Source: Sneathiellales bacterium (GTDB taxonomy: Bacteria; Pseudomonadota; Alphaproteobacteria; JANQFL01). From it: a stretch of 48,374 nt of DNA. Within the stretch, counting starts at the first letter, position 1. Each line of letters begins with the position of its first letter. Shown here piece after piece: positions 1 through 48,374 of this stretch. Under the pieces are notes generated by a model. That model made no database searches and was not told where the DNA came from. It worked only from the letters and a program-made list of their open reading frames with translations. Made by a program: the position numbers and the translations under genes. Location of the stretch: assembly GCA_028277845.1 (NCBI GenBank), contig JANQFL010000058.1:1-48374 (forward strand), given 5' to 3'.

Positions 1-109
1 CGATAAGCGGTGCATCGCACAATGGCAGTTCACAAACAAACACGCACGCATCAAACTCAGAAAACTATACCCTTCAATTTGAATGAGTCAGAGGACTAGG
101 CCGCTTCGA

Positions 110-1180
110 TCATCCGCACTGGGCGCGGTGGCGCAGCATGTGATCGGCCAGCACGCACGCCATCATGGCCTCGCCGACCGGTACGGCGCGGATGCCGACG
201 CACGGGTCGTGGCGGCCCTTGGTGACGATTTCCGTATCGCGGCCGTCTTTTTTCACTGTCTTGCGCGGCGTGAGGATCGATGACGTCGGCTTGACGGCGA
301 AGCGGACGACGATGTCCTGGCCCGACGAAATACCGCCCAGAATGCCGCCCGCATGATTGCTGGAAAACCGCACGCCGTCATTGCCCGCCGACATTTCGTC
401 GGCGTTCTGTTCGCCGGTGAACGAGGCGGCCTCGAAGCCCGCGCCGATTTCCACTCCCTTGACGGCGTTGATGGACATCATGGCCGCCGCCAGGTCCGCA
501 TCCAGTTTGCCATAGACCGGTGCGCCCCACCCGGCGGGCACGCCGCTGGCGATGACCTGGATGACGGCGCCGAGGGATGAGCCCGACTTGCGGACGTCGT
601 CCAGCGTCTTCTCCCAATCGGCGGCGGCGTGGGCGTCGGGGCACCAGAACGGATTATTGTGGATTTCGTCCCAGTCCCAGTTGTCCCGGTTGACGGCCTG
701 GGATCCGACCTGGACGAGGGCGCCGCGGATTTGAATGCCGTCGCCCAGGATCTTGCGGGCGATGGCGCCGGCGGCGACACGCATGGCCGTTTCCCGCGCC
801 GACGACCGTCCGCCGCCGCGATAGTCGCGGATGCCGTACTTGGTGTCGTAGGTGTAGTCGGCGTGGCCGGGCCGGTAGGTTTCCTTGATGTCGCCATAGT
901 CCTTGGACCGTTGATCGACATTGTCGATCGCCAGCGCAATCGGGGTGCCGGTGGTCAGTCCCTCGAGCGTGCCCGACAGGATCCGGACCGTATCGGGTTC
1001 ACGCCGCTGGGTGGTGAAACGGGACTGACCGGGCTTGCGGCGGTCGAGCCAGGTCTGGATGTCGGCTTCGGTCAGGGGCAGGCGCGGCGGCGTGCCGTCG
1101 ACGACGCAACCGATCGCCGGACCGTGGCTTTCGCCCCAGGTTGTGACGCGGAACAGATGACCGAAACTGTTGTGGGACAT
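110..1180 (-). CDS. aroC: chorismate synthase
   Basis: Chorismate synthase converts 5-enolpyruvylshikimate-3-phosphate to chorismate, the last common step of aromatic amino acid synthesis, in the cytoplasm with reduced FMN. The 356-residue protein has the normal family length. It opens with the family N-terminus ([15 protein letters not shown]) and carries the [17 protein letters not shown] signature near residues 125-140 and the late [15 protein letters not shown] block. It is the distal gene of a minus-strand series with fabI 32 bp upstream. That order (fabI, aroC near a DnaJ gene and pdxH) is familiar from alphaproteobacteria. No T-rich terminator is visible in the 109 bases after its stop. 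Confidence 0.97.
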
Positions 1181-1212
1181 GGCCCTTTATCCGTCCTGGC
1201 AAGCAGCGCGGA

Positions 1213-2025
1213 TCAAACGGTGGATATGTCGGGCGCGTCGACCGCCTTCATGCCGACGACGTGGTAGCCGCAGTCCACGTGGTGCACCTCGCCGCTGACC
1301 CCCGAGCCCAGATCGCTGAGCAGATAGAGGCCGGCGCCGCCGACATCGTCCAGCGTGACGTTGCGCTTGAGCGGGGAATTGTATTCGTTCCATTTCAGGA
1401 TATAGCGGAAGTCGCCGATGCCCGAAGCGGCCAGAGTCTTGGCCGGGCCGGCGGAAATCGCGTTGACCCGGATATTGTCACGTCCCAGGTCCGCGGCCAG
1501 ATATTGGACACTGGTTTCCAGCGCCGCCTTGGCCACACCCATGACGTTGTAGTTGGGCATGACTTTCTCGGCGCCGTAATAGGTCAGCGTGACGAAACTG
1601 CCGCCGTCGGTCATCAACGGAGACGCGCGGCGGCAAATATCGGTGAACGAGAAGCAGGAAATATCCAGGCTTTTCAGGAAGTTGTCCCGGCTGGTGTCGA
1701 CATAGCGGCCCTTCAGTTCTTCCTTGTCCGAATAGGCGATGGCGTGCAGCACGAAGTCGAGCCTGCCGAAGCGGTCCCGGATCGTCGCGAACAGGGAATC
1801 GAGAGACTCCGAATCGGTTACATCGCAAGGGATGACGAAGTCGGACCCGACCGACGCAGCGAGCGGGGTTACCCGTTTGAGCAGGGCATCGCCCTGGTAG
1901 GTGAACGCCAGATCGGCGCCGTGGGCGGCGACGGTGCGGGCGATGCCCCAGGCCAGCGACCGGTCGTTGGCGACCCCCATGATCAAACCTTTCTTACCCT
2001 GCATCAATGGGGCCGGCTGACTCAT
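1213..2025 (-). CDS. fabI: enoyl-[acyl-carrier-protein] reductase (FabI type)
   Basis: NAD(P)H-dependent enoyl-ACP reductase of the type II fatty acid synthesis cycle; cytoplasmic. The 270-residue protein starts MSQPAPLMQGKKGLIMGVAN, with the FabI-type glycine-rich NADH site and the SLAWGIA helix. The active-site pair lies in YNVMGVAKAALE (Tyr-x6-Lys spacing, which separates FabI from ordinary short-chain dehydrogenases). An in-frame ATG 96 nt upstream exists, but its extension does not resemble the family. The start at 2025 is preceded by an AGAGAGG-like ribosome site and is preferred. It lies 32 bp upstream of aroC on the same strand, so the two may be co-transcribed. Confidence 0.96.
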   Translation of the reverse strand: MSQPAPLMQGKKGLIMGVANDRSLAWGIARTVAAHGADLAFTYQGDALLKRVTPLAASVGSDFVIPCDVTDSESLDSLFATIRDRFGRLDFVLHAIAYSDKEELKGRYVDTSRDNFLKSLDISCFSFTDICRRASPLMTDGGSFVTLTYYGAEKVMPNYNVMGVAKAALETSVQYLAADLGRDNIRVNAISAGPAKTLAASGIGDFRYILKWNEYNSPLKRNVTLDDVGGAGLYLLSDLGSGVSGEVHHVDCGYHVVGMKAVDAPDISTV

Positions 2026-2149
2026 GAATCCCTCTCTAAACAGTTGAATCGTCGTGGTCTTTGGGCATCCTACACCAACGGACGGCAATCGCAATATGAG
2101 CCAATCTACCGGCCCGTACAATCAATATGAAGGGAAACCGGGTGCGCCG

Positions 2150-3076
2150 TCAGCTTTGAAAGCGGCGATCGCGGACACTGTAGGAACGGTTCCTGGACCA
2201 GCGTTCGACGGCTTTTTCCAGGTCCTCGTCCTGCTCCGGCGGCAACACGATTTGCAACTTGACGTACTGATCGCCGGCGGCGCCGGATTTGGCGGCCTTG
2301 ATGCCCTTGCCCTTGAGGCGCAGGGATTTGCCGCCGCTGGAGTTCTTCGGAATGGTCAGCGAGACCTCGCCGTGCACGGTGGGCACCGAGATCTTTGCCC
2401 CCAGCACGGCCTCCTGCAGGCTGATGGGCAGTTCCAAATGAATGTCCTTGCCGTCCCGGGTAAACAGGGGATGGTCTTCGACCTTGACCTCGACCATGGC
2501 GTCGCCGGCGCCGCCACCCGTGGCGGAGGCATGTCCCTGGCCCTTGAGGCGGATCTGCTGGCCGCTTTCGATGCCGGCCGGGATCTTGACGTCGAGGGTC
2601 TTCTCACCGTCCAACTGGATACGCCTTGTGCCGCCGGTGGCGGCTTCGGTGAAACCGACACGCAGGGTGTATTTCTTGTCCTGGCCGCGGGTGGGTCCGC
2701 CGGTGTGCCCACCCCGCCGGAAGCCGCCGAAGATATCGGCGAAGATGTCTTCGGCCGATCCGCCGCCAAAGCCGCCGAACCCGCCAAAGGGATGACCGCC
2801 GGCGCCGGCCCGCGCGCCGCCGCGTGCGCCGTGAAAACCGTGCGCCATGCGTTCGCGCCCGTCGGCATCGATCTCGCCGCTGTCGTATCGCTGGCGCTGT
2901 GTCTTGTCGCCCAATATCTGGTAGGCGGCTGAGATTTCCTTGAACCGTTCGGCGACCTTGGGATCGTCGGGGTGACGGTCCGGGTGCATTTCCTTGGCCA
3001 GCTTACGATAGGTCTTCTTCACCTCGTCTTGCGAGGCGGAGCGGTTCACACCGAGAATCTGGTAAAGGTCTTTCAT
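2150..3076 (-). CDS. DnaJ-class co-chaperone (CbpA-like, no zinc finger)
   Basis: Hsp40 co-chaperone that stimulates DnaK ATPase. The J domain occupies about residues 1-70 with the HPD motif at 31-33. A Gly/Phe-rich linker (about 85-120, GGFGGFGGG) follows, then the DnaJ C-terminal substrate-binding domains to residue 308. The four CxxCxGxG zinc-binding repeats of canonical DnaJ are absent, so this is a type II (CbpA/DnaJ2-like) protein and not the main DnaJ. The gene is 124 bp upstream of fabI on the same strand. I see no heat-shock operator, and the client is unknown. Confidence 0.93.
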   Translation of the reverse strand: MKDLYQILGVNRSASQDEVKKTYRKLAKEMHPDRHPDDPKVAERFKEISAAYQILGDKTQRQRYDSGEIDADGRERMAHGFHGARGGARAGAGGHPFGGFGGFGGGSAEDIFADIFGGFRRGGHTGGPTRGQDKKYTLRVGFTEAATGGTRRIQLDGEKTLDVKIPAGIESGQQIRLKGQGHASATGGGAGDAMVEVKVEDHPLFTRDGKDIHLELPISLQEAVLGAKISVPTVHGEVSLTIPKNSSGGKSLRLKGKGIKAAKSGAAGDQYVKLQIVLPPEQDEDLEKAVERWSRNRSYSVRDRRFQS

Positions 3077-3205
3077 CGTAAGCGGTTCGTCCGGTTGGAT
3101 TGTGCCGATCGTGGCGGTTTTCCGTTACTATATAGGCATCTATCGAAAGATGGTTAAGAGCCGGTAAGGAAATCCGAAATTGCCGGATGATGGCCGTTCG
3201 CCCGG

Positions 3206-5542
3206 TTATTCCACAATCGGGCGCCAATCGCGGATACGGCTCATGGCTTCGGCCACTTCGACCTCCGACATGCGGTCGCGCAGCCGTTCCCGGGCGGTCA
3301 GCGCCGGGTTGTATCCCTTGTCCGCCGCCAGCGACCACCAGACGAAGGCCTGGACCTGGTCCCTTTCCACGCCGGTTCCGTCGTGATAAAGGCCACCCAT
3401 ATAGAATTGCGCCCGGGATTTCCCGGAATGGGCCATCGGCAGCCAGTGTTTGATCGCCGTTTTGAAATCCTTGGTGCGGTAGGCGATCAGGCCCATCTGC
3501 AAGGGATCGATCAATCCCTGTTGGGCGGCCAGCTCCGTCAACGTCGCCTGATCGCTGTCCGCCAGGCTGCCGGATTTCTTCTTCGCGGTCTTCGTCGGTG
3601 TTTTGGCCGATGCCCGGCCATCGGCCGTTTTGGCCGGCGCGGTATAGGACGAAGACGGTTTCAGCACCGTATTCCAGTCGATCGTCACTTTCGGCGCGAA
3701 AAATTCGTTCGGATTGGAATCCGCGATCTGAACGGGTTCCCCCGCAACACGCGTCTTTTGCGCGATGACCGTCCGGGCCGATTGCTCCATCGGTCCGGTT
3801 ACGGGATCGGGTATGGGAACGGCGGGTTCCACCAGGACGGGCGCGCGAATGGCGACCTGCGGAAGCGATTTGTTCGCCGGCCCGGCAGAAGGCTTTTGGC
3901 TGTTTGCCGCTTGTTTATCTTCGGAAACCGGCGGCGACGGCAGGGCAGCCACTTCAACTTCCTTGACCTTGCGTGCGAGCTTGGTGGATTTGGTCGATTT
4001 CGCCGGCTCTTCGTCAGGCAATGCGGTCAGGTCGACAACGGGTTTCGACGCAGGTTGTTCCGGCGTACGCGACGGGATTGATTCGACGGATGCCGCTTCC
4101 CGTAATTCCTCCGCCTCATCGCCACTGCCGAAAAAGCGGGCGAAGAAGCCTTTCTCGTCCTTTGGTTTGGCATCCTCGGCGGGTGGGGCGGGTTCAGCCT
4201 GGGCGGCTTCGTCAATCGGCGGATTGATCACCGTGACGGTGATCTCGCGCGCTTGAATTTCGGGTTTCGGATCGCCCGGCTTCCGTGTCGGAACCGCTTT
4301 GTTCACGGGCCGGCCGTCTGGATTGACCCAAGGTTTGGCAACGGCCTCCGGTTTGTCTTCCACGGCCGCCACGACGCTTGTCTCTTTCTGTGTGGAGGCA
4401 GGTTTGCGAGCGGTGTCATCCTTGTCAGTCTGTTCCACCGCGGACGGCGTCTGGTCGGGTTGAACGGTTCCTTTGTCGCTGGCCGCCGGTTCGTCCGCTG
4501 CCTCAGCCAACTCGGTTTCCTTCTGTTCGGCAGGCTTTTGTTCGGTTGGCCTCACTTCCGTGATCAGGGGCTCGGTTGGTGACGCCGAAACGCCTCCTAC
4601 AGCTTCGCGCGTGCCCGAATTGTCCTGTCCTTCCACCGGTGCCTTGAGGGAGAAGAAGCGAGAGAAAAAGCCGCCGTCTTCCTCCTTGTTGTCGTCCGGG
4701 TTCGGAGTTTCATCCGCGGAAGTCTGTTCCTTCTCGGATTCCGTCGCGGCGTTTTCGGCCTCGTCGTCTTTCGACGGAACGGTTACGGCCGCAACTTTGG
4801 CCGGCTTGTCCGGTATCCGCGTTGGCTGTTCGGAGGCCGCTTTCTCAGGTGGTTCCGTCGCGGTCTCGGCCTTACGCGCGGCCTGAGCCGCCTGAAAGGT
4901 TTCGTCTTCCCAACCGGGTTCGCCTTCGGGGACGCCGGATGCCAGTTTCTTGCCGCCGTCCTTTTCCTGGCGCGGCGGGCCCGATTGCAGGATCATGACC
5001 GAAAGCCTGTCGAGTGCCTTCTTGTGACCGGCCTTGGCCGCCAGATTGTACCAGGCCATGGCCCGGGACTGATCCTTGGGAACGCCCCAACCCAACTGGT
5101 ACATCTGACCGAGATTGAACTGGGCGATGGGATGTCCCTGGATGGCGGCAAGGTAGAAAAGCTCCGCCGCCTGGGAGAAGTCGCGGTCGACGCCGTCGCC
5201 ATTGAGATACATGTAGGCCAGATTGGCCTGCGCCCGGTCAAAACCCTGATCCGCGGCCAGCCGGTACCATTCGACGGCTTTTAGCAAGTCCTTCTTCACG
5301 CCGAGGCCGCGCCGGTAGAGGTGGCCGACATTGCGCTGCGCCGCCGGATCGCCGTCCTTGGCCAGTGGCAGCCATTCCTTGAACGCGCTGGCGTAATCCT
5401 TGGCGTCATAGGCTGCGACGCCGGCCGCAAAGTCGGCATGCGCCGCCTGAAAGTGGCCGGTCGCCGTCGCCGCCATTATTCCAGTCACGAAATAAAGAGC
5501 GGGCCAACGGAGGAACGATGAACGATCTGTTCGCTTGGCCAT
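3206..5542 (-). CDS. exported Sel1/TPR-repeat protein with long acidic linker
   Basis: About 778 residues from the preferred start (MAKRTDRSS...). An in-frame ATG 24 nt upstream is possible, but the basic-then-hydrophobic signal peptide fits this start better. About four Sel1 repeats (consensus AxxxLGxxYxxGxGVxxD) fill residues 30-180. A roughly 430-residue acidic, Pro/Ala/Lys-rich low-complexity linker follows, containing two copies of a GFF(S/A)RFF motif. Two more Sel1-type repeats close the C-terminus. Sel1 proteins usually scaffold protein-protein interactions, often in the cell envelope. The repeats separated by a disordered linker suggest a periplasmic adaptor, but no partner can be named. 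Confidence 0.85.
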   Translation of the reverse strand: MAKRTDRSSFLRWPALYFVTGIMAATATGHFQAAHADFAAGVAAYDAKDYASAFKEWLPLAKDGDPAAQRNVGHLYRRGLGVKKDLLKAVEWYRLAADQGFDRAQANLAYMYLNGDGVDRDFSQAAELFYLAAIQGHPIAQFNLGQMYQLGWGVPKDQSRAMAWYNLAAKAGHKKALDRLSVMILQSGPPRQEKDGGKKLASGVPEGEPGWEDETFQAAQAARKAETATEPPEKAASEQPTRIPDKPAKVAAVTVPSKDDEAENAATESEKEQTSADETPNPDDNKEEDGGFFSRFFSLKAPVEGQDNSGTREAVGGVSASPTEPLITEVRPTEQKPAEQKETELAEAADEPAASDKGTVQPDQTPSAVEQTDKDDTARKPASTQKETSVVAAVEDKPEAVAKPWVNPDGRPVNKAVPTRKPGDPKPEIQAREITVTVINPPIDEAAQAEPAPPAEDAKPKDEKGFFARFFGSGDEAEELREAASVESIPSRTPEQPASKPVVDLTALPDEEPAKSTKSTKLARKVKEVEVAALPSPPVSEDKQAANSQKPSAGPANKSLPQVAIRAPVLVEPAVPIPDPVTGPMEQSARTVIAQKTRVAGEPVQIADSNPNEFFAPKVTIDWNTVLKPSSSYTAPAKTADGRASAKTPTKTAKKKSGSLADSDQATLTELAAQQGLIDPLQMGLIAYRTKDFKTAIKHWLPMAHSGKSRAQFYMGGLYHDGTGVERDQVQAFVWWSLAADKGYNPALTARERLRDRMSEVEVAEAMSRIRDWRPIVE

Positions 5543-5613
5543 CCGGCAACGCCTCGGTCGGGGCACTGTTACTCAGTGCCCCGGTGATTATATGCGCAAT
5601 TCGCGCTTTTGGA

Positions 5614-6093
5614 TCAGCTTTGGACGATGCTCCAGGTGCCGTCGGCATTGCGGCACGCCGTCCCCACCGCGGTTTCCGTTCTGCCGTCTACGGTTATGGT
5701 CTGTGTGTATTCGCGGCAGTTCAGGCCCGAATCGTCGACGAACCCGGGCTCAGGGGTGATCGAGCCGCTGTGTCCCGAATCGGGGTTGCGCCAGGTGCTG
5801 GTCGTGCCCGAGCGGCTGGTTTCCAGCGCGTGCTGGTTCGTCCGTTCCATGGCCTGCTTGTCCGCGTTGTCCAGCGACTTGCCGATTTCGCTGCCGACGA
5901 AGGCGCCGACCAGCGTGCCGACGGCCACGCCGACCAATTGACCTTTGCCTTTGCCGAACTGGGCGCCGACCAGGGCGCCCGTTGCCGCCCCGAGAACAGT
6001 GCCGATCGTTTGCTTCTGGCCGCGGTCGTTTTGTGCGCAGCCACTGACAAGCGCGACCACCATAGCCACACACACAAGTCTGGTGATTGACAT
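5614..6093 (-). CDS. outer-membrane lipoprotein with glycine-zipper (17 kDa surface antigen-like)
   Basis: A 159-residue protein beginning MSITRLVCVAMVVALVSGCAQ, in which VSGC is a lipobox with the lipidated Cys at residue 19. Residues 30-75 form a glycine zipper (GAATGALVGAQFGKGKGQ, then GTLVGAFVGSEIGK), typical of the Rickettsia 17-kDa surface antigen/SlyB-like family. The C-terminal half holds a small conserved domain (NCREYTQTITVDGR...GTACRNADGTW) also seen in that family. Longer in-frame starts exist, but only the start at 6093 gives a lipoprotein signal. It is probably anchored in the outer membrane with an envelope-integrity role; the exact function is not known. Confidence 0.88.
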   Translation of the reverse strand: MSITRLVCVAMVVALVSGCAQNDRGQKQTIGTVLGAATGALVGAQFGKGKGQLVGVAVGTLVGAFVGSEIGKSLDNADKQAMERTNQHALETSRSGTTSTWRNPDSGHSGSITPEPGFVDDSGLNCREYTQTITVDGRTETAVGTACRNADGTWSIVQS

Positions 6094-6391
6094 GTCATGT
6101 CCCTTTGAATGTTGAACGTTCAGCGCCCTGCAATGGACAGTTCCCGATTGCCCGGAATCCCCCTGTCTCACGCTTCTTACAGATAGGCATTCCAATGCGG
6201 TATTGAAAGCGCGCATTGAAATGGATTTTCCATCCGATTTCGCGAGTGGGGCGATGCCGATGCTAGCGGTTTCTATTGCCGGGGCAATATATTATGAAGT
6301 GACGGGCCGCTGCCAGTGCCGTTTACACGGGCCATGGGGATTTCACGCGGCAAATCGGTTTTTGGCTCGAATCTGGGAGTTTTAGGGGAAT

Positions 6392-6991
6392 ATGTGGTCA
6401 GGGGAAGACGTCGATCCGCTTGAACGGTTCCATACGTGGCTGGAAGAAGCGGGAAAATCGGAGGTCAACGATGCCACCGGCGCTGCATTGGCCACCGCCG
6501 ATGCCACCGGCCAGCCTTCCGTCCGCATGGTCCTGCTCAAGGGTGCCGACGAAACCGGCTTTGTGTTTTTCACCAACTACGAGAGTCAGAAAGGGCGGGA
6601 ATTGTTGGAAAATCCCAAGGCCGCCCTGTGTTTCCATTGGAAAACCCTACGCCGGCAGGTGCGGGTTCAAGGCGCCGTCGAGCAGGTCAGCGACCAGGAG
6701 GCCGACGACTATTTCGACAGCCGTCACCGCGAAAGCCGGATCGGCGCGTGGGCCTCGCAGCAGTCCCGGCCGTTGGAAAGCCGGTTCGAACTGGAAAAGG
6801 CCGTGGCGAAATACGCCGCCAAATATGCCGTCGGCCGCATTCCCCGGCCGCCTTATTGGTCCGGTTTCAGAATCGTTCCACAACGGATCGAGTTTTGGCA
6901 GGACCGGCCGTTCCGCCTGCATGACCGCCTGGTGTTCATCAAGGACGCGGCGGCTGACTCCGGGTGGAAAACGGAACATCTGTATCCCTGA
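6392..6991 (+). CDS. pdxH: pyridoxamine 5'-phosphate oxidase
   Basis: FMN-dependent oxidase converting pyridoxamine- or pyridoxine-5'-phosphate to pyridoxal 5'-phosphate, the final step of vitamin B6 synthesis and salvage. The 199-residue length is typical. Recognisable blocks are the FMN-binding RMVLLKG and [15 protein letters not shown] segments, the [11 protein letters not shown] block, and the C-terminal [21 protein letters not shown] plus R(L)HDR motif. It is divergent from the minus-strand lipoprotein/chaperone block, with about 300 bp between. The CDF transporter gene follows closely. Confidence 0.97.
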
Positions 6992-7011
6992 TCGAAACCG
7001 GCATCCAAAAC

Positions 7012-7965
7012 ATGGCGCAGCGGAACAATCGGATTGGAGAGACGGGCACCCGCCCGGTTGCTGAAGGCAACAAGGCGGCGGCGCGGCTGATGCGGTCCGC
7101 CACCTATGCTTCGGTGACCGTGGCCGGGCTTCTGATCGTCATCAAGGGCGTTGCCTGGCTGCAGACCGGTTCCGTCGCCATGTTGGGAACGTTGGTCGAT
7201 TCGATCCTCGACGCCATGGCGTCGGTGGTCAATCTGGTGGCCGTGCGCCATGCACTGACTCCGGCCGACGACGAACACCGGTTCGGCCACGGCAAGGCCG
7301 AGGCGCTTGCCGGACTGGGTCAGGCCGCGTTTATCGCAGGTTCCGCCGTGTTCCTTTTGTTCGAGGCGGCAAACCGGCTCATCCATCCGCAACCGGTGGT
7401 CAACAGTACCCTCGGGATCTCCGTGCTGGTGATCTCGATTGCGGCCACGCTGGTTCTGGTCGCGTATCAGCGCTATGTCGTGCGGAAAACCCGGTCGCTG
7501 GCGATCGACGCGGATTCGCTGCACTACAAGGGCGATCTGCTGGTCAATGTCGGTGTCATAGCCGCGCTCGGTCTGAGCCAGTATTTGGGGTGGATATACG
7601 CCGACGCCCTGTTTGCGCTGGGCATCGCCTTGTACATTCTGTACGGCGCATGGAACATATTCATGGGCGCCTACGACCAGTTGATGGACCGGGAAATGGC
7701 CGACGACGTGCGGGCGCAAATCCGCACGATCGCCATGTCGCACGACGAGGTGCGCGAGCTTCACGACCTGCGGACGCGGACGTCGGGAACCGGGAGCTTC
7801 ATTCAATTGCATCTGGAGCTGGATGGCGACATGTCGCTGCACCGTGCGCACGACATTTCCGACGAAGTCGAAAACAAAATTCGACAAGCGTTTCCGGCCG
7901 CTGAAGTCATCATTCACCAGGATCCGGCGGAACTGGAAGAAGAGCACCGCAATTTTCGGGACTGA
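7012..7965 (+). CDS. cation diffusion facilitator, FieF-like (Fe2+/Zn2+ efflux)
   Basis: An inner-membrane proton/divalent cation antiporter of about 317 residues with six predicted membrane segments and a C-terminal cytoplasmic metal-binding domain. Metal-site residues of the FieF subfamily are visible: LVDSILD in TM2, the HRFGHGKAEALAGL loop, and HYKGD in TM5. The C-terminal domain carries conserved His residues (SHDEVRELHDLRTR, HLELDGD). The chosen start leaves a 20-nt gap after pdxH. An in-frame ATG at 6964 would overlap pdxH and add a non-conserved 16 residues. Substrate (Fe, Zn, Mn or Cd) cannot be assigned from sequence alone. Confidence 0.92.
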   Translation: MAQRNNRIGETGTRPVAEGNKAAARLMRSATYASVTVAGLLIVIKGVAWLQTGSVAMLGTLVDSILDAMASVVNLVAVRHALTPADDEHRFGHGKAEALAGLGQAAFIAGSAVFLLFEAANRLIHPQPVVNSTLGISVLVISIAATLVLVAYQRYVVRKTRSLAIDADSLHYKGDLLVNVGVIAALGLSQYLGWIYADALFALGIALYILYGAWNIFMGAYDQLMDREMADDVRAQIRTIAMSHDEVRELHDLRTRTSGTGSFIQLHLELDGDMSLHRAHDISDEVENKIRQAFPAAEVIIHQDPAELEEEHRNFRD

Positions 7966-7986
7966 AACAGCACGTGGTCTGTCGGC

Positions 7987-9534
7987 GTGATCGTTGAAAA
8001 TCAAGATGAGGTGCTGGCGTTCCTGTCGGAGGCCGCGAATTGGCCCGGTGCGCCTGCAGGCAATATCGAGCGAATCGACACCCACGGGGCGGCCGTGTTC
8101 CTGCTGGGTGACAGGGCGCTCAAGCTCAAGCGCGCGGTCAAGTTTCCTTACATGGATTTCTCCACGGCGGAGCGGCGCCGCGCCATGTGCGAAGCGGAGG
8201 TGCGGATAAACCGCCGCACGGCGCCAACGCTCTATCATGATGTTGTGCCGGTCACGCGCTCGGCCGATGGCGGCCTGCATTTGGGTGGAGACAGCGTTGC
8301 CGTCGACTGGCTCGTCGATATGGCGCGGTTCGATCAGGACACCCTGTTCGACAGGCTGGCGCAACGCCACGCGCTGACACAGCCGCTGATGACCGAGCTG
8401 GCCGATGAAATCGCTGTATTTCACGGCGCCGCCGAACGCACGCCGGGGCACGGCGGCCTGGAAGACATGCGGGCGACGGTTGAGGTCAATCACCGCCAGC
8501 TGCACGACTATTTCGACGTCGTTTTTCCGCGTGACGATGTCGAGCGGTTGACGCGCCAGACACTGGATGAGCTCACACGGCACGCCGATGACATCGAGTT
8601 ACGCCGCACCGGCGGCTTCATGCGCCACTGTCACGGCGATCTGCATCTGCGCAACATCTGCCTGTTCGAAGACAAGCCGACGCTGTTCGACGGTATCGAG
8701 TTTTTCGACCTGTTTACCGAAACCGACGTGCTTTATGACCTGGCGTTTCTGTTGATGGATTTGATCCACAGGGATTTGCCCGATCTGGCCAATGTAGTGC
8801 TGAACCGCTATGCCGCCCGGACCGGCGATATCGACGGTCTGGCCTTGATGCCGTTTTATCTTTCCGTCCGCGCGTCGGTGCGGGCGCATGTCAACGCCAC
8901 CATGTCCTCGACCCAGGATGACGCCGCCATCGCGGACGAGGAACGGGCGGAGGCGCGCCGGTACCTTGATCTGGCATTGGAGTTCCTTCGTCCGCAACCG
9001 GCGCGGCTCATTGCGGTCGGCGGTTTGTCGGGATCGGGCAAGTCCACCGTCGCCCAGGCGGTGGCGCCGGAATTCGGATTGGCGCCCGGTGCGCTGGTCA
9101 TTCGCAGCGACGTCACGCGCAAGCTGTATCTCGGCGAGGAGCCGGAAACGCCGTTGCCGCCGGAGGCGTACACGCCGGAAATCAACAATGTCGTCTACGG
9201 CATGCTGTATGAAAAAGCCGCGTCCGCGCTGAAGGCCGGCCGTACGGTGATCATTGATGCCGTGTTCGCCCGCGCCGGCGAACGCGATGCGGTGGCGCGG
9301 GTCGCGCAGGCGAGCGGTGTTCCGTTTCAGGGTGTATGGCTTACGGCGCCCGAAGAGGTACTCGCCGATCGCGTGGGCCGGCGGGGCAAGGATGCTTCGG
9401 ACGCCACGGTGGATGTCGTCCGCCGGCAGACCGGCTACGAACTCGGCGTTGTGAACTGGGCGACGGTCGACGCCTCGGGCGACCAATCCCGGACGACGGC
9501 GCGTACACTCGACGTATTGAACGCCGAGAAATAG
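7987..9534 (+). CDS. two-domain protein: phosphotransferase-like kinase (COG2187) fused to P-loop kinase (COG0645)
   Basis: A GTG-started 515-residue fusion. Residues about 1-330 resemble the aminoglycoside-phosphotransferase/eukaryotic-kinase-like fold: a catalytic-loop motif HCHGDLHLRNICL near 214 and a DFG-like FDGIEFFD. Residues about 335-515 are a P-loop kinase of the predicted-kinase/gluconate-kinase type, with Walker A GGLSGSGKST near 343. This fusion is common in proteobacteria, but its substrate is not established. It starts 21 nt after the CDF gene and may share its transcript. It should not be called a resistance gene on this evidence. Confidence 0.88.
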   Translation: MIVENQDEVLAFLSEAANWPGAPAGNIERIDTHGAAVFLLGDRALKLKRAVKFPYMDFSTAERRRAMCEAEVRINRRTAPTLYHDVVPVTRSADGGLHLGGDSVAVDWLVDMARFDQDTLFDRLAQRHALTQPLMTELADEIAVFHGAAERTPGHGGLEDMRATVEVNHRQLHDYFDVVFPRDDVERLTRQTLDELTRHADDIELRRTGGFMRHCHGDLHLRNICLFEDKPTLFDGIEFFDLFTETDVLYDLAFLLMDLIHRDLPDLANVVLNRYAARTGDIDGLALMPFYLSVRASVRAHVNATMSSTQDDAAIADEERAEARRYLDLALEFLRPQPARLIAVGGLSGSGKSTVAQAVAPEFGLAPGALVIRSDVTRKLYLGEEPETPLPPEAYTPEINNVVYGMLYEKAASALKAGRTVIIDAVFARAGERDAVARVAQASGVPFQGVWLTAPEEVLADRVGRRGKDASDATVDVVRRQTGYELGVVNWATVDASGDQSRTTARTLDVLNAEK

Positions 9535-9634
9535 GAACACATTCAGCCATAAAGGCGGTAGAATAGGTCTCCGGGCGGAAGCGCCTGGATATGGATCGAA
9601 CCCAGCGTGGTTCCGTTGAAATGGAGGCTGCTCC

Positions 9635-10513
9635 GTGGCGATTAGAAAAATATTGGTGCCGTTGTCGGGCATCCCGGACGGCGCGGACGGGCAGGAAGTC
9701 GTGCTTCGGACGGCGCTCAACGCCGGTCAGCGGCATACGGCCCGGGTGGAAGCCCTGCATGTCGCGGCTGATCCGAGAGACGCCGTCGTGTTCGTTGGCG
9801 AAGGCATGACGAGCACGATGATCGAGGGAATCATTTCCGCTGCGGAAAAGGAAGGCGCCGAGCGGCTGACTCACGCCCGTGACCTGTTCGACCGGATTTG
9901 CAAGGAAAGGGATGTGCCGCTCGACGGCGGCGCCGGAACCTTTTCGGCGTCGTTCAATGTCGTCACCGGCCGGGAAGACGAAGTCATCGCCGGCCGGGGC
10001 AGGCTGGCCGACCTGATCGTGATCGGCCAGCCCCAGGGAGAAGAAGAGACACGAGCGCCCCTGACCCTGGAAGCGGCGTTGCGCGAAACCGGGCGCCCCG
10101 TGGTGATAACGCCGCCGTCGACGAGTGGCGAAATGGCGGATTTCCTGACGGTCGCAATCGCCTGGAACGGCAGTATCGAGGCGTCACGGGCCGTCAGCTT
10201 TGCCCTGCCGTATATCGAAGCCGCCCAGCGCGTGGTCATTCTGTCCGTCGATGAAGGCCGGCCGAGCGGCCCGTCCGCCGGCGACCTGGCGGAATATCTG
10301 GCATGTCATGGCATCGGCGCCGAAACCGTATCGCTCGAAGACGGCGACGGCCGCTCGGCCGGCAAGAAACTGCTTGCCGAAGCCGGCAAGGTCAGCGCCA
10401 ACATGATGGTGATGGGCGCCTATACCCGGAGCCGAATGCGCCGGCTGATCTTCGGCGGTGTCACCAGCGAGGTTCTGGAAAACACGGCAATTCCGGTGTG
10501 GATGGTTCATTGA
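9635..10513 (+). CDS. universal stress protein, tandem UspA domains
   Basis: A 292-residue cytoplasmic protein with two UspA domains (about 1-145 and 150-292). The C-terminal domain ends in the nucleotide-binding signature MGAYTRSRMRRLIFGG followed by a TSEVL helix. The N-terminal domain retains the VPLSG strand but lacks an obvious full G-x2-G-x9-G loop, so only the second domain may bind ATP. The start is GTG, chosen because a GGAGG ribosome site lies 7 nt upstream. It is a stress-related nucleotide-binding protein; its partner is unknown. Confidence 0.92.
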   Translation: MAIRKILVPLSGIPDGADGQEVVLRTALNAGQRHTARVEALHVAADPRDAVVFVGEGMTSTMIEGIISAAEKEGAERLTHARDLFDRICKERDVPLDGGAGTFSASFNVVTGREDEVIAGRGRLADLIVIGQPQGEEETRAPLTLEAALRETGRPVVITPPSTSGEMADFLTVAIAWNGSIEASRAVSFALPYIEAAQRVVILSVDEGRPSGPSAGDLAEYLACHGIGAETVSLEDGDGRSAGKKLLAEAGKVSANMMVMGAYTRSRMRRLIFGGVTSEVLENTAIPVWMVH

Positions 10514-10583
10514 CGAATGTCATGGTGCCGTCATCCGGTTGATGGCATTGTAGGCGCCGTTTGCCGCGCTATATAGAGAGCCT

Positions 10584-11333
10584 ATGTCTGATCCACACGC
10601 CGAGCGGAAAAACCTGATACTGACCGGTGCCAGCCGCGGTATCGGCCACGCGACCGTAAAACGTTTCTCCGCCGCCGGCTGGCGCGTGCTGACGGTTTCC
10701 CGCCAGGCCTTTTCCGAAGACTGCCCCTGGGAAGGCGGCAAGGAAAACCATGTGCAACTGGATTTGGCCGAGTTGACCGACGATCTCGCGGCCGGTGACG
10801 AGTTGCGCCAACGGTTGGGCAACGAACCGCTGCATGCGCTGATCAACAATGCCGGTATTTCGCCCAAGGGTGAAAACGGCGAACGGCTGAATACGTTGAC
10901 GACGGACATCGAAGGATGGCAGCGGGTTTTCGCCGTCAACCTGTTCGCCCCGGTCATCCTCGCCCGGATGTTCAAGGATCAACTGGCGGCAGCGCAGGGA
11001 TCGATCGTCAACGTCACGTCGATCGCCGGCAGCCGGGTGCATCCTTTCGCCGGCGCCGCCTACGGCACGTCCAAGGCCGCCCTGGCGGCCCTGACGCGGG
11101 AGATGGCGGCGGATTTCGGCCCCCTCGGCGTCCGGGTCAACGCCATCGCGCCCGGCGAAATCGATACCTCCATCCTGTCGCCGGGCACGGACAAGATCGT
11201 GCAGGAGGAAATCCCGATGCGCCGGCTGGGTACGCCCGAGGAAGTGGCAGCCACCATTTACTTCCTGTGCACGCCGCCGTCCACCTACGTCAACGGCGCC
11301 GAGATCCACATCAACGGCGGCCAGCACGTTTGA
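10584..11333 (+). CDS. short-chain dehydrogenase/reductase
   Basis: A 249-residue NAD(P)-dependent oxidoreductase of the classical SDR superfamily. It has the cofactor motif TGASRGIG at about residues 12-19, NNAGIS in the NAG position, the catalytic Ser in VTSIAGS and Tyr/Lys in YGTSKAA, and the family C-terminus (YVNGAEIHINGGQ). Substrate cannot be predicted. It is the last normal gene before the low-GC island; its stop lies 16 bp from the stop of a convergent acetyltransferase remnant. Confidence 0.92.
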   Translation: MSDPHAERKNLILTGASRGIGHATVKRFSAAGWRVLTVSRQAFSEDCPWEGGKENHVQLDLAELTDDLAAGDELRQRLGNEPLHALINNAGISPKGENGERLNTLTTDIEGWQRVFAVNLFAPVILARMFKDQLAAAQGSIVNVTSIAGSRVHPFAGAAYGTSKAALAALTREMAADFGPLGVRVNAIAPGEIDTSILSPGTDKIVQEEIPMRRLGTPEEVAATIYFLCTPPSTYVNGAEIHINGGQHV

Positions 11334-11348
11334 TCGGGACGGTCCTGA

Positions 11349-11473
11349 TCAGGACGGTCCGATCACCCGCGACATGAGAAAGCGGTCGTGGTCGCTGTAC
11401 CCCATGCGGCTGTACAGCGCTTGAGCGCGGGTGTTGTCCTTCTCTACTTCCAGGCAGATACGTTTAGCGCCCA
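11349..11473 (-). pseudogene. 3'-terminal remnant of GNAT acetyltransferase (duplicate of the end of the gene at 16836-17303)
   Basis: Read on the minus strand this encodes a C-terminal GNAT fragment (LGAKRICLEVEKDNTRAQ, then ALYSRMGYSDHDRFLMSR) ending in its own TGA at 11349-11351. It aligns without gaps to the C-terminus of the intact GNAT gene at 16836-17303, with scattered substitutions. Homology stops just beyond 11473, immediately after a 25-base block identical in both copies. Just upstream, the same frame continues through unrelated sequence that also looks loosely GNAT-like (ANQSFYDLG). No start codon or N-terminal domain is present, so it is not a functional enzyme. It marks the left edge of the island. 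Confidence 0.85.
11449..11473. repeat. left 25-bp direct repeat (candidate attachment-site core)
   Basis: Bases 11449-11473 are identical to 16942-16966. Both lie in the GNAT 3' coding sequence at the codons for ICLEVE. To the left of this block homology to the intact gene continues, with mismatches, to the stop codon; to the right it ends. That is the pattern expected at the edge of an insertion in the 3' end of a gene. No integrase has been seen, so the att label is inference. Confidence 0.6.
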
Positions 11474-11624
11474 AGTCGTAGAAAGACTGGTTGGCGGAAT
11501 CAGTTGCGTACACTTCATTCGAAGATGAGCCCAGATCTGGGCATAAACTTCAAGGAGACGGCACAAAATGCGAATTGTTGTTCGATTTGTGTGTTTAACT
11601 TGTAATTGCATGCTCTATTCTTGC

Positions 11625-11645
11625 TGTCACAATGAAAATGTGACA
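11625..11645. promoter_or_regulatory. inverted repeat upstream of the Septu-like operon (candidate operator)
   Basis: TGTCACA, 7-nt spacer, TGTGACA: 7-bp arms ending 27 bp before the ATPase start codon at 11673. The surrounding 11474-11672 stretch is AT-rich and has no convincing gene, so it must carry the promoter. The dyad is where an operator or a transcription-factor site would be expected. No regulator gene is present in the island. Confidence 0.4.
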
Positions 11646-11672
11646 GAGAAATACAGCTAGAACAAAACACCC

Positions 11673-13232
11673 ATGAGGTTCGAAGTCGTTCCAAATAATA
11701 GGCCAACGCCCGAAAAAGGGCGCGGGATTGCCTACCTATGGACCGACAATTGGAATGACTGGTTCAAATATCGGACACTCTTTTTTCTGACCTATTTCGA
11801 TGAAACTGGGCAGGAACACGAAATTGGATCAGTTAAGATTGGTCAGTTTGGGATAGATGCAAATCAAGGGAGACCTGAATTACCGCTTGCGTTTGACGAA
11901 CTAGATGAACAGTTTTTTTCGTTGGGCCAGGATCCAGATTACTATGTGGCCGTGATGTCCTTAGGAGAAGATAAGTCGCAGCAATTATTAAGTGCTCTTA
12001 ATGATATCGCGGTCGATGATGACTTGTATCAACGAGCTCTTCTTGAAGATGTGACCGGCGTGTCATTACTCCGTTCTGTCAACATGAAGACCATTGAAGG
12101 ACAGTACCGGCGAATTCTTGCGGGAGGAGCAAAGCTTACTGACTACATGTTTCAATATGTAGGGCCAAAACCTCTGGATGAAAATCTTCAGCCACTTCGA
12201 CTTGATTTTGAAGTCGAACCCGATTCCCGTCCTCCAACCAATATTCACGTCTTGATCGGACGTAATGGAGTGGGAAAGACACGTTTGTTAAACGCTATGA
12301 CTCGCGCTCTGGTATCGTCAGATCGCAATGAAGATGAAGATGGTTTGTTTACCACGGCAGACTGGTTAAATGATCAAGTAGAAGAAAGTCCCTTCGCCAA
12401 TGTCTTGTCTATAAGTTTCAGTGCGTTTGACGATTTCCAAATCATCCGTCAAAGACGTAATGTTACAGTTACCGAAGGCGTGCGATATGCGAATGTAGGT
12501 TTACGCAAACGAGTAAGGAATGACAAAAAAGAGTGGGTGACGATCACACTTGGTCCGGAGGACCTCGCAGACGATTTCTCCGCAAGTGCTAAACTATGCA
12601 CACGCGGTGTAAAAAGTGAGCGTTGGCGAAATGCGCTAACTACTCTGGAAGCAGATCCACTATTTGCAGAAGCCGGAGTTGCTGGTCTTGCCGACATAGA
12701 AGTGAAGAATTTTGGCCGTGCTGCAGGAATGCTCTACAGACGGCTAAGCTCAGGTCACAAGACCGTCTTGCTTACAATCACTAAGCTAGTTGAAAACGTA
12801 GAAGAAAAGACGCTTGTAGTAATTGACGAGCCAGAGGCCCATCTCCACCCACCACTGTTGTCAGCCTTCGTACGCGCTTTGTCGGACCTTCTCATCAACC
12901 GAAATGGAGTCGCAATCATTGCGACCCATTCGCCTGTCGTATTGCAGGAGGTGCCTCGTTCTTGTGTCTGGAAGATTGTTCGTCACGGCAACGCCGCTGA
13001 GGCAACTAGGCCAGAGATAGAGACGTTTGCAGAAAATGTCGGAGTGCTCACGCGAGAGATATTCGGTTTGGAGGTTACCCAGTCCGGTTTCCACAAAATG
13101 TTAGCGGATGCCGTCGAAGACGAAGAACGGATTGCAAATGTCGTCGCAAAATTTGACAACGAGGTTGGATCCGAAGGTCGCGCTCTTATTAGCAGCATGA
13201 TTGCACAGCGAGATGCTAATAGGGGTGATTAG
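11673..13232 (+). CDS. AAA/ABC-type ATPase, PtuA-like (Septu-type defence)
   Basis: A 519-residue ATPase of the SMC/ABC-like class found in phage defence. The N-terminal 180 residues match no domain I recognise. Walker A is GRNGVGKT (196-203), the ABC-like signature is RRLSSGHK, Walker B is LVVIDEPEAH with the acidic pair at 385-386, and ATHSP is the switch His. It is followed with no gap (stop TAG then ATG) by an HNH nuclease gene, the arrangement of Septu PtuA-PtuB and related ATPase/HNH systems. Base composition is clearly more AT-rich than the neighbours, indicating transfer. The PtuA assignment is by architecture and context; other ATPase/HNH families are possible. Confidence 0.78.
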   Translation: MRFEVVPNNRPTPEKGRGIAYLWTDNWNDWFKYRTLFFLTYFDETGQEHEIGSVKIGQFGIDANQGRPELPLAFDELDEQFFSLGQDPDYYVAVMSLGEDKSQQLLSALNDIAVDDDLYQRALLEDVTGVSLLRSVNMKTIEGQYRRILAGGAKLTDYMFQYVGPKPLDENLQPLRLDFEVEPDSRPPTNIHVLIGRNGVGKTRLLNAMTRALVSSDRNEDEDGLFTTADWLNDQVEESPFANVLSISFSAFDDFQIIRQRRNVTVTEGVRYANVGLRKRVRNDKKEWVTITLGPEDLADDFSASAKLCTRGVKSERWRNALTTLEADPLFAEAGVAGLADIEVKNFGRAAGMLYRRLSSGHKTVLLTITKLVENVEEKTLVVIDEPEAHLHPPLLSAFVRALSDLLINRNGVAIIATHSPVVLQEVPRSCVWKIVRHGNAAEATRPEIETFAENVGVLTREIFGLEVTQSGFHKMLADAVEDEERIANVVAKFDNEVGSEGRALISSMIAQRDANRGD

Positions 13233-14072
13233 ATGCGATGCGTGGAGCGGCCAGAAATGGCCGCGGGAGAAACGTTTGCGATTTGCATAAGCCGGGTAAG
13301 GAACCGTGCAATAAGACGTGCACTTATTGCAATTCGCCCAGATATTGAGGCCGCAGCTGCCGATTACGTCGTAAAAGCTGATAATGCTGAACTTTACCGC
13401 ATCCCTCAGGTGGACCCGATAGGAACTGTTCCAGGAACCGAGATGGTGCGGACCTATGATGGAAGGATGGCGCAAAAGGGCCAACCTGGACGTCCGATTT
13501 ATGACCGGCTTAAATTATTGCCGGACAATGATCGGTGCCCGTTTTGTGACCTTAGAAATGTTTCCACATTGGATCATTTTCTTCCTAAACAGGACTACCC
13601 GATTTTTGCTGTGACCCCCGTGAACCTAGTCGGATGCTGTGCAGACTGCAACAAGTTGAAGCACGCTGCCATACCAATGAACGCCAACAATACTGTTTTG
13701 CATCCATATTTTGATGACGTTACTACCCAGAAATGGTTAGCGGCGGTGGCAGTTGAGCGCGCTCCAGCAGCGGTGACATTTCATGTTGTAGAAGTGGACG
13801 AATGGGACGTAACACTGAACGCTAGAGTCGTTTATCAATTTGAGCTTCTCAGACTGGCCGAACTTTATTCAAGACAGGCTGCACATGAGATAGCTAACAT
13901 TCGAGCAAACTTATGTAGGCATTTTGAGGAAGGAGGAGCAGCCGCCGTACGATCGGAGTTGCAATGGCAATGGGAATCTAGACGTAGACACCAACTAAAT
14001 TCGTGGCAGACGGCTACGTACGAAGCACTCGCCAAATCTGATTGGTTTTGTGGCGGCGGTTTTACCGAATGA
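13233..14072 (+). CDS. HNH endonuclease, PtuB-like (Septu-type defence)
   Basis: A 279-residue protein with a central zinc-bound HNH fold: CPFC at 102-105, LDHFLPK with the catalytic-region His at 115, then CCADCNKLK with Cys at 135, 136 and 139. Residues 1-95 and 160-279 are family-specific. The start codon directly abuts the ATPase stop, so the two are co-transcribed and probably translationally coupled. In Septu the ATPase-bound HNH protein is the nucleic-acid-cutting effector. It is somewhat longer than typical PtuB proteins. Nuclease activity and target are inferred, not shown. Confidence 0.8.
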   Translation: MRCVERPEMAAGETFAICISRVRNRAIRRALIAIRPDIEAAAADYVVKADNAELYRIPQVDPIGTVPGTEMVRTYDGRMAQKGQPGRPIYDRLKLLPDNDRCPFCDLRNVSTLDHFLPKQDYPIFAVTPVNLVGCCADCNKLKHAAIPMNANNTVLHPYFDDVTTQKWLAAVAVERAPAAVTFHVVEVDEWDVTLNARVVYQFELLRLAELYSRQAAHEIANIRANLCRHFEEGGAAAVRSELQWQWESRRRHQLNSWQTATYEALAKSDWFCGGGFTE

Positions 14073-14193
14073 TGACAACTCGCTAAAACCATTGTCATTG
14101 TTGAAATACAAAACTAAGGCCAATGGAGCCTGGCCTCGAACAGTAATAACGGTACTCACCTGACATGGCGGGACGTTGTTAAATAAACGAACT

Positions 14194-14340
14194 TCAGTTC
14201 GAAGACCGGCCATAGTCATTCCACCCATAAATTTGAACCCGCAGATGTTCGGCGAATCCCTGGCGCTCGTAGAATGCCTTGGCTGGACGTATTGCCTTGC
14301 TCCACCTGGAAGCAGAGATGATATGCGTCAAGGTTGCGGT
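14194..14340 (-). pseudogene. frameshifted GNAT acetyltransferase C-terminal remnant
   Basis: On the minus strand one frame encodes LDAYHLCFQVEQGNT, a GNAT beta-4 pattern. A neighbouring frame continues with PAKAFYERQGFAEHLRVQIY and reaches a stop at 14194-14196. FYERxGF is the classic acetyl-CoA-site helix of GNATs. The two pieces join only by a frameshift, and no N-terminal domain is visible, so this is a decayed fragment. It is from a different GNAT subfamily than the intact gene at 16836. The remainder of the 14073-14530 gap shows nothing I can name apart from the start region of the next operon. Confidence 0.65.
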
Positions 14341-14530
14341 GACGTAATTGCCAAATGTAATAGTGGGTTAGTGTGAAACCTATCATTGCCAAGCGGTCAA
14401 AGTTATTGGCCTTCTCACCTTAGCAGAGACATACAGATGGTAGTTTTAATACGCGCTTTGCGACAAGGTCGTATTGATCTATCATACTTTTGGCTGTAAG
14501 TTCCTGTTTTGTTCTTGTCGAGGTGAAGCT

Positions 14531-15289
14531 ATGGCTGATACGTCGGAAATCGAATGGACGAACGCCACGTGGAATCCTGTAACAGGCTGCACCAAGATCA
14601 GCGCCGGCTGCGATCACTGTTATGCGGAAAGATTTTCTGAGCGCTTTCGTGGTGTGGTGGGGCACCCATTTGAAAACGGATTCGATCTGACGCTGCGTAT
14701 GGAGCGCATTCGGCAGCCGCTAAGTTGGCGCCGTTCTAGAATGATCTTCGTTAATTCGATGAGCGATCTGTTTCACAAGCGCGTGTCTCAATCTTTCATC
14801 GACCAGGTGTTTGATACAATGGAGGCTGCCAATTGGCACACCTTCCAGATACTCACCAAGCGTAGTTCGTTGATGCGTAACTACGTTAACCGGAGATACA
14901 AAGATACAGTATGCCCATCAAATATCTGGCTTGGTGTTTCCATAGAAGATGGAACAAAAAAGTCACGGGTTGAGCATTTACGACAAACCAACGCGACCAC
15001 TCGATTTCTCTCAGTTGAACCACTCATTGGTCCTACCGGTAGTCTAGATCTTTCTGGCATTCACTGGGTAATTGTCGGTGGCGAAAGCGGACCAAAAGCT
15101 CGGCCCATGAAAGCCGAATGGGTGCGCGAAGTACGCGAACAATGCCTTCATGAAGATGTGGCGTTTTTCTTCAAACAATGGGGTGGCTACAGGCCGAAGT
15201 CCGGAGGGCGCGAACTGGACGGAAGAACCTGGAGTCAATATCCGAACAAGAAAGAAAGTGAGCAAGTGTTTGTCTCTGCTGCTGAATAG
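14531..15289 (+). CDS. phage Gp37/Gp68-family protein (DUF5131), three-Cys-motif protein
   Basis: A 252-residue protein starting MADTSEIEWTNATWNPVTGC. The conserved Cys triplet is C20, C27, C30 (GCTKISAGCDHCYAE), the feature that names the family; a radical-SAM-like fold has been suggested for it. Other family blocks are SMSDLFH, FQILTKRS, NIWLGVSIE and WVIVGGESG. The start is chosen for the GAGGTGA ribosome site 4 nt upstream. The next gene encodes its usual partner TcmP. The family is found in phages and mobile elements, and its biochemical role is unknown. It sits in the AT-rich island beside the Septu-like pair. Confidence 0.86.
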   Translation: MADTSEIEWTNATWNPVTGCTKISAGCDHCYAERFSERFRGVVGHPFENGFDLTLRMERIRQPLSWRRSRMIFVNSMSDLFHKRVSQSFIDQVFDTMEAANWHTFQILTKRSSLMRNYVNRRYKDTVCPSNIWLGVSIEDGTKKSRVEHLRQTNATTRFLSVEPLIGPTGSLDLSGIHWVIVGGESGPKARPMKAEWVREVREQCLHEDVAFFFKQWGGYRPKSGGRELDGRTWSQYPNKKESEQVFVSAAE

Positions 15290-15308
15290 CACCTGCTTAA
15301 ATGAAAAC

Positions 15309-16463
15309 GTGAACGAGACATACGACGGCAGAGAACAAACTCAGGCGAAGCATTTTATTCTTAAAAGCTATTTGCAGGCACTTGCTTTTAAGATCCTAAA
15401 TCAGTGGGATGAACTGACGTATGTAGACGGATTTTCTGGTCCATGGCATTCCAGAATGGAGGACTTCTCCGACACTTCATTTATGATAGCAATCGAAGTG
15501 CTTAGAGAAGCGCAATCCTACTTTCGTGAACGAGGCGAGGTGAAAACAATCCGCTGCTTCCTAGTAGAGAAAGAGCCTGTTCCTTATAAGCAACTAACGG
15601 CGGAAGTAGCAAAATTCCATATGCCTGAAAACCGGTTCCTGGTAAAGACAAGAGGTGGGCTATTCGAGGAAGCCGTACCTGAAATCGTCGATTTTGTTGG
15701 TCAGTCGTTTTCATTGGTGTTCATCGATCCAACAGGTTGGACTGGCTATCCATATGACAAGATTACACCACTTCTCCGGCACAAGCCCGGTGAAGTTCTT
15801 ATCAATTTCATGTATGACTTCATCAATAGGTTTGCTAGCAGTGCAGACAAAACGACCGAAGATTCACTTGCCCCGATATTAGGTGGTAGTGGTTGGAAAA
15901 ATCGTTTAGACCCGAATCTCACCACGGGCGCCGCCGTGGAGAAACTGTTCCGGGAAGAGTTGAAGAGAGTTGGCGAGTTTGAGTTTGTAACTTCCACCTG
16001 TATTCAAAAATCAACTGTCGATCGCCCGCATTTTTTCATCGCGTACGGAACGCGAAGTGGACATGGTCTAGTCGCATTTCGAGAAGTTGAATGGGGTGCA
16101 CTGCGTAAGCATGAACAAAATCGCTTGGGTGCAAAGTTGCGCAAGAGAGAGAAGGCAACCGGAACACCCGATCTCTTCGACAAACAAGACCTGCCTAAGG
16201 ACCAGTCAGTGCAACAGATCGTGGATGAACAAAAGAAGTGGGCATTGAATTATTTGCTTCAGTGGTTAGAGGAGCAGGGAGGACGAGCGGTATTTTCTGA
16301 CGTTCGACTAGCGCTTATGGAGCCATGCATGCTGCGGGAAACCAATGTGAAGGACATATGCGTTGATCTGGCGAGACAGGGCATTCTTCACGCTTCCTGG
16401 AAACAAAGTGGAAGCCGACGCCAGAAACCCAATTTGAACGACGTGATTGCTCTTATTAACTGA
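15309..16463 (+). CDS. tcmP: three-Cys-motif partner protein TcmP
   Basis: About 384 residues from the GTG at 15309, 19 nt after the DUF5131 gene. The N-terminal block (YDGREQTQAKHFILKSYLQ) and the YVDGFSGPW motif are diagnostic for TcmP. YVDGFSGPW and VFIDPTGW resemble motif I and a DP-x-G motif of Rossmann methyltransferases, which is my inference. The C-terminal about 100 residues look like a winged-helix-type tail. The start is uncertain: the frame stays open upstream and in-frame TTG/CTG codons precede this GTG, none with a strong ribosome site. No activity is established for the pair. Confidence 0.82.
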   Translation: MNETYDGREQTQAKHFILKSYLQALAFKILNQWDELTYVDGFSGPWHSRMEDFSDTSFMIAIEVLREAQSYFRERGEVKTIRCFLVEKEPVPYKQLTAEVAKFHMPENRFLVKTRGGLFEEAVPEIVDFVGQSFSLVFIDPTGWTGYPYDKITPLLRHKPGEVLINFMYDFINRFASSADKTTEDSLAPILGGSGWKNRLDPNLTTGAAVEKLFREELKRVGEFEFVTSTCIQKSTVDRPHFFIAYGTRSGHGLVAFREVEWGALRKHEQNRLGAKLRKREKATGTPDLFDKQDLPKDQSVQQIVDEQKKWALNYLLQWLEEQGGRAVFSDVRLALMEPCMLRETNVKDICVDLARQGILHASWKQSGSRRQKPNLNDVIALIN

Positions 16464-16835
16464 AAGTTCCATTTCCTTCCAAAACAAAACAGACGGCTTA
16501 CTTTTTATCTCCGCGCTTTCGACATTTGCACTGTATTTGTTGGAAATCCTCCAATAAGCACTGCGATGTGTGGTGATTCCGGATAGAGGCGTACTTATCC
16601 GTGTGCGACAAATGAAGGTTCAAACCGCGTTTACGTAGCTTTCTCACGCGGCTAGCAGTGATGATCGTGCCACCCGCGCCACTCGTGATCCAATCTAAGT
16701 CATTGATAGGAAACGTGGAAATAACGGAGTAAAAGCACTGTTTGAACGGTAGTGATGACGGAGGTATGCGGCTTCGTTGTGACATTGCGCGAGAACGCCC
16801 GGGCGTCTTGAACGCGAGCACGTCGTTCCGAAGGC
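16464..16835. other. island right arm, no confident gene
   Basis: These 372 bp lie between the TcmP stop and the stop of the intact GNAT gene. A minus-strand frame (16498-16860) could encode 120 residues, but it starts inside the GNAT gene, has no visible ribosome site and resembles nothing I recognise. It could be a spurious frame or a decayed cargo gene. No T-run terminator is evident. Composition is intermediate between the island and the core genome. Confidence 0.4.
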
Positions 16836-17303
16836 TTAGTCCGCATCTTCGCTGATCCATCGCGACATCAGAAATCGGTCGTGATCCTCGTAGCCCAGGC
16901 GGCGGTAGAGATCTCGGGCCCGGGTGTTGTCTTTTTCCACCTCCAGGCAGATACGTTTAGCGCCCAGCTCGCGTGAGGCCTCGGCGGCGAAGGTCATCGC
17001 CTTGGTGCCGATGCCTTGTGCACGGAACTCCGGTTCGAGATACAATTCGTCGAGAAAGGAATCCCGACCGCCGGTTTCGATGGAATAGCCGACCGTGACG
17101 GCCAGGTAGCCGGCATTTTCGCCATTGACACGGATCATCCAGCCATGGATCAACGGTTCCGGACCGATGATGGCATCCACGGCGGTGTTGACCGCGTCCA
17201 GCGACGCCGTGTTGCCGTCTTCCTCATGATAACGGACGATCATCTCCGTCAGGATCGCCCGGTCGTTTTCTACGGGCGATTCAAATGACGGTTCCGTGTT
17301 CAC
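16836..17303 (-). CDS. GNAT-family N-acetyltransferase (intact)
   Basis: A 155-residue acetyl-CoA-dependent acetyltransferase. The acetyl-CoA site is in EPEFRAQGIGTKAM (R/Q-x-x-G-x-G/A pattern, about residues 92-105), with beta-4 RICLEVEKDNTRA and the helix DLYRRLGY towards the end. It starts with GTG at 17303, overlapping the aminotransferase stop by 4 nt (GTGA), so translation is probably coupled. Its substrate is unknown; the coupling hints at an amine or amino acid related to the aminotransferase. Its 3' end is duplicated at 11349-11473 across the island, so the present 3' end may have arrived with the island. Confidence 0.88.
   Translation of the reverse strand: MNTEPSFESPVENDRAILTEMIVRYHEEDGNTASLDAVNTAVDAIIGPEPLIHGWMIRVNGENAGYLAVTVGYSIETGGRDSFLDELYLEPEFRAQGIGTKAMTFAAEASRELGAKRICLEVEKDNTRARDLYRRLGYEDHDRFLMSRWISEDAD
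16942..16966. repeat. right 25-bp direct repeat (candidate attachment-site core)
   Basis: Identical to 11449-11473 and located inside the intact GNAT gene. The two copies bracket about 5.5 kb containing both defence-type gene pairs. The copy lies in conserved acetyltransferase coding sequence, so shared coding constraint could explain part of the identity. The codons just outside the block differ between copies. Confidence 0.6.
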
Positions 17304-18688
17304 GCCGAACGCAGGCCCTCGGATGTCACCCAGGCCTCGGTCTCGTCGAACGCTTTGGCCGCCCGGTCGAACATGGCGTCGATTTCGCTGTTCGTCATGA
17401 TCAACGGCGGGCAGAAGGCGATGGAGTCGCCCAGCGCCCGGATGATCAGGCCGTGGTCCTCGGCCCGCTTGGCCAGATAGGCACCCACCGCCTTGGCCGG
17501 GTCGAACGATGTCTTGCTGGATTTGTCCGCCACCAGTTCGATGCCGCCGATCAGGCCGACGCCGCGGGTCTCGCCGACCAGCGGATGGTCGGCGAACGCA
17601 TGCAGGCGCTGCTGGAAGCGCGGCGCCACCGACTGCACATGACCGACGATGTTGCGCCGTTCCATGATCTCCAATGTCTTCAGGGCGATCGCGGCGCAGA
17701 CGGGATGACCTGAATAGGTATAGCCGTGGCCGAAAATACCGATCTTTTCGCTCTCCGACACCATGGCGTCGAAAATATCCTGGGATACCATCAAGCCGGA
17801 TATGGGCAGGTACGAAGAAGACAAGGCCTTGGCCACCGTCATGGTATCGGGCTGGATATTGAACGTGTCGCAGCCCCACAGATTGCCGGTCCGGCCGAAG
17901 CCGCAGATCACCTCGTCGGCACACATCAGCACGTCGTATTTCTTCAACACCGCCTGGATCTTCTCGAAATACGTGGCGGGTGGCACGATGACGCCGCCGG
18001 CACCCATGACCGGTTCGGCGATAAAGGCGGCAACCGTGTCCGGCCCTTCGTCCTGGATCATCTTGTCCAGGCTGGCGGCCAGGCGGTCGGCGAATTCCTC
18101 TTCCGACTCGCCCTCTTCGGCGAACCGGTAATGATGCGGGCAGTCGGTATGCAGGATATTGGCGATGGGCAGGTCGAAGTCGCGGTGGTTGTTGGGCAGG
18201 CCGGTCAGCGAGCCCGACGCGACCGTTACGCCGTGATAACCCTTGATGCGTGAAATGATCTTCTTCTTGTCCGGCTTGCCCCGGGCGTTGTTGTAGTACC
18301 AGATCAGCTTGACCAGGGTGTCGTTGGATTCGGAGCCGGAATTGGCCAGCAGGACCCGCGACATGGCGTCCGGGGCCATGGACAGCAGTTTTTCCGACAG
18401 GTCGATCAGAGGGCCGGTCGATTTGCCGGCAAACGCATGATAATAGGGCAGTTTGCGCAACTGTTCGGTCGCCGCCTCGACCAGTTCCTCGTCGCCGAAA
18501 CCGAGCGCGGTGCTCCACAGTCCGGCCAGGCCCTCGATATATTCCTTGCCGCTGTCGTCGTAGACGTAAACACCCTTGCCCTGTTCCAGGATCAGCGGAC
18601 CCTGCGTCAGGTGGGCCGACAGATTGGTGTAGGGGTGGATCACGTTGGCGATGTCGCGGCTCGCCGGCGAGTTTCCTAAGTCTGACAT
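17300..18688 (-). CDS. class III (omega) aminotransferase, PLP-dependent
   Basis: A 462-residue fold-type I PLP enzyme of the aminotransferase class III family (putrescine/taurine/omega-amino acid:pyruvate type). It has an SGSESNDT phosphate-binding block near 120, CADEVICGFGRTGNLWG containing the PLP-ring Asp, and the Schiff-base Lys in TVAKALSSSYLPISG. The C-terminal domain has GIELVADK and IRALGDSIAFCPPL. The exact amine donor cannot be read from sequence. It is upstream of and overlaps the GNAT gene by 4 nt. The opposite-strand hydrolase gene starts 133 bp away, so a divergent promoter region lies between. Confidence 0.93.
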   Translation of the reverse strand: MSDLGNSPASRDIANVIHPYTNLSAHLTQGPLILEQGKGVYVYDDSGKEYIEGLAGLWSTALGFGDEELVEAATEQLRKLPYYHAFAGKSTGPLIDLSEKLLSMAPDAMSRVLLANSGSESNDTLVKLIWYYNNARGKPDKKKIISRIKGYHGVTVASGSLTGLPNNHRDFDLPIANILHTDCPHHYRFAEEGESEEEFADRLAASLDKMIQDEGPDTVAAFIAEPVMGAGGVIVPPATYFEKIQAVLKKYDVLMCADEVICGFGRTGNLWGCDTFNIQPDTMTVAKALSSSYLPISGLMVSQDIFDAMVSESEKIGIFGHGYTYSGHPVCAAIALKTLEIMERRNIVGHVQSVAPRFQQRLHAFADHPLVGETRGVGLIGGIELVADKSSKTSFDPAKAVGAYLAKRAEDHGLIIRALGDSIAFCPPLIMTNSEIDAMFDRAAKAFDETEAWVTSEGLRSA

Positions 18689-18821
18689 GGGTCGAACCCT
18701 TTCAAGCGCTGGTGTTGCCGTCTACTTACGGTCGCCGAGGGGCGGAGTCAAAACCAAGTTCCGCACATCGGCGTGTTTTCTGCAATAATCGCGCAGCGGT
18801 CACAACGTACAGGGAGACGGA

Positions 18822-19754
18822 ATGAAATCGGAGTCGTTTTCGTTCACGGGCACCGACAATTTGCAGGTCCACACTTACGTCTGGCGTCCGGCGGTGCGGA
18901 GCACCAAGGGTATTGTCCAGATTGCCCATGGCATGTCCGAACATGCCGGGCGATACGCGCCGATCGCCGAAACACTGACGGCCAACGGGTTTGCCGTCTA
19001 CGCCAACGACCACCGCGGTCACGGCCGCACGGCGCCGACGCCCGACGATTTGGGCCACCTGGCCGATGAAGACGGATGGACCAAGGCCGTATCCGATCTG
19101 CACAGCTTGAACCGCGCCATCGTGGAGCGGGAAGGGGACAAGCCCATCGTGTTGCTCGGACACTCCATGGGCAGTTTCATGACCCAGCGGTATCTGTACA
19201 CCTATGGCGAGACCATTGCCGGCGCGGCCCTGTCGGCTTCGGCCAAGACCAACGAGATCCTGCGCAAGGCCGCCGCCATGGTGGCGCGGTTGGAACGCCT
19301 GCGTATCGGCAGGCGCGGCCGCAGCGGCTTCATTCACACCCTGTCTTTCGGCGCCTTCAACAAACCCTACCGGCCGCCACGGACGGACTTCGACTGGTTG
19401 TCGCGCGATCCGGGCGAGGTCGACAAGTATCTGGCCGATCCGCTGTGCGGGTTTGTCTGCACGGCTCAGACATGGGTCGATTTCCTTGATGGATTGGGCG
19501 ACAACGGCCGCCCGGAAAACCTGGCCCGCATAGACACGGACAAGCCTCTCTATATTTTTTCCGGCTCGGAGGATCCGGTCAGCAACCGCACCAAGGACTT
19601 GAGGCCGCTGATCGACCAGTACCGCGGGCTGGGCATGAGGAACGTAACGGAGCGAATCTATCCCGGCGGGCGGCACGAAATCATGAACGAAAGCAACCGG
19701 GACGAAGTTCTGGCCGACCTGGTGGCCTGGCTGGAGTCAAAAACGGATACCTAA
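18822..19754 (+). CDS. alpha/beta hydrolase, monoacylglycerol lipase/lysophospholipase-like
   Basis: A 310-residue serine hydrolase of the PldB/MGL type. It has the oxyanion HGMSEHAGRYAPIA block near 32, YANDHRGHGRT, the nucleophile elbow GHSMGS at about 111, an acid in IFSGSEDPV, and the catalytic His in GGRHEIMNESN. No signal peptide is present, so it is probably cytoplasmic. A GGGAGACGGA ribosome site precedes the ATG. It converges on the PEP-CTERM gene with a 4-bp overlap of stop codons. Confidence 0.92.
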   Translation: MKSESFSFTGTDNLQVHTYVWRPAVRSTKGIVQIAHGMSEHAGRYAPIAETLTANGFAVYANDHRGHGRTAPTPDDLGHLADEDGWTKAVSDLHSLNRAIVEREGDKPIVLLGHSMGSFMTQRYLYTYGETIAGAALSASAKTNEILRKAAAMVARLERLRIGRRGRSGFIHTLSFGAFNKPYRPPRTDFDWLSRDPGEVDKYLADPLCGFVCTAQTWVDFLDGLGDNGRPENLARIDTDKPLYIFSGSEDPVSNRTKDLRPLIDQYRGLGMRNVTERIYPGGRHEIMNESNRDEVLADLVAWLESKTDT

Positions 19755-20746
19755 CCGTCTGCCTCGCGGTGCGGGACATTTCGGTTTGCGCAGTGGGTCC
19801 GCCTCCGCGCAAGACCCAATCCGGCGAGGCTCAGGGCGAACAAGGCGAAAGTGGCCGGTTCCGGGACCTGCACAGGGGCATTGGCCAGGTTTCGGGTGTT
19901 GGGGAACTGGCCCGACGCGGAGTAGGTCGTTGTTTCCTGCGGTCCCTGGTAGGAGAACGTTGCGGTGCTGAAGAAGTCGGCGGTCGAGGTGCCCAGCAAG
20001 GAGGCGGCGGTGTCCGTGTACAAGCCGGCCGTCCAATCGAAGTCGCCGTCGGGCATGAAGGAAAACTCGAGCGTACCCGGCACGGCAAAGGGGATCTGGA
20101 ACGATTCGACGTCGCCGGCCAGACTGTAGTTCTGGGAGGTGATGGTGTTGCCGGCCAGGTCGGTCGGAAATACGCCGCCGTTGATAAGCCACTGGGCATA
20201 GGAATCAAGGGTGCCGGGTTTGTAGATGGAGATGAAGAATCCGACATTGGCGCGGTCGTTGACGCCTCCACCCGCCGATGCAACACCCGAAAGATCGATG
20301 GAGAACGTCACCTCCGTGCTGCTGGTCCATTGGAACGCCGAACCGTTGTTCGAGAATGTCCGGAAGCTGTCACCGAAATCCGCCCGCGCGAATCCGTAGC
20401 CGTTGGTGTCAAAAGGGCCCGTGTTCTGCAGGGATGTGGACGTGGCCTGCGCCTTGAGTGTCCCGCCCGACAACGAGGACTCGGCCTGGGCCGATCCCGA
20501 GCCTTTGGCGCCGGTGTAGGTCAGGTCGCCACTGGCCGTGCCGCCCGATGTGTCGCTGTCCCCTTGAACGTATGTCGGATTCTCGTTGACGAAAATCTCC
20601 GTGAAGACGTCTACGTCGGAATCGTAAGCGAGAACCCGCGTGCTGCTGAAGTGGGTAATCGGGTCGGCGAGGGCCGGTGTGGCAACCAACGGCACCAGCG
20701 GCAACGACCACAGTGTGAGTGTGCGTACAACGTTGAAGGCCTTCAT
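19751..20746 (-). CDS. PEP-CTERM sorting-domain exported protein
   Basis: A 331-residue secreted protein: Sec signal peptide at 1-27 (cleavage near ALADP), a Ser/Thr/Gly-rich beta-type body, and a C-terminal PEP-CTERM tripartite signal (VPEPATFALFALSLAGLGLARRR) at about 296-318. An exosortase would process it for surface or exopolysaccharide association. About 15 residues follow the Arg cluster, a little more than usual. It is a single gene behind a consensus sigma-54 promoter, the known mode of control of PEP-CTERM genes (PrsK/PrsR with RpoN). The ligand or matrix role of the body domain is unknown. Confidence 0.93.
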   Translation of the reverse strand: MKAFNVVRTLTLWSLPLVPLVATPALADPITHFSSTRVLAYDSDVDVFTEIFVNENPTYVQGDSDTSGGTASGDLTYTGAKGSGSAQAESSLSGGTLKAQATSTSLQNTGPFDTNGYGFARADFGDSFRTFSNNGSAFQWTSSTEVTFSIDLSGVASAGGGVNDRANVGFFISIYKPGTLDSYAQWLINGGVFPTDLAGNTITSQNYSLAGDVESFQIPFAVPGTLEFSFMPDGDFDWTAGLYTDTAASLLGTSTADFFSTATFSYQGPQETTTYSASGQFPNTRNLANAPVQVPEPATFALFALSLAGLGLARRRTHCANRNVPHREADG

Positions 20747-20801
20747 GAGATCGGTTTCCTTTAAGCACGGCTTCGTACAGGCGGTTGATGCGCAGCTATA
20801 C

Positions 20802-20816
20802 GCAAGGCTCGTGCCA
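20802..20816 (-). promoter_or_regulatory. consensus sigma-54 (-24/-12) promoter of the PEP-CTERM gene
   Basis: Minus-strand TGGCAC-GAGCC-TTGC exactly matches the sigma-54 consensus TGGCAC-N5-TTGC, including the CACG extension. It ends about 55 nt before the ATG, giving a predicted 5' leader near 45 nt. PEP-CTERM genes in other bacteria are known RpoN/PrsR targets. An inverted repeat about 65 bp further upstream could be the activator site. Confidence 0.85.
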
Positions 20817-20880
20817 GTCGCTGTTCGCGAGAAATATCAATCGGTTGCTTGTGTTGCAGACCTTCGTGCGCGAGTCGTGT

Positions 20881-20904
20881 GTAAAGTATCTCGACACACT
20901 TTAC
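20881..20904. promoter_or_regulatory. inverted repeat upstream of the sigma-54 promoter (candidate activator site)
   Basis: GTAAAGT, 10-nt spacer, ACTTTAC. Its centre lies about 75-80 bp upstream of the -24 element, the normal distance for an enhancer-binding protein of the NtrC class such as PrsR. Recognition by PrsR is inference. Confidence 0.45.
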
Positions 20905-21002
20905 TTGGGATATTCCAACCGAAATCGGTTTCCGCCTCTAAATAAACTTTTGCTTCAAAGACTTAGAGGGTGTTATCGAAATCTATGACATGTAAGGGCC
21001 GG

Positions 21003-21055
21003 CGACACCCCCAATTGAGGGGGTACTTAGCCCGTATCGGGTGTCGTTTTATTTG
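21003..21055 (+). terminator. structured element with terminator-like tail
   Basis: Outer stem CGACACCC (21003-21010) pairs with GGGTGTCG (21039-21046), enclosing a CCC-AATTGA-GGG hairpin, and is followed by TTTTATTTGTTTT. This could be an intrinsic terminator or a structured RNA. No plus-strand gene is recognisable upstream. The wider gap 20747-21528 holds the sigma-54 promoter, this element, the iron box and the terminator at 21384; I see no protein gene there. Confidence 0.45.
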
Positions 21056-21266
21056 TTTTGACGCCCGTTTTATCTCGATAACCACAAATATTCATTTGTG
21101 TAAGGCTTTGGCGGCAACGGATCAATTTATGGCCCGTCGGCTGCCATGATTTTTTGATCCACCGAACCCGAAACGATGCCCGGCCGACTTGACGGGCTGG
21201 CTCGAATCCAATTTCTCTAATGATATCAGCAAGTTATTTCTTTTGTGGCGGCCATTAGCAATTTTT

Positions 21267-21295
21267 TTGCAATTAAGAATGATTATTAGTTGCAA
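21267..21295. promoter_or_regulatory. Fur-like iron box 1
   Basis: A 29-bp dyad with TTGCAA at both ends and AAT-G-ATT at the centre. Its core of 16 bases (GCAATTAAGAATGATT) recurs in reverse orientation at the second box before bfd. The AATNATT centre fits Fur-family boxes. It lies about 235 bp before the first gene of the unknown operon and just before the candidate RNA. Confidence 0.65.
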
Positions 21296-21416
21296 ACGAA
21301 TCGCGAGCCCGCTAAGGTTGCCTTGCGTCGGGACGGAGCGGCTCTAGCCGGCTCTGTTCAGGCCCTCCTGATCGCGGGACTCACCCCGCCCCGGCGACGG
21401 GGCGGGGCTTTTTTTC
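21296..21416 (+). ncRNA. candidate iron-regulated small RNA or operon leader
   Basis: About 120 nt between the iron box and a strong intrinsic terminator, with no ORF. It contains a stem-loop at about 21336-21356 (GAGCGGCT with AGCCGGCTC), an apparently unpaired CCCTCCT (21363-21369) complementary to a ribosome-binding site, then the terminator hairpin. This layout (regulator box, short structured RNA with an anti-Shine-Dalgarno-like loop, terminator) matches bacterial small RNAs. A terminator-controlled leader of the downstream operon is the alternative. The transcription start is not defined. Confidence 0.45.
21384..21415 (+). terminator. strong rho-independent terminator
   Basis: Perfect 10-bp stem CCCCGCCCCG / CGGGGCGGGG with a GCGA tetraloop, followed by C and seven T residues. 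It lies 114 bp upstream of the start of the next gene, so it ends an upstream transcript or attenuates the operon. Confidence 0.9.
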
Positions 21417-21528
21417 CGGACCGGCGAACGGGACGGTACAAGGCGCGATCGGGCCAATGAGTCCGGGCCAATTCTCTTGGCGGTTTCGGGCCGAAACAAA
21501 ACGTCGTTGCACTTTGAAGGAAGAAAAC

Positions 21529-22038
21529 GTGACAGCAGGACCGAATAGCGAAGACACCGGATCCATGACCTGGGAAGACCTTTGCCGGCGCGATCAACTG
21601 CTGCTTTGGGGCATGCGGACTTGGGTGCGTCACGTCAAATCCGGCGTGTGTCCTCATGCCGCGTTGGTCGAGGGGTTGCTGCCCTTTGGTTTGGAAGACG
21701 CCATCGATCCGCTCGATACGTTTCTGACAACGGTCGCCGACTATGCGCAAGGCAAGATCGACGTGCGCTGCCCCCAATGCCAGAAGGTCAGCGCCGATGA
21801 AAACACGCTGATCCGTTTCGTCAACGGTTGCCGGTCGTCCGGACGGTCGTTTTCCACGGACGGCATGGCCGGGCTCGTTCACGCCCGCGGTATGACCGAG
21901 TGCCTGCGCACCGCGTTCCTTCTGGCTGTCGCATCCATCTATCCGAGTAGCTCGCAAAAGGCCGGTCAATTCGAACCGGATGCGGCGTTCGGGCACGACG
22001 AGCACTATCCCTTTTCACAGTCCCAATCCGTGCACTGA
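21529..22038 (+). CDS. unknown protein, first gene of iron-box operon
   Basis: About 169 residues from a GTG with a GAAGGAAG ribosome site 6-8 nt upstream; an internal Met at residue 13 is an alternative. I do not recognise the family. It is soluble, with Cys at 19 and 41 (GVCPHAAL) and a CPQC pair at 81-84 that could bind metal or an Fe-S cluster. It ends in a His/Ser/Gln-rich tail. Its stop overlaps the next start by one base (TGATG). It lies downstream of a Fur-like box and upstream of bfd and bacterioferritin genes, so a role in iron handling is likely but unproven. Confidence 0.7.
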   Translation: MTAGPNSEDTGSMTWEDLCRRDQLLLWGMRTWVRHVKSGVCPHAALVEGLLPFGLEDAIDPLDTFLTTVADYAQGKIDVRCPQCQKVSADENTLIRFVNGCRSSGRSFSTDGMAGLVHARGMTECLRTAFLLAVASIYPSSSQKAGQFEPDAAFGHDEHYPFSQSQSVH

Positions 22039-22613
22039 TGGCCATGCAGAGATTTTCAACCACGCGCGATCAATTGGAACCGAATTCGGTCATTCGTTAT
22101 CTGCGTCCGAAACGCGTGCACTTCGGTTTGTGCGACCTGATGCCGCGTGAGCGGACAGTGGTGTCGGCAATACGGCATGCCTACCACGCGGCCGTCGGCG
22201 GCGGACAGGCGACCGAAGGTATCGAAACGGCCTTGGCGGACGAGCAGTTGGAAGCCACGGCGCCCACGTTCCTGTGGATGGCCATGGGTCTGGCCAAAAG
22301 CCGGACCCACCTGAAGCGTGGATTGGATATCCGCTCGGTCAAATCGCCGATCCTCGGCGTCGACGAACTGTCGTTGCTGAATGCGATTGCCGCCATGCAG
22401 GACGGCCAGGCCATGCTGGCGAGCGCTGTGATCGCCGAGACCCTGCCGCCCTACCACCGGCGGCACTTTGCCGCTTTGCGGGCTCTATCCCGGCAATTGT
22501 CCCTGGCCGGCTGCATCCTGAACGGAACCGGTCTGCAGGCCAACGACGCGACGATCGCCAAGGGGCCGTGGCAGGAGATGCCGGTGCAAGTGTCGGGAAA
22601 GAGGAAACAATGA
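22038..22613 (+). CDS. unknown protein, second gene of iron-box operon
   Basis: 191 residues with no recognised domain, no signal peptide and a mostly helical look. It has two His-containing motifs (AIRHAYHAAVGGG near 48 and YHRRHFAALR near 144) and a few isolated Cys. Starts overlap at both ends: one base with the gene before and ATGA with the gene after. The three are therefore a translationally coupled unit. The lack of any recognised homologue makes it a good candidate for an uncharacterised iron-associated protein. Confidence 0.7.
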   Translation: MAMQRFSTTRDQLEPNSVIRYLRPKRVHFGLCDLMPRERTVVSAIRHAYHAAVGGGQATEGIETALADEQLEATAPTFLWMAMGLAKSRTHLKRGLDIRSVKSPILGVDELSLLNAIAAMQDGQAMLASAVIAETLPPYHRRHFAALRALSRQLSLAGCILNGTGLQANDATIAKGPWQEMPVQVSGKRKQ

Positions 22614-22801
22614 CATCCCTGGTTGCCCCGTTGGGGTCCGATTGCGTGCAATCCGCCGAGGATATGTGCGGGTCGGCGCGATGCTTCGAGCCGGTTGCCA
22701 AGATCTGTCCGGTGCGTCGCGGGCAGGCGACTCCGGATGAGTGCCGGTGCCCCATTTCCGGGCTTCGTGCATTGCTTCATTGGATACAAGGCGGGACGTA
22801 A
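22610..22801 (+). CDS. small cysteine-rich protein, third gene of iron-box operon
   Basis: 63 residues with six Cys (12, 20, 25, 33, 45, 47), the last two as CRC; such density suggests metal or Fe-S binding. A GAAAGAGGAAAC ribosome site precedes the ATG, which overlaps the previous stop as ATGA. No family is recognised and no signal peptide is seen. It is immediately followed by the second Fur-like box and bfd, so it may be a small redox or metal-transfer partner. That role is inference. Confidence 0.65.
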   Translation: MTSLVAPLGSDCVQSAEDMCGSARCFEPVAKICPVRRGQATPDECRCPISGLRALLHWIQGGT

Positions 22802-22854
22802 TCAACCATCAGTTGATGCCGGGTGGTACAAACTGTCGCACCCCCGCCATTTGA

Positions 22855-22875
22855 AATTGACAATCATTCTTAATT
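22855..22875. promoter_or_regulatory. Fur-like iron box 2, upstream of bfd
   Basis: Symmetric AATT-N3-AATCATT-N3-AATT, sharing 16 bases with box 1 on the opposite strand. It sits 38-58 bp before the bfd start codon, where a repressor would cover the promoter. Confidence 0.65.
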
Positions 22876-22912
22876 GCGCAAAATGTTACGCGAGTATCTG
22901 AAGGAGCCCAGT

Positions 22913-23113
22913 GTGTTTGTTTGTATTTGCAATGGCTTACGGGAACGGGACGTGCGCGAAGCGTCGCAGGGCGTGCGCTCCGTGAAGGAATTGTATTGCC
23001 GGTTGGGCGTCGACGTGCAATGTGGCCAATGTACCCGTTTCGCCAAGGAAATCATGAACGAAACACGCAATGGGCCGTCTCCGGACACGGCTATCGTCGG
23101 CGCCGTTGCTTAA
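22913..23113 (+). CDS. bfd: bacterioferritin-associated ferredoxin
   Basis: A 66-residue [2Fe-2S] protein that binds bacterioferritin and passes electrons to its haem to release stored iron. Cluster ligands are C4 and C6 (VCICNGL) and C37/C40 (CGQC), the Bfd pattern. The GTG start is set by an AAGGAG ribosome site 6 nt upstream; the longer frame from 22874 would add a non-family N-terminus. In low iron Bfd is normally induced by loss of Fur repression, which fits the dyad just upstream. The bfr genes lie nearby on the other strand. Confidence 0.93.
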   Translation: MFVCICNGLRERDVREASQGVRSVKELYCRLGVDVQCGQCTRFAKEIMNETRNGPSPDTAIVGAVA

Positions 23114-23141
23114 GGCCGTTTAACGGCAGGGGGTTCTCGCC

Positions 23142-23318
23142 ATGATGATATGGCGCAGCAACAACAAGAAGGCCGCGGGCACGGTGTTCAGCCTGTTTAT
23201 CGGCAAACTGACCGGCCGGTCAAAAACTCGACCCACAAGCAAAACGGCGCGGCCGGATCAGAAACCGGCCGAGCGGCAATCCATCGAAAAGCCCGATAGC
23301 GTTTCTTTAGCCCGCTGA
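23142..23318 (+). CDS. small basic protein of unknown function
   Basis: A 58-residue ORF starting MMIWRSNNKKAAG, with GGCAGGGGG as a possible ribosome site before it. It is Lys/Arg-rich with a short hydrophobic stretch (TVFSLFIGKL). HemP, a common small partner in iron loci, was considered, but its conserved C-terminal block is absent. It starts 28 nt after bfd and could be co-transcribed. It is plausible but not certain as a gene. Confidence 0.45.
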   Translation: MMIWRSNNKKAAGTVFSLFIGKLTGRSKTRPTSKTARPDQKPAERQSIEKPDSVSLAR

Positions 23319-23355
23319 CGTATTGGCGCTGTCGCGCAGGCTTCGTGACACCGGA

Positions 23356-23826
23356 TTAACTGGCCTGTGACTGCAGATAATTCTCCAAACCCATGGCGTC
23401 GATCAGCTTGAGCTGTTTTTCCAGCCAATAGGTGTGATCCATTTCGGTGTCTTCCAGCAGGCCGGTCAATATATGACGGCTTTCGTAGTCGCTGGCCGCT
23501 TCGCAAATCCCAATGGCCGTTTTCAACGCTTTCACGACGGACAGCTCCAATTTCAGATCGTTCTTCAGTATGGCCGGCACCGTCTTGCCGACGCTCAGGG
23601 CCTTGCGCCCGCCGACCTTGGGGGTGCCTTCCAGGAACAGAATGCGCTGGATGAGTTTCTTGGCGTGATCCAGTTCCTCTTCCATCTCGTGATGGATATG
23701 CTCCTGCAGTTCGCCGAAACCCCAGTCGGCGCACATTTCGCTGTGGATGAAGTACTGGTCGACAGCGGTCAGTTCCATGGCGAGCAAGCCGTTCAACTGG
23801 GCGATGACTTTCGCGTTCCCCTTCAT
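23356..23826 (-). CDS. bfr: bacterioferritin, haem-ligand-less subunit
   Basis: A 156-residue ferritin-like subunit for iron oxidation and storage in a 24-mer. Ferroxidase residues are all present: E18, E51, H54, E94 and an E128-x-x-H131 pair (shifted by one relative to E. coli). The haem-ligand Met52 is replaced by Leu in EEELDHA. It should therefore not bind haem by itself and may form mixed shells with the neighbouring Bfr. A GGAGAGCACG ribosome site precedes the ATG. It is 54 bp downstream of the other bfr gene. Confidence 0.95.
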   Translation of the reverse strand: MKGNAKVIAQLNGLLAMELTAVDQYFIHSEMCADWGFGELQEHIHHEMEEELDHAKKLIQRILFLEGTPKVGGRKALSVGKTVPAILKNDLKLELSVVKALKTAIGICEAASDYESRHILTGLLEDTEMDHTYWLEKQLKLIDAMGLENYLQSQAS

Positions 23827-23880
23827 CGTGCTCTCCTGTAATCAATCGTTTTGTATGGCTGTTACGGTGTCTCGTGGGCG

Positions 23881-24348
23881 TCAGGAGCTCTGCATCTGAA
23901 TGTAGTTCTCGATGCCCATCTTCTTGATCAGACCCTGTTGGGTCTCGATCCAGTCGACATGCTCTTCCTCGCTGCCGAGGATTTCCCGGAACAGATGCCG
24001 GCTGACGAAATCGGATTTCCTCTCGCACTCGGCGATGGCCTTGAGCAGGTCCTTGTGCGCCGCTTTTTCCATGCGAAGATCGCAGGCGAGAATTTCCTCG
24101 ACGGATTCGCCGATCATCAACCGGCCAAGATCCTGCAGATTGGGCAGACCTTCGAGGAACAGGATGCGTTCGATGAGATCGTCGGCATGTTTCATCTCAT
24201 CGATCGATTCCTTGTATTCCTTCTCGGCCATTTCTGAGATGCCCCAATCCTTGAGCATGCGGGAATGCAGGAAATACTGGTTGATCGCCGTCAGTTCGTT
24301 CTTCAGCACCGTGTTGAGGTGCTTGATGATCGCGGCATCCCCTTTCAT
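23881..24348 (-). CDS. bfr: bacterioferritin, haem-binding subunit
   Basis: A 155-residue bacterioferritin close to the E. coli type. The ferroxidase set E18, E51, H54, E94, E127, H130 and the haem axial ligand Met52 (SIDEMKHAD) are intact. The [13 protein letters not shown] block is conserved. It is the first gene of the two-bfr unit, with an AAGGAGAACATT ribosome site. The pair suggests a heteropolymer in which this subunit brings the haem that receives electrons from Bfd. The 24349-24482 upstream region is AT-rich and must hold the promoter; no clear dyad was found. Confidence 0.96.
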
Positions 24349-24482
24349 CTAATGTTCTCCTTGTTGCGAATAGTTACTAATTGCATTATTACTTGGCCTG
24401 TATATGCCCATACTTAAGGCGCGATTGTTCATTCCAATCTATTACACTTGCTTGTTAAGTAAAGAGCTTGGATGCGCCCAGG

Positions 24483-25370
24483 CTATATTTTTTGATTATT
24501 TTGCCATTCCGCGCGAATAACGGCGGACGTTCTTCCACTGCCGTCCGCGCGCCAGCCGGGCGGCCCGAACAGGGCGCCGAGCGTGCCGCGCAGTCCGGGG
24601 TTGCGCCAGGCGTCGCCCAGCATGGCGATCCATTCGTGGAAAGCGATGCGCAGCGGATTGAACGAACCGATTTGCTTGACGACGCCATAGTGGCACGGGT
24701 CGGACTTCTCCTCGGGCACGAAGGTGCCGAACATGCGGTCCCAGATGATCAGGATGCCGGCGTAGTTGCGGTCCAGGTAGCGCGGGTTGGTGGCATGGTG
24801 CACGCGGTGGTGGGACGGCGTGTTGAAAAACCATTCGATCGGCCGGGGCAGGCGGCCGATGGCCTCGGTATGAATCCAGAACTGATACAACAGGCTGACG
24901 CCCTTCTGGAAAGCGATCAGGGCCGGCGGGAAACCGATCAACGCCAGCGGCAGCCAGATCAACCACCCGCCGGCGATAAAGCCGGTCCAGGTCTGGCGCA
25001 GCGCCGTCGTCAGATTGTAGTGCTGGGAGGTATGGTGATTGACGTGGGCGCACCACAGCCAGCGCACTTCGTGACTCCAGCGGTGGAACAGATAGTAGCA
25101 GAGATCCTCGGCAAAAAAGATCAGTACGAAGGCCCACCATTGATAGCCGATATCGAACAGGGCGAACTGATGCATCCAGACGGTGGCGGCAAGGATGACA
25201 ATGCCGGTCACCGTGCCGATGGCCACATTGCCCAGGCCCATCAAAAGACTGGCGGCCGAATCCCGTAGCTCAAAGCGGGCGGTGCCGCGCAGCTTGCCGA
25301 CCGCGATTTCGAGCAGGATGAGGACGATGAAGGCGGGAATACCCAGTTGGACGGGATCGGGCAGGTCCAT
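24483..25370 (-). CDS. sterol desaturase/fatty acid hydroxylase family membrane enzyme
   Basis: A 295-residue integral-membrane diiron oxygenase. Histidine boxes are HRWSH (about 94), HVNHH (about 108) and HRVHH (about 188), with about four membrane segments. The family hydroxylates or desaturates lipid substrates (fatty acyl chains, hopanoids, carotenoids, sterols); the substrate here is not identifiable. The partner gene 25373-25810 ends 2 bp before its start, so they are likely co-transcribed. Confidence 0.9.
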   Translation of the reverse strand: MDLPDPVQLGIPAFIVLILLEIAVGKLRGTARFELRDSAASLLMGLGNVAIGTVTGIVILAATVWMHQFALFDIGYQWWAFVLIFFAEDLCYYLFHRWSHEVRWLWCAHVNHHTSQHYNLTTALRQTWTGFIAGGWLIWLPLALIGFPPALIAFQKGVSLLYQFWIHTEAIGRLPRPIEWFFNTPSHHRVHHATNPRYLDRNYAGILIIWDRMFGTFVPEEKSDPCHYGVVKQIGSFNPLRIAFHEWIAMLGDAWRNPGLRGTLGALFGPPGWRADGSGRTSAVIRAEWQNNQKI

Positions 25371-25372
25371 GG

Positions 25373-25810
25373 TCAGGTCTTCTCCGTTTCCGTGAGCGCA
25401 TCGAGCGCCGCGGTCCAGGTGGCCAGGCCGCCATCGCGTCCGGACGGTTCCTCATCGAGGACGAGAGTGACCGAACCGTGGGTGAAATCGTTGAGGCGAA
25501 CGGTCAGCGACCGGCCGCCGTCCACCCTGTATCCCGCCACGTCACCGGGAGGCAGAGGCCGCACATTGATCTTGTCGCCCATGGCGTAGGCGACCGCCAG
25601 CGCGCCGGACTTCGTATCGCGTGCCAAAGCGGCCAGTCCATCGCTGGCGACCAGGATCGCCTTCGGGGCGAAGCCGGGGACTTGCTCGCTGAATAGCCTG
25701 GCGGCATCCAAATCGCCGATCCGGGCCGTCCGGTATCCGCCGGTCAGGTAGATGATCAGCAAAATAAGTATTATGCCGCCGACGGGCAGGGCGTAATCTA
25801 TCGGGGACAC
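25373..25810 (-). CDS. membrane-anchored protein of unknown function
   Basis: 145 residues from a GTG. One N-terminal membrane helix (about 8-24) is followed by a soluble domain containing LDAARLFSEQVPGF, AILVASDGLAAL and LVLDEEP. The domain probably faces the cytoplasm, by the pattern of similar small proteins. No family is recognised. It lies 2 bp upstream of the sterol-desaturase-family gene, suggesting a shared role in membrane lipid modification. Confidence 0.7.
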   Translation of the reverse strand: MSPIDYALPVGGIILILLIIYLTGGYRTARIGDLDAARLFSEQVPGFAPKAILVASDGLAALARDTKSGALAVAYAMGDKINVRPLPPGDVAGYRVDGGRSLTVRLNDFTHGSVTLVLDEEPSGRDGGLATWTAALDALTETEKT

Positions 25811-25920
25811 GTTCGCGCGTAGCCGTTGTCGTTACATCCAGGCTTTCTTTCTACCGTAGTATGGCCTATGTGGGGAAGCACCCAGCCTTTGGCCAAGGCG
25901 TTACCAACCCGGGCAATGCA

Positions 25921-26349
25921 ATGATCACCATCGATATCCTGATCTGGCAATTCGTCCGCATCATGGTGTTCCTCGAACAGATCCGTGACGGCGACGGAGC
26001 GCATCTGTATGCCCTGTGGAAGGATCAGTGGCAGGCGGTGGACCGCAAGCTCTCCGAATTGGCGGACAAGGACCCGGACGGCTTCGCCCGTATGATGATG
26101 GAGGAAACCGTCGCCCTGCACTGCACCGCACCGGCCCAGCTGGACGCGATGATGCAGGCCGTCGACGGAGTCGTTGCCGAACTCAAATCCGAGATCGCCA
26201 AGGGCGGCGATGACGAACATTTGACCGATCTGGCCTTCGAGCGCGATGAGCTGACGGCGATGAAAAAGGACCTGGCCAACGTCCGCAGCGCCATCGGCCC
26301 CGATGACGGGGATGACGAGCCGCCGCCAAGCCGCAGGCGCCGCCGCTAG
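25921..26349 (+). CDS. hypothetical soluble protein
   Basis: About 142 residues from MITIDILIWQFVRIM. It is helical and charged, with a basic tail of Arg residues. An ATG 60 nt upstream (25861) would extend it by 20 residues; neither has a strong ribosome site, and the shorter form starts with a typical hydrophobic strand. No domain is recognised. It converges with prsT. Confidence 0.6.
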   Translation: MITIDILIWQFVRIMVFLEQIRDGDGAHLYALWKDQWQAVDRKLSELADKDPDGFARMMMEETVALHCTAPAQLDAMMQAVDGVVAELKSEIAKGGDDEHLTDLAFERDELTAMKKDLANVRSAIGPDDGDDEPPPSRRRRR

Positions 26350-26388
26350 ATATCAAGCTCGGCACCCCACTCGCCGCCCGTGTCGACG

Positions 26389-29232
26389 TTACTGACCGGA
26401 CAATCGTCTGAACAGATCCTGTGCCGCGGGCCGTTCAGCAAATGGTTTGGATGTGCGTAACGCCGCTTCGACCTCCCGTCTGGCCTGATCGCGCTTGCCC
26501 AGCTTGTCGAGCGCCTCGGCGATGTGGTAGCGGGCCGGTCCTTCGGGCAAACCGCGTGCGTAAGCCTGGCGCAGAAGCGACAGGCCACGGGCCGGATCGC
26601 CCTGCTGCACGAGAATCCAGCCCAGGGTGTCGATCACCGTGGGCGCGTCCGGTCTCAAGGCGTAAGCCCGCTCGGCATGAGCCAGGGCGCGCGCGTCTCC
26701 GGTCTGCAGATAGAGCCAGGCGAGGTTGTTCAGCAGGCCGGCATCGTCCGGCGCGGCCTGAAGCAGCATCTCGTGCTCGGTGATGGCGGCCGGATAACGG
26801 CCGGCGCTTAGATAGGCTACGGCCAGGGCGCGGCGTACGGCCGGTGCGCCCGGGTGGGTCTTAACCGCCTTCTCGAGAACGGCAAGGCCGGAAGCGGCGT
26901 CACCCGCCGCGACGAGTGCGCGCGACAGGCGCAGCGCCAGACCCGGCAGAGCCTGTTTCGTCTCCCCGGCCCGGTATGCGGCAACAGCATCGTGGGGCCG
27001 GCCCGCGCGCAGCAAGGCATCGCCGGCCGCGATATCCCCGACCGCCAGAGCGGGATGGTCGCGCCGCAGGGCTTCGGCGATGGCCATCGCCGTGTCTGTG
27101 TTGCCGGCGACGATTTCAAGCTCCGCAAGGGCGGCACGGGGCGGAACGTCCGCTACCGGCGAGCGGGAAGGGGCGGCCATGGCCCGTCGTAGTGTCGTTC
27201 TGGCACCGTCGATATCACGCGCGGCGAGTTGCAGCCGGGCCACTTGCATGAGTTCGGGTACGGCGTCACCGGCCCTGTCGGCGGCACGGACCAGGCTGAC
27301 CCGGGCCTTGCCGGTTTCCCCACCGGCCAGTTGCACCTGCGCCATCGCCAGTTGAACGGCGGCACTGTCGGGAAACTGCTGCACCAGTTCGGTCGCCGAC
27401 GCGCGGGCATCGCCAAGACGTTTGGTCCGCAGATACTGATCCAGCAGCAGCAAACGCGGCCGCAGGTTGTCGGCATCGATTGCGGTGGCCTTCTTGAGCA
27501 GGTTTTCGGCCTCCTCCGTGTCGCCAACGGACGCCATCGCCAGCGCCAGTTCGGACAAGGCGTCGACCTCGCGCGGATGCTGGTCGAGAATCGCACGGTA
27601 GCGGGCAACGGCCGCGTCTTTGCGTCCGGTCTTCAGGTCGAGGCGCGCGAGGTTGTAGCGGGCCAGCAAATAGTCCGGGTCGGCGGCGACGGCAGCTTCG
27701 AAACCGGCCCGGGCATCCGCCAGATTGTTGAGACCCAGCTGCGCGCTGCCGACCAGATTGTGTGCCAGCGGGCTGGCACCGTCGCGGACCACGAGGTTTC
27801 GCGCGGTGGCCAGTGCGGCGGTGTAATCGCCGGCCCGGATCTGTACCTGTGCGAGCAGGAAGGCGGCTGAGGTGGCGGTTGGGTCGGCAGCGATCACGGC
27901 CTCCAGGTCCCGCCGGGCTTCGCCGGTTTGGCCGGCCGCCAACCGGCCCAGGGCGAGTTGGGTGCGAATCGCCGTCTTGTCCGGCGCCAATTCGGCAGCC
28001 CGGGCGTAGAGCCGAGTTGCCTCCGCGTGGCGGCCGGCCAGCATGTGGGCGCGGCCGAGCAGGGCGTGGACGGCAGCGTCGCCGGGCGCCAGTTTGCGTG
28101 CCGGCTCGAGTACATCGATCGCCGCGTCCGGTTCGCCCCGGCGCAGCAAAAGCGAGCCGAGCACCTGACGCGATCCGGCGTGGTGGGGAAACTTGCGCAC
28201 GAAGCGGTCGAGCAGGCCATAGGCTTCATCGATCTTGCCCTGGCTGTAATGCAGCATGGCAACAAGCAGCAGACTGGGACCGTGTTTCAGGACCTGCTCG
28301 CTGTCGTGGGCGCCGAGCCGCTCGGCGGCGTCGGTCAGCACGGTCCGGGCCTGTTCCATGTCGCCGGACCGGGCCAGCAGCATGGCACGCAGATAAGCCA
28401 CGCGCGGGTCGTTCTTGTAGGCCTCGGCGATACTGTCGAGGTCGTCGGCCGCCGCGTCGTCCCGGCCCAGGTCGATCAGCGTCGCTGCGCGGCTCAGGCG
28501 GGCGCTCCAGTGACGGCCGTCTTGGGCGACGGCTTTGTCGTACTGTGCCACCGCCGCGGCCAGATTGCCTTGCGAGCGCGCGACTTCGCCCGAGATGTAC
28601 CAAACCTCGGCATTGCCGGGCCGCCTCGCGGCGGCGTCTTCGGCCGCGCGGGCCGCCTTGGCGAAATCGCCCCGGGCCAGCGCCACCCGGGCCGCTCCCA
28701 GCACCGCTTGGGCATTGTCCGGATCGGCGGCAACGGCCGCGGCGAAGGTGCGCTCGGCCATGTCCAGTTCGTTCAATTCCAAGTGCGCCCGGGCGCGGAC
28801 TGCCAGCATGTCTGCGTTCTGGCCGGGCGTGCCGGGGTCATCGGGCATCATCGCGAAGACAGCATCGTACTTGCGTTGGCGTACATAGGCGTCGGCCAGC
28901 AGCGGCATCACCAGGGACTCGGCGGCGCCATTACGGCGGGCGCGCAACAGTGCCTCCTCGGCGGCGGCCGGTATGTCGAGGCGCAGATAGGTACGGCCGA
29001 ACAGCAGCGCCGCGGCCGGGTCATCGGGATCGGCCTGCAGAATGTTTTTAAGCCGGATGATAGCCGATCGGAACGCGCCGGCCTCGAAGTCGGCCAGGGC
29101 ATCCTCGTAGCTGTCGACGCTCGTCGTGCCGCTGTCGCTCGACGTGGCCTGCGATACCGGCCCAGCCGCAAGGTACCAGGAAAGCACCAGGGTAAATATT
29201 GAGGCGCGGATCAGAAACGAGGTCGTCGGCAT
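26389..29232 (-). CDS. prsT: PEP-CTERM system TPR-repeat protein PrsT
   Basis: A 947-residue exported protein: signal peptide at 1-27, then more than 20 tetratricopeptide repeats to the C-terminus. The opening repeat (YEDALADFEAGAFRSAIIRLKNILQADP) is characteristic of PrsT, which is found beside exosortase/exopolysaccharide genes in PEP-CTERM bacteria. It probably works in the periplasm in export or assembly of exopolysaccharide and PEP-CTERM proteins. Here it stands without an exosortase or EPS gene in the window; a PEP-CTERM gene lies 134 bp upstream on the same strand. No sigma-54 site was found before it. Confidence 0.9.
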   Translation of the reverse strand: MPTTSFLIRASIFTLVLSWYLAAGPVSQATSSDSGTTSVDSYEDALADFEAGAFRSAIIRLKNILQADPDDPAAALLFGRTYLRLDIPAAAEEALLRARRNGAAESLVMPLLADAYVRQRKYDAVFAMMPDDPGTPGQNADMLAVRARAHLELNELDMAERTFAAAVAADPDNAQAVLGAARVALARGDFAKAARAAEDAAARRPGNAEVWYISGEVARSQGNLAAAVAQYDKAVAQDGRHWSARLSRAATLIDLGRDDAAADDLDSIAEAYKNDPRVAYLRAMLLARSGDMEQARTVLTDAAERLGAHDSEQVLKHGPSLLLVAMLHYSQGKIDEAYGLLDRFVRKFPHHAGSRQVLGSLLLRRGEPDAAIDVLEPARKLAPGDAAVHALLGRAHMLAGRHAEATRLYARAAELAPDKTAIRTQLALGRLAAGQTGEARRDLEAVIAADPTATSAAFLLAQVQIRAGDYTAALATARNLVVRDGASPLAHNLVGSAQLGLNNLADARAGFEAAVAADPDYLLARYNLARLDLKTGRKDAAVARYRAILDQHPREVDALSELALAMASVGDTEEAENLLKKATAIDADNLRPRLLLLDQYLRTKRLGDARASATELVQQFPDSAAVQLAMAQVQLAGGETGKARVSLVRAADRAGDAVPELMQVARLQLAARDIDGARTTLRRAMAAPSRSPVADVPPRAALAELEIVAGNTDTAMAIAEALRRDHPALAVGDIAAGDALLRAGRPHDAVAAYRAGETKQALPGLALRLSRALVAAGDAASGLAVLEKAVKTHPGAPAVRRALAVAYLSAGRYPAAITEHEMLLQAAPDDAGLLNNLAWLYLQTGDARALAHAERAYALRPDAPTVIDTLGWILVQQGDPARGLSLLRQAYARGLPEGPARYHIAEALDKLGKRDQARREVEAALRTSKPFAERPAAQDLFRRLSGQ

Positions 29233-29366
29233 CGGTGCGGCAACCTGACTGGCAGCGGGTTGAATACGCGGTCAGCCTAGCAGATATGCGGCGACCGGCC
29301 TATGTACTGCCGCAACGGCGAGCGGTGGCAACGGCGCCGTATGTGTCGGCCGGCAACGGCCGGTTG

Positions 29367-30029
29367 TTATACCGTGTCTTGCCTGCGACGGCTTCGGGCG
29401 ATGCCAACCACCGCCAGGCCGATGCCGAACAGCGCAAGGGTGGCCGGTTCCGAAACGTCGGATGCAATGCCGAAGGTGTCGGCCAGAGCCTGGAAGGGGC
29501 CGGACGTGAAATTACCGGCAAATGAGCCGGCATAGCCCGACTGACTGAGTATCACGCCGGCCGATGAACCGATACCGCCGTAGATTCCGGCCGCATCGCC
29601 GCCCGTGACCGTAAACAGAAACTCCAACGGATCGCCGGGTCCGGCGCCGAACGCACTGAGAGTGCCGGTCAACAAGGTGCCGGAATTGAATCCTTGGCTG
29701 GCGACCGTGCCGCCGATGTTCAGGGAACCGGTCGCGGTTAGCGCGTTGAAGTTGATGTTGGCGTTGATGTCGAACGAGCCGCCGGCGATGTTACCGGTGG
29801 GAGACCCGGGGGGCGTCAGCACGTTGGCGAATCCCGAGGCTGTCAGGAGCCCGCCGGCATTGTTGCCGACATAGTCGACTGTAGCGAAACTCGCGCCAAT
29901 GTTGGGTGAGCCCGGGACCAGATTTAGGTCAGGGAAGGCGTACGCCTTCTGTCCGGCCAGCAAAACCAGCCCGAGGACCAGAGTGGCCGCAATAGCCTGA
30001 AGGGATTTGCGCTTGAATGGAGCCGTCAT
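29367..30029 (-). CDS. PEP-CTERM-type exported protein
   Basis: 220 residues with a Sec signal peptide at 1-31 (cleavage near AYAFP), a Gly/Asn/Thr-rich body, and a C-terminal SEPATLALFGIGLAVVGIARSRRR signal at about 192-215. The first residue of the PEP motif is Ser (SEP), an accepted variant. The start at 30029 gives the signal peptide; an in-frame ATG 54 nt upstream adds an unlikely Arg-rich leader. The predicted promoter is a sigma-54-like site at 30109-30123. It lies next to prsT and belongs to the same surface system. Confidence 0.88.
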   Translation of the reverse strand: MTAPFKRKSLQAIAATLVLGLVLLAGQKAYAFPDLNLVPGSPNIGASFATVDYVGNNAGGLLTASGFANVLTPPGSPTGNIAGGSFDINANINFNALTATGSLNIGGTVASQGFNSGTLLTGTLSAFGAGPGDPLEFLFTVTGGDAAGIYGGIGSSAGVILSQSGYAGSFAGNFTSGPFQALADTFGIASDVSEPATLALFGIGLAVVGIARSRRRQDTV

Positions 30030-30080
30030 GACGCTTGCCTCGTTAGTCTTGTTGCTCGACCGGCGCCGGCGGCGCCGAAC

Positions 30081-30104
30081 CATGGTTAACGCGCGTTAAC
30101 CATG
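30081..30104. repeat. 24-bp perfect palindrome in the PEP-CTERM leader
   Basis: CATGGTTAACGC followed directly by its reverse complement. It lies just downstream of the -12 element and around the expected transcription start, 52-75 nt before the start codon. It could be a protein operator or a hairpin in the 5' leader. The remaining sequence up to 30423 holds the sigma-54-like site and the acyl-CoA ligase upstream region, with no protein gene. Confidence 0.6.
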
Positions 30105-30108
30105 TCAT

Positions 30109-30123
30109 GCAATTTTCGTGCAA
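30109..30123 (-). promoter_or_regulatory. sigma-54-like promoter of the second PEP-CTERM gene
   Basis: Minus-strand TTGCAC-GAAAA-TTGC differs from TGGCAC-N5-TTGC only at the second base and keeps the CACG and TTGCA edges. It is placed about 80 bp before the start codon. The parallel with the exact site before the other PEP-CTERM gene supports it. Confidence 0.6.
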
Positions 30124-30423
30124 GAAAATTTAGTTGGGCGTTTTCAATGGCTTGGCGAACCTGGGTCAGCCACGGACACGGAATCTGTAAAAAATTCCGA
30201 CGCTGTTTCGATTGAATACAATGGAATTTGTACGCGCGTTCAGGGCGGTCATAAGACCCGCATCAGCGTAGATTGTTCGGACATATGGTCGTCGTTCCGC
30301 TGCGCAAACGATCGCCCGGTCGCGCGAAATGATGCGTGCCGGCCGGTCTTGCTTTACCCGTGTCGCGGTGCGTCATACACTCCCCGCAAAACCGGCAAAT
30401 GACTGCGTACAGGGAGCCTGTTC

Positions 30424-32067
30424 ATGCAAGCACTCATGATGGACCGGCCGTTGTTGATCTCATCGCTGATCGACTTCGCCGCCAAATACCACAGTGATAC
30501 CGAAATCGTATCAAGGACGGTCGAGGGGCCGATTCATCGTTACACCTGGAAGGACGCCGGCGCGCGCTCCAAGCAGGTGGCCCAGGCGCTCAGCAACAAG
30601 CTGGGAGTCACGCTGGGCGACCGTATCGCCACCCTGGCCTGGAACGGCTACCGGCACCTGGAGCTGTATTACGGCGTATCGGGCATGGGCGCCATTCTGC
30701 ACACCATCAATCCGCGCCTGTTCCCCGAACAGATCGTCTACATCGCCGAGCACGCGGAGGATAAAGTCATCTTCCTCGACCTGACGTTCGTGCCGTTGCT
30801 CGAGGCGGTGGCCGACAAGCTGACCTCGGTCGAGGCGTTCGTCATCATGACGGACGAAGACCATATGCCCGACACCTCGCTGCCGAACGTGCTGTGCTAC
30901 GAGACCCTCATCGGCGACCAGTCCGGCGATTATGACTGGCCGGAGTTCGACGAAAACACCGCGTCGTCGCTGTGCTACACCTCCGGTACGACCGGCAATC
31001 CCAAGGGTGCGCTGTACGGCCACCGGTCCACCGTGTTGCACAGTTACTGCGTCTGCACCGTCGACGGCCTGGGTCTGGGCAGCCATGACGTGGTTCTGCC
31101 GGTGGTGCCCATGTTTCACGCCAATGCCTGGGGCATCGTCTACGCCGCCGCCATGTGCGGCGCCAAGATGGTCATGCCGGGCGCCGCCATGGACGGGGCC
31201 AGCATCTACGAACTTCTGGACAGCGAGAAGGTCACCCTGTCGCTGGGCGTGCCGACGGTCTGGCTGATGCTGCTCAATCACTTGCAGGAAACAGGCGACA
31301 AGCTGCCGCATATGGACCGCACCGTCATCGGCGGGTCCGCCGCGCCGCGGTCGATGATCGAAGCCTTCCAGTTCAACTACGACGTCACCGTCGTTCATGC
31401 CTGGGGCATGACCGAGATGAGCCCGCTGGGCACCACCGGCATGCTGCGGCCCAAACATGCCGGCCTGTCGGCGGAACAGAAAGTCGACATCCAGGTCAAG
31501 CAGGGCGCGGCGGTCTACAACGTGGACATGAAGATCGTCGACGACGACGGCAACGCGCAGCCTCACGACGGCGTGGCGTTCGGCAATCTGCTGGTGCGCG
31601 GGCCATGGATCGCCAGTGGTTATTTCAAGGGCGAGGGCGGCGACGTGCTGCAGGACGGCTGGTTCCCCACCGGCGACGTGGCGACCATGGATCCCGACGG
31701 CTATATGCAGATCACCGACCGCTCCAAGGACGTGATCAAATCGGGCGGCGAATGGATTTCGTCGATCGATCTGGAAAACGAGGCGGTCGGCTGCCCCGGC
31801 GTGGCCGAGGCCGCCGTCATCGGTATCTACCATCCCAAATGGGACGAGCGGCCGTTGCTGGTGGTAGTCCGGTCCGAGGGCTCCGACGTCGGCAAGGACG
31901 AGATCCTCGCTTACCTCGAAGGCAAGATCGCCAAATGGTGGATGCCCGACGACGTGCAGTTCGTCGACGAACTGCCGCACACGGCCACCGGCAAGCTGCA
32001 GAAGGTGACGATCCGCGAGCAGTTCAAGGACTACGTCTTGCCGACGGCGTCCGACGCCGCCGAATAG
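30424..32067 (+). CDS. acyl-CoA synthetase, AlkK/DmdB-like AMP-binding ligase
   Basis: A 547-residue ATP-dependent ligase forming acyl-CoA from a fatty or methylmercapto acid. The AMP-binding motif [19 protein letters not shown] is near 187-205, [10 protein letters not shown] is near 328, and [35 protein letters not shown] is the hinge region. The catalytic Lys lies in TATGKLQK near the C-terminus. It resembles AlkK-type medium/long-chain ligases and DmdB; the substrate is not fixed by sequence. AGGGAG precedes the ATG at a normal distance. Its last 37 bp overlap the convergent MBL gene. Confidence 0.92.
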
Positions 32068-32948
32068 ACACTGTGTTCACCGGGCGGGCCCTCGCAATGG
32101 ACCCGTCCGGTTTCCACCATGTGTACGAGATGCGCGAGCACCGAGCGCGCCGCCGCCGGATGCAGGAAAGACGGTACGTCCGTGTACATGCGCGCGACCA
32201 TGGCGGGGATCGTGTTCGTGCCTTCGCTCAGGCAGTTCATGATCTGGTCTTCCCGCTCTTCGCGGTGGGCGATGAAACTCTCCACATAGGGTTTCGGATC
32301 GGTAATCGGCGCGCCATGGGTCGGCCAGTAGATCGCTTCGTCGCGCGCGAGCAGTTTGCGCAGGGAACGCATGTAGGCCTGCATGTCGCCATCGGGCGGC
32401 GAGATCACCGAGGTCGACCAACCCATGACGTGATCGCCGGAAAACAGGGCATTTTCTTCCTTAAAGGCGAAGCACAGGTGGTTCGAGGTGTGGCCGGGCG
32501 TATGCACGGCTTCCAGCGTCCAGCCGTCGCCTTCGATAACGGCGCCGTCGTGGATGACGTGATCGGGTTCGAACTCATGGTCTGCGCCTTCCTCGACCTT
32601 GGGGCCGCGGCGCAGCGACCCGTGCGGACCGAAGCCGTATGTCGGGGCGCCGGTCGCCTCTTTCAGAAACTTGGCGGCAGGGGAGTGGTCCATGTGGGTG
32701 TGGGTGACGACGATGTGGGTGACCGTTTCCCCATCCAGCACCCGCTTCAGCGTATCGATGTGCTCGGGCAGGGCGGGGCCCGGGTCGATCACGGCAACGT
32801 TTCCGTGGCCGACGACGTAGGTGCCCGTGCCGTAGAACGTGAACGGGCTCGGATTGTTGGCAACAATGCGCCGGATCATCGGCGACACCTGTTCGGCTTC
32901 GCCGTAGTTGAAATTCAGTTCGCGGTTGAATTTGATTTCCGTCGCCAT
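32031..32948 (-). CDS. MBL-fold metallohydrolase (LACTB2-like)
   Basis: 305 residues starting [17 protein letters not shown]. The metal-binding motif HTHMDH is at 83-88, with further His in GHTSNHLCF and in the GDHVMG (Asp) region. The C-terminal region is winged-helix-like. Hydrolases of this family act on nucleotides, thioesters or glyoxalase-type substrates; the target here is unknown. A longer upstream frame exists but lacks the family N-terminus. It converges with the acyl-CoA ligase and overlaps it by 37 bp. Confidence 0.88.
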
Positions 32949-33234
32949 CGCCTGTCCGTATCCGTTGTTAATAGTTGACGTAGCGTCCGCCAAACATTTC
33001 CCGGCACCGGTTGGATTGTATAAAATACCGTGCCGCGAAGCCGCATAAACTCCCGGTTTTTTGTGCGCAAGCGCCGTTGACGACTCGCGAAACGCCTCTT
33101 TATAGTCGTTGCCGGAACGCGCGGATACAAGTGCGTCGGGCGCCCGGTCCATTTGATGATTGGGCGCTTTCGTTTGGGAGTAACATTTTAAAGAGTTTGA
33201 GTGGGGGCGGGCTCTGCAAGATCTTATCCAATTC

Positions 33235-34092
33235 GTGATCAACGGTGCCGCCGTGGGCTGCATCTATGCCCTCGTCGCGCTGGGGTTCGTGTTGATCTAC
33301 AAGGCCACCGAGGTGGTCAATTTCGCCCAGGGCGATCTGTTGATGCTGGGCGCGTTCATCGCCTTCACGCTGATTGCCCTGATGGGCTGGTCTTACTGGA
33401 TCGCCCTGCCGGTCACCGCGGTTATCCTGGCGGCGTTCGGCTGGGGCCTGGATCGGGCCGTGTTCCGCCGGGTTATCGGCCAGCCGCAGTTCGCCATCAT
33501 CATGGTGACCATCGGCATCGGCATCATCATGCGGGCCGGTGTCAGCATGGTGCCGCAGTGGGGCACCGAGACCTATTCCATCGATACGCCGTTCAGCAAC
33601 AAGGTGGTGCGGTTCGGCGACATCGTGGTGGCCCAGGAATATCTCTCGATCATCGCCGGCACGGCCATCCTGTGCGTCGTCCTCTATCTGTTTTTCCGCC
33701 GCTCGCGGCTGGGCATCGCCATGCAGGCGGCGTCGCAGAACCAGTTGGCCGCCTATTACATGGGGATCCCGGTCAAGACGGTGTTCTCCATGATCTGGGG
33801 CATCAGCGCCGCCGTGGCGACCGTGGCCGGCATTCTGCTGGCGCCGGTCAGCCTGATCGAGGCCAACATGGGCCTGATCGGCCTCAAGGCTTTCCCGGCG
33901 GCGGTGCTGGGCGGCTTCGGGTCCATCCCCGGTGCGGTTGTCGGCGGGCTGATTATCGGCATCATCGAACAATTGTCGGCGGCCTACCTGCCCGACGGGT
34001 TCAAGGACGTGGCCGCCTACATCGTGTTGCTGGCGGTGCTGGTCGTTCGGCCCGAAGGCCTGTTCGGCGAATCCATGCGCAAGAAAGTGTGA
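33235..34092 (+). CDS. livH: branched-chain-type ABC transporter permease LivH
   Basis: An inner-membrane permease with eight to nine helices. The family N-terminus (INGAAVGCIYALVALGFVLIYK), NFAQGD and the EAA-like coupling loop near AAVLGGFGSIPGA are all recognisable. A GTG at 33235 is used, but the frame stays open back to 33181. The homologous segment LQDLIQFV just before it suggests translation may begin at a CTG at 33214 next to a GGGGGCGG site. It is first of the liv operon; livM follows after an inserted repeat element. The substrate may not be an amino acid, given the acyl-CoA ligase in the operon. Confidence 0.93.
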   Translation: MINGAAVGCIYALVALGFVLIYKATEVVNFAQGDLLMLGAFIAFTLIALMGWSYWIALPVTAVILAAFGWGLDRAVFRRVIGQPQFAIIMVTIGIGIIMRAGVSMVPQWGTETYSIDTPFSNKVVRFGDIVVAQEYLSIIAGTAILCVVLYLFFRRSRLGIAMQAASQNQLAAYYMGIPVKTVFSMIWGISAAVATVAGILLAPVSLIEANMGLIGLKAFPAAVLGGFGSIPGAVVGGLIIGIIEQLSAAYLPDGFKDVAAYIVLLAVLVVRPEGLFGESMRKKV

Positions 34093-34360
34093 GAGCATGT
34101 TTCCCCTAGATGGAGCCAATTCTGTTTCTCGAGCGGCCTGCCCATCCACCAGGAAGGCGGGGCAGCGCGATGTGGTGCATCGCGCAAGCCGTCTGACGCC
34201 GTGGGGGGTGGCCGCTCGGAAACCCGGAGGGACGGGCGTCTTGGCGCCAAATCCGGTGGCTGCCGTCTTGGCCATACCCCCGGTATGGCCTGCAACGCCA
34301 GCCTTGGCCTTGGCGCCAATACGCTCCGTCAGAATGGCTCCATCTAGGGGAAACATGCTC
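34093..34360. mobile_element. 268-bp repeat element with terminal inverted repeats (MITE-like)
   Basis: The left end (34093-34124) and right end (34330-34360) are near-perfect inverted repeats beginning GAGCATGTTTCCCCTAGATG. It also has internal hairpins: GCGCGATG/CATCGCGC near 34166, and GGCCATACC/GGTATGGCC at 34270-34290. It has no gene. It fills the whole space between livH and livM. A second copy begins at 48279; 38 bases (34119-34156 and 48305-48342) are identical. Mobilising transposase is not in the window, and no clear target duplication is seen. Confidence 0.85.
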
Positions 34361-34365
34361 TAGCC

Positions 34366-35442
34366 ATGCGATTCATCTTCAAGACCGAATACCAACAGGA
34401 CGTCAAACTGTTCCCCCACGGCGGGGCCGTCTTCTGGTACAGCCTGCTGATCGCCGCCATGTTCGCCGCGCCGCTGGTGCTCGACGAATTCTATATCGGC
34501 GAGATCACCTACGTACTGATCTTCACGATCATCGGCGTCGGCTTGATGATCCTGACCGGGTACACCGGGCTCGTATCCCTCGGCCACGCCGCCTTCCTTG
34601 GGATCGGCGCCTACGCGGAAGCCTATTTGCTCGGCCAGGGCCTTCCCTTCCTGATCACCGTTCCGATAAGCGGCTTCATCGCGGCGGCGTTCGGTGTCGC
34701 GCTCGGTGTGCCGGCATTGCGCATGACCGGCATCTATTTGGCCATTGCGACATTGGCGTTTGCCATTATCGTCGCCGAGGTGTTCGCGCGCTGGGAGTCG
34801 GTCACGGGCGGCTACGGCGGCATGCAGGTGCCCGACATCACCCTGTTCGGCATCGACATCTACGAAGACTGGCAGTTCTACTACATCTGCCTGATTGTCA
34901 CCCTGATTGTAATGTTCGGCGCGCTCAATCTGCTGCGCTCGCCGACCGGGCGGGCGTTGGTGGCGATCCGCGACAGCGAGATCGCGGCCCAGAGCATGGG
35001 CGTCAATCTGGCCAAATACAAAACCCTGTCCTTTGCCTTGAGCGCCGGCATTACCGGTATCGCCGGCGCTTTGTTCGCCCACAAGACGGTCTTCCTGTCC
35101 CCCGACAGCTTCAGCATCGTGTTCTCGATCCAGCTGCTGGTCATGGTCGTGGTCGGTGGTCTCGGTTCGCTGCACGGGGCGGTGTACGGCGCCATATTCA
35201 TCGGCGCGTTGCCGCAGATCATTTCCATCGCCAAGGACTATCTGCCCCATGCCATCGGCGAGCAGCCAAGTCTGGAAGCCGGTGTCTTCGGTCTCATCCT
35301 GGTTCTGTTCGTGCTCTTTGAACCGCTTGGCATCTATGGCCGCTGGATGAAGATCAAGCTCTTCTTCCAGCTCTTCCCGCTCTACAAGAAAGCGACCTTC
35401 AAACGCCAGAAGAGCTACATGAAGTCGGAGCGGGTGCGATGA
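34366..35442 (+). CDS. livM: branched-chain-type ABC transporter permease LivM
   Basis: A 358-residue inner-membrane permease with about ten helices. GYTGLVSLGHAAFLGIGAYAEAYL near 66-90 and the coupling region GGLGSLHGAVYGA near 262 are family hallmarks. Starts soon after the inserted repeat; its start codon lies 6 nt beyond the element's right end, and the only purine-rich stretch (GGGGA) lies 14 nt away in the element, so initiation may have been altered. The stop overlaps livG by 4 nt (ATGA). Confidence 0.94.
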   Translation: MRFIFKTEYQQDVKLFPHGGAVFWYSLLIAAMFAAPLVLDEFYIGEITYVLIFTIIGVGLMILTGYTGLVSLGHAAFLGIGAYAEAYLLGQGLPFLITVPISGFIAAAFGVALGVPALRMTGIYLAIATLAFAIIVAEVFARWESVTGGYGGMQVPDITLFGIDIYEDWQFYYICLIVTLIVMFGALNLLRSPTGRALVAIRDSEIAAQSMGVNLAKYKTLSFALSAGITGIAGALFAHKTVFLSPDSFSIVFSIQLLVMVVVGGLGSLHGAVYGAIFIGALPQIISIAKDYLPHAIGEQPSLEAGVFGLILVLFVLFEPLGIYGRWMKIKLFFQLFPLYKKATFKRQKSYMKSERVR

Positions 35443-36197
35443 CCTATTTTCGCGTCGAGGACCTGGCCATTCACTTCGGCGGCATCAAGGCGGTCGACGG
35501 CGTCAACTTCGAGGTCGAGAAGGGGGAGGTGTTCTCCATCATCGGCCCCAACGGCGCCGGCAAGACGACGATCTTCAATCTGATCAGCCGGATCTACGAA
35601 CCCACCGAAGGCAAGCTGGTCTTCGAGGATCAGGACATCACCAACGTCCCGCCGCACCAGATCGCCAAGCGCGGCATCGCCCGCACATTCCAGAACATCG
35701 AACTGTTCGAGCACGCCACGGTACTGCAGAACCTGCTGTTGGGCCAGCACGCCCATCGCAAGTCCAACCTGGCGTCGGAGCTGTTGTTCCTGCCTGGCGT
35801 GCGCCAGCAGGAACTCCGGTTCCGCGAAAAGATCGAGGAGGTGATCGATTTCCTCGACCTCGCACACTACCGTGATTCCATGATCATGAACCTGCCCTAC
35901 GGCGTGCGGAAGGTGGTCGAACTGGCCCGCGCCCTGTGCACGGAACCCAAGCTCCTGTTGCTCGACGAACCGTCGTCCGGCCTCAATGTCGAGGAAACCG
36001 AGGACATGGGATTCTGGATCGACGACATCAAGAAGGACCTGGGCATCACCGTTTTGATGGTCGAGCACGACATGGGCCTGGTGTCGGAGGTGTCCGACAA
36101 GGTTCTGGCGCTCAATTACGGCCGGGTATTGGCCACCGGCACGCCCGAGGAAGTTCAGCGCGACCCGGAAGTGGTCAAGGCGTATCTGGGGGGCTGA
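35439..36197 (+). CDS. livG: branched-chain-type ABC transporter ATPase LivG
   Basis: A 252-residue ATPase subunit. Walker A is GPNGAGKTT (about 37-45), the LivG-type signature is LPYGVRKVVELARAL, Walker B is LLLLDEPSSGLN, and the switch His is in VEHDM. It hydrolyses ATP on the cytoplasmic face to drive uptake through LivHM. It overlaps livM by 4 nt and is followed after 4 nt by livF, so it is a core gene of the operon. Confidence 0.96.
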   Translation: MTYFRVEDLAIHFGGIKAVDGVNFEVEKGEVFSIIGPNGAGKTTIFNLISRIYEPTEGKLVFEDQDITNVPPHQIAKRGIARTFQNIELFEHATVLQNLLLGQHAHRKSNLASELLFLPGVRQQELRFREKIEEVIDFLDLAHYRDSMIMNLPYGVRKVVELARALCTEPKLLLLDEPSSGLNVEETEDMGFWIDDIKKDLGITVLMVEHDMGLVSEVSDKVLALNYGRVLATGTPEEVQRDPEVVKAYLGG

Positions 36198-36201
36198 GGA
36201 T

Positions 36202-36975
36202 ATGTCGGAACCATTGCTCAACGTCGCCAACATCGAAACCTACTACGGCCCCATCATGGCCATCCGCGGCATCAGCCTCGAAGCACGGCAGGGCAGCATC
36301 GTCACCGTGCTGGGAGCCAACGGCGCGGGCAAGACCACCATTCTCAAGACCATCTCCGGCGTCATGGACCCGCAGAAGGGCACGGTTACCTTCGACGGCC
36401 AGGAAATCCAGCGCCAGGATCCCGACAAGGTCATGCGCTACGGGCTCAGCCACGTGCCCGAGGGGCGCGAGGTGTTCCCGCTGCTCAGCGTGCGCGAAAA
36501 CCTGATGATGGGCGCCTACACCCGCAAGGACGCCGACGGCATCGCCCAGGATATGGAGCTGGTCTACACCTATTTCCCGGTGTTGAAGGAGCGCAGCGAG
36601 CAGCCCGCCGGTCAGTTGTCGGGCGGCGAACAGCAGATGCTGGCGATCAGCCGCGCCATGATGGCCCGGCCCAAGATGATGCTGCTGGACGAGCCGTCGC
36701 TCGGCCTCAGCCCGCGGCTGGTCAAGGAAATCTTCGAAATCATCGTGCGCATGAACCGGGAGCAGGGCATGACCATGCTGCTGGTGGAGCAGAACGCCCA
36801 CATGGCGCTGAATGCCGCCGATTACGGCTATGTGCTGGAGGTCGGCCGCATCGTCATGGGCGACACCTGCGCGCGGCTGAAGGAATCGGACGACATCAAG
36901 GAATTCTATCTGGGGATCAAGGAGCACGGCGCCCGCGGCAAGCGGCGTTGGAAACGGAAGAAGACCTGGCGTTAA
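36202..36975 (+). CDS. livF: branched-chain-type ABC transporter ATPase LivF
   Basis: A 257-residue second ATPase. Walker A is GANGAGKTT (about 37-45), the signature is LSGGEQQML, Walker B is MLLDEPSLGLSP, and the switch His is in NAHM within VEQNAHM. The C-terminus has an extra Lys/Arg-rich tail (GKRRWKRKK) not needed by the family. It partners LivG and the LivHM permease. The acyl-CoA ligase follows 32 bp later. Confidence 0.95.
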   Translation: MSEPLLNVANIETYYGPIMAIRGISLEARQGSIVTVLGANGAGKTTILKTISGVMDPQKGTVTFDGQEIQRQDPDKVMRYGLSHVPEGREVFPLLSVRENLMMGAYTRKDADGIAQDMELVYTYFPVLKERSEQPAGQLSGGEQQMLAISRAMMARPKMMLLDEPSLGLSPRLVKEIFEIIVRMNREQGMTMLLVEQNAHMALNAADYGYVLEVGRIVMGDTCARLKESDDIKEFYLGIKEHGARGKRRWKRKKTWR

Positions 36976-37007
36976 ATAGGCGGGTACGGATCCGGAAGCG
37001 GAGCGTT

Positions 37008-38846
37008 ATGGAAATGGATCGAAATCAGGGCAGTCATACCCTCGCAGGCGACACCATGTCCCGGATGTTCTGGGACGGCGTGCAACGCCGCGCCGACAGG
37101 GTCATTTTGCGCGAAAAGGAATTGGGCATCTGGAAGGCCGTGACCTGGCGCGAAATGGGCGAGAAGGCACGGCAGGTCGGCATGGGCCTGATCGCCATGG
37201 GGTTCGAGCCGGGCGACCGCGCCAGCGTCCTGGCCAATACGGTCAAGGAATGGCTGTACGCCGATATGGGCGTGCTCGGTGCCGGCGGCGTCTGTTCGGG
37301 CATCTATCCGACCGATGCTCCGGCCCAGGTCGAGTACCTGGTGAACGATTCCGATTCCCGGTATCTGTTCGTCGAGGACGAGGAACAACTCGACAAGATA
37401 CTGGAAGTCCGCGAGCGCACGCCGTGTCTGGACAAGATCATCATTTTCGACATGGAAGGCCTGCGCGATTTTTCCGACCCGATGGTGATCAGCCTGGACG
37501 AGTTGCTGGCGCTCGGTGCCGAACATGCGTCCAAGCACCCCAATCTGTGGGAGGAGCGCATCAACTGCCGCGAGCCCGACGATCTGGCCATTCTGGTCTA
37601 CACGTCGGGGACGACGGGGCCGCCCAAGGGCGCCATGTTGAGCCACCGCAACATCGTACACCAATGTTCCAACGCCACCCGCATGCTGCCCCAGGCCGAT
37701 CAGGACGAGCGCCTGTCGTTCCTGCCCATGTGCCATGTGGCGGAACGGGTGGTGGGTTGCTACTTCTCGCTCTATACCGGCACCATCATGAACTTCGTCG
37801 AAAACCCGGACACGGTGCCGGAAAACGTGCGCGAAGTGGCGCCGACGGTGTTCGGCGCCGTGCCCCGCATCTGGGAAAAGTTCTATTCCGCCATCACCAT
37901 CGCGGTGTCCGACGCCACCAAGCTGCAACAATGGGCCTACAGGACCGCCATCGGCATCGGCCTCAAGGTGGCCGACTACAAAATCGAGCGCAAACCGGTG
38001 CCCGCGGGCCTCAATTTCCTGCACAAGATCGCCGCCATGGTGGTGCTCAAGAACGTGCGCAAGATGATCGGCATCGACCGGGCCCGCTGGCTGGTCACCG
38101 GCGCGGCGCCGATTTCGCCGGACCTGATCCGCTGGTACATGGCGCTGGGTGTCGACATGCTGGAGGTCTACGGCCAGACCGAGACCACCGCGCTGACGTC
38201 GATCATGCCGTCCGACGCCATCAAACCGGGCACCGTCGGCCTGCCGGTCGACTACGGCGAGGTGAAAATCTCGCCGGAGAGCGAAATCCTGGTGCGCGGC
38301 GATTATGTCTTCATGGGCTACCTCAACCAGCCGGAGAAAACGGCAGAGACCATCGTCGACGGCTGGCTGCACACCGGCGATGTCGGCTATATCGACAACG
38401 AGGGTTACCTCAAGATCACCGACCGGATGAAGGACATCATCATCACGGCCGGCGGCAAGAACATCACGCCGTCCGAGATCGAGAACCAGATCAAGTTCAG
38501 TCCCTATGTGTCGGATGCGGTGGTCATCGGCGACGGCAAGAAATACCTGACCTGCCTGGTGATGATCGACTACGAAAACGTCGCCAAGTTCGCCCAGGAC
38601 AAGGACGTGCCGTTCACCAACTACGCCAGCCTGTGCAACACGGCCGAAGTGCAGGAGTTGATCTGGGGCGAGGTCCACCGGGTCAATCAGAATTTCGCCC
38701 AGGTCGAGCAGATCAAGAAGTGCCGGTTGATCGACCAGGAACTGACGGCGGAAGACGACGAACTGACGCCGACCATGAAACTCAAGCGGAAATTTGTGAA
38801 CGAGAAGTACAAGGATTTGATAGATTCCATGTACAAGGCCGCTTGA
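37008..38846 (+). CDS. long-chain acyl-CoA synthetase (FadD15/FAA1-like) within the liv operon
   Basis: About 612 residues. The AMP-binding motif is ILVYTSGTTGPPKGAMLSH (about 200-218), EVYGQTETTAL is near 390, GWLHTGDVGYID near 455, and DRMKDIIITAGGKNITPSEIE near 480. It is the long eukaryotic-type AMP-ligase class (FAA1/FadD15). The start is chosen for the GGAGCG ribosome site before 37008; an upstream ATG at 36948 lies inside livF. Its position between livF and livK points to co-transcription, so the imported substrate may be an organic acid activated with CoA on entry. Confidence 0.92.
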   Translation: MEMDRNQGSHTLAGDTMSRMFWDGVQRRADRVILREKELGIWKAVTWREMGEKARQVGMGLIAMGFEPGDRASVLANTVKEWLYADMGVLGAGGVCSGIYPTDAPAQVEYLVNDSDSRYLFVEDEEQLDKILEVRERTPCLDKIIIFDMEGLRDFSDPMVISLDELLALGAEHASKHPNLWEERINCREPDDLAILVYTSGTTGPPKGAMLSHRNIVHQCSNATRMLPQADQDERLSFLPMCHVAERVVGCYFSLYTGTIMNFVENPDTVPENVREVAPTVFGAVPRIWEKFYSAITIAVSDATKLQQWAYRTAIGIGLKVADYKIERKPVPAGLNFLHKIAAMVVLKNVRKMIGIDRARWLVTGAAPISPDLIRWYMALGVDMLEVYGQTETTALTSIMPSDAIKPGTVGLPVDYGEVKISPESEILVRGDYVFMGYLNQPEKTAETIVDGWLHTGDVGYIDNEGYLKITDRMKDIIITAGGKNITPSEIENQIKFSPYVSDAVVIGDGKKYLTCLVMIDYENVAKFAQDKDVPFTNYASLCNTAEVQELIWGEVHRVNQNFAQVEQIKKCRLIDQELTAEDDELTPTMKLKRKFVNEKYKDLIDSMYKAA

Positions 38847-38922
38847 CTGCGGCCGAAAACGTGTAAACTACTGGAAGAAGAAGCGTATCTGCGGCCCAGG
38901 CCGCGCAAAGGGAGGATAAGTA

Positions 38923-40095
38923 ATGAAGCGATTCGGTACTATCGGTCTATTGCTCGGCGCGACGGCGCTCGTGTCCGTTGCCGGTGCGGCCAGCGCGGAT
39001 CAGGGCGTCAGCAGTGGCGAGGTCGTGATCGGCTCTCACCAGCCCTTGAGCGGTCCGGTCGCCGTGTGGGGCGTGCCCGTGACCAACGGCATGCGCATGC
39101 GCGTCGATGAAATCAATGACGCCGGCGGCGTCCATGGCCGCAAGATCAAGCTGGTCGTCGAGGACAACCAGTACAGCCCGGCCAAGGCCTCGCAGGCCGG
39201 CAACAAGCTGCTCAAGCGCGACAAGGTGTTCGCCCTGGTGGGTGCGCTGGGCACGCCGCCCAACATGGCGGTCATGCCGTCGGCCTTCAAGCGCAACGTG
39301 TTCAACATCTTCCCGTTCTCGGGCGGCCGTCAGATGTACGAGCCGTTCCACCGTCTGAAATTCTCCTTCGCGTCGCCCTATTACGATCAGATGCGCGCGG
39401 CGGTGAAGTACTTCGTCGAAGAACGCGGCAAGAAGGCCATCTGCACCATGTACCAGGACACGGACTTCGGCCGTGAAGTGCACCAGGGCGTGGAAGAGCA
39501 GATCAAGGCCATGAACCTGAAGCTGGTCGCCTCGACGACCCACAAGTCCAGCACCAAGGATTTCGTCGCACCGCTGACCAACCTGAAGAAAGCCGGCTGC
39601 GACGTCATCTTCATGGGTACGATCGTCGGCGACACCATCATTCCGGCCGGTACGGCCAAGAAGATGGGCTGGAACGTCGACTTCGTCGTCTCCACAGCCG
39701 GCTTCACCTCGGCCGTTACCGCCGTCGGCAAGGGTGCGGTCGAAGGCGTATACGCCACCGGCCAGTTCATGATGCCTTATCCGGAAGACGCCAATGCCGT
39801 CGTCAAGGACTGGATGAAGCGCTACCAGGACAAGTTCGGCAAGCCGCCGACCAACGAAGCGGCGTTCGGTTACAGCGCCATGGACATGTTCGTCCATGCC
39901 CTGGACAAAGCCGGCAAGGACCTGACCGTGGACAGCATGGTGGGCGCCCTGGAAGGCATTAACGGTTGGACCGACCGCTTCGGCGGCCCGGCGCAAAGCT
40001 TCGGCCCGAAAAAGCGCCTCGGCACCAACAAGTCGGCCCTTTATCAGGTCAAGGGCGGCAAGTGGGTCAAGCAGACCGGCTTCCTGACCTACTGA
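38923..40095 (+). CDS. livK: ABC transporter substrate-binding protein, LivK-type
   Basis: A 390-residue periplasmic binding protein of the Leu/Ile/Val-binding (Peripla_BP_6) family. Signal peptide is at 1-25 (cleavage near ASADQ), and two lobes follow, starting VVIGSHQPLSGPVAVWG. GGGAGGATAA precedes the ATG. It delivers the ligand to LivHMGF. The ligand cannot be assigned; many members of this family bind aromatic or short organic acids and not amino acids. It is the last gene of the operon before a terminator. Confidence 0.94.
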   Translation: MKRFGTIGLLLGATALVSVAGAASADQGVSSGEVVIGSHQPLSGPVAVWGVPVTNGMRMRVDEINDAGGVHGRKIKLVVEDNQYSPAKASQAGNKLLKRDKVFALVGALGTPPNMAVMPSAFKRNVFNIFPFSGGRQMYEPFHRLKFSFASPYYDQMRAAVKYFVEERGKKAICTMYQDTDFGREVHQGVEEQIKAMNLKLVASTTHKSSTKDFVAPLTNLKKAGCDVIFMGTIVGDTIIPAGTAKKMGWNVDFVVSTAGFTSAVTAVGKGAVEGVYATGQFMMPYPEDANAVVKDWMKRYQDKFGKPPTNEAAFGYSAMDMFVHALDKAGKDLTVDSMVGALEGINGWTDRFGGPAQSFGPKKRLGTNKSALYQVKGGKWVKQTGFLTY

Positions 40096-40125
40096 TACCC
40101 GGCTTCATCCGAAGTCGAAAACGAG

Positions 40126-40153
40126 ACCGGCGTCCTTCTGGGCGCCGGTTTTT
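40126..40153 (+). terminator. rho-independent terminator after livK
   Basis: Stem ACCGGCGTCC / GGGCGCCGGT (one G-T pair), loop TTCT, then five Ts. It lies 31 bp after the livK stop and closes the liv operon before the dioxygenase gene. Confidence 0.88.
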
Positions 40154-40221
40154 CGTTGCGCTGTGCGGTCAGGCGGCAACTGCTATACTGGTGACCGGCG
40201 TTGCATACGGCGAGGAAGACG

Positions 40222-41082
40222 ATGAACGTGGCGGCCGCAACACTCGAGTACCGGCATATCGAAGTCCGGCCCGTCAGCGGTGCGCTCGGCGCCGAAATTT
40301 ACGGTGCCGATCTGTCGCGCGAACTGGATGACGGCGTGGTTGCCGAAATCCGGCAGGCGTTTCTGGAAAACCTGGTGATCTTTTTCCGTGACCAGACTCT
40401 TACTCCGGCGTCCCAGATGGCATTTGCCGAACGGTTCGGCCGGCCCATGGAGTACCCGTTCGTCAAGGGACTGGAGGACTTTCCGCTGGTGGTTCCGATC
40501 CTCAAGCGCGAGGACGAGACCGTCAATTTCGGCGGCCTGTGGCACACCGATACGGCCTACCTCGAACGTCCGCCCATGGGCACGATCCTTTATGCCCTGG
40601 AAATCCCGCCGTTTGGCGGGGACACGATGTTCGCCAATCTGTACATGGCCTACGACAATTTGTCCGCGGGCATGCGGGAGATGCTTTCGGGCCTCAACGC
40701 CGTCAATATCGCCGGCAAGCCGGCAACGGCGCAAACCCGCCAGGACCGCATCGCCGAATCCGGCAAGGGCTTGGCGGAGGAGACGGTCCAGTCCGTACAC
40801 CCCGTCGTGCGCACGCACCCGGAAACCGGCCGCAAGGCGCTCTATGTCAACTTCGCCCATACGGTCCGGTTCGACGGCATGACCGAGGAAGAAAGCGCGC
40901 CGTTGCTCGACTATCTGTTCGAACATCAGGTCCGGCCGGAATTCACCTGCCGGTTCCGCTGGCAAACGGGATCGGTGGCGTTTTGGGACAACCGCAGCAC
41001 GCTGCACAATCCGATCAACGACTATCACGGCCATCGCCGCCTGCTGCATCGCATCACGCTGGAAGGAGACGTTCCGCGCTAG
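40222..41082 (+). CDS. TauD/TfdA-family Fe(II)/2-oxoglutarate dioxygenase
   Basis: 286 residues. The Fe ligands are H108 and D110 (WHTDTAY) and H262 (TLHN); a 2-oxoglutarate-binding Arg lies in HRITLEG near the end. Members oxidise sulfonates, aryloxyacids and similar acids. The substrate is not clear: neither an alkane sulfonate nor an aryloxy transporter is nearby, though the liv/ligase operon ends just upstream. GAGGAAG is the ribosome site for the chosen ATG; a TTG 21 nt upstream is less likely. Confidence 0.9.
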   Translation: MNVAAATLEYRHIEVRPVSGALGAEIYGADLSRELDDGVVAEIRQAFLENLVIFFRDQTLTPASQMAFAERFGRPMEYPFVKGLEDFPLVVPILKREDETVNFGGLWHTDTAYLERPPMGTILYALEIPPFGGDTMFANLYMAYDNLSAGMREMLSGLNAVNIAGKPATAQTRQDRIAESGKGLAEETVQSVHPVVRTHPETGRKALYVNFAHTVRFDGMTEEESAPLLDYLFEHQVRPEFTCRFRWQTGSVAFWDNRSTLHNPINDYHGHRRLLHRITLEGDVPR

Positions 41083-41090
41083 TTCGGCGA

Positions 41091-42116
41091 TCAGATACTG
41101 ATCTTGTAGATCTGCTGCTTGCCGAATCCCCGCACGTCCTGCTTGCCGCCATCGATCAGTTGGAATTCGTCGGCCAGTTCGGCGGCCATGTCGCCGTGCA
41201 CGGTGATTTCCATCGGCTCGGACAGGACCTGCAGCCGCGTGGCCAGATTCACCGCCGGGCCGAAAACGTCGTAGACGTATTTCTGCACACCGACGACCGA
41301 ACCGACCACGGCACCGCTGGCCAGGCCGATACGGCATTGCCATTGGTGCTGGTGGCTTTGGTTGCGCCGTTGCAGATAACGGGCGAACCGGACGGCCGAA
41401 TTGGTTACGGCGCGGGCGTGGTCGATGTTCGGGTGCGGCAGCCCCGAAACCGCCAGGTAGGCGTCGCCCAGGGTCTTGATGCGTTCGCAGCCGAACTGTT
41501 CGGCGATCCGGTCGAACGACGAAAAGATATCGTTCAACTCGCCGACCGTCACCGTCGGGTCCGCCGACGCGGCCATGGACGTAAACCCGACAAAGTCGAG
41601 CATCAACACCGATACCGGTTCATAAAGCTGCGGTGTAACGACGCCGAAGGTTTTGAACTCCTCATAGACCGAGCGCGGCATGATATTGAGCAGGAGTTTC
41701 TCGACCTGCTCCTTTTCCAGTTCCAGGTCGCGGGTCTTGCGCTCGACCATGTGGGCGTAGGAGTCCAGCATCGACTCCATCTCCCGCACCCGTGAGATGT
41801 TCTGGCACTCGACGACGATGATGTCGCCGCCCTCATGCACGGCCTCGCGGAACGCCAGTTCGATGATCAGGATACGGCGCTTTTTCTTGACCCGTGTTTC
41901 CAATGTATATTGGCCGGTCTTCGACAGCGTCTCGCGCAGTGCTTCCACGTTCAGCGACTCGAACACGTCGCCAATGGACGATCCGTTGTGGGATTGGCCG
42001 AACCATTCGCAAAACGTCGGGTTGGTGAACCGGATCTTCAGGTCACCGGCGTTGACCAGGGCAACGCCCACGCCCATCGCCTTGAGAAGCTGTTCACTGA
42101 TCGCTTCGATCAACAT
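41091..42116 (-). CDS. PAS-linked class III adenylate cyclase
   Basis: 341 residues. A PAS-like sensor domain is at about 8-118 (NPTFCEWFG, VECQNISRVREME), a coiled-coil signalling helix at about 118-150, and a class III cyclase homology domain at about 160-341. The cyclase domain has the metal-binding Asp in LMLDFVGFT and KTLGDAYLAVSG. The Lys in IKTLGDA and the Asp in VYDVFGPAVN match the ATP-specific pair, so cAMP is the likely product. There is no membrane segment. It starts 9 bp after a truncated-haemoglobin gene, suggesting gas- or haem-linked control. Confidence 0.92.
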   Translation of the reverse strand: MLIEAISEQLLKAMGVGVALVNAGDLKIRFTNPTFCEWFGQSHNGSSIGDVFESLNVEALRETLSKTGQYTLETRVKKKRRILIIELAFREAVHEGGDIIVVECQNISRVREMESMLDSYAHMVERKTRDLELEKEQVEKLLLNIMPRSVYEEFKTFGVVTPQLYEPVSVLMLDFVGFTSMAASADPTVTVGELNDIFSSFDRIAEQFGCERIKTLGDAYLAVSGLPHPNIDHARAVTNSAVRFARYLQRRNQSHQHQWQCRIGLASGAVVGSVVGVQKYVYDVFGPAVNLATRLQVLSEPMEITVHGDMAAELADEFQLIDGGKQDVRGFGKQQIYKISI

Positions 42117-42125
42117 GGCAGCTAC

Positions 42126-42482
42126 TCAAACCACGATCACATTGCGGCGTTGCTCGATGGCGTCGAGCACGGCGCCGACGTCTTCCCCCGTCATACCGTG
42201 TTCGCTGAGGGAATCGGCCAGCAGACGCTTCATTTCGTCGAAATGATCGTCCTTGATGCCAAGATGCGCGTGCACCTGTTTCAAACGCGTTTCCGTGTAG
42301 TCGGCCGGGCCGCCCGTCAGATAGGCAATGAATTTCGTCTGATGGTCGACCAGTCGATTCATGTCGACGTCATCGAAAAAGTCGCCGATCTCGTCCGAAT
42401 CCAGGGCCTTGTCATAGAAATCGAGTACAATTCTGCTGATCGCAGAAAAGCCCCCGTACTTCTCGTAGATGCTCTGAGGCAT
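42126..42482 (-). CDS. truncated haemoglobin, group I (HbN-like)
   Basis: A 118-residue 2-over-2 globin. Tyr B10 is Y23 (DFYDK), the proximal F8 His is H71 (KQVHAHLGI), Gln in DHQTKFI is near E7/E11, and the GGP turn follows it. The start at MPQSIYEKYGG matches the family; a longer frame adds an unlikely leader. Nine bases separate it from the cyclase gene and both read on the minus strand, so they are probably one operon. The globin could sense or scavenge O2 or NO; regulation of the cyclase is inference. Confidence 0.92.
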   Translation of the reverse strand: MPQSIYEKYGGFSAISRIVLDFYDKALDSDEIGDFFDDVDMNRLVDHQTKFIAYLTGGPADYTETRLKQVHAHLGIKDDHFDEMKRLLADSLSEHGMTGEDVGAVLDAIEQRRNVIVV

Positions 42483-42595
42483 GATGCTTGTCCTACAGCT
42501 TGAAGATCTCAATCTCAACTCGCATAGGCGCACTTTGTATACATTGTATGGGCGATAACCGTTTTCGTCGAGGCATCACCCGGTGCGCATGGTGT

Positions 42596-43423
42596 CTAAC
42601 GTATGGTTATCACAACCTCCAGGTATCGGGCCGGAACGACCATGGCACCGTCGGTCGCCATGTTGTAGCGGTCGACCAGGCCATGAAGATCCTCTGCCAG
42701 GTCATCCCGTGCCGGCATGTCCAGGGCATCGAACGCCTTTTGCAGCGGCCCGTAAACCGTGCGCCACATATCCAGCCAATGGGTGCCGGACTTGTAGCGG
42801 AAGTTGAAGGTCTGTTCGCTCGCGTCGATGGCGACGGCGTCTTCGTCGAACAATTCGTTGAGCCGTTCGCGCGTGCCCCACATGGCCGGTGACGGCAAAC
42901 CCTCGGGCGGTGGAACGTGTTTGCCGATGGTCTTGAACAACTGTCCGACAAAGCTGTCGGGCGTCCAGTTGGCCAGGCCGATCTTCCCGCCCGACCGGCA
43001 AACCCTGACTATTTCCTGCGCGGCTTTCTCCTGGTTCGGCGTGAACATGACGCCGAACGTCGAGGTGACGGCATCAAAGGAGTTCTCGTCGAACGGCAGG
43101 TCTTCGGCGTCCGCGCGGCGGAACGCGATGGTCAGCCGTTCGGCATTGGCCCGTTCCATGCCGCGTTTGAGCAAGGCTTCGACATAGTCCGTCGATACCA
43201 CGTCGCACCACCGGCGCGCCGCCGCCAGACTGGCATTGCCGTTACCCGCGGCCACGTCCAGTACGCGTTGGCCCGGGCGCAGATCGAGCGCTTCGCTCAA
43301 CTTCTCGCCGACCAGCTGCAACGTCGTTCCGACAACGGCATAATCTCCGGCGGACCACGTCGCGTGTTGCTTGACCTTGATGGCTTCGAGGTCAGGTGCC
43401 GGAGACGCTGGATGTTCGGACAT
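42596..43423 (-). CDS. class I SAM-dependent methyltransferase
   Basis: A 275-residue Rossmann methyltransferase: motif I VLDVAAGNGNASLAAA at about 53-68, motif II-like ADAEDLPFDENSFDAVTS near 107-125, and a motif near GGKIGLANWTPD at 150. It resembles the UbiE/Methyltransf_11 group. Substrate is unknown. It is on the same strand as the SARP regulator gene upstream (143 bp gap), with no obvious shared function. Confidence 0.87.
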   Translation of the reverse strand: MSEHPASPAPDLEAIKVKQHATWSAGDYAVVGTTLQLVGEKLSEALDLRPGQRVLDVAAGNGNASLAAARRWCDVVSTDYVEALLKRGMERANAERLTIAFRRADAEDLPFDENSFDAVTSTFGVMFTPNQEKAAQEIVRVCRSGGKIGLANWTPDSFVGQLFKTIGKHVPPPEGLPSPAMWGTRERLNELFDEDAVAIDASEQTFNFRYKSGTHWLDMWRTVYGPLQKAFDALDMPARDDLAEDLHGLVDRYNMATDGAMVVPARYLEVVITIR

Positions 43424-43566
43424 AGGAAACTTCCTCGAGTGCGGGCCATGGCCCAGACAGACCGTAGGGTGAAATCGGAACGGAAGTCCGTGAGCGCCGT
43501 CACACTTCCGACAGTGCGGTTTTAGGAGGCAGGGGTGGAAACCGGCGTTGAAACCAGCGTTGGAAT

Positions 43567-45555
43567 TTAGGTTTCGGCGATATTCACGCCGGCACGCCGC
43601 AGTCCTTCGGAAAAAATTTTCGAATGCTCGGGGTTTTTGAACGGATAGGAGGCGGCGAGATACGTATGATCCAGCGGCGGTGACAGCTTGGCAAGCCGTT
43701 GAACCGCCGGTTCCGCCGCCGATTTGTCGCCTTTGAGACCATGCAGGACCACCAGTCTCTGAACACCGCGGACATAGTCCGGATCGGCATCCTGTGATCG
43801 TCCGATGTGTGTTTCCGCCGCGTCCAGATTACCATCGAGCATATTCCACAGCGCCAGGTCCGCTTCGACGACGGCGGTATAGGGATAAACGGGGTCGAGC
43901 CTGAACAGCTGCTCCTGATTGAACCGGGCGTCGTCCAGGCGGCCGCAAAACCCCTGAATGCAGCCACCGAAGTGGTAGGACCAGCTGCCGCTCGGATTGA
44001 GCTTGATCGCCCTGTCGAGATGTTCCGCCGCCTTTTCATGGCGGCGGTTGGTCCACAGTTCGCCGACGCCGGTCAGGGCGTGCGCCATCCAGGAGCCGGG
44101 ATCGATCTGCAGGGCTTCCCCCGCCGCGTCGAGCGTTGCCCGGAATACCTCGCGAAACGGCAGATCGGCGCGCAGGGACCAGCCTTTCATGGCCTGTTGA
44201 AAACGGACGAATGCGATGATGACGTGCGGCAGACCGAAGCCGGGGTCCAGCCTGGCTGCCTTGCGTGCCAGGACGATCGCCTCGTCGTAGGCATCGGCGC
44301 CACCCATGTTTGCCAACCAGTGTGCCCGCATGGCCAGGTCCCAGGCGTCGTAGTCTTCCGGCCTTTTTCGCAACAGCCGCTGGCGTTCGGCGGTTTCGAT
44401 TTGCGGCATGACGCTTTGCACCACCCTGGCCACCAGTTCGTCTTCCACCTCGAAGATGTCATCCATGTGGCAGTCGAAACGGTTCGACCAGAGTTGCTGA
44501 TTGTGCCGGGCATCGACAAGCTCGACGGACAAGCGGATGCGGGAGCCTGCACGGCGCAAGCTGCCCGCCAGGACATACCGTGCGCCAACGGCCTGGCCGA
44601 CTTCCGACGCTGTTCCGGACGCGTTTTTGAAGCGCTGGGTCGAGTTGTGGGAAATGACCGGCAGTAGACGCCACGCCGACAGTCCGGCAATGATCTCGAG
44701 CGCCAGGCTGTCGGCCAAATGCTCGTTTTCATCGGTCGGGTTGAGATCTTGAAACGGCGGCACCGCAATCGCCGGTCGCGACAGGATGTCCGCCGTCAGC
44801 TGGACTTGACTGTCCGAATTGGTGATCGTCTCCCCGGCCTTTTCCGTCTCAAGGTCCGCCCCTTGGCGCCGCCAGGCCGCGACCAGTTGATCGTCCGAGC
44901 CATACTCCGTCAATAATCTGCGCGCGTTGTCGAATATTTGCCGGGCCTCGCGGGACCGTCCGTGCCGCTGCAGGCACGCGCATTGGGCGGCATGGCCTTG
45001 CGGGTCGCTGGGATCGAGGGCGGCGAGTTTGGCGGACAGTTCGATTTGAACGTCCGGAGCCAGGTCGGAACTCGCGAGCACCAGGTTCAGCACCTTCTTC
45101 TGAACTTGAATGGCTTCGCCGGCCGCGGCGATGCGCCATGCTTCGAACTCCGGACTGCTATCCAGCCGGATATCGGCCAAAGCAGGCTCACCGAGCGCTG
45201 TTTGAGTCAGGTCGCCGGATGATACGGTGCTGTTTTCATGTGACCAGCGACGTAGGGTCAGTATGTCGACCTCGAGGCTGTCGTGATCCACATGAACCGT
45301 ATCGCGGTCGGCAAGGAGAACGGCCGAAGCGCCACCCAGCGCCGCGCGAACCTTGGACAAGGCCCATCGCAAAGAGGCGCGCGGGTCGGCGGTGCGCGAG
45401 AAAAACAATTCGCACAATTTGTCGCGATGCACGGGTCGTGGCGCCAGCGCGACATAGACCAGCAAGGCGCGCACGGCCTTTGATCGCGGCAGCGATACCG
45501 GTGCGCCATCAATTCGTAGACACAATTCGCCAATGGTCTGCAACGAAACGGTCAC
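43567..45555 (-). CDS. SARP/BTAD-type transcription regulator with TPR-rich C-terminus
   Basis: 662 residues from the GTG at 45555 with GGGAG 6 nt upstream; a TTG at 45624 would add 23 residues. An OmpR/SARP-like winged helix is at about 5-80 (GELCLRIDGAPVSLPRSKAVRALL), and a BTAD/TPR-like region at about 80-250. A FlgO/TolB-like domain (PAIAVPPFQDL...EHLADSLALEIIAGL) is at 265-390, and tetratricopeptide repeats run to the end. Similar proteins in alphaproteobacteria pair with adenylate-cyclase-like sensors. No ligand is known. Confidence 0.85.
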   Translation of the reverse strand: MTVSLQTIGELCLRIDGAPVSLPRSKAVRALLVYVALAPRPVHRDKLCELFFSRTADPRASLRWALSKVRAALGGASAVLLADRDTVHVDHDSLEVDILTLRRWSHENSTVSSGDLTQTALGEPALADIRLDSSPEFEAWRIAAAGEAIQVQKKVLNLVLASSDLAPDVQIELSAKLAALDPSDPQGHAAQCACLQRHGRSREARQIFDNARRLLTEYGSDDQLVAAWRRQGADLETEKAGETITNSDSQVQLTADILSRPAIAVPPFQDLNPTDENEHLADSLALEIIAGLSAWRLLPVISHNSTQRFKNASGTASEVGQAVGARYVLAGSLRRAGSRIRLSVELVDARHNQQLWSNRFDCHMDDIFEVEDELVARVVQSVMPQIETAERQRLLRKRPEDYDAWDLAMRAHWLANMGGADAYDEAIVLARKAARLDPGFGLPHVIIAFVRFQQAMKGWSLRADLPFREVFRATLDAAGEALQIDPGSWMAHALTGVGELWTNRRHEKAAEHLDRAIKLNPSGSWSYHFGGCIQGFCGRLDDARFNQEQLFRLDPVYPYTAVVEADLALWNMLDGNLDAAETHIGRSQDADPDYVRGVQRLVVLHGLKGDKSAAEPAVQRLAKLSPPLDHTYLAASYPFKNPEHSKIFSEGLRRAGVNIAET

Positions 45556-45721
45556 ACGGTGCTCCCGTTGGTTTGCCAGCGTATCGTACCGGATATTCCC
45601 CTGTTCGGCGACCTGGACCCGCAAGGTGTGATTTTCGTCACAGGGCGCGGGTGCCGGGCGGCATAGACCGGATTGACCGTCATGGGCACCGTGAAGCGGT
45701 AATCAGGAACTGGAGGACACC

Positions 45722-46039
45722 ATGCAGCGGATTGTTCTGTGGCACACCTTGTGGGCCGTCGTTGTCGCTTTTGCCTATCTCACTCCGAAGACCGGGTCCG
45801 CCGAAGTGGCCGGGCATCAAACCCTCGATGGCCGGTATGCCGTCGTCGCCACGGAAATCTACGCGACCTCCGACCCGGACCCGGACAGCCGGCGCAAACC
45901 GTTGATCGTATTGATCGACACCTGGACGGGCCGGGCGTGGAGCTTGTCGGAAGACCGCAAGTGGACGGCCATACCTTACGGGCTTGCCAACGGCGTATTC
46001 ACGCCGCCCAAGCAAGTGCCTTCCCGGTCCATCAAGTGA
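45722..46039 (+). CDS. small exported protein of unknown function
   Basis: 105 residues with an N-terminal signal peptide (about 1-26), then a short soluble domain with YAVVATEIYAT and VLIDTWTGRAW, the latter a beta-propeller-like or tag-like strand. GGAGGAC precedes the ATG. No family is recognised. It starts 167 bp from the divergent SARP gene and converges with the secreted hydrolase gene. Confidence 0.75.
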   Translation: MQRIVLWHTLWAVVVAFAYLTPKTGSAEVAGHQTLDGRYAVVATEIYATSDPDPDSRRKPLIVLIDTWTGRAWSLSEDRKWTAIPYGLANGVFTPPKQVPSRSIK

Positions 46040-46057
46040 TTGCCTGATGGGTTTGCG

Positions 46058-46858
46058 TTACCTGGACATGAGGAATTCGAGGATGGCCTGCTTCGCCTGC
46101 AACGCGTGCTCCAGGTTGACGGAGTTCATGATCGCATGACCATTGTTTTGCAGCACCAGCGACCGGGCGTTTTTCCGTCCGTTGAAGTAAAGACCGCAAT
46201 GCCGGCCTTTCTTGGCTTCGTACCAGGGGTCGTCGGCCGCAATGATGGTCAGGACCGGTATCTCGTCAGGGGTCCGAAGGCCCTGATAGCGGCCGCGGCC
46301 ATCGCAGTGCCATCCCGTTATGATGACGCCGGTGAAGTCGTTTCCGTCGTATCCCGCCAAAGCCATGCCGCCCTCGCTGAATCCGATGGCGAACACGCGG
46401 TCCTGATCAACCCAGGGAATGGCCCGCAATTGCTTTCGGGCGTAAGCGATTTCCTCGATACGGTAGGCGTGAGCCTCCGGTGCGCTGCTGGTCGAGAACG
46501 TGTCGGTTCGGCAGTTCGACCGCCGGCCGACACGGGCGAAACTATCGGGGAAAAACACGGCATAACCGACTTCCATGTAGGCGATCCGGGCGCTTTCTTC
46601 CTCGACGCCGATACCGTCACAGCCGTGGAAATACAGAATGGCCGGTACCTTGCGGGAACCCGGAATGGCCCGAACGGCAGATTGAACGCCGGCCTCCCGC
46701 CAACGGCCGAACACCGGCAAGGCGCCGGTTGCGTTCGCCGGCAGCGCTATTGTTGCTGCCCGCCAGGTCGCCGCGACACCGGTCCGATCGGCGGTTCCCG
46801 CGGCCTCTGCCGACGATACGCCCAACATCAACGCAACCAGTCCGACAACAAATTTCAC
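46058..46858 (-). CDS. secreted dienelactone-hydrolase-like alpha/beta hydrolase
   Basis: 266 residues: signal peptide at 1-19 (cleavage near SSAEA), then an alpha/beta hydrolase with GCDG oxyanion-region and nucleophile elbow GFSEGG near 161. A late acid (AADDPW) and a C-terminal His (NNGHAIMN) complete the likely triad. Serine, not Cys, is the nucleophile, so it is DLH-like but not a true dienelactone hydrolase. It is probably periplasmic; substrate unknown. Confidence 0.85.
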   Translation of the reverse strand: MKFVVGLVALMLGVSSAEAAGTADRTGVAATWRAATIALPANATGALPVFGRWREAGVQSAVRAIPGSRKVPAILYFHGCDGIGVEEESARIAYMEVGYAVFFPDSFARVGRRSNCRTDTFSTSSAPEAHAYRIEEIAYARKQLRAIPWVDQDRVFAIGFSEGGMALAGYDGNDFTGVIITGWHCDGRGRYQGLRTPDEIPVLTIIAADDPWYEAKKGRHCGLYFNGRKNARSLVLQNNGHAIMNSVNLEHALQAKQAILEFLMSR

Positions 46859-46922
46859 CGGGTGGGGCTCCCATTCTTGTGGCGCGCTTTGCCTAGAGTT
46901 AAGCTAATGAACAAATAAAAGG

Positions 46923-48272
46923 ATGCAAGCGATGAGATCCCCAATGCATGGCCCGAACCGCCTCCTTGCCGGAGGCGCCGTACTTATCCCATTGCTGTTT
47001 GCTGGAACGGCGCTCGGCCAGACGGCCCGGCCGCAGGTGGGCGACACGTACTATTTCAATTGCCGTTATGGCGGCGGATTTCAGATCCAGGAAACCTACA
47101 AGGTCACGGCGGCGCGCCAGCACATGGTGCGGGTTTCCGTCGAAACCGGGCAAAAGAAGAATTGGTACGAGAAGCCGTATTACTTCCTGCCGACCACGCT
47201 GATGACACGCGAGAAGATCGGCGGCAAGGACCGGTCCATGCGGCGCATTCCGTCGGACTTCGATGGTTTGAAGGCGATGAAGGTCGGAACCAGCTTCAAG
47301 GGTTGGCTCAACGAAAAGCGTAGCGGCAAGACCCTGAACTGGAGTTACAAGATCGCCGTCGTCGGGAGCGACAGATTCTACACCAAGAAATACGGCGATC
47401 TCGAAGTCAAGGTCGTGGATGAACAGCGTTTCGCCAATCTCTATTCCTCGACATTGATCAGCTACTATTCACCGCAACTGCGGTTCCCGGTGTTCTGGAA
47501 ATACTCCGATTCCAACGACAGCCGAATCGAATGCCGGCTGGATGATGCCGAATTGGCGCAGGCTTTGGTGGCATCGGCCCCGTCCAAACAGGACGATGCC
47601 ATTTCACGCAAATCGGCGGCGCAACAACCTGCCGCGCGTGTCACGATGATGACCGTGGCCAATGCCAACGTCCGGGCGAAGCCGGGCGTCGGCGCGCAGA
47701 AGGTCGCGGTGCTGCCGGCGGAATCGAAAGTCACCGTGCTCAACAACGTCAAGGTTGGTGGCGAGTTGTGGTACGAAGTCGGCCTGGATGGCGGCAAGTC
47801 CGGGTTCGTCTACGGGCCGCTGCTCAGCGCCGGCGCGCCGGCGCAGAAACTGGCCGCCTTACCGAAGGCGGCGCCTGCTCCGGCACCGGCCGCGCCCGCT
47901 CAACCGGCCGTAAAGACGCGGGCCATCGGGCCGGCCGCGGCCAAGTCGGTGCGTATCGCCCGTTTGGACGAAGTCTTTCGGTCTGGCCTGCTGACCAAGC
48001 AGGAATACGAACGCAAGCTGGCGGAAATCAAAGGCGAGAAAGCGGTCGGAACCGTGGCGGAACAACTGTCGGGCATCAACCGCCGCTTCCGCGGCGGCAA
48101 ACTGACGCCCGAGGAATTCATCCAGGCCCGCTCCAAAGTGCTGCAAACCATCAGTCCGCAGTCCATGGACGTCAAAAACGGACTGGTCCTGCTCGATCAA
48201 TTGATCGAAAAGAAACTGATCTCGCAAACCGAATACGGCCGCAAACGGCAACAGATGATCGACGGGATTTAG
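46923..48272 (+). CDS. exported SH3b protein with SHOCT-like repeats
   Basis: 449 residues. The signal peptide ends near residue 33, and an N-terminal domain of unknown type (about 35-215) follows. A bacterial SH3 domain is at about 237-305 (ANVRAKPGVGAQKVAVLPAE pattern), then a Pro/Ala linker. Three C-terminal short helical SHOCT-like units follow (e.g. LDEVFRSGLLTKQEYERKL, then FRGGKLTPEEF, then LIEKKLISQTEYGRK). SH3b domains often bind peptidoglycan. An ATG at 46932 is an alternative start. The second repeat element begins 7 bp after the stop. Confidence 0.82.
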   Translation: MQAMRSPMHGPNRLLAGGAVLIPLLFAGTALGQTARPQVGDTYYFNCRYGGGFQIQETYKVTAARQHMVRVSVETGQKKNWYEKPYYFLPTTLMTREKIGGKDRSMRRIPSDFDGLKAMKVGTSFKGWLNEKRSGKTLNWSYKIAVVGSDRFYTKKYGDLEVKVVDEQRFANLYSSTLISYYSPQLRFPVFWKYSDSNDSRIECRLDDAELAQALVASAPSKQDDAISRKSAAQQPAARVTMMTVANANVRAKPGVGAQKVAVLPAESKVTVLNNVKVGGELWYEVGLDGGKSGFVYGPLLSAGAPAQKLAALPKAAPAPAPAAPAQPAVKTRAIGPAAAKSVRIARLDEVFRSGLLTKQEYERKLAEIKGEKAVGTVAEQLSGINRRFRGGKLTPEEFIQARSKVLQTISPQSMDVKNGLVLLDQLIEKKLISQTEYGRKRQQMIDGI

Positions 48273-48278
48273 TTCCTA

Positions 48279-48374
48279 GAGCAGTTCCTCTTTAGATGGA
48301 ATCCATTCTGTTTCTCGAGCGGCCTGCCCATCCACCAGGAAGACGGGGCAGCGCGATGCCGGGCATCGCGCAAG
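48279..48374. mobile_element. left part of a second MITE-like repeat copy (cut by window end)
   Basis: Starts GAGCAGTTCC at 48279 and matches the copy at 34093 closely from ATTCTG onwards, including the GCGCGATG hairpin, with 38 identical consecutive bases at 48305-48342. Only the first 96 bp are visible. Differences from the first copy lie mainly in the outer repeat. Confidence 0.8.

Follow-up and report, generated by a model that had tools for sequence, protein, structure and literature searches.

FsrA of Bacillus subtilis and IsrR of Staphylococcus are Fur-repressed small RNAs (sRNAs) that combine a C-rich segment covering Shine-Dalgarno (SD) sequences with an intrinsic terminator (PMC9410917); each comes from its own separate locus and has proven targets. 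Among the Alphaproteobacteria, iron starvation in Caulobacter induces RusT, an sRNA of about 118 nt that is controlled by NtrX and encoded between lolA and xth (PMC11005374). A Fur-repressed Caulobacter region, CC0682-sRNA1-CC0681-sRNA2, holds candidate sRNAs beside small hypothetical genes, although northern blot showed one large transcript only (PMC3751524). Anti-SD sRNAs of this class include BjrC1505, SorX/SorY and the alphaR8/MmgR/SisA-D RNAs, in which a single-stranded anti-SD segment stands ahead of the terminator, and the Caulobacter siblings of the SisA-D type run from different, unrelated promoters (PMC12559287).

We analyzed a 48,374-nt stretch of DNA from a Sneathiellales bacterium (hereafter the window) in which about 780 bp, from the start of a divergent PEP-CTERM gene to the GTG start codon of ORF1, hold no convincing gene. 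Within this gap, a Fur-type box and a terminator hairpin about 90 bases further along the same strand bracket a stretch that likely specifies a Fur-controlled, early-terminated transcript of ~120 nt (Table 1). The 5' end of this predicted transcript would lie near 21293, judging from the positions of the box and the -10 element. We searched 21292-21416 for a plausible gene and found only SD-poor frames with TTG starts, which bears out the original prediction that the stretch is gene-free; for the same reason we rejected a leader peptide. A TTG-start frame of 45 codons at 21323-21460 crosses the terminator and has no convincing start; a longer version of ORF1 has an in-frame ATG (21457) that overlaps the stop of this frame, probably by chance.

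Table 1. Features of the Fur-boxed locus and the adjoining iron cluster, in window coordinates.
Feature	Position	Strand	Basis or remark
Divergent PEP-CTERM gene	start 20746	-	upstream neighbor of the region
Weak sigma-70-like promoter, TTAGCA-17-AATGAT	21255..21283	+	8/12 consensus bases
Fur-type box AATTAAGAATGATTATTAGTT	21271..21291		21.4 bits, second best in 48 kb
Predicted ~120-nt transcript (sRNA or terminated leader)	21293..21415	+	Fur box 5', terminator 3', no gene between
Internal stem-loop	21331..21359	+	MFE and centroid fold, stably predicted
Anti-SD-like CCCTCCT	21363..21369	+	sequence
Intrinsic terminator (10 G-C pairs, GCGA loop, T7)	21384..21415	+	stem -24.9 kcal/mol
ORF1, GTG start with GAAGGAAG, 169 aa	21529..22038	+	uncharacterised iron-regulated family
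ORF2, 191 aa	22038..22613	+	start overlaps ORF1 stop
ORF3, 63 aa, cysteine-rich	22610..22801	+	start overlaps ORF2 stop
Second Fur box AATTGACAATCATTCTTAATT	22855..22875		26.9 bits, best in window; before bfd-like gene
bfd-like gene (bacterioferritin-associated ferredoxin)	22913..23113	+	PF04324, E 3e-8
Bacterioferritin (bfr)	23356..23826	-	TIGR00754, 166.9 bits
Bacterioferritin (bfr)	23881..24348	-	TIGR00754, 240.2 bits
Weaker Fur-type box	24362-24382		matrix, 15.2 bits; before minus-strand bacterioferritin gene

To score Fur boxes we used a matrix learned solely from the regions upstream of ORF1 homologs in other genomes, with the window left out. This matrix ranked the box before the bfd-like gene first in the window, the box of the predicted transcript second and the box before the bacterioferritin gene third, and it found no site above 20 bits in Markov windows (n=100). 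The Fur-like dyad of the original prediction is therefore real, but it lies at 21271-21291, ahead of position 21296 where the predicted stretch had been made to begin. Across the genome, a Fur consensus pattern gave 14 matches at 12 sites compared to 0 for the reversed control, with neighbors that include a TonB receptor, ABC permeases and rubrerythrin (named from sequence). The genome also carries five Fur-superfamily genes and one hfq gene. Together, the predicted box, the matrix drawn from other genomes and the genome-wide pattern lend good support to the proposed control by iron through Fur. The -10 of the sigma-70-like promoter probably sits within the box, and the promoter itself falls below the scan threshold of 9/12 consensus bases. 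The locus shares a Fur box at the presumed promoter with the class of Fur-regulated iron-sparing sRNAs. Elsewhere in the genome, a second FUR-superfamily gene adjoins a Fur-like box and a rubrerythrin gene (L080, L110; G000 C52:37576-37966), which suggests a PerR-type pair.

The hairpin at 21384-21407 is a perfect 10-bp stem made entirely of G-C pairs, followed by a C and then by seven Ts at 21409-21415, in line with the original prediction. When both strands were scanned, no other intrinsic terminator in the 48 kb came near it in strength, and none of 10 mononucleotide-shuffled windows contained a hairpin that combined a stem of at least 9 G-C pairs with 6 T in 8. As it lies on the plus strand and the sole upstream gene is on the opposite strand, it serves no neighboring gene. 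Early termination is thus well supported, and a short non-coding unit ending in a Rho-independent terminator is a second property of the iron-sparing sRNA class found here.

The three genes behind the terminator stand at the head of an iron cluster with bfd and two bfr genes. Of 385 alphaproteobacterial genomes, 41 carry an ORF1 homolog, and neither Pfam nor NCBIfam offered a matching family; a single-protein ORF1 search of the genome contigs found nothing. The alignment of the family is highly variable, with invariant R, W and E residues, a mostly conserved RCxxC motif and a C-terminal LH (loci L003-L030). A AATTGCGAATCATTCGCAATT-type 21-mer stands upstream of 23 of 27 homologs, in most cases at a distance of 10-66 nt from the start codon, and ORF1 is by this measure a predicted Fur-regulon protein, conserved and of uncharacterised function. 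Just 5' of its ribosome-binding site, 21483-21497 form a perfect inverted repeat, GTTTCGGGCCGAAAC, a possible operator or hairpin. A DUF2325-like gene (named from sequence; L065 6731-8032) adjoins a strong Fur box of 30.4 bits, and a gene of this kind also stands beside the ORF1 homolog in L007, suggesting that it may share the iron regulon.

Comparison with other Fur-boxed leaders sets this one apart. From the end of the box to the start codon, the 23 homologous leaders measure 10-172 nt compared to 237 nt here, and none has a terminator between box and gene. Nor did we find a terminator within 400 nt of any of 10 other Fur-box sites in the same genome or of the three boxes at a bfr locus (L065), indicating that this locus is peculiar in having a terminated leader. 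A search for homologs of the bfr genes led to a Rhodospirillales MAG with a bfr pair and Fur boxes, but without ORF1 and with no terminator beside a box. The 125-nt stretch had no DNA homolog in 40 relatives or in the 385 genomes of the class, a set that includes no genus- or family-level relative of the organism. We rejected the low-E matches as homologs since they cover the GC hairpin; the best of them, L082, is the one that covers the C-rich part, and it was rejected because it lies within a coding frame.

We then considered the RNA itself. Folding supports the internal stem that had been proposed. The region as a whole folds better than shuffles (z = -3.3), but this is because of the terminator: the body alone (21293-21382) reached z = -1.35, no stronger than shuffles, and 52 of 500 shuffles folded equally well. 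The CCCTCCT segment, described beforehand as exposed, is so in part. In the predicted ensemble 21364-21366 (3 of 7 bases) are unpaired at 0.90-0.99, whereas 21367-21369 are unpaired at about 0.06 and held in a weak 3-bp helix. The motif occurs once in the window, counting both strands; of 91-nt stretches, 1.3% contain CCTCCT and 6% contain CCTCC, so that CCCTCCT is mildly unusual, and it was picked after the fact. When the C-rich segment was paired in silico with ten start regions from the window, those of both bfr genes among them, the duplex energies were within the null, a weak test that speaks neither for nor against targets.

The reading we favor, to which we give a little less than an even chance, is that of a Fur-repressed, terminated RNA that acts as a lineage-specific anti-SD sRNA with Hfq, with residual read-through into the operon. 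On this model, iron-loaded Fur on the box would block the promoter, and low iron would release transcription from near 21293. The strong terminator would stop nearly all transcripts, which would accumulate as a stable RNA of ~120 nt, and a few would continue into ORF1-ORF2-ORF3. We conjecture that the CCCUCCU segment, together with Hfq, pairs with the ribosome-binding sites of other mRNAs, which would be the targets of the candidate RNA. With a fixed terminator of this strength, the Fur promoter would produce mainly the ~120-nt RNA, which favors an sRNA with residual read-through, and the absence of a terminator from the other Fur-box sites compared argues that termination is not the default of such leaders. 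The presence of Hfq, the weak full-length similarity to the anti-SD family BjrC1505 and the further anti-SD sRNAs of this genome (see below) also speak for this reading. Several results count against an sRNA: the stretch lacks homologs, the body folds like shuffles, half of the seed is paired and the duplexes lie within the null. The iron regulation conferred by the Fur box may also serve the operon alone. Weighing all the readings, we rate a trans-acting sRNA of any kind as somewhat better than even.

The most serious rival takes the short RNA for a by-product with no function of its own: ORF1-3 would be expressed from the Fur box, as in other species, and the terminator would throttle the operon, either by constitutive partial termination or with relief by some factor. 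We regard this as a substantial possibility, though one well short of even. The original prediction had named a terminating operon leader as its alternative, and this would fit the comparative data, because in 23 of 27 homologs a box of this type lies immediately 5' of ORF1 and serves the operon directly. At this locus, a matrix scan found no further Fur box in 21292-21529 and a promoter scan found no promoter-like site between the terminator and ORF1 (21416-21529), so that the operon is probably transcribed from the Fur-box promoter, by transcripts that pass the terminator. The lack of conservation in the leader sequence also suits a by-product. However, without relief a terminator of 10 G-C pairs and T7 would silence the operon almost fully, and we found little sign of a relief mechanism. 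Pairing of the 5' arm with the body came to -7.9 compared to -7.0 kcal/mol in shuffles (fraction 0.35) and, in a second comparison, to -11.9 compared to -12.1 (fraction 0.46), and no known riboswitch or Rfam leader matched. As this gain in arm pairing is no better than that of shuffled bodies, we rejected an attenuator or antiterminator as unsupported. Even as a mere leader, the locus would be an unusual early-terminated form of a Fur operon that elsewhere is transcribed without such a stop; if our favored reading is true, the Fur-boxed terminated RNA would be a concrete candidate sRNA.

Another possible origin, which we consider improbable, lies in the alphaproteobacterial anti-SD group (BjrC1505, alphaR8/MmgR-SisA, SorX/SorY), of which the RNA would be a diverged member captured by an iron promoter. 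Rfam returned no match in the window at gathering score. Under relaxed thresholds the best match was BjrC1505 (RF02356), which spans the full model at 25.7 bits (E 0.02 for the genome), and the order of elements is similar, with a hairpin, CUCUGUU, CCUCC, ACUC and a GC-rich terminator. Such a capture would have a precedent in the unrelated promoters of the Caulobacter siblings (PMC12559287), and several sRNAs of this type exist in the genome. Both scores nevertheless fall below their gathering scores. We rejected BjrC1505 membership because 25.7 bits compares to a gathering score of 50 and the core TTGACGCCTCCCTGTT, found in nearly all BjrC1505 relatives, is missing, and we rejected membership of alphaR8/MmgR/SisA (RF00519) at 16.3 bits compared to 41, as there is no UUUCCUCCCU core. 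Scored with a model built on the transcribed core of BjrC1505 relatives, the window reached 18.6 bits, the level of bare terminators in the genome. The CtrA-type upstream sites of the own-genome BjrC1505 members are missing as well, their place being taken by the Fur box.

Two true BjrC1505 members occur in the genome (C124, 57.4 bits; C110, 41.8 bits), and each has CtrA-type GTTAAC sites together with a GACGCCTCCCTGTTGAACTCGAGCCGCC core. At L062 2553-2689 (minus strand) and L063 2304-2426, the two BjrC1505-type sRNAs of the genome have CtrA-like GTTAACC/TTTTAAC sites upstream, and these anti-SD sRNAs are apparently tied to the CtrA circuit. Two alphaR8 members score above the cut-off (C34:25976-26053, minus strand, 69.2 bits; C31:3490-3570, minus strand, 46.8 bits). 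Unclassified CCTCCC RNA candidates with CCTCCCTCCC or CCTCCCTGTT segments lie at C83:43775-43859 (plus strand), which has two C-rich stretches, and at C40:32267-32344 (minus strand). With at least six anti-SD-type sRNAs in the genome, this mode of action appears to be in regular use there.

Least probable is that the parts are independent, with an unseen promoter after 21416 for the operon and another role for the hairpin, for instance as a relic or as the tail of a small ORF. The TTG-start frame does pass through the hairpin, and GC-rich sequences resembling the hairpin arms alone are common in other genomes. Against this, that frame has no convincing start and extends across the terminator, 21416-21529 is devoid of promoter-like sites, and box and hairpin share one strand about 90 bases apart.

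How the candidate compares with described iron sRNAs depends on the feature chosen. The original prediction of a functional analog of RyhB holds in that Hfq and Fur-family genes are present, but no target, conservation or clearly exposed seed backs it. RyhB, PrrF and NrrF resemble the candidate in having a Fur box over the presumed promoter, with Hfq in the genome and a similar size, but they show no sequence match to it, and the candidate stands before an operon; PrrF (RF00444) was rejected at 17.9 bits compared to a gathering score of 90. RusT is similar in size and differs in its regulator and genomic position, and the Caulobacter CC0682-CC0681 region offers a similar setting but a single large transcript. 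A C-rich anti-SD iron-sparing RNA would be nearer in kind to FsrA and IsrR, whose layout the candidate is predicted to share, than to RyhB, although neither is homologous to it. That the RNA is in fact an anti-SD iron-sparing sRNA like these two, of independent origin, expressed from the promoter of the conserved ORF1 operon and co-induced with that operon under iron scarcity, is a tentative and rather doubtful proposal, in which this locus would join FsrA and IsrR as a Fur-repressed RNA built from a C-rich segment and a terminator.
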